DNA of 38,557 nucleotides, taken from NCBI GenBank assembly GCA_017889635.1, contig JAGGAC010000020.1:1-38557 (forward strand). Reading direction: 5' to 3'. Numbering within the stretch: position 1 is the stretch's first letter; each line of letters starts with the position of its first letter. The notes beneath the pieces are model-generated. The model saw only the letters and a program-made list of their open reading frames with translations, had not been told where the DNA came from and did no database searches. The DNA comes from Bacillota bacterium. Its GTDB lineage: Bacteria > Bacillota > Negativicutes > Sporomusales > CTSoil-080. Made by a program: the position numbers and the translations under genes. Of this stretch, positions 1 through 38,557 are shown piece after piece.

Positions 1-99
1 CAGGATATTTATGTTCAACATGTGAAAGATGCTATAGAAGGAAAATATTTAAAGACGGAGCGGGGAAAAGATCGTCCGGTAATTCCGGCGATTGAATAA
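1..99 (+). CDS. 3' end of an unidentified protein (partial)
   Basis: The first frame is open from base 1 to a TAA at 97-99 and gives the last 32 residues of a protein, ending in RPVIPAIE. It is followed at once by a terminator-like hairpin, which fits the end of a real gene. The rest of the gene lies outside the window and I do not recognise the family from this tail. Confidence 0.6.
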   Translation, partial: QDIYVQHVKDAIEGKYLKTERGKDRPVIPAIE

Positions 100-105
100 G
101 AAACT

Positions 106-152
106 AAGAGCTGTATACCCTTAATTTTGTGAAAGGGCAACAGCTCTTTTTT
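106..152 (+). terminator. Terminator-like hairpin
   Basis: AAGAGCTG (106-113) pairs with CAGCTCTT (141-148) and runs into a T tract ending at 152. The loop is long (27 nt). It sits just after the partial gene and 55 bases before the next start, so it probably separates the two transcripts. Confidence 0.6.
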
Positions 153-207
153 ATCAAATTAACCATTCGTTTATTAAACCGCATTAAATGTGAAGAGGTG
201 ACAAACT

Positions 208-1188
208 TTGAAAATAAGTTCGTGTTTGAAAATGATGTCTATTTTAATAGTGGCAGTTATTTTAGCAACTGCCTGTGGGATGCAATCAAAGCAGGGTGGC
301 GATGGGAACGCAATACAGAAAGAATATTTAACAATAAAAGATGATGCAGGACGAAGTGTGGTGTTGCAACATAAACCGGAAAAGATTGTTGTGTTAGCGC
401 CATCCTTTCTTGAACTATTGTATGCTGTTGACGGAAAAGCTGTTGGACGTACCAGTTCTAATTCGAAGTATGCAATTCCGGAACAGGCTCTTGGGGTTTC
501 GGAGGTTGGGTTGGTATATAATATCAATGTTGAGAAAGTGGTGTCTTTGCAGCCAGACTTAGTAATTGCAATGCAAGGTATACACGATAAACTAATTCCG
601 ATGCTGGAGAGTAATAATATTCCTGTAATTGTTCTGAAATACAAAACCTATGATGATGTGTTCGATAAAATTAAATTATTTGGGGATATTATTGGTACGA
701 AAGAGAAAGCACAAGTATTAACTCAGGATATGAATGCCAAGCTAGAAAAAATTATTAATAAACTTCCTGGAAATAATACGAAAATTGCTATTTTACATGC
801 GACGGCAAAAAACGTTAGTTTAGAACTTGAAAATAGTATCGCCGGTAATACGGCTAGACTGTTACATCTGCAAAATATTGCTGCCGTTAGTAGCCCTATA
901 AATAGTGGAAGCGATGTGATACCATATAGTCTTGAAAAGTTGGTGGAGAATGATCCTGATATCATTTTCGTAGTTACTATGGGAGGTTCGAATGAAATTG
1001 AAAAGAAAATGCAAGCAGAGGTGGAGAACAATCCAGCATGGTCATCTTTGCGAGCGGTTCAGGAGAAAAAGGTAGTGTTTTTGCCAGCGGATCTTTTTTT
1101 ATTAAATCCTGGGCTAAGAATACCCGAGGCCGCACAATATATGGCTAGATGCGTATATCCAGAGATTTACGCAAATGATAAGCAATAA
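208..1188 (+). CDS. Periplasmic-binding lipoprotein of an ABC transporter (BtuF/FhuD-like family)
   Basis: A 326-residue class III substrate-binding protein, the type that carries corrinoids, haem or siderophores to a BtuCD-like permease. A signal segment (residues 8-22) ends at ATAC with Cys23 as the likely lipid-anchored residue; the lipobox is slightly atypical because position -3 is Ala. The mature part begins with a TIKDDAGRSVVL strand and a KIVVLAPSFLELLYAV segment, as in periplasmic-binding domains. The start is TTG, chosen because GAGGTG lies seven bases upstream. No permease or ATPase is next to it and no riboswitch precedes it, so the ligand cannot be told; it may share the BtuCD encoded at 17.4-19.2 kb (inference). 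Confidence 0.8.
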   Translation: MKISSCLKMMSILIVAVILATACGMQSKQGGDGNAIQKEYLTIKDDAGRSVVLQHKPEKIVVLAPSFLELLYAVDGKAVGRTSSNSKYAIPEQALGVSEVGLVYNINVEKVVSLQPDLVIAMQGIHDKLIPMLESNNIPVIVLKYKTYDDVFDKIKLFGDIIGTKEKAQVLTQDMNAKLEKIINKLPGNNTKIAILHATAKNVSLELENSIAGNTARLLHLQNIAAVSSPINSGSDVIPYSLEKLVENDPDIIFVVTMGGSNEIEKKMQAEVENNPAWSSLRAVQEKKVVFLPADLFLLNPGLRIPEAAQYMARCVYPEIYANDKQ

Positions 1189-1374
1189 AACAAGTGGTAT
1201 TGTGAATTAAATAAATAGGGCAATGATTCATGGGCTGAGAGGTAGAAACTAAATATTGAGGAGGAAGGTGCGCATTTAAGAAGGTTATATATGAAGTACG
1301 GTTGCTTTGGCAAATTCAAAACGCGCTCAAAAATGCTACTACTGATTTAGGTATATATATAAAAGGATTGAAGC

Positions 1375-2679
1375 ATGAGTAACAAAATAGCAAAGATTAT
1401 AAGTGGAAGTATTGCCGAAGAATTGGAGATAGAAGTTGGAGATAATTTAATCAGCATAAATGGAACTGAGATTAAGGATATAATAGACTATAAGTTTTTA
1501 ATGGCAGATGATTATATAGAGGTTGAAATAGAAAAGGAAAACGGGGAAATTTGGACTTTTGAAGTTGAAAAAGAATATCAAGAAGATTTAGGCATTGAAT
1601 TTGAAAATGGAATTATAGATGAGGCTCGAAGCTGTCATAATAAGTGCCTTTTTTGTTTTATTGATCAGTTACCAAAGGGAATGCGAAAGACACTGTATTT
1701 TAAAGATGATGATTCAAGATTGTCCTTTCTTCAAGGGAATTTTGTAACGTTAACAAATATGACTGATGCGGATTTAGAAAGAATTATTCGATACAGAATT
1801 AGTCCTATAAATGTTTCGGTACATACAACTAATGCTGAACTTAGAAAAAGAATGTTGAATAACAGGTTTGCAGGAACTATTTATGAAAGACTTGAGAAAT
1901 TAGCAGCTGCAGGTATTAACATGAATTGTCAAATAGTATTATGTCCTGGATATAATAATGGAGAAGAATTAATTAAAACAGTAAATGACTTATATAAGTT
2001 ATACCCTTCTGTTGAAAATGTAGCGGCAGTACCAGTTGCAGTTACTAAGTTTAGAAAAAATATAAAAGAAATAACTTTATACGATGCTGAAAGTGCTAAA
2101 GCGGAAATTGATAATGTTAGTAAGTTTCAGCAAAAGGCTTTAATGGAAATTGGCACTCCCTTTATTAGACTGGCAGATGAATTCTATGTACTTTCAGGGA
2201 GCGAAATTCCGGATACCGAATTTTATGGGGATTTTGATCAAATTGAAGATGGTATAGGAATGGTCAGGTTTTTTAGAGATAGTATTACTAAAAATCTAAA
2301 AAAGATTAACATGAAAGGCAAAGGTTCATTCAGTTTGATTACAGGTGTTTCCGCATATAATGAAATATTATGGGCTGCGAAGGCTATTGAGAAAAGAAAT
2401 GACAGAATCATAATGAATGTTCATAAAGTTATAAATAATTTTTTTGAACCAACAATCACTGTAGCTGGGCTGCTGACTGGACAGGATGTTATGAAACAGA
2501 TACAACCAGATAGTGTTTTAGAGTATATAATAATGCCGAAGAATATGTTTAAGAGTGACGAAAATATAATGCTGGATGATATTACTGCTGTTGACCTAGA
2601 AAGATATTTTAATAAAAAGATTTTAATCTGTGATTTTACGGGGGAAGACTTGATTCGGCTCGTCAACGAACATATTTAA
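1375..2679 (+). CDS. DUF512 protein: PDZ-like domain plus radical-SAM-type domain
   Basis: The 434-residue product starts with a PDZ-like stretch (residues 1-70, IAKIISGSIAEELEIEVGD then ISING), followed by C87-x3-C91-x2-C94 in a CHNKCLFCFIDQLP segment, the [4Fe-4S]/SAM cysteine pattern. A VSVHTTNAELR strand and an LCPGYNNG segment follow. This layout is typical of the DUF512 family, conserved in clostridia and Negativicutes with no settled biochemical role. ATG has AAAAGGA upstream. The gene stands alone, with about 190 bases of featureless sequence before it, so context gives no help. Confidence 0.85.
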   Translation: MSNKIAKIISGSIAEELEIEVGDNLISINGTEIKDIIDYKFLMADDYIEVEIEKENGEIWTFEVEKEYQEDLGIEFENGIIDEARSCHNKCLFCFIDQLPKGMRKTLYFKDDDSRLSFLQGNFVTLTNMTDADLERIIRYRISPINVSVHTTNAELRKRMLNNRFAGTIYERLEKLAAAGINMNCQIVLCPGYNNGEELIKTVNDLYKLYPSVENVAAVPVAVTKFRKNIKEITLYDAESAKAEIDNVSKFQQKALMEIGTPFIRLADEFYVLSGSEIPDTEFYGDFDQIEDGIGMVRFFRDSITKNLKKINMKGKGSFSLITGVSAYNEILWAAKAIEKRNDRIIMNVHKVINNFFEPTITVAGLLTGQDVMKQIQPDSVLEYIIMPKNMFKSDENIMLDDITAVDLERYFNKKILICDFTGEDLIRLVNEHI

Positions 2680-2828
2680 GCGAACTTTTTCCGCAGACAA
2701 AAACATGACTGGATTTATATAAATGGGGATGATAACAATTGCGAATTTTAGTTAATAGGGATATGAAAAGGTACTCGGAAATAAAACTTTGGCGATAGAT
2801 TTTATGGTGATATGCAGGAGGAAACCAC

Positions 2829-3752
2829 ATGACGTTGCAACAATTAAAATATATGATTGAAATTGTAAATTGCGGATCTATTAACGAGGCCGCAAAAAGA
2901 CTGTATATTACGCAACCCAGTCTGTCCAACGCTGTCAAGGAACTTGAAACTGAAATTGGTATAGATATTTTTATTCGAACCCCAAGGGGAATCACTCTTT
3001 CCAGGGATGGCGCTGAATTTTTAGGCTATGCCCGGCAGGTTGTGGAGCAGGCGGGGCTTTTGGAACAACGTTACTTGAATAAGAAGCCTTCGCGGCAACT
3101 TTGTTCTATTTCAACGCAGCATTACGCTTTTGCTGTTAACGCATTTGTAAACCTTATTAAGCACAGTGGCGCGGATGAGTATGAATTTACTCTTCGGGAA
3201 ACACGGACGTACGAAATTATTGAAGATGTCAAGAACCTGCGCAGTGAAATTGGTATTATGTATATGAATCCATTTAACCGAGGGGTTATAGAAAAGCTGC
3301 TGCGGGAAACTAGTCTTGATTTTCATTCGTTGTTTACGGCGAAACCGCATATTTTTATTAGCACGGAAAATCCTCTTGCTGGGCGTAAGTTCGTAACGCT
3401 GGAGGATTTGCAGGAGTATCCGTATTTGTCTTTTGAACAGGGGGAATTCAATTCTTTCTATTTTTCAGAAGAAATTTTAAGTACGGTATTTCATAAGAAG
3501 AGCATCCATGTCAGCGATCGGGCAACTCTGTTCAATCTTTTGATTGGATTGAACGGTTATACCATTTCCACCGGAATTGTCAGCGCAGATTTAAACGGCG
3601 ACAACATTATATCAGTCCCTTTACAGGTCGATGATTATATTGAAGTTGGCTGGATTTGCAATCATCAAATACAACTCAGTAAGCAAGCAAATGCTTATTT
3701 AAGTGAATTGGAGTCTGTGATTAAGAAATATAGTCTTTTATTGCAGGAATAG
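2829..3752 (+). CDS. LysR-family transcriptional regulator
   Basis: A 307-residue protein with the LysR N-terminal winged helix-turn-helix (residues 1-60: LQQLKYMIEIVNCGSINEAAKRLYITQPSLSNAVKELE) and a C-terminal effector-binding domain. AGGAGGAAA lies before the ATG. The next gene, 105 bases downstream on the same strand, encodes a short methionine-synthase-like methyltransferase. LysR proteins often control a neighbour, so that gene is the first candidate target (inference); LysR regulators of methionine metabolism such as MetR are known. Confidence 0.9.
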   Translation: MTLQQLKYMIEIVNCGSINEAAKRLYITQPSLSNAVKELETEIGIDIFIRTPRGITLSRDGAEFLGYARQVVEQAGLLEQRYLNKKPSRQLCSISTQHYAFAVNAFVNLIKHSGADEYEFTLRETRTYEIIEDVKNLRSEIGIMYMNPFNRGVIEKLLRETSLDFHSLFTAKPHIFISTENPLAGRKFVTLEDLQEYPYLSFEQGEFNSFYFSEEILSTVFHKKSIHVSDRATLFNLLIGLNGYTISTGIVSADLNGDNIISVPLQVDDYIEVGWICNHQIQLSKQANAYLSELESVIKKYSLLLQE

Positions 3753-3767
3753 GATATAGATAAAAAC

Positions 3768-3823
3768 TATATACCGATATAAAATTTATGTGTTACCTTA
3801 TATGTGATTCTCTATGCTATACT
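3768..3823 (+). promoter_or_regulatory. Possible promoter and operator for the MetE-like gene
   Basis: TATAT-N4-ATATA (3768-3781) is a short dyad of the size LysR proteins bind. A TATACT hexamer (3818-3823) lies 34 bases before the next ATG and could be a -10 box; the -35 is weak (TTACCT, 19 bases upstream). AT-rich DNA makes such matches easy, so this is a suggestion only. Confidence 0.3.
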
Positions 3824-3857
3824 GACAAAAAAATCAAAGTAGTAAGGAGAATTACGT

Positions 3858-4997
3858 ATGGGTGCTTATTTTGAAAATACAACTAAAAGAACATCAGCTC
3901 CTTTCCGGTATGACATTGTTGGAAGCTTTCTGCGTCCTCAAGCAATTAAAGAGGCAAGAGAAACGTTTGCGACCGGGAAAATAACCCAGACTGAGCTTAC
4001 TTGTGTTGAAGATGATGAAATTATGAAACTTATTGACAAACAGAAGAAGATTGGACTGAAGGCTGTCACAGACGGAGAATTCCGTCGCAGTTATTGGCAT
4101 CTGGATTTCTTTTGGGGCTTTGAAGGTGTGGAGCATGTGATAATGGATCACGGCTATTTTTTTCATGGAGAGGAAACCAGGGCAGATTCTGCACGGCTTT
4201 CTGGTAAAATCCGCTTTTCAGGTCACCCGTTTTTGGCGCACTATCGTTTTTTAAAGCAAATGGCTGGCGATGATGTGATTGCCAGACAGACTATTCCTGC
4301 TCCAGCTCAATTTTTTGCGGAAATAGTTCGGGACGTGAATAAAGATGAAATTGTAAAATACTATTCTGACGGTGAAGAACTTTACAGCGATATTTCTGAC
4401 GCTTATCGTAAGGCGATTCTCGCGTTTTATAAATTGGGATGCCGGAATATTCAATTGGATGATTGCACCTGGGGCATGATTTGTGATAAAAACTTCTGGT
4501 CGACAATGGCTGGCGAAGGATATGATATTCAAGAGCTTCAGAACATCTATCTTCGCCTAAACAACGATGCAATAAAAGGTCTTCCGGACGACATGATGGT
4601 AACTACCCATATTTGTCGCGGCAATTATCACTCTACTTGGGCGACATCCGGTGGTTATGATCCAGTTGCTAAAACTCTTTTTGGAAATGAAAATGTATCT
4701 GCCTATTATCTGGAATATGACACTGAGCGCGCAGGTGATTTTTCTCCATTAAAAGAAGTGTCTGGCGATAAGCTGGTGGTTCTTGGCCTGGTGTCTTCTA
4801 AAACGGGAGATCTTGAGAATAAGGAGAAAATCATCGCTCGTATTCACGAGGCCGCGCAGTATGTTCCGGCGGATCGTTTGTGCTTAAGCCCCCAATGCGG
4901 TTTTGCTTCTACCGAAGAGGGGAATATTTTGACAGAAGAACAGCAATGGAGGAAGCTTGCCTTTATTAAAGAAATTGCAGAGGAAGTATGGAGATAA
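3858..4997 (+). CDS. MetE C-terminal-domain methyltransferase (YxjG/YxjH-like)
   Basis: A 379-residue protein covering only the catalytic barrel of cobalamin-independent methionine synthase, with no N-terminal half. The zinc-site pattern is intact: H251-x-C253 (THICRG), E286 and C347 (SPQCGFAS), plus the early DIVGSFLRP and VTDGEFRRSYW segments. Members of this family move a methyl group to homocysteine from short folates or other donors; the donor cannot be read from sequence. A full-length MetE is also present at 9011-11254, so this protein is not the only B12-independent route to methionine. No riboswitch is seen upstream. AAGGAG precedes the ATG. Confidence 0.85.
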   Translation: MGAYFENTTKRTSAPFRYDIVGSFLRPQAIKEARETFATGKITQTELTCVEDDEIMKLIDKQKKIGLKAVTDGEFRRSYWHLDFFWGFEGVEHVIMDHGYFFHGEETRADSARLSGKIRFSGHPFLAHYRFLKQMAGDDVIARQTIPAPAQFFAEIVRDVNKDEIVKYYSDGEELYSDISDAYRKAILAFYKLGCRNIQLDDCTWGMICDKNFWSTMAGEGYDIQELQNIYLRLNNDAIKGLPDDMMVTTHICRGNYHSTWATSGGYDPVAKTLFGNENVSAYYLEYDTERAGDFSPLKEVSGDKLVVLGLVSSKTGDLENKEKIIARIHEAAQYVPADRLCLSPQCGFASTEEGNILTEEQQWRKLAFIKEIAEEVWR

Positions 4998-5097
4998 GGT
5001 GGGGGGAATAATGCAAATTCAGTGATTTCTTTTGGTGGGTGAGTTAGCCGGTTGAATTTATTTTTAAGAACCTGAGTTGCTGTTTCTTAGGGAAATA

Positions 5098-5127
5098 TTG
5101 ACAAAGTAGACGTGATAATGGTAAATT
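5098..5127 (+). promoter_or_regulatory. Candidate promoter for the riboswitch leader
   Basis: A perfect TTGACA (5098-5103) is followed after 18 bases by TAAATT (5122-5127), about 25 bases before the first cobalamin aptamer. The -35 is strong and the -10 is four of six. Confidence 0.45.
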
Positions 5128-5152
5128 TAAAAAGATTAGAAAAATAAAATAC

Positions 5153-5356
5153 AGATGGAGCAGGTGCCCCTACGGGCTTAATAGGGAAGTCCGGTGAAAT
5201 ACCGGCGCGGTCCCGCCACTGTAATGAGGAGCGAACCCAAGATATGCCACTGGAACGAAAGTTTTGGGAAGGTTTGGGCAAGCTATGATTCAGAGCCAGG
5301 AGAACTGCCTGTTTAGCAATCACCGTTAAAGTACCCACGAGTGATGGGGAGGAGAT
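5153..5356 (+). promoter_or_regulatory. Cobalamin riboswitch, first of the tandem set
   Basis: The conserved class-I cobalamin aptamer blocks occur in order: GGTGCC entry near 5163, GGGAAGTCCGGTGAAAT, CGGTCCCGCCACTGTAATGA, and the B12 box GAGCCAGGAGAACTGCC at 5293-5309. A 3' segment CAATCACC...CCCACGAGTGATGGGGAGG follows; the same segment recurs after the other two class-I copies in this window. Downstream are a perfect 20-base palindrome and a strong terminator rather than a gene, so this switch acts by early termination before a second riboswitch. Confidence 0.95.
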
Positions 5357-5386
5357 TTTCGTATAATGGTTGTACGATATTTCTTT

Positions 5387-5406
5387 CCCGGCAAAATTTT
5401 GCCGGG
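5387..5406. repeat. Perfect 20-base palindrome in the riboswitch expression platform
   Basis: CCCGGCAAAA (5387-5396) is followed directly by its complement TTTTGCCGGG (5397-5406). It lies between the first aptamer and its terminator. No T run follows, so it is more likely a competing hairpin or a structural element than a terminator on its own. Confidence 0.6.
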
Positions 5407-5441
5407 ATGTGTATTGTTGCGGCTTTATACTTATATCTATA

Positions 5442-5468
5442 CCTCCTGCTTGTGGCAGGAGGTTTTTT
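5442..5468 (+). terminator. Intrinsic terminator after the first cobalamin riboswitch
   Basis: CCTCCTGC (5442-5449) pairs with GCAGGAGG (5455-5462) and is followed by six Ts. It lies between two riboswitches with no gene in between, so it must act as the output of the first one. Confidence 0.85.
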
Positions 5469-5496
5469 AGTTTGTTCACTTTTGACAAGTAAATAG

Positions 5497-5703
5497 TAAT
5501 GAGGTAGGTGCCCCAAAGGGCTTAATAGGGAAGTCCGGTGAAAGGCCGGTGCGGTCCCGCCACTGTAATGAGGAGTAAACCCAAGGAGATGCCACTGGGA
5601 CGAATTTGTCCTGGGAAGGTTTGGGTGAGCTATGATTCAGAGCCAGGAGAACTGCCTATCTAACAATCACCATTAATTACCCACGAGCGATGGGGAGGGG
5701 ATT
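5497..5703 (+). promoter_or_regulatory. Cobalamin riboswitch, second of the tandem set
   Basis: A second full class-I aptamer, closely matching the first: GTAGGTGCC, GGGAAGTCCGGTGAAAGG, GCGGTCCCGCCACTGTAATG, and the B12 box AGCCAGGAGAACTGCC at 5641-5656, then CAATCACC...CCCACGAGCGATGGGGAGG. It begins about 30 bases after the first terminator. A TTGACA at 5482-5487 has no -10 at a usable distance, so transcription probably reads through from the first unit. Confidence 0.95.
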
Positions 5704-5721
5704 AGCCGTTTAGGGCGTTTT

Positions 5722-5805
5722 GCTCGGTTATTATAATAGCCGAGCCTATTTTGCAACGCACTTTTTTGGGTAACGAAATCTCCTATCGCTAGGAGATTTT
5801 TCTTT
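5722..5805 (+). terminator. Expression platform and terminator of the second riboswitch
   Basis: A hairpin GCTCGGTTAT/ATAGCCGAGC (5722-5745) is followed by a terminator, AAATCTCCTA (5776-5785) pairing with TAGGAGATTT (5790-5799) and a T-rich tail. The two-hairpin layout repeats that after the first aptamer. Confidence 0.8.
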
Positions 5806-5829
5806 TGCTCAAAATTAGGCTGGCATGAA

Positions 5830-6031
5830 TTATAAATAGTTCAATCAGGAGAGGGGGTGAGGCTGCACATTTATGGTGTATTAATTAGAAAGCAATTACC
5901 ATTGATGAGGAAGTCCGAGTAAATCGGACACAGACTTGTTATGTGAGAAAAGGGTTAAGTAGCAAGTCTGAAGTCCAAATATATATGATAATTACCTGCT
6001 TTTTGTCTGTCACAAAGGGGGAGGTAATAAA
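5830..6031 (+). promoter_or_regulatory. Unassigned structured mRNA leader before the CoA-transferase
   Basis: About 200 bases between the second terminator and the GTG start fold readily: ATGGT (5873-5877) with ACCAT (5898-5902), GTCCGA (5913-5918) with TCGGAC (5924-5929), AGACTTG (5932-5938) with CAAGTCT (5963-5969). ATTACCT (5991-5997) can pair with AGGTAAT (6022-6028), which contains the Shine-Dalgarno sequence, four bases before the GTG. The GGAAGTCCGAGTAAATCGGAC part resembles the GGGAAGTCCGGTGAAA block of the neighbouring aptamers, but the CCGCCACTGTAA core is missing. It may be a decayed or derived cobalamin aptamer working on translation, or an unrelated element. Confidence 0.45.
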
Positions 6032-7591
6032 GTGTCAAAAATAGTCGATGCTTATTTTGAAGGATTTCAGGAAAATACCATTGATATTTATAGCCGCGTG
6101 TACAATGAATTTCTTCGCAAAAAAATTGTTAGTGCTAAAGAGGCCGCGACAGCTATTCAGCCAGGAATGATTATCGCAACAAGTGGTTTTACGCCAGCCG
6201 GTTACCCTAAAAGTGTTCCGTTAGCGTTAGTCGATAGGATAAAAAAGGAGGGCTTTAAAGTAAACTTGTGGACAGGTGCTTCGGTGGGAGATGAACTGGA
6301 TGGTGCTTTAGCTAGAGCAGGCGGTCTTGCCAAGTATTTGCCATATCAGACAAATGATGATGTACGGAAGTTGATCAATGAAGGTGAAATTGAGTATTTA
6401 GATCTTCATTTAAGCCATGTAGGGCAAATGGCTCGTTCGGGATTTTTGGGCGGCAAAGTGGATGTAGCTATTATAGAAGCCAGTGCTATAACGGAGGACG
6501 GCTATATTATTCCGACCACCTCATTGGGGAATACAGCATCTTATGTACAAAGTGCCGATAGGATCATTGTTGAAATAAATGTTACTCAACCAGAAAATTT
6601 AGCTGGTATTCATGATGTATATATACCGAATGATCCTCCGAAGCGATCGCCAATTATGATTGGCAAGGTAAACGATCGAATTGGAGTTCCTTATATAGCG
6701 AGTGATATCAATAAAATTCAATATATCGTGCCTTGTGACAAACCTGATGGAGTCCGTGATTTTGCAAAGAAGGATGCGATTTCCGAAGCAATAGCCGGAC
6801 AGCTTATTGAGTTTTTCCATGATGAGATAAGGGAAGGCCGTCTTCCTTGCAATTTGCTGCCGCTACAATCAGGGGTGGGATCAGTAGCGAATGCGGTTGT
6901 GAGTGGTTTGGTTGACTCTGATTTTACAGATTTGACTGTATATACAGAGGTCATTCAAGATGGTTTATTAGATCTTATTGATGCAGAAAAACTGGTCTTT
7001 GCTTCGGGAACGGCGTTGACACTGTCGCCGTATGGGCTAAAGAGGTTTTATGACGAGATAGAAAGATACCGAAAAAGAATCGTATTAAGACCGCAAGAAA
7101 TATCAAATTCTCCCGAGGTAATTCGACGTTTAGGTGTTATAGCTATGAATACGGCCTTAGAGTTTGATATTTATGGTAATGTAAATTCTACGCATGTTAT
7201 GGGGACAAAAATGATGAATGGAATCGGTGGATCGGGGGATTTTGCAAGAAATGCGTATTTGACCATATTTTTTAGCAGTTCGTTGGCCAAAAACGGCCTA
7301 ATTTCTTCTATAGTACCTATGTGTTCACATGTTGATCATACGGAGCATGATACGGATATTTTTGTTACCGAGCGGGGAATTGCCGATGTCAGAGGACTAA
7401 GTCCCAAACAACGGGCCAGGCGGATAATTGATCGTTGTGTTCACCCCAAATATCAGCCCTTACTATTAGATTATCTTGTTAGAGCGGAGCGTGAAACTCA
7501 TAATACTCATACGCCACATCAGTTAAATGAAGCATTAAGCTGGCATGAGCGATATTTAAAAACGGGATCAATGGCGGTAAAAAATGCATAA
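6032..7591 (+). CDS. Acetyl-CoA hydrolase/CoA-transferase (succinate/propionyl-CoA:acetate type)
   Basis: A 519-residue protein of the acetyl-CoA hydrolase/transferase family, normal full length. Visible motifs are SGFTPAGYPKSVP (51-63), the CoA-loop-like QSGVGSVANAV (279-289), YTEVIQDG with Glu306 as the likely catalytic glutamate, and a Gly-rich GIGGSGDFARNAY segment. These cytoplasmic enzymes swap CoA between succinate, acetate and propionate. In propionate-forming Negativicutes one such enzyme closes the methylmalonyl-CoA route, which needs adenosylcobalamin; that would explain control by B12 leaders (inference). The start is GTG, placed by GGGGGAGG seven bases upstream. A broken second copy of its 3' end lies at 8222-8309. 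Confidence 0.9.
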   Translation: MSKIVDAYFEGFQENTIDIYSRVYNEFLRKKIVSAKEAATAIQPGMIIATSGFTPAGYPKSVPLALVDRIKKEGFKVNLWTGASVGDELDGALARAGGLAKYLPYQTNDDVRKLINEGEIEYLDLHLSHVGQMARSGFLGGKVDVAIIEASAITEDGYIIPTTSLGNTASYVQSADRIIVEINVTQPENLAGIHDVYIPNDPPKRSPIMIGKVNDRIGVPYIASDINKIQYIVPCDKPDGVRDFAKKDAISEAIAGQLIEFFHDEIREGRLPCNLLPLQSGVGSVANAVVSGLVDSDFTDLTVYTEVIQDGLLDLIDAEKLVFASGTALTLSPYGLKRFYDEIERYRKRIVLRPQEISNSPEVIRRLGVIAMNTALEFDIYGNVNSTHVMGTKMMNGIGGSGDFARNAYLTIFFSSSLAKNGLISSIVPMCSHVDHTEHDTDIFVTERGIADVRGLSPKQRARRIIDRCVHPKYQPLLLDYLVRAERETHNTHTPHQLNEALSWHERYLKTGSMAVKNA

Positions 7592-7614
7592 TGAGAGGGG
7601 AGACAAGGTTACTC

Positions 7615-8052
7615 ATGTACTATCTACTGGCTTTTTTAGTAGGTTTGGGAATGGCTGTTCAGACTGCAGTAAATACGCAGTTAAAAGAACTGATCGGAGG
7701 ACCTTTGCAAGCATCTCTTATTAATGTAATTATTGCTGCTCTAGCATTGACACTATTATTGACGCTGACCGGGAACATAAATCATTGGGAAGGAATAGGT
7801 GATGGCGGTTTAAACTGGTGGAAACTGACTGGTGGAATTATCGGGGCGTTGTATCTTGTAGGGATGATTGTCTCAGCACCGCAAATTGGCCCGGCTAACA
7901 TGTTTAGTTTAATTGTTGGCGGGCAAATCGTAACCGCTATTGTGCTTGATCATTTTGGCCTTTTGGGATTCGCTGTTCATACTGTCACTCCATTGAGAGC
8001 AATGGGGGTTGGTATGTTGGTTATTAGTGTATATATAATTCAAAGCAATTAA
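7615..8052 (+). CDS. DMT-family membrane protein (YdcZ/DUF606 type)
   Basis: A 145-residue, very hydrophobic protein with four to five helices, starting YYLLAFLVGLGMAVQTAVNTQLKELIGG, the usual N-terminus of the half-size DUF606 transporters. An in-frame ATG at 7591 overlaps the CoA-transferase stop (TAATG) and would add eight polar residues, but it has no Shine-Dalgarno; 7615 gives the normal family length. It appears to be translated from the CoA-transferase mRNA. Substrate unknown; such proteins often work as pairs of halves, and no partner is seen here. Confidence 0.75.
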   Translation: MYYLLAFLVGLGMAVQTAVNTQLKELIGGPLQASLINVIIAALALTLLLTLTGNINHWEGIGDGGLNWWKLTGGIIGALYLVGMIVSAPQIGPANMFSLIVGGQIVTAIVLDHFGLLGFAVHTVTPLRAMGVGMLVISVYIIQSN

Positions 8053-8056
8053 TAGA

Positions 8057-8099
8057 ATATCAATCACCGTTTTATTCATGAGCGATGAGGAGGGGATTT
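8057..8099 (+). promoter_or_regulatory. Remnant of the 3' part of a cobalamin riboswitch
   Basis: The sequence ATCAATCACCGTTTTATTCA followed by TGAGCGATGAGGAGGGGATT matches almost base for base the segment that follows the B12 box in the three full riboswitches (for example at 16346-16382). The aptamer itself is absent, so ligand sensing should be lost. It follows the DMT gene directly. Confidence 0.7.
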
Positions 8100-8100
8100 A

Positions 8101-8180
8101 AAGGGCTATATCAGCGGCATGAGTTTGTCATGCTCTGCTATAGGCGATTTAAGCCCTTCTTTAGAAAGGAGGGCTTTTTA
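8101..8180 (+). terminator. Terminator with a competing upstream arm
   Basis: AAGCCCTTCTTT (8151-8162) pairs with AAAGGAGGGCTT (8165-8176) and ends in Ts. AAGGGCT at 8101-8107 could pair with the same AGCCCTT arm, and GCATGA/TCATGC makes a hairpin between. This looks like the expression platform left behind by the lost riboswitch; it still ends the CoA-transferase/DMT transcript. Confidence 0.7.
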
Positions 8181-8221
8181 TTACCGATAAGCACAATATT
8201 ATTTTCATTACGCTGCTGGTT

Positions 8222-8309
8222 GCTACTCATACGCCTCAGCGGTTAAGTGAGGCATTAAGTTGGCATGAGCGGTATTTAAAAAACGGGAGCGATGGCGGTT
8301 AAAGGGTAA
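8222..8309 (+). pseudogene. Fragment of a second CoA-transferase gene (3' end)
   Basis: Bases 8222 onward encode ATHTPQRLSEALSWHERYLK, nearly the same as THTPHQLNEALSWHERYLK at the C-terminus of the CoA-transferase gene. One extra A in the run at 8278-8283 shifts the frame; without it the reading continues TGAMAVKG and stops at 8307-8309, again like the intact copy (TGSMAVKNA). Nothing upstream resembles the rest of the gene. This is the tail of a duplicated, deleted copy. Confidence 0.85.
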
Positions 8310-8340
8310 ATTTTGCAAGTAAAGAGGAAGGGGTTGCATA

Positions 8341-8871
8341 ATGGAAACACGGAAAGGATTAATCATTGTAAATACCGGTGACGGTAAAGGAAAAACTACT
8401 GCAGCTTTTGGATTAGGGCTAAGGGCGTGGGGACATGGACTTAATGTAGTGGTGATACAGTTTATAAAGGGGAATGGCCAATCCGGCGAATTGCTGGGGG
8501 CTGATAAAATGGATGAAAACTTTGTCGTGCTTCAAATGGGGAAAGGTTTTGTGGTTGACGGGGATACAAATCGAATAAGCCATCGGCAGGCTGCGGAAGA
8601 AGCGTTGCGCTTAGCAAAAGAAGAAAGTATCAAGGATAACTGGGATGTAATGATTCTTGATGAAATAAACTGCGCCATAGAGTTAGGTTTGCTGAGGCTA
8701 GAGGAAGTTTTCGACTTATTGGCAAAAAAAAGGCCTTTGCTGCACATTGTGCTAACAGGCCGAAATGCAATGCCAGCCTTAATTGATAGAGCTGACATGG
8801 TTACAGAGATGAAAGAAATAAAACATCCGTACAAAACAGGTGTATCAGCGCAATTGGGGATTGAGTTTTAA
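8341..8871 (+). CDS. cobO: Cob(I)yrinic acid a,c-diamide adenosyltransferase (CobO/BtuR/CobA family)
   Basis: A 176-residue cytoplasmic enzyme that moves the adenosyl group of ATP to Co(I) corrinoid, giving adenosylcobalamin or its precursors. The P-loop GDGKGKTT is at residues 13-20, followed by AAFGLGLRAWGHG, VVVIQFIKG and VMILDEINCAIELGLL, all usual for the family, and the length is normal. AGAGGAAGGGG precedes the ATG. It lies between the CoA-transferase debris and metE. It supplies the coenzyme form that methylmalonyl-CoA mutase would need and that class-I riboswitches usually sense (family knowledge). Confidence 0.93.
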   Translation: METRKGLIIVNTGDGKGKTTAAFGLGLRAWGHGLNVVVIQFIKGNGQSGELLGADKMDENFVVLQMGKGFVVDGDTNRISHRQAAEEALRLAKEESIKDNWDVMILDEINCAIELGLLRLEEVFDLLAKKRPLLHIVLTGRNAMPALIDRADMVTEMKEIKHPYKTGVSAQLGIEF

Positions 8872-8876
8872 TTATA

Positions 8877-8975
8877 TCCACCGGACGGGGGAACTCGTGA
8901 AAACCGTACACACTCGCACTACGGTAATAGAGGCCAAAGGGACATCAAGAGTCCGCTTGCCATCGATAATTCTAA
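8877..8975 (+). promoter_or_regulatory. Class-II (compact) cobalamin riboswitch of metE
   Basis: Five bases after the cobO stop come CGGGGGAACTCGTGAAAACC, then CACTACGGTAATAGAGG, then GTCCGCTTGCCATC near 8951. These match the order of conserved blocks in short class-II cobalamin aptamers (GGGAA..GUGAAA, UACGGUUAU, UCCGAAUGCCA in the known env8 RNA), which lack the peripheral arms and B12 box of the class-I copies nearby. metE encodes the B12-independent methionine synthase, a classic target for repression by B12. No clear terminator lies before the metE Shine-Dalgarno at about 8997-9002, so control is probably on translation (inference). Confidence 0.75.
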
Positions 8976-9010
8976 GTTTTTGTCGCGTAAACAAAAAGGG
9001 GGATGAATTT

Positions 9011-11254
9011 ATGTCAAATAGGGTAGAAACTTATGTTGTAGGTTATCCAAGGATTGGCGAAGGCCGGGAATTAAAAAAAGTGTTGGAGCGTTTCTGGAAT
9101 CAAGAAGCTTCATATGATGAGGTTGAAAATACAGCAAGGGATTTACGCCATAGACATTGGATAGATCAAAAAGACGCTGGCATAACTTTTATTAGTAGTA
9201 ATGATTTTAGCTTGTATGACAATATGCTGGATATGGCTCTGATGCTTAATGCGATTCCTGAAAGATTTCGGAACATTCAAGATGAGCACGATCGTTATTT
9301 TGCAATGGCTCGTGGAACTGATAACGCTGTGGCGATGGAAATGACTAAGTGGTTTAATACAAATTATCACTATATTGTTCCAGAATTATCGGCGGACATG
9401 CCCTTTTCTTTAAATGCAGAAAAAATACTTGGTGAGTACCGAGACGCAAAAAAGTATGGAATTCGGACGAAAATCAATATTGTGGGACCGATAACATTTT
9501 TAGTTCTTTCTAAGCGTATTGATTACACATACGACACGTTAGAATTGTTACCGACGATTTTGGCACAGTTTGTTTTGTTATTAGAAAAAATAGCCGAACT
9601 TGATGATGAGATTTATGTGCAGTTTGATGAGCCAGCAGTTGTAAAAGATATTAGCTTTGAAGTGCTTAAACAATTGGCGTCATCATACGGCATTTTAGCA
9701 GATGTAAGCGCTAAAATAAAGATTATTGTAATGACTTATTTTAATCACGCCACAGAAGCGGTTAAAGCTTTGAAAAATGTACCGGTATACGGAATTGGCC
9801 TTGATTTTATTTATGGTAAAGAAAATATTAAGGCCCTAGAGTATCTCAATGGGAAAAAATTGATCGCCGGTATTATTGACGGCCGAAACGTCTGGAAAAA
9901 TGATTATAAAGGGTCGTTGGAGTTGCTTAATAGTATTGCGGGAAAATTTAATAAGGACGATATAATTCTTTCTACAAGTTGTTCGCTTCTCCATGTACCT
10001 TATTCTTTGGAACATGAGGAACTAATTGGTGAAGATATAAAAAAAAGGATGAGTTTTGCTAAGGAAAAACTGAGCGAACTTGCGGATTTGGCTAAGTTAG
10101 TATCGAGCAATAAAAATGAGGTATTGGAATCATCCAGATTTAAATCGGTTAACCCAAATGTTCGCGAACGAATAAGCCAGATAAAAAGAAATGAGCGCGA
10201 AGGAACCTTTGCTGAACGTATCGCTGTTCAAAAAAAAGCTTTGGGTTTACCGCTACTGCCAACAACAACTATAGGCAGTTTTCCGCAAACAGAAGAGATT
10301 AGGAAATTAAGACGAGATTTTAAGCATAAAGTCATTTCTCAAGTAGAATATGAATGTGGAATTAAAAACTATATTAATGCATGCATTGAATTTCAGGAGG
10401 ATATTGGTCTCGATGTTTTGGTGCATGGCGAGCCAGAACGAAATGATATGGTGGAGTACTTCGGAGAACAACTTGATGGTTTTGTGTTTACAAAAAACGG
10501 ATGGGTGCAAAGTTATGGCAGTCGATGCGTAAAGCCACCGGTTATATATGGCGATGTCAGCAGGGCTAAACCAATGACAGTGGATACTATTTTGTATGCT
10601 CAAAGTAAAACAAAGAAAATTGTGAAAGGAATGTTAACCGGACCGGTTACTATTATTAACTGGTCGTTTGTTCGAGATGATATTGAACGTTCAGCTGTTT
10701 GTGAGCAGATTTCAATGGCTATTATGGATGAAATAAGTGATCTTCAAAATGCGGGGATCAAGATTATTCAGGTTGACGAAGCTGCTTTTAAGGAAGGGTA
10801 TCCTCTCCGAAATGCGGAAGTAGCCGATTATGAAGAATGGGCAATTAAAGCTTTTAAATTAGCTGTTAGTTCTGCTTGGCGTCAAACGCAAATTCATACC
10901 CATATGTGTTATAGTGATTTTACTGACATAATTCATACCATTGAAAAAATGGATGCTGATGTCATTACTATTGAAACTTCCCGGAGCGGCAATAAAATGT
11001 TGAAGGTTTTTTCTGATCATAGTTATAAAAATCAAATTGGACCAGGAGTATATGATATTCATTCACCAAGAGTTCCTTCAATGGAGGAACTCTTGGAAAA
11101 AATCGAACAGTTAATGCGAGTTTTACCAGCGAAAAAAGTATGGATTAATCCTGATTGCGGCCTTAAAACTAGAAAGTGGGATGAGGTACGATTAAGCTTG
11201 GTAAATATGGTAAGAGCAACACATAATATTAGATGTGGACTAGAAAAAGGGTGA
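9011..11254 (+). CDS. metE: 5-methyltetrahydropteroyltriglutamate-homocysteine methyltransferase (MetE)
   Basis: A 747-residue, two-domain cobalamin-independent methionine synthase. The zinc ligands are H631, C633 (HTHMCYSDF), E655 and C716 (NPDCGLKTR), exactly ten less than H641, C643, E665 and C726 of the E. coli enzyme. TTTIGSFPQT opens the C-terminal catalytic domain. The frame is open back to 8840, but that extension is the riboswitch read as protein; ATG 9011, nine bases after a GGGGG run, is the start. The cell also makes or imports B12 (cobO, btu operon), so repression of this gene by cobalamin makes sense. A strong hairpin terminator follows. Confidence 0.95.
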   Translation: MSNRVETYVVGYPRIGEGRELKKVLERFWNQEASYDEVENTARDLRHRHWIDQKDAGITFISSNDFSLYDNMLDMALMLNAIPERFRNIQDEHDRYFAMARGTDNAVAMEMTKWFNTNYHYIVPELSADMPFSLNAEKILGEYRDAKKYGIRTKINIVGPITFLVLSKRIDYTYDTLELLPTILAQFVLLLEKIAELDDEIYVQFDEPAVVKDISFEVLKQLASSYGILADVSAKIKIIVMTYFNHATEAVKALKNVPVYGIGLDFIYGKENIKALEYLNGKKLIAGIIDGRNVWKNDYKGSLELLNSIAGKFNKDDIILSTSCSLLHVPYSLEHEELIGEDIKKRMSFAKEKLSELADLAKLVSSNKNEVLESSRFKSVNPNVRERISQIKRNEREGTFAERIAVQKKALGLPLLPTTTIGSFPQTEEIRKLRRDFKHKVISQVEYECGIKNYINACIEFQEDIGLDVLVHGEPERNDMVEYFGEQLDGFVFTKNGWVQSYGSRCVKPPVIYGDVSRAKPMTVDTILYAQSKTKKIVKGMLTGPVTIINWSFVRDDIERSAVCEQISMAIMDEISDLQNAGIKIIQVDEAAFKEGYPLRNAEVADYEEWAIKAFKLAVSSAWRQTQIHTHMCYSDFTDIIHTIEKMDADVITIETSRSGNKMLKVFSDHSYKNQIGPGVYDIHSPRVPSMEELLEKIEQLMRVLPAKKVWINPDCGLKTRKWDEVRLSLVNMVRATHNIRCGLEKG

Positions 11255-11271
11255 TTATTGCAATGGAGTTG

Positions 11272-11315
11272 GCAAGAAAGTTGCCGAAAATTTGAGGCGG
11301 CTTCTTGCTATTTTA
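11272..11315 (+). terminator. Terminator of metE
   Basis: GCAAGAA (11272-11278) pairs with TTCTTGC (11302-11308), with an inner GTTGCC/GGCGGC stem, followed by TATTTTAT. It lies 17 bases after the metE stop. Confidence 0.8.
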
Positions 11316-11331
11316 TAGGTAGTTATGCTAG

Positions 11332-11366
11332 AAACACTGCTTGATTTATGATTTCAAGCAGTGTTT
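11332..11366. terminator. Hairpin between converging genes
   Basis: AAACACTGCTTGA (11332-11344) is complementary to TCAAGCAGTGTTT (11354-11366), a perfect 13-base stem with a 9-base loop. It lies between metE (plus) and the end of the minus-strand gene at 11379, so it may stop transcripts from both sides; the T runs are poor. Confidence 0.6.
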
Positions 11367-11378
11367 GAATAGTAATTA

Positions 11379-11618
11379 TTAGATTACTGCGTACAGCCCG
11401 CGCTCTGCTAATATCTCAGTAATATTAGCTGGCGAAAAATGTAAAGGATTATAGGCTATGGTGGTTTGGCCATCATGGACATGAATATGGACATGATAAA
11501 TACCTGGTAATCCTAAAAGATACCTTTCCGTAGCCTTTAAATTTTCGTTGTTAACTCCCTTTAAGAAAAATTGAAGTTGAGGTTTTTGGTCGGTTGGGCA
11601 GCCACAAGTTTTACACAT
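11379..11618 (-). CDS. Small ferredoxin-fold/HMA-like protein with N-terminal CxxCGC
   Basis: A 79-residue protein. The start is the ATG seven bases after GGGAGG, giving MCKTCGCPTDQKP; an upstream in-frame ATG lies before that Shine-Dalgarno. The remainder (LQFFLKGVNNENLKATERYLLGLPGIYHVHIHVHDGQTTIAYNP and the following helix) has the strand-helix-strand pattern of heavy-metal-associated domains but no internal CxxC. The MCxxCGC start resembles that of HypB. It follows the hydrogenase genes on the same strand after 128 bases, so a metal-related role is possible but not shown. Confidence 0.7.
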   Translation of the reverse strand: MCKTCGCPTDQKPQLQFFLKGVNNENLKATERYLLGLPGIYHVHIHVHDGQTTIAYNPLHFSPANITEILAERGLYAVI

Positions 11619-11746
11619 GTCAATACCTCCCATACAAGTTGCTTTATAGTATGATTAAGTATAGTAAAATTTATACTGTTTATATTTATTATGGGTAAAA
11701 AGCTTACAGGGTGACAATAAGTGTTTGTGTCTTGCAAGTAGTCCCT

Positions 11747-12436
11747 TTATTGAACCAAGACTTTAGTGTTGGATTTGGTGTTTTGAACAGGTTCAATTTC
11801 GTGTTCTACCCATACAGGATTATGATCTTTAGCTTCGTCTAAAGGCTGCGTCCCATTGCCAAACATGGTTTTGAACTCACCCCAGTTGTAGATGCCAAGG
11901 AAGATATGTACAAATACGAATAGCCCCATAAATATACCAAAAACTAAGTGGATACGATTCGACCAATAGATAAATAGTTTAGGTGATACAGGAATGAAGG
12001 CGTATAATATCCAACCGCTGGCCATTAGAATTAAGCCACTAAAAAGTAAGCAAATTCCAAAGATTTTTTGACCTGAATTAATTTTACCCATGGGTGGTAC
12101 AGTGATTTTTTTGCCCAAAAACATTTTTTGTGGATAGCCACCGCCAATCAGTATCCAACCAAGGTCTCGACTATCCCAAGAAAAAATGCGACGCATAAAG
12201 GCTATAACTAGGTTAAGGCAACAAACGGTATAAATAATAACTGCAGATGTAAAAATGATGGCTCCGACAATATGAATACGCATAGCCAAATTAATAAAAG
12301 TTTCATTGCCTAGCTTTAACCATAGGATAAAACCGGTAATAGCCGCTGGCAGAAATCCTAGGATCAGGCACCAATGAAATAGGCGTGATGGCAAAGAATG
12401 CTTTAAGACGCGGGTTTCTATTTCATTGTGCGCCAT
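11747..12436 (-). CDS. Cytochrome b membrane anchor of the hydrogenase (FdnI-like)
   Basis: A 229-residue integral membrane protein of the formate dehydrogenase gamma/hydrogenase cytochrome b type. It has an early HSLPSRLFHWCLILGFLPAAITG helix with histidines that can bind haem, further helices near residues 50-75, 125-150 and 165-185 (HLVFGIFMGLFVFVHIFLGIY), and a soluble tail. Its ATG overlaps the preceding small-subunit stop (TGATG), with GGAGGAA upstream, so the two are translationally coupled. It should pass electrons between the periplasmic hydrogenase and the quinone pool (inference from family and context). Confidence 0.85.
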   Translation of the reverse strand: MAHNEIETRVLKHSLPSRLFHWCLILGFLPAAITGFILWLKLGNETFINLAMRIHIVGAIIFTSAVIIYTVCCLNLVIAFMRRIFSWDSRDLGWILIGGGYPQKMFLGKKITVPPMGKINSGQKIFGICLLFSGLILMASGWILYAFIPVSPKLFIYWSNRIHLVFGIFMGLFVFVHIFLGIYNWGEFKTMFGNGTQPLDEAKDHNPVWVEHEIEPVQNTKSNTKVLVQ

Positions 12437-12756
12437 CAACTCATTCCTCCTAACTTAGTGCGATCTATATATTTGGTGTGAAACAGTTCTTCGGACAAAG
12501 GGCTGAGCGGCTCGCCGGCAAAACTTTTATACATTTTGTTTAAACTGGAATTGTTATGGCTTTGCCGTACAGTGGCTTTGAAATCGTCTCTATAAAGACT
12601 GGCAGTACGCATCTTGATATATTTAGTGCGGTCCTGAATAAGATCGGTTGCTACATATGCACCAGTCCAAAGCACTGCCGCGCCTACTCCCAGGACACCT
12701 AAAAATTCACGTCGGGAAACTTTGACTGTTTTTTCAATATAATCATAGCTTGCCAT
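12436..12756 (-). CDS. hydB: Iron hydrogenase small subunit with Tat signal
   Basis: A 106-residue protein with a twin-arginine motif SRREFLG (residues 14-20) and a hydrophobic stretch GVLGVGAAVLWTGAYVA, followed by the iron-hydrogenase small-subunit domain (RTASLYRDDFKATVRQSHNNS, then LYKSF-like and ELFHTKY segments). In Desulfovibrio the separate small subunit carries the Tat signal and takes the signal-less large subunit to the periplasm; the same arrangement is seen here. It starts 12 bases after hydA and overlaps the cytochrome gene by one base. Confidence 0.85.
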   Translation of the reverse strand: MASYDYIEKTVKVSRREFLGVLGVGAAVLWTGAYVATDLIQDRTKYIKMRTASLYRDDFKATVRQSHNNSSLNKMYKSFAGEPLSPLSEELFHTKYIDRTKLGGMS

Positions 12757-12768
12757 AGAAAAACCTCC

Positions 12769-14043
12769 CTATGACCATGGAAGCATGGCTTTGTACTTAT
12801 CAATCCATGAAGTTCCCATGGGATTGATGGGTTGACCGCCGCCGTTGATACAGCCGCCGGGACAATTCATCACCTCAATGAAATGGTACGGTGATTTGCC
12901 AGCAATAACTTGGTCAACTATTGGTTTCAAGTTTTCCTTAATGCCATGGACAACAGCTATGTTGAGAGTTATATCTTTGCCGGTTTTAACATCCTTTAAG
13001 GGAAGGGTGGCCTCTTTAATGCCTTTGAGCCCGCGAATGGGTGTGAGTTCAAGGGGTGCCAATTCCTGCCCAGTAATTACAAAATATGCTGTGCGTAGCG
13101 CGGCTTCCATAACTCCTCCAGTATTGCCGAAAATAGTTCCGGCACCGCTATACTGAGCGAAGGGGTTATTATTGTCTGTAAATTCGGATACTTTGTTGAA
13201 ATCAATATTTAATTTGCGGAATAACCTAGCCAAGTCGCGAGTTGTAAGTACTGTATCTACATCGGGATAGTGTTCCGTTCCGCCTTGCTTTTGCCAGTAA
13301 TCGGCTGCGCTTGTAAATTCGGGACGTGATACTTCAAATTTCTTTGCAGTACAGGGCATTACGCCAACCACATAGAGAGTTTCCGGTTGAACTGCCCAAA
13401 TTTGTGACGCACCATAGGTTTTAGCAACTGCACCGGCCATCATTAACGGTGACTTAGCTGATGACAGGTTTGGAATAAGCTCTGGATAATTAAGTTCGAC
13501 GTTGCGAATCCAGGCCGGACAACAGGAAGTGAACTGTGGTAACGCACCTAAATGATGCTCTGAAGATTCGCCAAGCATATAATGACGAATTTTGGCGATC
13601 AATTCGCTGCCTTCCTCCATGATAGTCTGATCTGCGGAGAAATTATTGTCAAAAACCTTAAAGCCAGCTTGTTTTAATGCGCCATATAATTTCTCGGTTA
13701 CCAAGGTGCCTGGCTCCAAGCCAAATTCTTCGGCGATAGCAACACGGACAGCTGGTGCAATTATCGCTATTACGGTTGCTCGGTTGTCGTTTAATCTTGA
13801 GATTACGTTATCAAGAGAGTCAACTGTATCGCGTGGTGCACCGAAAGGACAGTTGACCAAACATTGACCACAAAAGATACATTTTTCACTGTTGATTTGA
13901 TGGGTTGCTCCATATTTTCCGGTAATCGCACTGGTTGGACAAAAGGTTTTACAGGAATCACAACCTTTACAAGCCTTGCGGTTAACTTCAATGATCCCGT
14001 TTAATTCATGTTCTCGAATACCGCGCAAATACAATTCCCCCAT
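12769..14043 (-). CDS. hydA: [FeFe] hydrogenase catalytic subunit
   Basis: A 424-residue enzyme that oxidises or makes H2. Two N-terminal [4Fe-4S] sites are C25/C28/C31/C35 and C55/C58/C61/C65. H-cluster motifs are all present: L1 FTSCCPAW (C174), L2 MPCTAKKFE (C231) and L3 VMNCPGGCINGGGQP (C394, C398). L1 has Ala where Gly is most common and L3 has Asn where Ala is usual. There is no signal peptide; export would rely on the Tat signal of the small subunit next door. The ATG lacks a good Shine-Dalgarno but an in-frame TGA lies eight codons upstream, so the start is close to right. No maturase genes (hydE, hydF, hydG) are in the window. Confidence 0.93.
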   Translation of the reverse strand: MGELYLRGIREHELNGIIEVNRKACKGCDSCKTFCPTSAITGKYGATHQINSEKCIFCGQCLVNCPFGAPRDTVDSLDNVISRLNDNRATVIAIIAPAVRVAIAEEFGLEPGTLVTEKLYGALKQAGFKVFDNNFSADQTIMEEGSELIAKIRHYMLGESSEHHLGALPQFTSCCPAWIRNVELNYPELIPNLSSAKSPLMMAGAVAKTYGASQIWAVQPETLYVVGVMPCTAKKFEVSRPEFTSAADYWQKQGGTEHYPDVDTVLTTRDLARLFRKLNIDFNKVSEFTDNNNPFAQYSGAGTIFGNTGGVMEAALRTAYFVITGQELAPLELTPIRGLKGIKEATLPLKDVKTGKDITLNIAVVHGIKENLKPIVDQVIAGKSPYHFIEVMNCPGGCINGGGQPINPMGTSWIDKYKAMLPWS

Positions 14044-14080
14044 TCTTAGTCTTAATAGAATGAGTCACGCATTGTTTCAT

Positions 14081-14863
14081 TTAACGCGCCGTCAGGCCGC
14101 CATCAACTGACCATATGGCTCCTGTAACGTATGAAGCGCATGAGGAGGCAAGAAAACAAATTACTTGGGCCACATCTTCAGGTTGTGCAACTCGTCCCAA
14201 GGGATAAAGGGCGTTTAAGTTTTCCAGAAATGTTTTTGGATCTGTAGTTTGTGTTGCTTGTGCTTCCAGCATGGGAGTGGCTACGTCGCCAGGGCATACA
14301 CAATTTACTCGAATAGAATGCGGAGCTAATTCCAAGGCCAAAGACTTGGTTAGTGCAATAATAGCTCCTTTAGATGCACAATATGTGCTGCAGCCGGGGT
14401 TTCCTTTTAAACCGGCATCAGACGATAAATTTATGATAGCTCCATAACCGGACTTGCGCATAGCAGGAACGGCATATTTTGTTAAAAAATATGTAGCCTT
14501 TAAATTAATTGACATTACGGTTTCATATTCTTCTTCAGTAGTATTGGAGAATAGCTTTTCATGATATATTCCAGCGCAGTTAACTAATATGTTAATGTTG
14601 CCGAATTTGTTTAGAACAGTTTTGATGACGTGTTGACACTGAGCAACACTACTTAAATTAGCAGGAATGAAAATCGTATGATCGCTAAATTCTGCTAAAC
14701 TTTGTAATGCAAGTTCACCCTTTGTAATTTGGCGACCTACAATAGCTACATAGGCACCGTTTTCTAATAATAGTTTGGCAGTTGACAAACCTATGCCAGA
14801 AGTTCCGCCGCTGATTATGGCGTATTTTCCGGCTACATCATATTTAACGTTAGGCCAAGTCAT
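14081..14863 (-). CDS. SDR-family NAD(P)-dependent oxidoreductase
   Basis: A 260-residue classical short-chain dehydrogenase: GGTSGIG cofactor loop, NCAG, active-site Ser in INLSSDAG, YCASK catalytic Tyr/Lys, and the CPGDVATPM and VDGG segments near the end. The start chosen is the ATG ten bases after GGAGGA; an ATG ten codons upstream (14893) has no Shine-Dalgarno. Substrate unknown. It lies between the metal-uptake and hydrogenase genes and is probably co-transcribed with them, but nothing ties its chemistry to either. Confidence 0.85.
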   Translation of the reverse strand: MTWPNVKYDVAGKYAIISGGTSGIGLSTAKLLLENGAYVAIVGRQITKGELALQSLAEFSDHTIFIPANLSSVAQCQHVIKTVLNKFGNINILVNCAGIYHEKLFSNTTEEEYETVMSINLKATYFLTKYAVPAMRKSGYGAIINLSSDAGLKGNPGCSTYCASKGAIIALTKSLALELAPHSIRVNCVCPGDVATPMLEAQATQTTDPKTFLENLNALYPLGRVAQPEDVAQVICFLASSCASYVTGAIWSVDGGLTAR

Positions 14864-14896
14864 AAAATACGGTTCCTCCAGCAACTGTTGCATTTA

Positions 14897-15229
14897 TTAT
14901 TTGTTTTGACAGACAAGTTTATTTTTTTGCCGGACAAGCAATTTGGTAATCAGTATCATAGCCGCATATATAATGGCGGAACCAATAATGGCCGATAAAA
15001 TATATCCTGCATATTGACTAATTGTACTTTGACCTAAAAAAATCATGCTGTAGTCTGGAAATAACGATTGCCAAAAGTCTCCCAATTGTTCCATCCCTTG
15101 AGGAACATAGCCTAGGGTTTCTTTTAAGCCGGCGGCATCCCATTCTCCCCAGGCAGTACCATCAGCTAAGAGACCTAGCGGCGAAAGGATTACAAGAACT
15201 AATAGAACAAGCCAATAGTGTTTATACAT
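14897..15229 (-). CDS. PDGLE-domain component of a cobalt/nickel ECF transporter (CbiN/NikN-like)
   Basis: A 110-residue protein with an N-terminal helix (YWLVLLVLVILSPLGLLADG), a short periplasmic part containing WGEWDAAGLKETLGYVPQGM, and a C-terminal helix near residues 72-98. This is the layout of the PDGLE family that pairs with CbiM/NikM. It overlaps the end of the CbiM gene by eight bases. The T and A components (CbiQ, CbiO) are not here and would have to be encoded elsewhere. Confidence 0.8.
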   Translation of the reverse strand: MYKHYWLVLLVLVILSPLGLLADGTAWGEWDAAGLKETLGYVPQGMEQLGDFWQSLFPDYSMIFLGQSTISQYAGYILSAIIGSAIIYAAMILITKLLVRQKNKLVCQNK

Positions 15230-15929
15230 TTGGTGTTGCCTCCTCGCCGGTTTTCGTCGGGTTAACCATCATATCTGCTGAGTGGTGGGCAATAAATTTT
15301 AATGCTGCCGCGGTCACAATTCCTTCGACAATTCCAGCAATGGAAAGATGAGTTATCATCATAGCCGGTATCGCTACATTAAGCCCATAGGGGCAATATA
15401 AAGGTGTACCATCAGCTGCCGTGAATAAGAGAGGTTGGATGCCAAATTCAATTGAAGCCGCTAATGCCGCAAGATTAATGGCAATATATCCGGCAACAGC
15501 TCCGGCAATTATTTGCCGTTTTGAACCAGGAGATGCGTTGCGGCCAATAAGCTGGTATATATAGTAGCCTGTGAAAGGAGCGATAAAGGCCATATTAAAT
15601 GTATTGGCTCCAATAGCCAATATTCCGCCGTCGCCAAAAACAAGTGCCTGAATAACTAAAGCTACACTCATGGAAATAGCTGCCGCCCATGGTCCTAGAA
15701 CAATTGCGATTAAAGTAGCGCCGATAGCATGCGCTGTAGTTCCATCAGGAATAGGTACATTAAACATCATTATTAGGAAGGAAAAAACAGCCCCCATTGC
15801 AAGTAAGGGAATACGGGATATATCCAGAGTTTCTTTCAGTTTGGCGGAAGCGCGATACCATATTGGTACCATAACTATACCTAATGTGGCACAAGTGGAA
15901 GGGCTTAAATACCCATCTGGAATATGCAT
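15222..15929 (-). CDS. cbiM: CbiM/NikM substrate-capture subunit of a cobalt/nickel transporter
   Basis: A 235-residue membrane protein beginning MHIPDGYLSP; the N-terminal Met-His is the metal-binding start of the CbiM/NikM family. Further segments include TTAHAIGATLIAIVLGPWAA, GGILAIGANTFNMAFIAPFTGYY and a late HLSIAGIVEGIVTA helix. AAAGGTGG lies upstream of the ATG. The B12 setting favours cobalt, but PDGLE partners are also known in nickel systems, so the metal is not certain. No cobalamin riboswitch is seen upstream on this strand. Confidence 0.88.
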   Translation of the reverse strand: MHIPDGYLSPSTCATLGIVMVPIWYRASAKLKETLDISRIPLLAMGAVFSFLIMMFNVPIPDGTTAHAIGATLIAIVLGPWAAAISMSVALVIQALVFGDGGILAIGANTFNMAFIAPFTGYYIYQLIGRNASPGSKRQIIAGAVAGYIAINLAALAASIEFGIQPLLFTAADGTPLYCPYGLNVAIPAMMITHLSIAGIVEGIVTAAALKFIAHHSADMMVNPTKTGEEATPNV

Positions 15930-16133
15930 ACTGCATAACCACCTTTCTTAATTTCATTCGTGTTACTATTTTGGTAATTTGTGCTACTACTTGAGTATAT
16001 TTTAGCATTAAACTAAATAGATGAAAAGGCTGAAGCTAATTTAATTGTGATTAATTGGAAATGAACATTTGGTGTGTGCGAGATTAGTGTGTTACAGCAA
16101 GCGGCATGAGAGATGATGGTATGTTATAATAAC

Positions 16134-16162
16134 TTGACTTTATAGTATCGTTGAAATATTAT
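16134..16162 (+). promoter_or_regulatory. Promoter of the corrinoid-uptake operon
   Basis: TTGACT (16134-16139), a 17-base spacer and TATTAT (16157-16162), about 20 bases before the riboswitch. Spacing and position fit a sigma-A promoter whose transcript begins with the aptamer. Confidence 0.65.
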
Positions 16163-16183
16163 TTAAATAATTAAATACTTTTG

Positions 16184-16384
16184 AGATAGGTGCCCTGAGG
16201 GGCTTAATAGGGAAGTCCGGTGAAACACCGGCGCGGTCCCGCCACTGTAATAGGGAGCAACCCCAAGTAATACCACTGGGACGAAAGTCTTGGGAAGGTT
16301 TGGGCGAGCGATGATCTAGAGCCAGGAGAACTGCCTATCTATCAGTCACCGTTTTTTACCCACGAGCGATGGGGAGGGGATTAT
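16184..16384 (+). promoter_or_regulatory. Cobalamin riboswitch of the corrinoid-uptake operon
   Basis: A third full class-I aptamer: GATAGGTGCC, GGGAAGTCCGGTGAAACACC, GCGGTCCCGCCACTGTAATA and the B12 box GCCAGGAGAACTGCC at 16321-16335, then TCACCG...CCCACGAGCGATGGGGAGGGG. It resembles the two copies at 5.1-5.7 kb throughout. When cobalamin is bound the downstream terminator should form and shut off the uptake genes. Confidence 0.95.
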
Positions 16385-16459
16385 GGATAATGAATTTATA
16401 TTCTGCCGCTCGGCTTATCCAGCCGGGAATAGGTTGGACATATTAATTGTAAGCCATAG

Positions 16460-16490
16460 AACCTCTCGTTTTCGAGAGGTTTTTCTTTTT
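16460..16490 (+). terminator. Riboswitch terminator before btuF
   Basis: AACCTCTCG and CGAGAGGTT form a tight stem with a TTTT loop, followed by a T-rich tail to 16490. It lies between the aptamer and the first gene of the operon, 47 bases before the btuF start. Confidence 0.85.
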
Positions 16491-16536
16491 GCGCGGTTCA
16501 TCCATTTTACTGGCTAACATTGTTGAGGTGTCAGTT

Positions 16537-17448
16537 ATGAAAAAAATGAAAGTACTTTACCTGCTGTTAGGCGTTATCTTGTTTATACTGTTGTTTGGGG
16601 CAACAATGTTGCAACAGAATTCCAGAAGCCACTTGAATAATGATATAAATCAAGATTCTAAAAAAAATAAGCCACAGCGCATTGTATCCATGTCGCCTGG
16701 CAACACTGAAATTTTATTTGCCCTTGGTGCAGGAGCACGGGTAGTCGGCGTTAGCAGTTACTCTGATTATCCTGACGAAGCAAAAAATAAACCTATTATC
16801 GGTTCATATAATTCTCCTGACGTAGAAAAGATTGTGGCATTGGCTCCGGACATTGTATTTGCCATGGGTCAAACCCAGGCTAGCTACATTCACGTATTGG
16901 AGCAAGCGGGCATTCATGTGGTGGCGACAGAACCCCAAAATCTTTCGGAGATACTAACGTCCATCGATATTATTAGTGCAGCTATCGGGGAAGAGGAGCA
17001 CGGTGCGGCTCTCAACGCCGAGTTGACCGGTAAAATTGATGCTGTGCGGCAGCTGACAGCTAATTCTCAGCCCAAACGAGTATTTATGGAAATATGGGAT
17101 GCACCGCTTTTAACTGTAGGCAGTCGATCTTTTATTAACGATATTATAAATCAGGCCGGAGGAATCAATGTAGCGGGAAATAAAAACGTGTACTATACGC
17201 CCTGCGATGTTGAGATGCTATATGCCTATAATCCAGAGATTTATATCGTTGTCAGCCATAGCCGAAAAGATATTCGTTCTTATGTTACGCAAGCGGAACT
17301 TCGCGACATTACTGCGGTAAAAAACGAACAGGTTTTTCCTATCTTGGATGACTTACTAACCCGGCCGGGACCGCGCAGTTTTGATGGCTTGATCGAATTA
17401 GCTAAAATTCTTCATCCTGAGGAGATGAAATCTTGGGAGGCAAAATGA
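16537..17448 (+). CDS. btuF: Corrinoid-binding periplasmic protein (BtuF)
   Basis: A 303-residue substrate-binding protein with QRIVSMSPGNTEILFALGAGARVVGVSSYSDYP, the usual start of the BtuF domain. The ATG follows GAGGTG by six bases; a longer in-frame reading from 16489 would begin inside the terminator. A hydrophobic segment (residues 6-24) has no cysteine, so the protein is either secreted to the periplasm or anchored by that helix, unlike the lipoprotein at 208-1188. Its TGA overlaps the btuC start (ATGA). It hands corrinoid to BtuCD. Confidence 0.9.
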   Translation: MKKMKVLYLLLGVILFILLFGATMLQQNSRSHLNNDINQDSKKNKPQRIVSMSPGNTEILFALGAGARVVGVSSYSDYPDEAKNKPIIGSYNSPDVEKIVALAPDIVFAMGQTQASYIHVLEQAGIHVVATEPQNLSEILTSIDIISAAIGEEEHGAALNAELTGKIDAVRQLTANSQPKRVFMEIWDAPLLTVGSRSFINDIINQAGGINVAGNKNVYYTPCDVEMLYAYNPEIYIVVSHSRKDIRSYVTQAELRDITAVKNEQVFPILDDLLTRPGPRSFDGLIELAKILHPEEMKSWEAK

Positions 17449-18461
17449 GTCAGGTAGCAAAAAAGCCGATTTTGCTTATCAGTGCTTGCGCGTTGCTGTT
17501 GGTAATAATCGCTGTGGTTATGCTTGTGTTTGGCACTGTCTATGTGCCGTTTGAAGCAGTTGTTTCTGTCCTTTTGGAAAAGTTATTTGGAATTGAAATC
17601 CTTGACACTACACTTGCCCAGCAAATTATTGTGTGGAATGTACGTTGGCAAAGGATTGCCTTGGCGATGATTGTTGGAAGCGGTTTGTCGGTAGCTGGAG
17701 CCTGTTTCCAGACAATATTTAAGAATCCGCTGGCCGACCCCTTTGTTCTGGGAGTTTCGTCAGGAGCGGCGTTAGGGGCGGCGGTATCAATAATTACTCG
17801 CCACACGGAACTGATGATTGTATTTGCCTTTGCCGGAGCAATGCTCAGTTTGGTGTTAGTTTATCTTATGGGACAACAAAGCCTAGAACTTCGTTCGGAC
17901 CAGCAAGTGATATTGGCGGGTATTGCTATCGGTGCGCTGCTTAATGCTCTCTTGAGCGCATCGATGGCGCTAAACTCTGAGCAAATGCAAATGATTGTAT
18001 TTTGGTTAATGGGTAGCCTGACTAATTATGTGGGCAGTCTTAAACCAGTTATCGCTGTTGTTATATTTGGTTTTGTTATTGCGATTGTTTATGCTCGCGA
18101 TTTAGATGTCATGGTTCTTGGGGATGAAGATGCTCAATTTTTAGGGGTCGATGTTGCTAAAGTAAAGCTGATTTTGCTTGTGGCAACTACTCTGGTGACT
18201 GGTGTGTGTGTATCAGTAAGCGGAATAATCGGTTTTATCGGTCTGATTGTACCACATATTGTTCGTAAGCTGGCAGGGCCAACGCATCTTGTCTTGTTGC
18301 CGCTTAGTGCGATTTTAGGCGCGGTATTTCTCATGTTGGCCGATGGCTTGACCCGTAGTCATCCATTATTGTCAGGTATACCGGTTGGCGTGGTCACCGC
18401 CTTGGTAGGCAGTCCGTTTTTTTTGTACGTATTATATACTGCTGGCAGGAGGATGCCGTAA
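17445..18461 (+). CDS. btuC: Corrinoid ABC transporter permease (BtuC/FecCD family)
   Basis: A 338-residue membrane protein of the FecCD family, with around ten hydrophobic helices, the NPLADPFVLGVSSGAALGA motif near residue 95 and the GFIGLIVPHIVRKLAG segment that contacts the ATPase. The start is ATG 17445 after GGAGG, overlapping the btuF stop; the in-frame upstream codons lie over the Shine-Dalgarno. The end overlaps the next gene (TAATG). Two copies would form the inner-membrane channel with BtuD. Confidence 0.92.
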   Translation: MSQVAKKPILLISACALLLVIIAVVMLVFGTVYVPFEAVVSVLLEKLFGIEILDTTLAQQIIVWNVRWQRIALAMIVGSGLSVAGACFQTIFKNPLADPFVLGVSSGAALGAAVSIITRHTELMIVFAFAGAMLSLVLVYLMGQQSLELRSDQQVILAGIAIGALLNALLSASMALNSEQMQMIVFWLMGSLTNYVGSLKPVIAVVIFGFVIAIVYARDLDVMVLGDEDAQFLGVDVAKVKLILLVATTLVTGVCVSVSGIIGFIGLIVPHIVRKLAGPTHLVLLPLSAILGAVFLMLADGLTRSHPLLSGIPVGVVTALVGSPFFLYVLYTAGRRMP

Positions 18462-19231
18462 TGGAAATTTTAGAGCTTCGAGCGCTGGATGCGGGTTATA
18501 GCTCTAAGCTAGTGTTGCAAGATGTACATCTCATGATAAATGCTGGACAATTTGTCAGTATCGTCGCTCCAAACGGCGCTGGTAAATCAACGCTTCTGAA
18601 AACAGTTTCCGGAGTGCTGCCTCCGTTGAACGGTGCTATTTTCTTGAAGGGAAAACCTTTGAACGGTTTTAGCCGGCGGGAGACAGCGAGAGAGATTGCT
18701 GTTGTTGGTTCTGAACTGCCGGTTTTAGATTATACAACATTACAAATGGTAACAATGGGGCGGTTTCCTCATATTTGCCGACTGGCTGGATTGAAGACGG
18801 AAGATCATTCCGTCGTTCAGGCGATTATGGAAAATGTGGGGATTTGGGAAAAACGGTTATGCCAATGCCGTGAATTAAGCCAAGGCGAACGGCAAAAGGT
18901 TATCATCGCCCGGGCTTTAGCGCAGAAGCCAAAGCTATTACTTTTGGATGAGCCAACGGCTCACTTAGATATCTGTAATCAGTTTGCTATTTTACAGCTT
19001 ATAAAAAATTTAGCCTTATATCAAGATATGGCAGTTATTGCGGTTATTCATGATATTAATTTGGCGCTTCAGTTTAGTACACAACTTATGTTCTTGAAGA
19101 ATGGCCGAATACTGGCTTACGGTAAACCGCAAGACGTGGCAACAACGGAAGTCTTAAAGAGCCTTTACGGAATGAATTTTAATATATACTCTGATGCTGC
19201 AGCCACGTATGTACGACCAAATTTAGCTTAA
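18461..19231 (+). CDS. btuD: Corrinoid ABC transporter ATPase (BtuD)
   Basis: A 256-residue ABC ATPase. Walker A is APNGAGKST (residues 36-44; the first Gly is replaced by Ala, which is tolerated), the signature is LSQGERQKV, Walker B is LLLLDEPTAHLD and the switch His is in AVIHDINLAL. Its ATG shares one base with the btuC stop. It drives import from the periplasm together with BtuC and BtuF. Confidence 0.93.
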   Translation: MEILELRALDAGYSSKLVLQDVHLMINAGQFVSIVAPNGAGKSTLLKTVSGVLPPLNGAIFLKGKPLNGFSRRETAREIAVVGSELPVLDYTTLQMVTMGRFPHICRLAGLKTEDHSVVQAIMENVGIWEKRLCQCRELSQGERQKVIIARALAQKPKLLLLDEPTAHLDICNQFAILQLIKNLALYQDMAVIAVIHDINLALQFSTQLMFLKNGRILAYGKPQDVATTEVLKSLYGMNFNIYSDAAATYVRPNLA

Positions 19232-19282
19232 TGGCCAGGACAAGTTTAAATTTATAAAATCAAACTAATGGAGGAATGCGCG

Positions 19283-21124
19283 ATGAAAAACAGGTTACTA
19301 AGGAAACGAATTATGGTAGCGTTAGTTGCTGGGACATTTTTATGGGGCAGCCAAGCTTTGGCCGCTGAGGACGCGACCCAAGATACAACGTTTCAGCTTG
19401 ACCAGGTAACGATAACCGCTGACCGGATTACTCAGACCGTTGGTGAAACTCCGGCTAATGTAACAGTGATCACTGAGGTTGAACTGAAAAACAAAGGCGC
19501 GCGGACGCTGGCAGACGCCCTGACCGGAGTAAGCGGCATTGTGCTGAAAACCTATGGCGGCACCGGGCAAAACGCTTATCCTTATATATTCGGTACCGAG
19601 CGGGTTGTTGTACTGATGGACGGCAAACGAATGAATTTGCCGCAAGGCGTTTCCTCAGGTGCCGGCGGTATTGATGTTAACACCATTTTGCTTGGGGACA
19701 ACGTTGACCATATTGAGGTTGTGCGCGGCGGCGCATCAACGCTGTATGGCGCAGATGCTGTCGGCGGCGTCATTAATATTATTACTAAAAAAGGTTCTAG
19801 CGCCGAAAAGACAACTGCGACAGTGGCTAGCGGCAACTATGGTGCTAGGTATTATGAACTGAGCACCGGTGGGCAGGAGAAAAATACCCATTGGCAATTG
19901 TCGGGAGTAAAGAATTCTGGTGATGGGCAGCGCCAAAATAGTGCCTATGAGGGGAAAAATCTTTCGCTTCGTCTGGATCAGGATTTGTCGGCAAGTGAAA
20001 GCCTGAACTTTACTTATGACTATTATGATAATCACGCTGGAATGCCTGGTAGCTTGACTTATCCTTCAACAACTGATTTTTCCGACATTTTGCGCCGAAA
20101 CTGGAGCATCGGCTACACAAAACAGCATACTGACGGCAATCGTACATTCCGGTATTACGACAACGACCAGGTATACTCCGGCGATAACTCTGGCGTTTTC
20201 TGGCACCATAATACTGTGAGGGCGTTTGAGTATCAGGATAGTGCAAGGGTTAACGACGCCAATCTCTTGACCTGGGGGACCGAGTGGCGGCAAGACGAAG
20301 TGGAAAGCACCAGCGAAAGCAGCACACTGCGTGACCGCATTACCAGAGCAGCTTATCTAGAAAACCAGTATAGTTTTAACAAAGCTGCGAAAATGACGGT
20401 GGGCTTAAGGCGTGATGATAACAGCGTATACGGTACACACTGGCTGCCGCAAGCTGGCTATTTGTATCAAATTAATGCTAAGACCAGCTATTTTGCTAAT
20501 TGGGCCAAAGTATTCAAAGCACCAACTTTCGATGATTTATATTATTATGATGGTTATGGGTATATGGTGGGTAATCCTGATTTAAAGCCTGAATCAGGCT
20601 GGACGGCGGAAACCGGTATAAAAACACGGCTTAGTAAAATAAGTGAGCTAACAGTCTCAGTGTTTAAACGGGACATTAGCGATGCAATTGACTGGGTTAA
20701 TACTTCCGGCAGTATTTGGCAACCAATAAATATTAACCATTATAAAGCGACCGGTCTAAATGCGAATATTATCAGCAAGGTATCGCCAAATCTAACCACT
20801 GATTGCGGCTATACCTATCTTGACAGCTGCGATCAGGACGGCGCTGATGTCGGTGACCCAAGGCACAGCATTCATATTGGCGTCAATCTTCAGGCCGGTA
20901 AATTGAATCAAGCAGTGTACGGTCTTTATCAAGATAAAACTGGGTTGACTACTAGTCGGGTAAGCAGTCACTTTTTGATAAACTTTAGTACCAAATATAC
21001 TTTAAATAGTGCTACTTCATTATTTTTAACGGTTAATAACCTTTTAGACAAAGAGTATCAAGGGGTATATAACTATCCAGCCAGCCGGCGGACAGTCTTA
21101 TTTGGGGTAAAGCAAACTCTGTAA
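19283..21124 (+). CDS. btuB: TonB-dependent outer-membrane corrinoid receptor (BtuB-like)
   Basis: A 613-residue outer-membrane receptor. A signal peptide (RIMVALVAGTFLWGSQALA) is followed by a TonB-box-like DQVTITA, a plug domain (PANVTVITEVELKNKGARTLADAL, then VVVLMDGKRMN, IEVVRGGASTLYGADAVGGVINIITKK split across its strands) and a beta-barrel ending in a C-terminal aromatic-poor strand RRTVLFGVKQTL. The ATG 15 bases into the longer frame is used because GGAGG lies between the two ATGs. Its place in a cobalamin-riboswitch operon with btuFCD and cbiZ makes corrinoids the likely substrate. Confidence 0.9.
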   Translation: MKNRLLRKRIMVALVAGTFLWGSQALAAEDATQDTTFQLDQVTITADRITQTVGETPANVTVITEVELKNKGARTLADALTGVSGIVLKTYGGTGQNAYPYIFGTERVVVLMDGKRMNLPQGVSSGAGGIDVNTILLGDNVDHIEVVRGGASTLYGADAVGGVINIITKKGSSAEKTTATVASGNYGARYYELSTGGQEKNTHWQLSGVKNSGDGQRQNSAYEGKNLSLRLDQDLSASESLNFTYDYYDNHAGMPGSLTYPSTTDFSDILRRNWSIGYTKQHTDGNRTFRYYDNDQVYSGDNSGVFWHHNTVRAFEYQDSARVNDANLLTWGTEWRQDEVESTSESSTLRDRITRAAYLENQYSFNKAAKMTVGLRRDDNSVYGTHWLPQAGYLYQINAKTSYFANWAKVFKAPTFDDLYYYDGYGYMVGNPDLKPESGWTAETGIKTRLSKISELTVSVFKRDISDAIDWVNTSGSIWQPININHYKATGLNANIISKVSPNLTTDCGYTYLDSCDQDGADVGDPRHSIHIGVNLQAGKLNQAVYGLYQDKTGLTTSRVSSHFLINFSTKYTLNSATSLFLTVNNLLDKEYQGVYNYPASRRTVLFGVKQTL

Positions 21125-21180
21125 TCTTTTGCAGTAAACATAAAGTAAACTGATTATTTTAATAAAGAGAGCGGAGAATT

Positions 21181-21906
21181 ATGGACAAACAGCTTCTTAT
21201 AACCGGCGGCGAATTAACTACGGACAGTCAATTTATTATCTGCCGTTTTTCCTCCCCGAGACTTGTTCTAAGTACTTCCCTGTTTAATGGCGGATATGTA
21301 ATAGCTGATAGCGTATTCAACCACCGGTTATGTTTTTTTGTCAGCAGTGAAGGTGATTTGCCTGGCGGCTGTATGGAAAAATATTTGGCAATTATGGCTG
21401 GTAAGCGCGGCTTAAGCATGAAACGTTCTACAGGGTTATTGACAAGCGCGCATATGAACTGCCGAGGCTACAGCGTTGTAACATATGAAAACCTGACGGT
21501 AGAAGTTGTGGCAACTGCAGGAGTTAGGGAAAATGCTACTCGCGCTGGTGAACCAGCTTGCTATTTTGAAGATGACGGCCAATACAGACAGTTAGGCGGT
21601 ACCATCAATATTTTGGCTTTTACTAATGTTAGACTACCCTACGGCACGATGGCCAAAGCTCTTATCAGTATTACTGAGGCGAAAACAGTTGCGCTGGAAG
21701 AATTAGGGGTGGTAAGCCCATTGACACTGAAGGCTGCTACCGGCACAGGTACAGACGGCATTATTTTAGTGGGCAACCAGGATGCGGCAATTTGTTGTTC
21801 TGATGTGGGAACTCAATCCAAGCTGGGCGAACTTTTTTGCGTGGCTGTCAAAACGGCAGTAAAGCAGGCGCTATTTCTGGAATGCGATATAAAGCCTTTG
21901 GAATAG
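21181..21906 (+). CDS. cbiZ: Adenosylcobinamide amidohydrolase (CbiZ)
   Basis: A 241-residue protein with the CbiZ hallmark VVATAGVRENATRAGEPA near residues 109-126, plus SAHMNCRGYSVVTYE and ATGTGTDGIILV. CbiZ cuts adenosylcobinamide (and in some organisms pseudocobalamin) to adenosylcobyric acid, so that the cell can rebuild its own preferred B12. Here it sits between the outer-membrane receptor and the exb genes, showing that the operon imports and remodels corrinoids of other makers. GCGGAG precedes the ATG. Confidence 0.88.
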   Translation: MDKQLLITGGELTTDSQFIICRFSSPRLVLSTSLFNGGYVIADSVFNHRLCFFVSSEGDLPGGCMEKYLAIMAGKRGLSMKRSTGLLTSAHMNCRGYSVVTYENLTVEVVATAGVRENATRAGEPACYFEDDGQYRQLGGTINILAFTNVRLPYGTMAKALISITEAKTVALEELGVVSPLTLKAATGTGTDGIILVGNQDAAICCSDVGTQSKLGELFCVAVKTAVKQALFLECDIKPLE

Positions 21907-21952
21907 ATAACGGATTAAACGGGAAAGTCTTTGCGGTCGGAGGTGTATTATT

Positions 21953-22588
21953 ATGGAATTTATTATGCAGGGTGTGGAGCTTTTTTCCAAAGGCGGTCTG
22001 GTTATGTATCCACTTGTCGTCTGTTCAGTGGTGGTATTAGCAATTATAATTGAGCGTTGTATGTATTTGCGTACGGCTGATATTTCTAGTGCGGCGCTCT
22101 TAGAAGATACTGTCCAGAAATTAAGGGCCGGTGACTGGGACGAAGCTGCCGAATTGTGCACAAAGGCAAAGGGCGTTATTGCTGAGATGTTGGCGCGGGG
22201 CTTAGCTGAGCGAGTTGATGATCGACAACAACTGGAACAAATACTGGAAGGCGCTGCAGCCCGGATGGTCACTAAACTGCGCTATCGGCTTGATTATTTG
22301 GATACCATCGTGACCTTGGCGCCTTTATTGGGGCTGCTGGGAACAGTAACAGGTATGATAGCGTCATTCAGTGTGCTTAATATTAAGAGTGGTCAGCCGC
22401 TGGCGATAACGGGCGGCGTAGGGGAAGCGTTGATCGCTACTGCTACAGGGCTGTGCGTAGCTATTATTGCGTTAGTGACGCATAGTTATTTGAATCATCG
22501 GATCGATGTTATTATTAGTACGATGGAGGAAGCGGCTAATTCCATAGTGGTGGCCGCTATAAAAGGGACACGCCATGAAGCTGGATAA
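21953..22588 (+). CDS. exbB: ExbB/TolQ-family proton channel subunit
   Basis: A 211-residue membrane protein with an N-terminal helix (GGLVMYPLVVCSVVVLAIIIERCMYL), a cytoplasmic loop, then two helices containing LDTIVTLAPLLGLLGTVTGMIASF and GEALIATATGLCVAIIALV, the conserved MotA/TolQ/ExbB core. GGAGGTG lies seven bases before the ATG. Its end overlaps exbD by 14 bases. It powers the BtuB-like receptor with exbD and tonB. Confidence 0.92.
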   Translation: MEFIMQGVELFSKGGLVMYPLVVCSVVVLAIIIERCMYLRTADISSAALLEDTVQKLRAGDWDEAAELCTKAKGVIAEMLARGLAERVDDRQQLEQILEGAAARMVTKLRYRLDYLDTIVTLAPLLGLLGTVTGMIASFSVLNIKSGQPLAITGGVGEALIATATGLCVAIIALVTHSYLNHRIDVIISTMEEAANSIVVAAIKGTRHEAG

Positions 22589-22982
22589 ACTCAGGATAAA
22601 AAAAACGCCGCGTCTGATGATTATTCCTATGATTGATATCATTTTTTTTCTATTGGTCTTTTTTATGATGAGTACATTATATATGGTTGACCAGAGAGTT
22701 ATTCCGGTTATACTGCCGAGTGCGGCTGCAGCGCAAGCTGACAGATCCACGATGGTGCCGATAACGGTTACTGCGCAGGGGAAAATTCTGATTGATCAAA
22801 CTGAATTTCCTGATGAACTTGTAACTAGCCGCATAAAAGCTGAAGTATCTAAAAATCCGGATACAGCCTTTATATTGAGAGCTGACAAAAAGGTTGAATA
22901 CGGCAGGGTCATTTGGCTGTTGGATGAATTAAAAAAGTGTGGCGTGCGACGAGTGGCGGCCGCGACTGAGGTAATTCCATGA
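22575..22982 (+). CDS. exbD: ExbD/TolR-family subunit
   Basis: A 135-residue protein with a short cytoplasmic start, one helix beginning PMIDIIFFLLVFFMMSTLYM (the Asp in the helix is the conserved proton-carrying residue) and a periplasmic domain. The reading frame begins inside the exbB 3' end, so translation is probably coupled. Confidence 0.92.
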   Translation: MKLDKLRIKKTPRLMIIPMIDIIFFLLVFFMMSTLYMVDQRVIPVILPSAAAAQADRSTMVPITVTAQGKILIDQTEFPDELVTSRIKAEVSKNPDTAFILRADKKVEYGRVIWLLDELKKCGVRRVAAATEVIP

Positions 22983-22997
22983 ACCGGGAGGTACGGT

Positions 22998-23687
22998 ATG
23001 GGGCGTGGTAAGTATTGGCGTTCTGCCATAGCGTTGTCGGTGTTAATTCATTTGATGATATTAGCAGTGAGTGTTGGGATAGCTAAATTTACGGTGGTAA
23101 GGCAACCGACGGAGGAATATCTTGAACTGGAACTGGTTAATGTCAGTTTAGCTACAAATGATAATACTTTGTCAGGTGTGACACATGAGATATCAGCAAA
23201 AGTTCAAGGTGTAATCGCAGATACAGTTGTTGCCGCTCGGGAAAGAGTAGATAGCTCCAGTAGTAGTCCGGATACTCCTGAAGATGGAATCCCACCTTTA
23301 AGTGCTAAGATATCTGTTGGCAATACCGGTGCTCCAACAGAGGGCAAGTCGGCTATCCAACAACAGGGCGAAAATGACGCACGGCAAAATGTCAGTACTA
23401 CGAAGTCAACAATTCGGTCTCCACAAATATTGGAGAAAATCGATCCGAATTATCCAGACCAAGCCCGGCGGCAGGGATGTGAAGGAACAACGATTGTCAA
23501 GTTGGAAGTGCTGGCTACGGGGCATGTCGGGGCGGTCAAGGTTGAACATTCATCAGGATATCCGATACTTGATGATGCTGCCGTTAAAGCAGTTAGAAAG
23601 TGGCGATTTATTCCGGCAAGCGACAATGCAAGTGGTATACCGGTTGGTTGTGTGACAACTATTCCGCTAGTGTTCCGTCTTAATTAA
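22998..23687 (+). CDS. tonB: Energy transducer TonB
   Basis: A 229-residue protein with an N-terminal helix (AIALSVLIHLMILAVSVGIAKF), a long Ser/Thr/Gln-rich linker that is poor in the usual Pro repeats, and a C-terminal TonB domain (KIDPNYPDQARRQGCEGTT, VKVEHSSGYPILDDAAVKAV, RKWRFIPA). GGGAGG precedes the ATG by eight bases. It is the last gene of the corrinoid operon. No clear terminator follows for over 500 bases. Confidence 0.92.
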   Translation: MGRGKYWRSAIALSVLIHLMILAVSVGIAKFTVVRQPTEEYLELELVNVSLATNDNTLSGVTHEISAKVQGVIADTVVAARERVDSSSSSPDTPEDGIPPLSAKISVGNTGAPTEGKSAIQQQGENDARQNVSTTKSTIRSPQILEKIDPNYPDQARRQGCEGTTIVKLEVLATGHVGAVKVEHSSGYPILDDAAVKAVRKWRFIPASDNASGIPVGCVTTIPLVFRLN

Positions 23688-24361
23688 AAAGTTCGCAAAC
23701 CTATAAATAATAAAATACTTTTCGCTTTCTAGGATGAGCCTGCCACCAAGGGTTTTATTTGCTTGTTTTCCAACATTAAAAGATTACGGAGATGATTTTT
23801 TGCACGATGCTGCTTTTTACAACTGTTGAAGATGATTATGTATGCCAGTGAGTATCTTATAACTAGTAGATAGGGGAGTGAACCTTTACACGAAACTAAT
23901 CTTTTCGCGTATCAGTATCGTCTGACTATCAAAACGCATGTTGAGTCAGTAGCTTTGATAGAGCGGAAATAGCTAGTAATACTAAGGCTTCGCAGGTTTT
24001 GGGAAAATATAAGAAGTGTGTTTTATGTTCGCATAGACGTTCAAAATGGGGGGCGAACGTTTGTTGGGGGTCGGTACCCTTTACACGAAATTAGCCCCGC
24101 CGAGGGGGCGGGGTATTGAATAGTGAAGGAGATTATAGCGTAGCAGTTTAAGGTTACTTACTAAGTGTGATAGTCGGTTTCGGAATTCTTAAGGGTTACA
24201 ATAGTCGGTAATTTAATACTGTGGAGAATATAAAAAGTGCGTCGGCCATTGATGGTCGATGCACTTTTTGAAATTAGAGAGATACTGCGGAGCAGTTTAG
24301 TACAATGGAATTTTTATACAACTGGTTAGAATAGGTAGGAACATGTATTTTAGGAGAGCGT
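23688..24361. other. Gene-poor, decayed intergenic stretch at the island edge
   Basis: No convincing gene in about 670 bases. It holds two near-identical CCTTTACACGAAA(C/T)TA copies (23883-23899 and 24078-24093), which look like insertion-sequence end debris, an inverted pair CTATCAAA/TTTGATAG (23926-23961), ACGTTC/GAACGT near 24038-24058 and a GC-rich hairpin CCCCGCC...GGCGGGG at 24095-24113. The change from the operon to accessory DNA happens here. Confidence 0.5.
24232..24269. terminator. Strong bidirectional hairpin terminator
   Basis: AAAAAGTGC (24232-24240) and GCACTTTTT (24261-24269) frame an inner CCAT/ATGG stem; both sides end in runs suitable for termination. It could insulate the tonB end from the restriction operon that converges on it. 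Confidence 0.7.
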
Positions 24362-24472
24362 ATGGTGCTGGGATTGTTTTCGAAAACACCTAAACACCAC
24401 TACTCGAAGAAAGCCGATGATACGGGCATTTTTCGGATATATAGCGGTGATTGGTGTTTGGTTGGTGTTTGA
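24362..24472 (+). CDS. Possible small protein (36 residues)
   Basis: ATG 24362 has AGGAG five bases upstream and opens a 36-codon frame starting MVLGLFSKTPKHH. Nothing like it is known to me. The short length and decayed setting mean it may be the broken start of a lost gene; a second overlapping frame (24417-24533) encodes a helix-like peptide. Confidence 0.25.
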   Translation: MVLGLFSKTPKHHYSKKADDTGIFRIYSGDWCLVGV

Positions 24473-24613
24473 ATTTGTGCGACACAGTTTAACGATACAA
24501 AACGAAAGTCACCTCAAATACAAAGTTGCATGAGAGGTGATTCAGTAGTTATTGTTCTGCTTTATCAGTTTCATATGAAGCTGGTTCTTCCGGAACCATA
24601 CCAAGTTCTGGCT

Positions 24614-27600
24614 CTACGGGCATATATGTGTTTTTTTCAGACGCTCGTAGAGTACAGTTCCAATCGTTTCCATGACCTGTTTCATCATATCCGGGTCGGA
24701 GAACATACGCACAAAGAAATCTTCATTCTGTTCATATCGTGTAGCAGCCATTTCTGGGAAATCTTTTTCAAACAGGAGCATGAAGGTCTTGCGGTCATTA
24801 TTCTTAGCATAACTGCGCCATTTTTCCTCGGAGGCATAATCGTTCTCAAGCTGTAACAGCACCTTATCCATTTCTGTAAAATTTGTGCCGTATTTTTCAT
24901 TGATTTTATCGATGATAATGGTTAGCGGATCTTTGGTTTTTTCACGTCGTCCGGCTTCGCCTGTAATTGGGCGAAATCCCTCTGATGTGCTTTCCAGGCT
25001 AATGTTTCCCTCAAAATCCTTTTCCAGACGGTAGTATTCCAAAAGAACTTTGTCATCTACAGATACTTTATCAGGACCACCCTTTGGCAGCATCGTATAA
25101 AGGAATTTACAATATACACTGAATTTGTGAATATCCTTATCGAACAGTCTGCAAACCTGTGTAATAAAGGCATAAATGCGATTGAAACGGGCAAGTGTGG
25201 ATTTGAATAAATCCTGTCTGTCAGTTTCCAGCGCATTGAAGCGGTCTAATGCTGGCTTTATCGTTCCCTGTAGTTTCCCAAGGTCTCCGGCAGTCTGTTC
25301 CTTACCTGAGTAGAAGATATTAGCAAAGCGGTCAATTTCCATCTTTTGATAGACACGGAACTCATCCAGAGTGTTCTTTAAATCATAAATAACATTTGGG
25401 TCGGTTTCTTCCTCTAGAACCGTTTCCTCATAATAAGGCTCAAAGGATTTGCGGATGTCATCTGCGGAATTTACAAAGTCCAGAACAAAGGTGTCATGCT
25501 TGCCACGGATAGTACGGTTTAGACGGGAAAGTGTCTGTACAGCTTTAACTCCCGATAGCTTCTTGTCCACGAACATGGTGTGGAGAAGTGGTTCGTCAAA
25601 ACCTGTTTGATACTTTTCAGCAACAATCAACATTCCGAATTCATCTGTATGGAAAGCCTCCGGCAGTTGTTTTTCTTTTATGGTTTCGCCGGATTTATAT
25701 TTGTTTAGCTTCTCTTCAGTGTAAGAAACGCCATCATCCTCAATTTCTCCGGAAAAAGCTACCAGAACATCTAAATCGGTATAGCCCTTTTCCTTTATTT
25801 GACGCTTGAACTCCATTAGATAGCGTACGGCGTGTAACCGTGATGGTGTGACGATCATCGCCTTTGCTTTACCGCTAATTTTATGAATGGTCACACTGTG
25901 GAAATGCTCCAGCATGATAGCCGTTTTTTGCGAGATGTTGTGTGGATGTAAAGTTTCAAAGTTGCGAATAGCATTGACTCCAGCCACTGTATCAAGTTCT
26001 GGGTCATCTGGGATAGACTTTGCAATTTTGTAATACATCTTATAGGTCATGTAATTTTTTAGTACATCCAGAATGAACCCTTCCTCGATGGCTTGCCGCA
26101 TGGAGTAGATGTGGGAAGGATGATATTTTCCGTATACATCTTTCCAACCGAACATATTTAGCGTCTTGTCTTTTGGTGTAGCGGTAAAGGCGAAGAAAGA
26201 CAAGTTTTCATGGATGCCCTGTGCTGCTAGTTCGTCTAACAGCTTGTCCTCATCATCTTTGCGGTTTTTTTCTTCCTCATTTTCTAGTTCGGCGTATTCC
26301 TCCAAAATCTTTTCCGTATCAGCAAGGGCGCGTTTTAATTTTTTGGCTGCATCACCAGTTTGTGAGGAGTGTGCTTCGTCTATGATAATGGCAAAACGCT
26401 TATTACCAGACTTAACTTCTTTATAGATGACAGGGAACTTTTGTAGAGTGGTAATAATAATGCCCGTCCCAGATTCAATTGCATTTTTCAACTGTTGCGC
26501 GTTTTTGTCAATTTTCTGTACTACGCCTTCCACATGGTCAAACTGGTAAACGGTATTTTGTAGCTGGCTGTCTAGCACACGGCGGTCTGTAACGATGATG
26601 ACGGACTGGAATATCTTTTGATCGTTCGCATCATGCAGTCCAGTCAGGCGGTGGGCAAGCCATGCGATGGAGTTCGACTTTCCGGAACCAGCACTGTGCT
26701 GAATCAGATAACTGTGTCCGGCTCCGCTTTTCTTTACATCATCCAAAAGTTTGGTAACAACGTCCAACTGATGATAACGAGGAAAAATCATGCGCTCAGA
26801 AATGATTTCCCCAGTTTTATCATTTTTTTCAACTTCTAAATGTAGGTATTTATGTAGAATCTCTAACAAACGGTCTTTACACAACACTTTTTCCCAGAGA
26901 TATGCAGTATCGTAACCATCCTGATTTATGGGGTTTCCTTTGCCGCCGACTTTTCCTGCACCGCTGCTACCTTGGTTGAATGGCAAGAAATAGGTCTTAT
27001 CTCCCTGTAAGTGTGTGGTCATATATACAGTGGTTAGATCTACGGCGAAATGCACCAGAATGCGGTTTTTAAATTCAAAGATGGTATCTTTGCTTGCCCG
27101 ATCGAATTTGTATTGTGAAATGGCATTGGTAGTATCCTGCCCGGTGAACTGGCATTTTAGTTCCATAGACACAAATGGGATGCCATTCAGAAACAGCACA
27201 ATATCAATGCTGTTTTCATTTTGCAGAGAGTAGTGTAGCTGTCTGGTACATTGCAGAAGATTAGTTTCATATTGTTTCTGGCTCGTTTCATTGATAGAGG
27301 TTTCTGGCTTCCAGTAAACCGCACGGAATTTGACTCCCCGGTCAGTGAAGCCCTGCCGAAGAACACGCAACAAGCCAACCATTTTTATCTCGCGGTAAAA
27401 ACGGTCAATCAACTGCTTTTCGCTGTCAGCACCATAGATTTTTTGAAAACGTTCCCAGCTTTTGGGCTGGCTGGACTTGATAAAAGTCAGGAAGGTATTT
27501 TTGTCCAGCGCAATATTTCTGTCAAAGGTAGATGGATTGCCCTTTGTGTACCCTCCGGCAGAGCAGAGGTATCTTTCAATATCTTCTTCAAATCGTTTTT

Positions 27601-27622
27601 CTTTTACATCAAAATCAGACAT
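24614..27622 (-). CDS. hsdR: Type I restriction enzyme R subunit (HsdR)
   Basis: A 1002-residue motor and nuclease subunit that cuts unmodified DNA. The nuclease motif is D140...E154-L-K156, Walker A is AGSGKS (residues 311-316), the DEAH box is 415-418, and FTATP and later helicase motifs (AEKYQTGFDEP, QTLSRLNRT) follow. GGAGGTG lies before the ATG, three bases after the hsdS stop. The frame ends soon after a run of seven A (plus-strand Ts 24631-24637). In the -1 frame the sequence goes on as NTYMPVEPELGMVPEEPAS and beyond to a stop at 24549, about 27 plausible residues, so the natural C-terminus may be longer, through a one-base deletion, a sequencing error or slippage. Confidence 0.93.
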   Translation of the reverse strand: MSDFDVKEKRFEEDIERYLCSAGGYTKGNPSTFDRNIALDKNTFLTFIKSSQPKSWERFQKIYGADSEKQLIDRFYREIKMVGLLRVLRQGFTDRGVKFRAVYWKPETSINETSQKQYETNLLQCTRQLHYSLQNENSIDIVLFLNGIPFVSMELKCQFTGQDTTNAISQYKFDRASKDTIFEFKNRILVHFAVDLTTVYMTTHLQGDKTYFLPFNQGSSGAGKVGGKGNPINQDGYDTAYLWEKVLCKDRLLEILHKYLHLEVEKNDKTGEIISERMIFPRYHQLDVVTKLLDDVKKSGAGHSYLIQHSAGSGKSNSIAWLAHRLTGLHDANDQKIFQSVIIVTDRRVLDSQLQNTVYQFDHVEGVVQKIDKNAQQLKNAIESGTGIIITTLQKFPVIYKEVKSGNKRFAIIIDEAHSSQTGDAAKKLKRALADTEKILEEYAELENEEEKNRKDDEDKLLDELAAQGIHENLSFFAFTATPKDKTLNMFGWKDVYGKYHPSHIYSMRQAIEEGFILDVLKNYMTYKMYYKIAKSIPDDPELDTVAGVNAIRNFETLHPHNISQKTAIMLEHFHSVTIHKISGKAKAMIVTPSRLHAVRYLMEFKRQIKEKGYTDLDVLVAFSGEIEDDGVSYTEEKLNKYKSGETIKEKQLPEAFHTDEFGMLIVAEKYQTGFDEPLLHTMFVDKKLSGVKAVQTLSRLNRTIRGKHDTFVLDFVNSADDIRKSFEPYYEETVLEEETDPNVIYDLKNTLDEFRVYQKMEIDRFANIFYSGKEQTAGDLGKLQGTIKPALDRFNALETDRQDLFKSTLARFNRIYAFITQVCRLFDKDIHKFSVYCKFLYTMLPKGGPDKVSVDDKVLLEYYRLEKDFEGNISLESTSEGFRPITGEAGRREKTKDPLTIIIDKINEKYGTNFTEMDKVLLQLENDYASEEKWRSYAKNNDRKTFMLLFEKDFPEMAATRYEQNEDFFVRMFSDPDMMKQVMETIGTVLYERLKKTHICP

Positions 27623-27625
27623 AGA

Positions 27626-28900
27626 TTACACCTCCAGTTTCCCGGTTACGGCCTCGTAGATGAGGGATTTTTTATACTCTATGAGTTTATCGATAAGTGC
27701 TTGCTTTTTTGTGATAACTATGTCGATTTTTGCGCATTTATTGTCAAGTGATTTAGCAATAGAGAATTGCTCATCTACTTCTGGCAATGGAATATATAGC
27801 TTTTTTAAAAAATACAGATATATTCCTGCTTGAGAATCGCCTACAAGTCCGCGCACATAATAATACATAGCTTTAAAACAATAAAACAGATAAGAATGAT
27901 GCAGTAGTTTCGGGCTAGGAATTAAATATGCCAAATTTTGATTGCAAGTAGATTCGATTTTTAGTATGGCGGTAAGCCCCTTAGTTTTTCCTTGTCCAAT
28001 TAATCCCAGCATTACTGTGTTTACAGGTAGGAGTTTTGCATTAGAATTTTGCATTCCTAACTCTGTGATTTTTTCATTTGTCTCATAAACGTACTCGTAG
28101 TTGATTTCTCCAGAAGCCATCCAAGGTATTGTTCCTTCCGTCCAATATTCTATCTTTTGTCTGTCTGGTGTTCCTCCAGAGCCCATCTCGGCTAAATTAC
28201 CAATATGGCTTAAACGCCAATTTTGAGGAATTGCTCCAATCCATTTAACATTACTGTCTTTCATTGGTGCATCCAGGTTTAGTCCTTTCGTCACAGCCTC
28301 AGTTATCACAGACAGTTTATATGCCGTCAGCTTTTCAATGACCTGCTGCTGTTTTTCTACCATGCTATCGATTTTAGCACATTTGACATCAAGGTAATCA
28401 GCAATACGGCATTGCTCCGTGTATGGCAGTGAAACAATAGGATAATTCATTATTGTTTCAGTATTAAGCGTCCAACGGTTTTCAAATGATACCCCCTTGC
28501 CGTGGGCAAAGAATGCCATCATCCAATATTGCACTTTAAAATAGTAATCATAAAAGGTTGGGTTGATACCATTTTCGCTTCTTAAGTTAATGTATGCAGG
28601 ACTAATAACACCAACTACTTTAGAAATGCTACAATTTGCACCGCTGTATAAGTCCATAGGATTTAGTAGTAAATCATCAACATCCACAGGATTGTAATTG
28701 AAGTAGCTTTCCGCAACTTGCCCTTCGTTTGTGGATATATCACGAATTCTAACGCCACTGCGCGCCAAAGACAGAACCACAGGGTTTTCTTGCATCGCCT
28801 TTTCGATTTTTCGTGTAAATGCGTGTTTTACACGTTGTATTGACCATTCATTAGGAATATCGCCAATCCAGGCAATACCGCTGTCTTTCAGTTCTCTCAT
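27626..28900 (-). CDS. hsdS: Type I restriction specificity subunit (HsdS)
   Basis: A 424-residue protein with two target-recognition halves, each starting in the same style (KDSGIAWIGDIPNEWSIQRVK and KDSNVKWIGAIPQNWRLSHIG) and each ending in a conserved helix (EKQQQVIEKLTAYKLSVITEAVTKGL and TKKQALIDKLIEYKKSLIYEAVTGKL). The two halves recognise the two parts of a split DNA target, which cannot be deduced. Its ATG overlaps the hsdM stop (ATGA), and its last codons contain the hsdR Shine-Dalgarno. Confidence 0.92.
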   Translation of the reverse strand: MRELKDSGIAWIGDIPNEWSIQRVKHAFTRKIEKAMQENPVVLSLARSGVRIRDISTNEGQVAESYFNYNPVDVDDLLLNPMDLYSGANCSISKVVGVISPAYINLRSENGINPTFYDYYFKVQYWMMAFFAHGKGVSFENRWTLNTETIMNYPIVSLPYTEQCRIADYLDVKCAKIDSMVEKQQQVIEKLTAYKLSVITEAVTKGLNLDAPMKDSNVKWIGAIPQNWRLSHIGNLAEMGSGGTPDRQKIEYWTEGTIPWMASGEINYEYVYETNEKITELGMQNSNAKLLPVNTVMLGLIGQGKTKGLTAILKIESTCNQNLAYLIPSPKLLHHSYLFYCFKAMYYYVRGLVGDSQAGIYLYFLKKLYIPLPEVDEQFSIAKSLDNKCAKIDIVITKKQALIDKLIEYKKSLIYEAVTGKLEV

Positions 28901-30627
28901 AGGTCAAACACCTCTGCCAGCGAGCCATCAAGTTCGGTTTCAATATCGAGGATCTCCGCCATAAGTTCAGCAGAGGGCTTTGGTGCTTCATATTTGAAGA
29001 AATAGCGCGTGAACGGAATCTCATAGCCAACTTTGGATTTCTTCGCATCAATCCAAGCATCCGGAACGAAAGGTAAAACTTCACGATTGAAGTATTCTCT
29101 GATATCTTCAGTTAACGGCACATTTTCTGTATCACGCAGGGATGCATCAGGTTGCTTCTTGCCCTTACTTAGTATCAGTTCTCCATTCTCATCACGAAGT
29201 GGACGTTCCACCACGATTTTGGTGTAGCCAAAATCTATAGTATCGAATATCTTACTGATCTCATTTTCTTTGAAAGCGCCATATATCTGTGTTATTTCCG
29301 CAATAGCAGATTCCGGGATATCATTACGTTTGTTACCTAGGGCCTTGCGACGTTTCTCATACAGTCCGTTGGCGTTGATAAGCTGTACTTTACCTTCGCG
29401 CTTTGTACCAGATTTTTTATTGGATAGCACCCAAATATAGGTTGCGATACCTGTGTTATAGAAGATGTCATTCGGCAGCGCAATGATGGCTTCAAGAAGG
29501 TCATTTTCCAGTATATATTTGCGGATGTCGGACGGACCACTTCCTGCATCCCCTGTGAACAGCGGAGAACCATTGTGGATTATGGCAATACGGCTTCCAC
29601 AGTCTTTCGGCTCTTTCATTTTGGAAATGGCTGTTAGAAGGAATAACATCTGTCCATCGCCCACGGCTGGCAGACCAGCACCGAACCGTCCTGCGAATCC
29701 ACGCTTAGCTTCAGCCTCCACGGTGGCTTTTTCATTTTTCCATTCGCGACCAAAAGGGGGGTTGGAGAGGATATAGTCGAAGGTCTGCCCTTCAAATTGA
29801 TCATCCGAGAGAGTATTACCGTTTTTGATAAACTCTGCGTTGTTGCCTTTAATTAGCATATCTGCTTTACAGATGGCGAAAGTCTGGTCATTGATTTCTT
29901 GTCCGAATGATATCAATTTTGTAGAAGCATTCAGCTTATGAAGATATTCTTCGGCCACGGAAAGCATACCACCAGTTCCGCAAGCGGGGTCATAGATGGT
30001 TTTTGCCACATTATTACCGGAGAGGATATCACTGTCATCGTAGAACAGGATGTTGACCATGAGTTCGATCACTTCACGAGGGGTATAGTGCTGTCCTGCA
30101 TCCTCGTTGTGTGACTCAGAAAATCTGCGGATGATTTCTTCAAATATGTAACCCATTTCCAGATTGGAAATCACTTCTGGATGTAGATCCGCCTTGGTTG
30201 AGGTGAATTCCTTGATGACGATATACAGAATCCCTTTATTTGACATTGTGGTTATTTGACCATCGAATTTAAACTTTTCGAGGATGTCATGCACATTTTC
30301 GGAAAATCCGTTTAGGTAGTCGCGAAAGTTAGCTTCGATATTGTCCGGGTCCGCCAGTAATTTTTCAAAGTCATATTTGCTCGTATTGTAAAAAGCATGT
30401 CCAGAAGCCTTACGGAGCAGTACATCACGCATCGGCAGTTGTTTCACGCTATCGTATTTATCCAGCACTGCCGCTTTGGTATCTGAGAGGATGCAGTCAA
30501 AACGGCGGATGACCGTCAGCGGTAGAATGACCTCGCCGTATTCGTGTGGTTTATAGACTCCGGTTAATTTATCCGCAATTGCCCAGATAAGGGCGGCTTT
30601 TTCACTTACATTAGCACTTAGGCTCAT
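28897..30627 (-). CDS. hsdM: Type I restriction-modification methyltransferase (HsdM)
   Basis: A 576-residue N6-adenine methyltransferase. SAM motif I is DPACGTGG (213-220) and the catalytic motif is NPPF (289-292); an N-terminal HsdM helical domain and QHYTPREVIELMVNI are present. The start chosen is ATG 30627, nine bases after GGAGG; the frame is open five codons further. The gene start lies inside the end of the upstream regulator gene (17-base overlap). Confidence 0.93.
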   Translation of the reverse strand: MSLSANVSEKAALIWAIADKLTGVYKPHEYGEVILPLTVIRRFDCILSDTKAAVLDKYDSVKQLPMRDVLLRKASGHAFYNTSKYDFEKLLADPDNIEANFRDYLNGFSENVHDILEKFKFDGQITTMSNKGILYIVIKEFTSTKADLHPEVISNLEMGYIFEEIIRRFSESHNEDAGQHYTPREVIELMVNILFYDDSDILSGNNVAKTIYDPACGTGGMLSVAEEYLHKLNASTKLISFGQEINDQTFAICKADMLIKGNNAEFIKNGNTLSDDQFEGQTFDYILSNPPFGREWKNEKATVEAEAKRGFAGRFGAGLPAVGDGQMLFLLTAISKMKEPKDCGSRIAIIHNGSPLFTGDAGSGPSDIRKYILENDLLEAIIALPNDIFYNTGIATYIWVLSNKKSGTKREGKVQLINANGLYEKRRKALGNKRNDIPESAIAEITQIYGAFKENEISKIFDTIDFGYTKIVVERPLRDENGELILSKGKKQPDASLRDTENVPLTEDIREYFNREVLPFVPDAWIDAKKSKVGYEIPFTRYFFKYEAPKPSAELMAEILDIETELDGSLAEVFDL

Positions 30628-30847
30628 TGACACAACCTCCATTTTTTTCCGACAAGTATTCTATGATATCCCCAAAATCGACATTCAAAGTCTGACATAT
30701 CTTACCCAGCACAGCAAGCGTGACCTCTTCGTCCCTGCGGAGTTTGGTCATCGTATTGGGGGCAATTTGGGCGGCTTTTCGCAAGTCGGCCGTGCTCATT
30801 TTCCTATCAATTAATAGCTTCCATAGCTTGTTATATGATACAGCCAT
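30611..30847 (-). CDS. XRE-family helix-turn-helix regulator of the R-M operon
   Basis: A 78-residue Cro/CI-type DNA-binding protein (WKLLIDRKMSTADLRKAAQIAPNTMTKLRRDE, then ILGKICQTLNVDFGDIIEYL in similar form). It is the first gene of the restriction operon and its last codons carry the hsdM Shine-Dalgarno and start. Small regulators in this position control restriction genes so that methylation comes first. A dyad overlapping its promoter suggests self-control (inference). Confidence 0.85.
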   Translation of the reverse strand: MAVSYNKLWKLLIDRKMSTADLRKAAQIAPNTMTKLRRDEEVTLAVLGKICQTLNVDFGDIIEYLSEKNGGCVNEPKC

Positions 30848-30873
30848 TGATTCAATCTCCCATCATACAAACT

Positions 30874-30922
30874 GTTACAAATTTAACTTTTTTATTGTAA
30901 CATAGTGCTCTATAATTCACAA
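30874..30922 (-). promoter_or_regulatory. Promoter and operator of the restriction operon
   Basis: On the minus strand TTGTGA (30917-30922) and TACAAT (30894-30899) are separated by exactly 17 bases. The dyad GTTACAA-N14-TTGTAAC (30874-30901) covers the -10 box, a natural place for the XRE protein to repress. Confidence 0.6.
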
Positions 30923-30967
30923 AAATAATTCGCATACTCTTGCGAGTTGTTCTATTTCTTATGAGTT

Positions 30968-30983
30968 GCATTTGTACAAATGC
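30968..30983. promoter_or_regulatory. Perfect 16-base palindrome between divergent defence genes
   Basis: GCATTTGTACAAATGC reads the same on both strands. It lies in the 294-base gap between the restriction operon and the TIR-like gene and shares the TTTGTA/TACAAA core with the dyad at 30874-30901. It may be a second operator site; no factor can be named. Confidence 0.4.
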
Positions 30984-31141
30984 CGGCTTACCATAACTAA
31001 ACTGTTTTTAAAGGATATATATGGCTACTACATTTTTCTCAGATTAATGGCTATATTGTGGGAAAATTAAAAAAATACAGGAATTTGCAAGTATTGAAAA
31101 GAATTCTAGAAGAATTTGGAGAATAGGAAGGATGGGGTTTT

Positions 31142-31567
31142 ATGTATAAAAGAAAAATATTTGTGTCATTTGATTTTGAGCATGACCGCAACTACAAGTA
31201 CACATTAAATATGTGGAATGCAAATTCAAGTTTTGAATTTACTTGCGATGATCGTTCTCCAAGCGAAATTCAGACGAACAGCGTGGGTGTGGTAAAACAG
31301 GTTCTTTCGAGAAAAATTCAAGAAGCAGATGCAGTAGTGGTTATTGTTGGAAAACATGCCAATAGTCCTCATCCGGATAGAGACCAAATTGGCTATAGAA
31401 ATTGGCAAAACTATGAAGTTGCAAAGGGCAAGGAGCTTAAGAAAAAACTTATTGCAATACAATTAGATTTCTCTTACGAATATCCTGAAGAATTGAAAAA
31501 TGCATCTGCCACAAGAGTTTACAGCTTTAATCAAGATGCAATTTTAAAAGCCGTTAGATGCTATTGA
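31142..31567 (+). CDS. TIR-like (MTH538/ThsB-type) domain protein
   Basis: A 141-residue single-domain protein. KRKIFVSFDFEHDRNYKYTL (residues 4-23), DAVVVIVGKHAN (63-74) and IGYRNWQNYEVAKGK (83-97, with Glu92 in the place where this family keeps a Glu) match the TIR-like family that includes ThsB of the Thoeris defence system. ThsB-type proteins make a nucleotide signal from NAD upon infection (family knowledge). GGAAGGATGGG precedes the ATG. The next gene starts four bases after the stop and encodes a membrane protein, not the usual ThsA, so the effector differs from classic Thoeris (inference). Confidence 0.8.
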   Translation: MYKRKIFVSFDFEHDRNYKYTLNMWNANSSFEFTCDDRSPSEIQTNSVGVVKQVLSRKIQEADAVVVIVGKHANSPHPDRDQIGYRNWQNYEVAKGKELKKKLIAIQLDFSYEYPEELKNASATRVYSFNQDAILKAVRCY

Positions 31568-31571
31568 TATT

Positions 31572-32156
31572 ATGGAGAAGCTCGACGTTCTATATGATCA
31601 TTATAAAGAAAGTAATGCATTGAGTCAGTCGGCACAAAAACAGCGAAGTCAATATTTTTGTTCTATTTGCGTATTAGAATTATTAAACTTGGTCTTTCTA
31701 ATCTATCCAAATGAAATGGTATCTGCCGTTTCACAAGTAGCAAGTTCGAAATATTCGGTAACGATACCAATTGGTATTTCTGTCATTCAAGCAGCACTTT
31801 GGGTTTCTATTGTATATTTTCTCGTTCAGTACTATCAGAAAAACATATACATTGAACGACAGTATATATACTTGGCAGGGTTAGAAAAAGATATAAGCGG
31901 ACTAATTGATTCGGCAAGCTTTAAGAGGGAGGGAGATAATTATTTGCAGGGGTACCCGCTAGTATTGGATGTCATAGATTTCTTCTACAAATGGGTTATT
32001 CCAGTTAGCTTTATATTAATTAACACATTAAAAATTGTTTTTGAGTATATGAATCATCTGCATTGGGCACTAACTTTGTTTGATACGATTTGCTTTTTGT
32101 TTTTGGCAGTATTGACTATATTGTATTTGAAAATGATTCATAAAAGGAAAAATTAG
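31572..32156 (+). CDS. Four-helix membrane protein, candidate effector partner of the TIR-like protein
   Basis: A 194-residue protein with an amphipathic N-terminal helix and four hydrophobic segments near residues 28-46, 66-87, 138-158 and 166-187; the middle carries a charged stretch (ERQYIYLAGLEKDISGL). The layout resembles the small 2TM/4TM (SLATT or S-4TM-like) effector proteins of nucleotide-signal defence systems, but I cannot place it in a family with certainty. It follows the TIR-like gene by four bases with no Shine-Dalgarno, so translation is likely coupled. Confidence 0.6.
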   Translation: MEKLDVLYDHYKESNALSQSAQKQRSQYFCSICVLELLNLVFLIYPNEMVSAVSQVASSKYSVTIPIGISVIQAALWVSIVYFLVQYYQKNIYIERQYIYLAGLEKDISGLIDSASFKREGDNYLQGYPLVLDVIDFFYKWVIPVSFILINTLKIVFEYMNHLHWALTLFDTICFLFLAVLTILYLKMIHKRKN

Positions 32157-32461
32157 TTAGATTGTCTTAGTGGAAAATGAACTTCTTACCCCGGTAGGCC
32201 CCTATCAATCTCCACAGCTTTTACGCCCAAGACCGCCGCCCTCCGGGGGAGATACCCCTTTTGCCATGAAAGCCGGTGTTTTCAATGGCTAGGGGGGATT
32301 TTCGTTGAATAGTACCGCCGGTCGCGGAAAATGACATTGTAAGTCGCTGTAAAAAGCCGGTGTTTTGCCACATTTTTGGTAAAACAACTACATATTTAAC
32401 TTGCTATTATCTGTGTTTAGAGTGATATATATAGTAACGAAAAACACAGGAGATGCTTAAA
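32157..32461. other. GC-rich noncoding region with a 14-base direct repeat
   Basis: No gene in 305 bases. AAAGCCGGTGTTTT occurs at 32271-32284 and again at 32355-32368, and the part 32190-32320 is clearly richer in G and C (CCCCGGTAGGCCCC, GCCGCCCTCCGGGGGAG) than the flanks. Such islands in integrative elements can hold transfer or replication origins, but no nick site is recognised. Confidence 0.4.
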
Positions 32462-32773
32462 ATGAAAGCACATTTTGCCAGAAAAATACCTGACCTGAAA
32501 GCCTTACGCGATGAGACTTGGCGAGCCAAGGAAGAAAAATACTCCGGGACAATTTACACAGTAACCAGGGAAGTGGAACTTAGCAATTCTGAATTTCAGC
32601 AATTCGCTGAAAACCTTTTGGAAGACCAGCCTTGGATTTGTAAAAGGGATGGCGGCATGAACCCGGCTGGAGAAATCCAGTGCATACGGGTGCGGAATGC
32701 CGAAAGCGGTGAGCGGATTTTGGTGAACAGCGAAGGCTACGATTATCCAAGGTATACGGCGATCGAGGAATAA
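32462..32773 (+). CDS. Small conserved-type integrative-element protein (DUF6329-like)
   Basis: A 103-residue soluble protein beginning MKAHFARKIPDLKALRDETWRAKEEKYSG and ending with a VNSEGYDYPRYTAIEE tail, of the kind found among cargo genes of clostridial conjugative elements. The ATG nine bases after AGGAG is used; an ATG three codons upstream is too close to that site. Function unknown, and the family name is from memory. Confidence 0.6.
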   Translation: MKAHFARKIPDLKALRDETWRAKEEKYSGTIYTVTREVELSNSEFQQFAENLLEDQPWICKRDGGMNPAGEIQCIRVRNAESGERILVNSEGYDYPRYTAIEE

Positions 32774-32788
32774 ATTAAGAAGCATGGG

Positions 32789-32813
32789 AGCAGGCTTAGC
32801 GGTCTGCTTTTTT
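32789..32813 (+). terminator. Terminator after the small element gene
   Basis: AGCAGGC (32789-32795) pairs with GTCTGCT (32802-32808), one G-T pair included, followed by six Ts. It starts 15 bases after the stop codon. Confidence 0.7.
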
Positions 32814-33020
32814 GCTGTTATACTCGAAAAAATATTTCGGCAAAAAAAACAAATGCAATAAATAATAAAATTCAACAAATTCTCTAACGAAAATAATTGA
32901 AAAATTCAGAATAATAACATATGATGGAAATAGGAAAAGAAATGGGCGATATAAACCGAAATACAGTTTTCTTCAATCTCAAATATAATTGGATGTAAAT
33001 AGTACAATATATTTTATGGG

Positions 33021-33050
33021 GAGCACAAATTTAAATTGTGTTCTCTTTTT
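33021..33050 (+). terminator. Terminator-like hairpin
   Basis: GAGCACAA and TTGTG-TT-CTC form a stem with a two-base bulge, followed by TTTTT. It lies in the 660-base stretch between 32774 and 33440, which otherwise holds the leader elements and one broken gene described below. Confidence 0.5.
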
Positions 33051-33119
33051 CAACTTGGAAGTGAGAAATAAATTTAGCCGGATAAAATTAAAGAACAACA
33101 CACCAAGATAATTCAAACA

Positions 33120-33157
33120 AGCCGCATCTATTAAAGAAAAAAGATGCGGCTATTTTT
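33120..33157 (+). terminator. Hairpin in a leader before a small broken gene
   Basis: AGCCGCATCT (33120-33129) pairs with AGATGCGGCT (33142-33151), then ATTTTTG. A Shine-Dalgarno (GGAGGA) and ATG follow 29 bases later. The order hairpin, T run, ACCCCAAAAA-like link, SD, ATG is repeated at 33362-33443. Confidence 0.7.
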
Positions 33158-33186
33158 GTCCCCAAAAATATGAAGGAGGAATAACT

Positions 33187-33337
33187 ATGCCATACAGATC
33201 AGTTGTTTAGGCATCAAAAGACAGTATTTGATTTGGCCAGAAAGAGAATTGGTGGAATTCAGCATTGTGGCAGAATCATTTGCTATGCCTTTAATAACAA
33301 TCGAATAAGTGCTGAAGAAAAATCCCCTACCGAGTAA
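33187..33337 (+). pseudogene. Frameshifted small element gene
   Basis: AGGAGGA precedes ATG 33187, which reads only MPYRSVV before a stop. Skipping one base near 33199 opens a frame that continues QLFRHQKTVFDLARKRIGG, then IQHCGRIICYAFNNN and ends at 33335-33337, in all about 50 residues with the look of real coding sequence. One inserted base has therefore broken a small gene, or the reading has a +1 shift. Family unknown. Confidence 0.5.
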
Positions 33338-33361
33338 CGTAGCCTGAAATAGAAGCTACCA

Positions 33362-33412
33362 AATAGCCGGATGATTGCCAAGTGATTGGCTTTCATCCGG
33401 CTATTTTTTTTT
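33362..33412 (+). terminator. Strong terminator in the leader of the sigma-like gene
   Basis: AATAGCCGGATGA (33362-33374) is fully complementary to TCATCCGGCTATT (33393-33405), followed by a long T run. It stands 29 bases before the start codon of the next gene, so it either ends the previous transcript or works as an attenuator. Confidence 0.8.
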
Positions 33413-33440
33413 ACCCAAAAACAGGAGGAGGACAACCAAT

Positions 33441-33809
33441 ATGAAAATTAAGTACGAATTTTTAAACGGAGAGACAGTTGAAATTGAAGCACCAGACAGT
33501 GTAGTAGAGGTTTCCATTGAAATTGACAGAGCTATTTATAAGAACGACCGAAGAGAAAAACGCAGACACAATTCCATTGAAGCTTTGGCGGAGCCTGGTA
33601 TTCAGATAGCGGATAGTAGCAGTGAGATTGCGGCGACTGTTGAAGCGAAAGAAACACATGAAGTTCTACATAATGCGCTGTACAAGCTTTCTTCACAGCA
33701 GCGTGAGTTGATTCAAAAAGTGTACTTTGAGGAGCGTACGATGGCGGATATTGCTCAAGATGAAGGAGTTACTGCGCAAGCAGTTCAAGACCGAGTGGCT
33801 TTGGTGTAA
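33441..33809 (+). CDS. Sigma-70 region 4-like regulator of an integrative element (truncated)
   Basis: A 122-residue protein beginning MKIKYEFLNGETVEIE with AGGAGGAGG upstream. The C-terminal part, ALYKLSSQQRELIQKVYFEERTMADIAQDEGVTAQAVQDRV, is a sigma-region-4-like helix-turn-helix. Related proteins usually go on for about 15-20 residues after that helix; here TAA comes six residues after it, and an IS6 transposase remnant begins 15 bases later, so insertion probably cut the end off. Confidence 0.7.
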   Translation: MKIKYEFLNGETVEIEAPDSVVEVSIEIDRAIYKNDRREKRRHNSIEALAEPGIQIADSSSEIAATVEAKETHEVLHNALYKLSSQQRELIQKVYFEERTMADIAQDEGVTAQAVQDRVALV

Positions 33810-33824
33810 AAATCGGTAAAAATG

Positions 33825-34080
33825 ATGTCACAGCATTTATTTAAATGGAAACATTTTGAATCGGAAATAATAATAATATGCATTCGCTGGATCTAAATAT
33901 CCCCTTAATTATCGAATGATCGTTTAAATGATGCAAGAGAGGGGAGTGAAGCTAGCTCACACAACAATAATGAGATGGGTTCATCAGTGCTACAATAATA
34001 AATGAGAAGATCAGAAAATATCTTATGCCGACGAATGATTCGTGACGAATAGATGAAACGTACTTAGAAATCAAAGGCCA
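33825..34080 (+). pseudogene. IS6-family transposase remnant
   Basis: In changing frames with several stops the sequence gives HLFKWKHFESEIIIICIRW, then KYPLNYRMIV-stop-MMQERGVKLAHTTIMRWVHQC, then EKIRKYLMPTNDS-stop-RIDETYLEIKG. This is the order of the N-terminal and first catalytic (DET) segments of IS6/IS26-type transposases. The C-terminal two thirds are missing and no inverted ends were found. Confidence 0.8.
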
Positions 34081-34186
34081 CATCATAATGTGGTGGAGCA
34101 GTTCTTTTTGTAGTTTGTTTAGAGATATGCAAGATATCTTTCTCTTTATTATAGACCTATTGACTATTTAAACTATTAAGTGCTAG

Positions 34187-34211
34187 TATAATAATTGGTT
34201 GTCAATGACAA
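34187..34211 (+). promoter_or_regulatory. MarR gene -10 box and operator
   Basis: TATAAT (34187-34192) is followed by the dyad TTGTCAATGACAA (34199-34211), 19 bases before the ATG. The same dyad with the centre base reversed appears before the next gene at 34680-34692, which marks it as the MarR protein's own site. Confidence 0.7.
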
Positions 34212-34229
34212 TTAATTAGGAGGAAAATA

Positions 34230-34655
34230 ATGTATGATTTAAAAGATGCTATTAGTTTTATTATTAGTAGAACATATTCTAAAATGAAAAATCGATTTCT
34301 TAAAAATTTAAAAAGATTCGGAATTACTCTTGAACAATGGGTTTTACTTGCTCAACTTTCAGAAAAAGAAGGAATTTCACTGACCGATTTATCTTTAGTA
34401 TCACTTAGAGATAAGCCATATACAACACGACTTATTGAGCGCTTAGAAGAAAACGGTCTTATTTTTAAGGAAGAAGACAAATTTGATAAACGTTCATCAT
34501 TAATTTATCTGACCAATAAGGGAGAAGAAATAAAAAAGGAAATTCTTCCTATTGCTAATGAAATTAATGAAAGGTTAGTTAACGATATGAATGAAGGAGA
34601 AGTTAAAAAACTTAAGGATCTCTTACATAAAATGTATGATAATATTCAATCTTAG
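34230..34655 (+). CDS. MarR-family transcriptional regulator
   Basis: A 141-residue winged-helix protein (EQWVLLAQLSEKEGISLTDLSLVSLRDKPYTTRLIERLEENGLI, then the wing DKFDKRSSLIYLTNKGEEI). AGGAGGAAA precedes the ATG. The matching dyads before this gene and the next indicate that it represses itself and the membrane protein downstream; the inducing compound is unknown. The codon use is strongly AT-rich, more so than the core genes at 16-23 kb. Confidence 0.9.
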   Translation: MYDLKDAISFIISRTYSKMKNRFLKNLKRFGITLEQWVLLAQLSEKEGISLTDLSLVSLRDKPYTTRLIERLEENGLIFKEEDKFDKRSSLIYLTNKGEEIKKEILPIANEINERLVNDMNEGEVKKLKDLLHKMYDNIQS

Positions 34656-34679
34656 ATTTACTAATTTTTATGTATTTAG

Positions 34680-34692
34680 TTGTCATTGACAA
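34680..34692. promoter_or_regulatory. Second MarR operator
   Basis: TTGTCATTGACAA, differing only at the central base from the site at 34199-34211, lies 40 bases before the membrane protein start. Confidence 0.7.
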
Positions 34693-34731
34693 TAAAGTTC
34701 TTGGAAGTTGATAAGAGAAGGGAGTAAGATT

Positions 34732-35349
34732 ATGAATTCCTTAAGAAAATATTGGCAAGATATTGGTGGTATTATAGGAGGAGTAGTGTGCATTTGCTTG
34801 TTTTTTTCCCAGCAATACATACAAGAAATCCAAGTGATTTTATGGTTGAGTTTTGTTGCGATTCTTTTTCATCAGTTTGAAGAGTATCGCTGGCCAGGTT
34901 ATTTCCCTGGTGTTTTTAATATTGGCATATTTAAAAGTGCAAATCCAAACAAGTATCCTTTAAATAGTCATTCAGCGATGGTTATTAATATTTTAATTGC
35001 TTATGTATTTTATTTGCTTCCTATCTTTTTTGTAGATCAAATATGGATTGGGTTAGCGCCAATATTTATGGGATTTTTCCAATTGATATGGCATGGGTTA
35101 TTTGCTAATTTCAAAATTAAAAGTATTTATAATCCAGGTCTGTTTGCTGTTGTTTTTTTGCATATCCCAATAGGGGTTTGGTATATCAAATATATTATGG
35201 AGCATAATTTAGTAACTGCGTACGATTGGATATTGGGGATTGCATATTTTGCCGTAGCTACCTATGTTTTAATTGTAAAAGGTAATATGTGGATGAAAAA
35301 TGAGAAATCAATTTACAGTTTTAAACAAGAGCAACTAGGTCCCTATTAA
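34732..35349 (+). CDS. HXXEE-domain membrane protein
   Basis: A 205-residue protein with about six hydrophobic helices and the family motif H47-Q-F-E50-E51 in a membrane-edge position, followed by RWPGYFPGV. The ATG after GGGAG is used rather than the one eight codons upstream. The role of HXXEE proteins is unsettled; control by an adjacent MarR suggests response to a small molecule (inference). Confidence 0.8.
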   Translation: MNSLRKYWQDIGGIIGGVVCICLFFSQQYIQEIQVILWLSFVAILFHQFEEYRWPGYFPGVFNIGIFKSANPNKYPLNSHSAMVINILIAYVFYLLPIFFVDQIWIGLAPIFMGFFQLIWHGLFANFKIKSIYNPGLFAVVFLHIPIGVWYIKYIMEHNLVTAYDWILGIAYFAVATYVLIVKGNMWMKNEKSIYSFKQEQLGPY

Positions 35350-35487
35350 AAAGGTAAAACATGGAACTAGAAAGCCTCTGCTGGATTGGTAAAAGAATGG
35401 GACGAAATATTGAATATTCTAGAGGTTGAAATGTGTGGAGTTTTTTTGAAAGCAAGCAAGACAATATATCTTGCCACAACTCTGATG
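35350..35487 (+). other. Decayed coding debris
   Basis: Two plus-strand frames show gene-like pieces, LVKEWDEILNILEVEMCGVF near 35383-35445 and, shifted, SDVNKRRWDAEKYSVGVLGD further on to about 35560 under the minus-strand gene. No intact frame joins them and I do not recognise the family. Confidence 0.3.
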
Positions 35488-35823
35488 TTAACAAGCGGAG
35501 GTGGGATGCGGAAAAGTATTCTGTTGGAGTACTCGGCGATGAAGATAATGAACGATTTTGATTGGCAATGGTATAAGCTTGCTTGGAGGTACAATATATA
35601 CCATCTTTTCAGTGTTAACTTGTTGCACTACTTTGCGCCATTCATCTGAAGATAAATAAGCTTGTCCTGGTACTGCAACATAAGCAGGCACTCGAAAATT
35701 AATGGCATTACCAAAACTAGCCACGGATAAAATACCATTATAGGCAACAATAGAAATACGGTCTAAGTCAGTAATAGGAAGTGCTTGGGCAAGAAATAGC
35801 TCTGCGTTTACATTTGCTTTCAC
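35488..35823 (-). CDS. Hypothetical protein
   Basis: A 111-residue frame starting GTG with TAGGAGC nine bases upstream. The first 80 residues (ISIVAYNGILSVASFGNAIN, VPAYVAVPGQAYLSSDEW) look like folded protein; the last 30 (HYLHRRVLQQNTFPHPTSAC) overlap debris of another gene read backward and may be a wrong tail added after a lost stop. No family recognised. Confidence 0.45.
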   Translation of the reverse strand: MKANVNAELFLAQALPITDLDRISIVAYNGILSVASFGNAINFRVPAYVAVPGQAYLSSDEWRKVVQQVNTEKMVYIVPPSKLIPLPIKIVHYLHRRVLQQNTFPHPTSAC

Positions 35824-36182
35824 GTTAATAAGCTCCTAAACATCAGATATTTATGTGAATATGAATTTTGTTATGACAGAATATATTACTTGATATACTT
35901 TTCTTTAGAGTTATAATTGGTGATAGGCGGAAAATAATAAAGTCGCCGTGACCGGTATTGGCAGAGGCTGCTTGGGTTATAAGTATTGACATATTCAGCA
36001 GGCTGGAAACATTTTATCAAATATTGGCCCCAATACGTAATATTGGTTATTGCACTTGTCGGCATGAATTTGTATATACAACAAAAGCGCATGTGTAGGT
36101 CTAGAAAAGACCTGACATGCGCTTAATTAATTTCCTCCAGAAATACAGGCTGCTAGTGTAGCCTTAATGTGGGAGGAACAAG
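35824..36182. other. Intergenic region without a clear gene
   Basis: About 360 AT-rich bases. The only strong structure is the hairpin at 36085-36124. A minus-strand frame (35886-36065) has a protein-like composition but no ribosome binding site. Confidence 0.4.
36085..36124. terminator. Strong hairpin upstream of symE
   Basis: AAGCGCATGT (36085-36094) pairs with ACATGCGCTT (36115-36124), with an inner AGGTCT/AGACCT stem and small loop. It could end a transcript from either side or structure the RNA upstream of the SymE-like gene, 58 bases away. Confidence 0.6.
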
Positions 36183-36386
36183 ATGAAAGAAATCATTACG
36201 CGGATTCTAACTGTCTACTACATTTACCAAAACGGAAAATTTATGCCGTTTATTAGTTTGCAGGGAAAATGGCTCCAAGACCTCGATTTTCAGCGCGGCG
36301 ACAAAATCGAAGTAAAAGGAAAAAGTGGTCGGTTGTTTATTCGATTAGTTAAAAATGGCATAAATGTTGAAACGGGAAAAGAATAA
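36183..36386 (+). CDS. SymE-family toxin
   Basis: A 67-residue protein with the SymE core ISLQGKWLQDLDFQRGDKIEVKGKSGRLFIRLVK, a small AbrB-like fold. In E. coli SymE acts as an RNA-cleaving or nucleoid-binding toxin held down by antisense RNA SymR and the SOS response. GGGAGGAA precedes the ATG. No LexA site is visible; an antisense RNA cannot be judged from sequence. Confidence 0.75.
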   Translation: MKEIITRILTVYYIYQNGKFMPFISLQGKWLQDLDFQRGDKIEVKGKSGRLFIRLVKNGINVETGKE

Positions 36387-36407
36387 GAAGAATATAAATT
36401 ATATTGA

Positions 36408-36533
36408 AAGGATTTTTCTAGGTATCATGACCAAACGATTGCGGCTCTGACGAAGAACTATATGGATGAACCCTTAGATGGCATGTTAAACCTGTTTGGC
36501 GGTATTGAATGTATGAGGCTGATTTTGGTATAA
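36408..36533 (+). pseudogene. Unidentified coding remnant
   Basis: After a TGA at 36405-36407 a frame of 41 codons without a start codon reads YHDQTIAALTKNYMDEPLDG, then MLNLFGGIECMRLILV and stops. Composition is protein-like, but no family is recognised and no start exists, so it is probably the tail of a lost gene. Confidence 0.3.
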
Positions 36534-36561
36534 TAAATTACGGAAGAGGGGGCTGAGTAAA

Positions 36562-36699
36562 GTGTTGATAAATAAAAAGTCGACAGACGGTACTAATATA
36601 ACAGATGTTCTTGTTAAGGCGGAAAAGAGCGAAGTTATAGCTGCTGTTGCTAAAGCTGGCAAAAAATATGGTAAGATGCTCAGTCGACTGAGTAAGTGA
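36562..36699 (+). CDS. Short antitoxin candidate upstream of Doc
   Basis: A 45-residue frame, GTG start after GAGGGGG, encoding LINKKSTDGTNITDVLVKAE and KSEVIAAVAKAGKKYGKMLS. It is basic at its C-terminus and its TGA overlaps the GTG start of the Doc gene (GTGA). The position and coupling are those of a Phd-type antidote, but the sequence does not match Phd as I know it. Confidence 0.6.
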   Translation: MLINKKSTDGTNITDVLVKAEKSEVIAAVAKAGKKYGKMLSRLSK

Positions 36700-37103
36700 A
36701 ACTATTAGATGTTGAACACATTCTTGAAATACATGAGTTTGGGATACGTAACTTTTCAGGCTTAGGTGGCTTGCGAGAGGATTCGGTAGACAAACTGGAA
36801 TCTATTTTAGCTCAACAGTATACATTTTTCGGTGTAGAGAGATACCAGAGCCTTTTTGAAAAAGCCGCCATGCTGCTTTATTTTCTAGCAAAAGATCACT
36901 GTTTTCCTGATGGAAATAAGAGAGTTGCAATACTGGCAGCAATTGTATTATTGGATATTAATGGTTATGAAACGACTTTTACTGATGATGAAGGTTATGA
37001 AATGACTATGGAAGTGGCTAATTCCAGTGTCTTGGAAGAAAACCGTGATCAGTATATTCGGTGGTTGGCTAATTGGCTGGAGCAACATAGCCAGATTATT
37101 TAG
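36696..37103 (+). CDS. doc: Doc-family toxin (Fic fold)
   Basis: A 135-residue protein with H68-CFPDGNKR-76, the Doc version of the Fic motif, and the N-terminal EHILEIHEFGIRNFSGLGGLRE segment. Doc phosphorylates elongation factor Tu in E. coli and stops translation. The GTG start lies within the end of the antitoxin frame. A strong terminator follows four bases after the stop, so the two genes are a closed unit. Confidence 0.85.
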   Translation: MKLLDVEHILEIHEFGIRNFSGLGGLREDSVDKLESILAQQYTFFGVERYQSLFEKAAMLLYFLAKDHCFPDGNKRVAILAAIVLLDINGYETTFTDDEGYEMTMEVANSSVLEENRDQYIRWLANWLEQHSQII

Positions 37104-37106
37104 TAC

Positions 37107-37153
37107 AAAAAGAATGACTGTTGTCCTTTGATGGGGCAGCAGTCATTCTTTTT
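37107..37153 (+). terminator. Terminator of the toxin-antitoxin unit
   Basis: AAAAAGAATGACTG (37107-37120) is complementary to CAGTCATTCTTTTT (37140-37153), with further pairing inside; it works on both strands. Confidence 0.85.
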
Positions 37154-37277
37154 GCTGCAACCGGATCTTTATGAGCCAGATACAACGACCATAAACTTAT
37201 TGATTCTATTAACTTGACTTTGCATGGTCTAGGAGTGATAGATAGTAGTACCAATTGATAGAAAGGAGAAGTCCGTT

Positions 37278-38468
37278 ATGAGAGTCAGAATCATTGAACC
37301 AACAAAAACACCTGCATTAAAACGTAAACGAGTTTGTGCTTATGCGCGAGTATCAACCTCCAGTGAAGCGCAAGGAGAGTCGCTCGAGAATCAAATTATT
37401 CACTACCGGAACTTGATTGAAAATAATCCTGAGTATGAGTATGTCGGTGTCTTTGCTGACTATGGTGTAACAGGAACCAAGGATGAACGGCCAGAATTTC
37501 TGAAGATGCTAAGTTTAGCTCGGGAAAATAAAATTGATCTGATTTTAACAAAAGCCATATCGCGGTTTGCCAGAAATACCACTGTTGTTCTGGAAATAGC
37601 ACGTGAGCTAAAGGCACTTGGCATCGAAATATTTTTTGAAAAAGAGAATATCTCAACGATAAACGGGGACGGGGAGCTAATGCTTACCGTTCTCTCTTCT
37701 TTTGCTCAAGAAGAAAGCAAAAGTACTAGTGAAAACCTGAAATGGCGGTACCGGCGAAAATTTGAAAAAGGTGAGCTTGCCATTAATGCCACTAGGTTCT
37801 TAGGCTATGATAAAGATGAAGATGGTAAACTAGTAATCAATAGTAGCCAGGCAGACCTTGTTGAGCGAATCTTTAAAGACTATATAAGTGGCAAAGGAAC
37901 TTTTAATATTGCAAAAGAGCTCAATGCTGAAGGGGTTATGACCATTGCTGGCGGTCGGTGGCATTCCAGTACGGTATTAGGCATACTTAAAAATGAAAAA
38001 TATAAAGGAGATGCCAAATTACAAAAAACCTATAGTAAAGATCATCTAACAAAAAAGAAGTGCATCAACCATGGTGAAGTCGACAGTTATTATATTAAAA
38101 ATAACCACTTGGCGATTGTAAACAAAGAAGTGTGGGATGAAGCGCAAAGGCAGATCAGTTTACGGGCTGAGGCCAAAGGAAATGTAGCAGCAATAAAAGC
38201 CGAATATCAAAACCGGTATCCACTAACCGGCTTGCTATTTTGTAGTAAATGTGGTGCAACTTTAAGGCGGCGCATCTGGAATAGCAAATATGCCTGCAAG
38301 AAGATTGTCTGGCAATGTAATACATATATAATGAAAGGAAAAAATTCCTGCTCAGGTACAGTGATTGACGACACTTTAATCGGCAGGATTAATATACGAA
38401 ATAAGACTGTGGTTGAGGAGGTATTTAAAGGTGGCCAGAAATATTACCGTTATACCAGCAAGCGTTAA
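37278..38468 (+). CDS. Large serine recombinase
   Basis: A 396-residue site-specific recombinase. The resolvase domain has YARVSTSSEAQGESLENQ with catalytic Ser26 and SRFARN, then a recombinase domain (GFLGYDKDEDGKLV in similar form, TIAGGRWHSSTVLGILKNEKY) and a zinc ribbon starting CSKCGATLRRR. It is shorter than most (450-600), lacking a long coiled coil and tail. AAAGGAGAA precedes the ATG. Such enzymes move integrative elements or phages; a second copy overlaps its end. Confidence 0.9.
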   Translation: MRVRIIEPTKTPALKRKRVCAYARVSTSSEAQGESLENQIIHYRNLIENNPEYEYVGVFADYGVTGTKDERPEFLKMLSLARENKIDLILTKAISRFARNTTVVLEIARELKALGIEIFFEKENISTINGDGELMLTVLSSFAQEESKSTSENLKWRYRRKFEKGELAINATRFLGYDKDEDGKLVINSSQADLVERIFKDYISGKGTFNIAKELNAEGVMTIAGGRWHSSTVLGILKNEKYKGDAKLQKTYSKDHLTKKKCINHGEVDSYYIKNNHLAIVNKEVWDEAQRQISLRAEAKGNVAAIKAEYQNRYPLTGLLFCSKCGATLRRRIWNSKYACKKIVWQCNTYIMKGKNSCSGTVIDDTLIGRINIRNKTVVEEVFKGGQKYYRYTSKR

Positions 38469-38557
38469 TAGGATAAGTCTGGCAGAAAACTTAGTGCCGA
38501 CGAAGAAAAGAGTTGCCGCTTACTGTAGGGTTTCGACTGACCAAGCGGAGCAACTAT
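38431..38557 (+). CDS. Second serine recombinase (5' end, cut by window)
   Basis: GTG 38431, nine bases after GAGGAGG, opens a frame different from the previous gene: VARNITVIPASVNRISLAEN, then PTKKRVAAYCRVSTDQAEQL, the start of a serine recombinase with the YCRVST active-site segment. It overlaps the first recombinase gene by 38 bases, a layout of tandem recombinases at the end of an integrative element. The rest lies outside the window. Confidence 0.85.
   Translation, partial: MARNITVIPASVNRISLAENLVPTKKRVAAYCRVSTDQAEQL

Follow-up and report, generated by a model that had tools for sequence, protein, structure and literature searches.

The scpC-like gene for a succinate / succinyl-CoA:acetate CoA-transferase in a Negativicutes genome of the order Sporomusales is, judging from modelled RNA folds, very likely preceded by two B12-controlled transcription gates. 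The gene lies within the window, by which we mean the whole stretch of 38,557 nucleotides analysed here (contig JAGGAC010000020.1). We consider it probable that its leader consists of serial OFF switches for the same corrinoid ligand, transcribed from one upstream promoter and followed by a third stretch that covers most of the Shine-Dalgarno sequence. Computed along the leader are two aptamers, competing helices, two terminators, a hairpin at the Shine-Dalgarno sequence and an intact gene.

A covariance search with the Rfam cobalamin model RF00174 recovered two full-length matches on the forward strand, aptamer 1 at 5145-5326 (114.0 bits) and aptamer 2 at 5489-5673 (109.4 bits), both above the gathering score of 31.5 and both covering model positions 1-189 of 189. 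The initial annotation, made from the letters alone, had described two complete cobalamin riboswitches here with terminators ending near 5468 and 5805, and its coordinates and stop positions are upheld. The aptamers are alike, as it also said, but at 87% identity over 199 nt its wording "near-identical" is slightly strong. No gene of note lies between the two aptamers on their strand according to the open reading frame listing, so that the switches do follow each other without an intervening gene and form a tandem pair, each aptamer with its own platform and the interval between them gene-free. Over the whole window, three full-length RF00174 aptamers were found, the third at 16171-16352 (120.9 bits).

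Each copy carries its own hairpin and terminator, as first described. Switch 1 continues with a P13-like hairpin (5334-5348; CCCA/UGGG), identical in the other full copies shown, followed by a stable mid-platform hairpin (5386-5407) and an intrinsic terminator with a T-run (5441-5468), the stem of which (5441-5463) has a predicted energy of -16.6 kcal/mol. Folding without the 3' arm of the terminator yields an antiterminator (5347-5447), in which 5347-5356 pairs with 5435-5438 and 5442-5447 and encloses the mid-platform hairpin. The same elements recur in switch 2: a P13-like hairpin assigned by copy comparison (5680-5694), an antiterminator (5696-5784) pairing 5696-5704 with 5778-5784 around a second stable hairpin (5722-5745), and an intrinsic terminator with a T-run (5775-5805; stem 5775-5800, -12.0 kcal/mol). 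A scan of both strands of 4700-6400 gave 9 terminator-like sites compared with 1.8 (sd 1.5) in shuffles. The predicted folds thus contain the P13 and terminator/antiterminator platform expected of RF00174 switches. In the remnant of a further switch at 8058, the P13-like helix CCCA/UGGG has become UUCA/UGAG, one two-sided change that keeps the helix. In switch 1, ViennaRNA favours a hairpin at 5319-5345 over the P13-like hairpin. A helix AUCAC/GUGAU, drawn by ViennaRNA in switch 1, was rejected as P13 because copies with GCGAU would break it. L5 carries UCCCG, the consensus quoted in the available part of PMC10653944, and the loop CGAGYGA lacks CGG; by reading the switch sequences, no clear L5-L13 kissing-loop pairing was identified.

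The direction of control can be predicted from the relation between P13 and the terminator. According to the available sections of PMC10653944, base pairing between the P13 3' side and the 5' terminator arm marks a repressing switch, as was shown by mutation, while in the one known activating corrinoid switch the P13 3' side shares its sequence with that arm; two Sporomusa ovata switches departed in part from this simple model. In the folds of both copies analysed here, the P13 3' side does not repeat the sequence of the 5' terminator arm but is its complement, and repression is thus predicted for both. Since the platforms obey the published repressing rule, B12 most likely closes two serial transcription gates, a proposal of the initial annotation that the aptamer scores and the competing antiterminator and terminator helices support at the level of a model. 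That the switches instead activate scpC when B12 is present would have a precedent in the one activating riboswitch (PMC10653944) and might suit a gene whose product partners with a B12-dependent mutase, but the complementarity in both copies is the opposite of the activating type and the metE and cobO genes downstream fit repression, which makes activation highly improbable.

Serial gating further depends on where transcription starts. The sole consensus promoter reported on the forward strand of 4700-6400 is a promoter-like site at 5098-5127, composed of TTGACA and an extended -10-like TAAATT; counting both strands, this region holds 2 such sites against 3.5 expected, which is not above chance. 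In G001, a genome of a related genus in the family of the window genome, a tandem of B12 switches likewise has the block ATATTGACAAA[AG]TAG ahead of its first copy, and this copy and switch 1, each taken with its platform, are 82% identical over 317 nt. The G001 tandem (L136, G001:C37, 5110-5676) precedes orthologues of the window operon at 16489-23687, which itself has one B12 switch (16171-16352). Directly before aptamer 2 there is an isolated TTGACA (5482-5487, forward strand), read from the sequence and possibly a relic of a duplicated promoter, and it could indicate that switch 2 has a promoter of its own and that the two switches are independent units acting in parallel. This is very unlikely, as the motif has no -10 at a fitting distance and the scan of 4700-6400 reported no consensus promoter between the two switches. 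The promoter-like block common to the relative, together with the lack of a consensus promoter between the copies, argues for the serial arrangement of both gates.

If both aptamers bind a corrinoid, as we infer, the serial OFF switches would work as follows. With the corrinoid absent, the 5' arm of the terminator would be captured by the P13 3' side and the purines that follow it, letting polymerase through; with the corrinoid present, P13 would be held and the terminator would form. Only transcripts passing both gates would reach scpC, and the pair should therefore repress it more tightly and with a steeper response than a single switch would. On a transcript that has passed, the last hairpin of the third stretch would cover most of the scpC Shine-Dalgarno sequence and either lower or gate translation.

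The target gene has an intact frame (6032-7591, forward strand; 519 aa, GTG start) and scores above both cut-offs in the curated families TIGR03458 of NCBIfam (742 bits) and ScpC (725 bits), placing it in the ScpC/AarC family. Solved succinyl-CoA:acetate CoA-transferase structures are among its best matches and the closest named scpC records come from Negativicutes. It is followed on the same strand by a listed open reading frame for a YdcZ-family membrane protein (7591-8052; Pfam PF04657), by the corrinoid adenosyltransferase gene cobO/btuR (8341-8871; NCBIfam and Pfam family searches) and by a listed open reading frame for the B12-independent methionine synthase MetE (8840-11254), which scores 1035 bits in NCBIfam, over the cut-off, with the match starting at residue 63. 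The scpC unit is flanked by two B12-independent methionine-synthase-type genes, at 3858-4997 and 8840-11254. Between ydcZ and cobO, directly before cobO-metE, lie a B12-switch remnant (8058-8182, forward strand) and then an 80 nt fragment left from the 3' end of another scpC copy (8224-8303, forward strand), which aligns to 7504-7582 at 86% identity and with a single indel. The remnant has lost the aptamer body and gave no RF00174 match in the Rfam scan; it retains the aptamer 3' end, the P13-like hairpin and the rival antiterminator and terminator folds, and where it aligns with the other copies (38-46 nt) identity is 80-84%. Together, the remnant platform and the scpC fragment before cobO-metE suggest rearrangement, and they may be what is left of an ancestral switch-scpC-cobO-metE unit after duplication and partial loss.

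Between the second terminator and scpC lies a third folded segment (5806-6031, forward strand), which is single-copy in its own genome and has no convincing relative among the class genomes searched. The initial annotation held that it can hide the Shine-Dalgarno sequence, and the folding analysis agrees. The region 5806-6045 folds better than shuffles (z -3.2; 0 of 200 as low), and a predicted hairpin (5991-6028) pairs most of the Shine-Dalgarno sequence (6017-6024), with pairing probabilities of at least 0.99 for 6023-6026, 0.63-0.91 for 6016-6020, 0.88 for 6022 and only 0.11 for 6021. Apart from base 6021, most of the Shine-Dalgarno sequence was paired in all six sub-windows folded. The segment had also been proposed as a third, translational B12 gate; the hairpin is there in the prediction, but nothing links it to B12 and we see no evidence for a B12-linked third gate. 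Within 5809-6031, no Rfam family and thus no known RNA candidate appeared at an E-value of 10 or less, and the scan of 4700-6400 contained no forward-strand terminator-like site between 5806 and 6031. A putative upstream open reading frame of 21 codons (5857-5922, forward strand), with a GTG start at 5857 and AGGAG ahead of it, can be read from the sequence.

One explanation, to which we give about an even chance, is that the third segment senses nothing and is rearrangement debris, that is, the scar of a former scpC copy joined to unrelated DNA, with the hairpin setting a low translation rate. A DNA search of 380 class genomes returned the window itself and, in the other 379, only six chance-like matches of 24-30 nt; two first-look candidates were scored per genome in this search, so that weak relatives could be missed. 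Near the start of the segment, a 15-nt stretch (5814-5828, forward strand) shares 14 letters with the scpC 3' end, a match reached by 0 of 200 mononucleotide shuffles, and some 2 kb further on there are the second scpC fragment and the truncated B12-switch platform. Against debris stand the better-than-shuffled fold and the very stable hairpin over the Shine-Dalgarno sequence, and the possible scar is short and was noticed first and shuffle-tested afterwards.

A different leader precedes scpC in related genomes. Close scpC genes (E ≤ 1e-150) are present in 20 of the 28 order genomes, the window genome included, and in each of the other 19 one scpC locus shares a conserved RNA leader composed, in order, of helix P1, GGACAG, hairpin P2, CUGAAA, P1', a linker, two stacked helices termed P3 and a terminator. 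These loci (L087-L105, upstream of scpC), further leader loci (L222-L249) and alignments A3 and A5 represent the leader, which was not found in the window. In the 19-sequence alignment (R1), 83.9% of cells pair and 102 are double-change cells, compared with 39 in shuffled and 23-32 in slid alignments; the 41-sequence aptamer-only alignment (R2) has 81.9% pairing and 216 double-change cells against 77 shuffled and 54-89 slid, all of these counts including kinship among the sequences, which shuffling does not remove. R1 omits L106-L113, 8 of the 27 non-window scpC-family loci, because by eye no such leader is present there, and R2 was built after 18 of 59 A4 matches had been dropped as palindromic, truncated or poor or as the window genome's own match. 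Rfam gave no match above cut-off over the conserved leader in 20 loci; 8 loci had 12 matches between them, all falling far short of the cut-off.

At an E-value of 0.01 and with strict filters, the full leader model matched 38 of 380 class genomes. The aptamer-only model missed five weak loci (in G000, G075, G119, G120 and G121), where the full model may have matched no more than a terminator. In the window genome, the weak match (G000:C20, 34 bits) is followed by an mmdA-like gene whose score falls just short of its family cut-off (935 vs 999 bits). Elsewhere, the leader stands before scpC-mutase operons, before the mutase alone in G011-G014 and, in G008, before a carboxyltransferase of the methylmalonyl-CoA decarboxylase type. 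Other targets, some assigned by eye, are Na+ decarboxylase beta subunits, ATP synthase subunit A, a Gpr1/YaaH-family permease and a chemotaxis receptor. The available text of PMC8632094 describes other RNA motifs of the class, and no description of this leader was met in the literature searched. This strongly covarying leader is a good riboswitch candidate absent from Rfam, and the comparison has thereby exposed a testable candidate ahead of genes for ScpC, methylmalonyl-CoA mutase, Na+-pumping decarboxylase and ATP synthase.

The third segment could in principle be a highly diverged form of this leader (R1/R2), its platform changed from termination to hiding of the Shine-Dalgarno sequence. 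It sits directly before scpC, and the best aptamer-only match in 5806-6100 is full length, in the right order and with ACAG...CUGAA (5922-6027; 8.0 bits, E 0.024 for this region alone), with a helix AUUACC/GGUAAU over the Shine-Dalgarno sequence. The full model, applied to the 3.5 kb of 5000-8500, ranked a full-length match at 5922-6057 second of 20 (9.3 bits, E 0.13). This relationship nevertheless appears doubtful. The full model gives a better score (11.9 bits) to an unrelated site within scpC (7212-7273), and the aptamer-only match ranks fourth over the whole window (E 3.1); the position is right but the score is at background. Furthermore, the conserved GGAC would fall inside P1, the UUAYGGUCU of the leader is absent and no terminator platform follows P3 as it does in the conserved leader. 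We regard it as unlikely that two B12 transcription gates are stacked on a different riboswitch of the scpC-leader family with its output moved to the Shine-Dalgarno sequence; if they were, scpC would be expressed only at low B12 combined with a permissive second signal from energy metabolism.

The CoA-transferase gene is an unusual target, as the initial annotation had said: a B12 switch was seen at none of the 29 other scpC loci scanned, comprising 20 of the 27 non-window scpC-family loci of the order and 9 of the 80 other scpC loci listed, the latter from named records. Tandem B12 switches themselves are not rare. Among 302 aptamers over the cut-off in the 28 order genomes, with tandem clusters defined by an author-chosen gap of at most 450 nt and three RF00174 matches below cut-off excluded beforehand, at least 26 clusters were counted in 10 genomes, a lower bound as not every first-look candidate was scored. 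Three of these clusters are triples (G005:C2, G009:C74 and G017:C2; L172, L174 and L190). Apart from the clusters of the window and G001, the first open frames after the other 24 of 26 were judged by eye and none was CoA-transferase-like, with one cluster leading to a mutase-family gene (G003:C268). Among the names of these first frames are what we take to be a TonB-type receptor, an OmpH-like protein and a chelatase. Genes of the methylmalonyl-CoA mutase family have a B12 switch no more than about 0.8 kb upstream at G003:C268:31303-34081, where the switch is tandem, G005:C8:214029-216146 and G026:C10:70788-73261. No B12 riboswitch pair on a CoA-transferase gene was found described in the literature searched; as far as these searches show, the tandem arrangement is known and scpC as a B12-switch target is new.

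The window genome has a B12-dependent methylmalonyl-CoA mutase at a separate locus (G000:C70), which rules out a genome lacking this enzyme. Unlike in most relatives, no scpC gene was seen immediately before the mutase at this locus (G000:C70:17000-26000, L164), and the conserved leader was not matched there. Under the serial OFF switches, low B12 would derepress scpC as the B12-dependent mutase stalls, alongside the B12-independent MetE. The derepressed ScpC could then move CoA off succinyl-CoA, or could supply succinyl-CoA for methionine synthesis beside MetE. Such control would add a succinate CoA-transferase, a fermentation gene, to the genes that B12 riboswitches can govern, and the debris around it, namely a truncated switch, part of a gene and a switch module also present at a transporter operon, perhaps records how the control arose.

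Several known systems resemble parts of this arrangement. In one Sporomusa, cobalamin riboswitches are the most abundant class and sit on B12 genes, according to the part of PMC12456013 available, and the corresponding text of PMC11575231 gives no B12 riboswitch near succinate-pathway genes in Xylanibacter ruminicola. The tested cobalamin riboswitch of Veillonella parvula mutA (PMC9600662, available in part) acts on the same propionate pathway in what is probably the same bacterial class, but there one switch precedes the mutase gene, whereas in the window two precede a CoA-transferase gene. With the repressing RF00174 switch of Priestia megaterium metE, as given in the available sections of PMC10653944, the window shares the full aptamer, the P13/antiterminator/terminator logic and a metE gene nearby downstream; it differs in its two serial copies, in having a CoA-transferase gene first, in the added segment hiding the Shine-Dalgarno sequence and in the lack of a clearly assigned kissing loop. 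The tandem of the G001 transporter operon, whose switch 1 and platform resemble those of the window, differs in its target, as it precedes the orthologues of an operon that has a single switch in the window. Cobalamin is among the characterised contiguous riboswitches in the accessible part of PMC12452182, and 26 AdoCbl riboswitch doublets are reported in that of PMC9481103. Like the window's pair, these doublets consist of two same-class aptamers with a platform each; the window differs in its third folded stretch, in the truncated third platform downstream and probably in its target gene.
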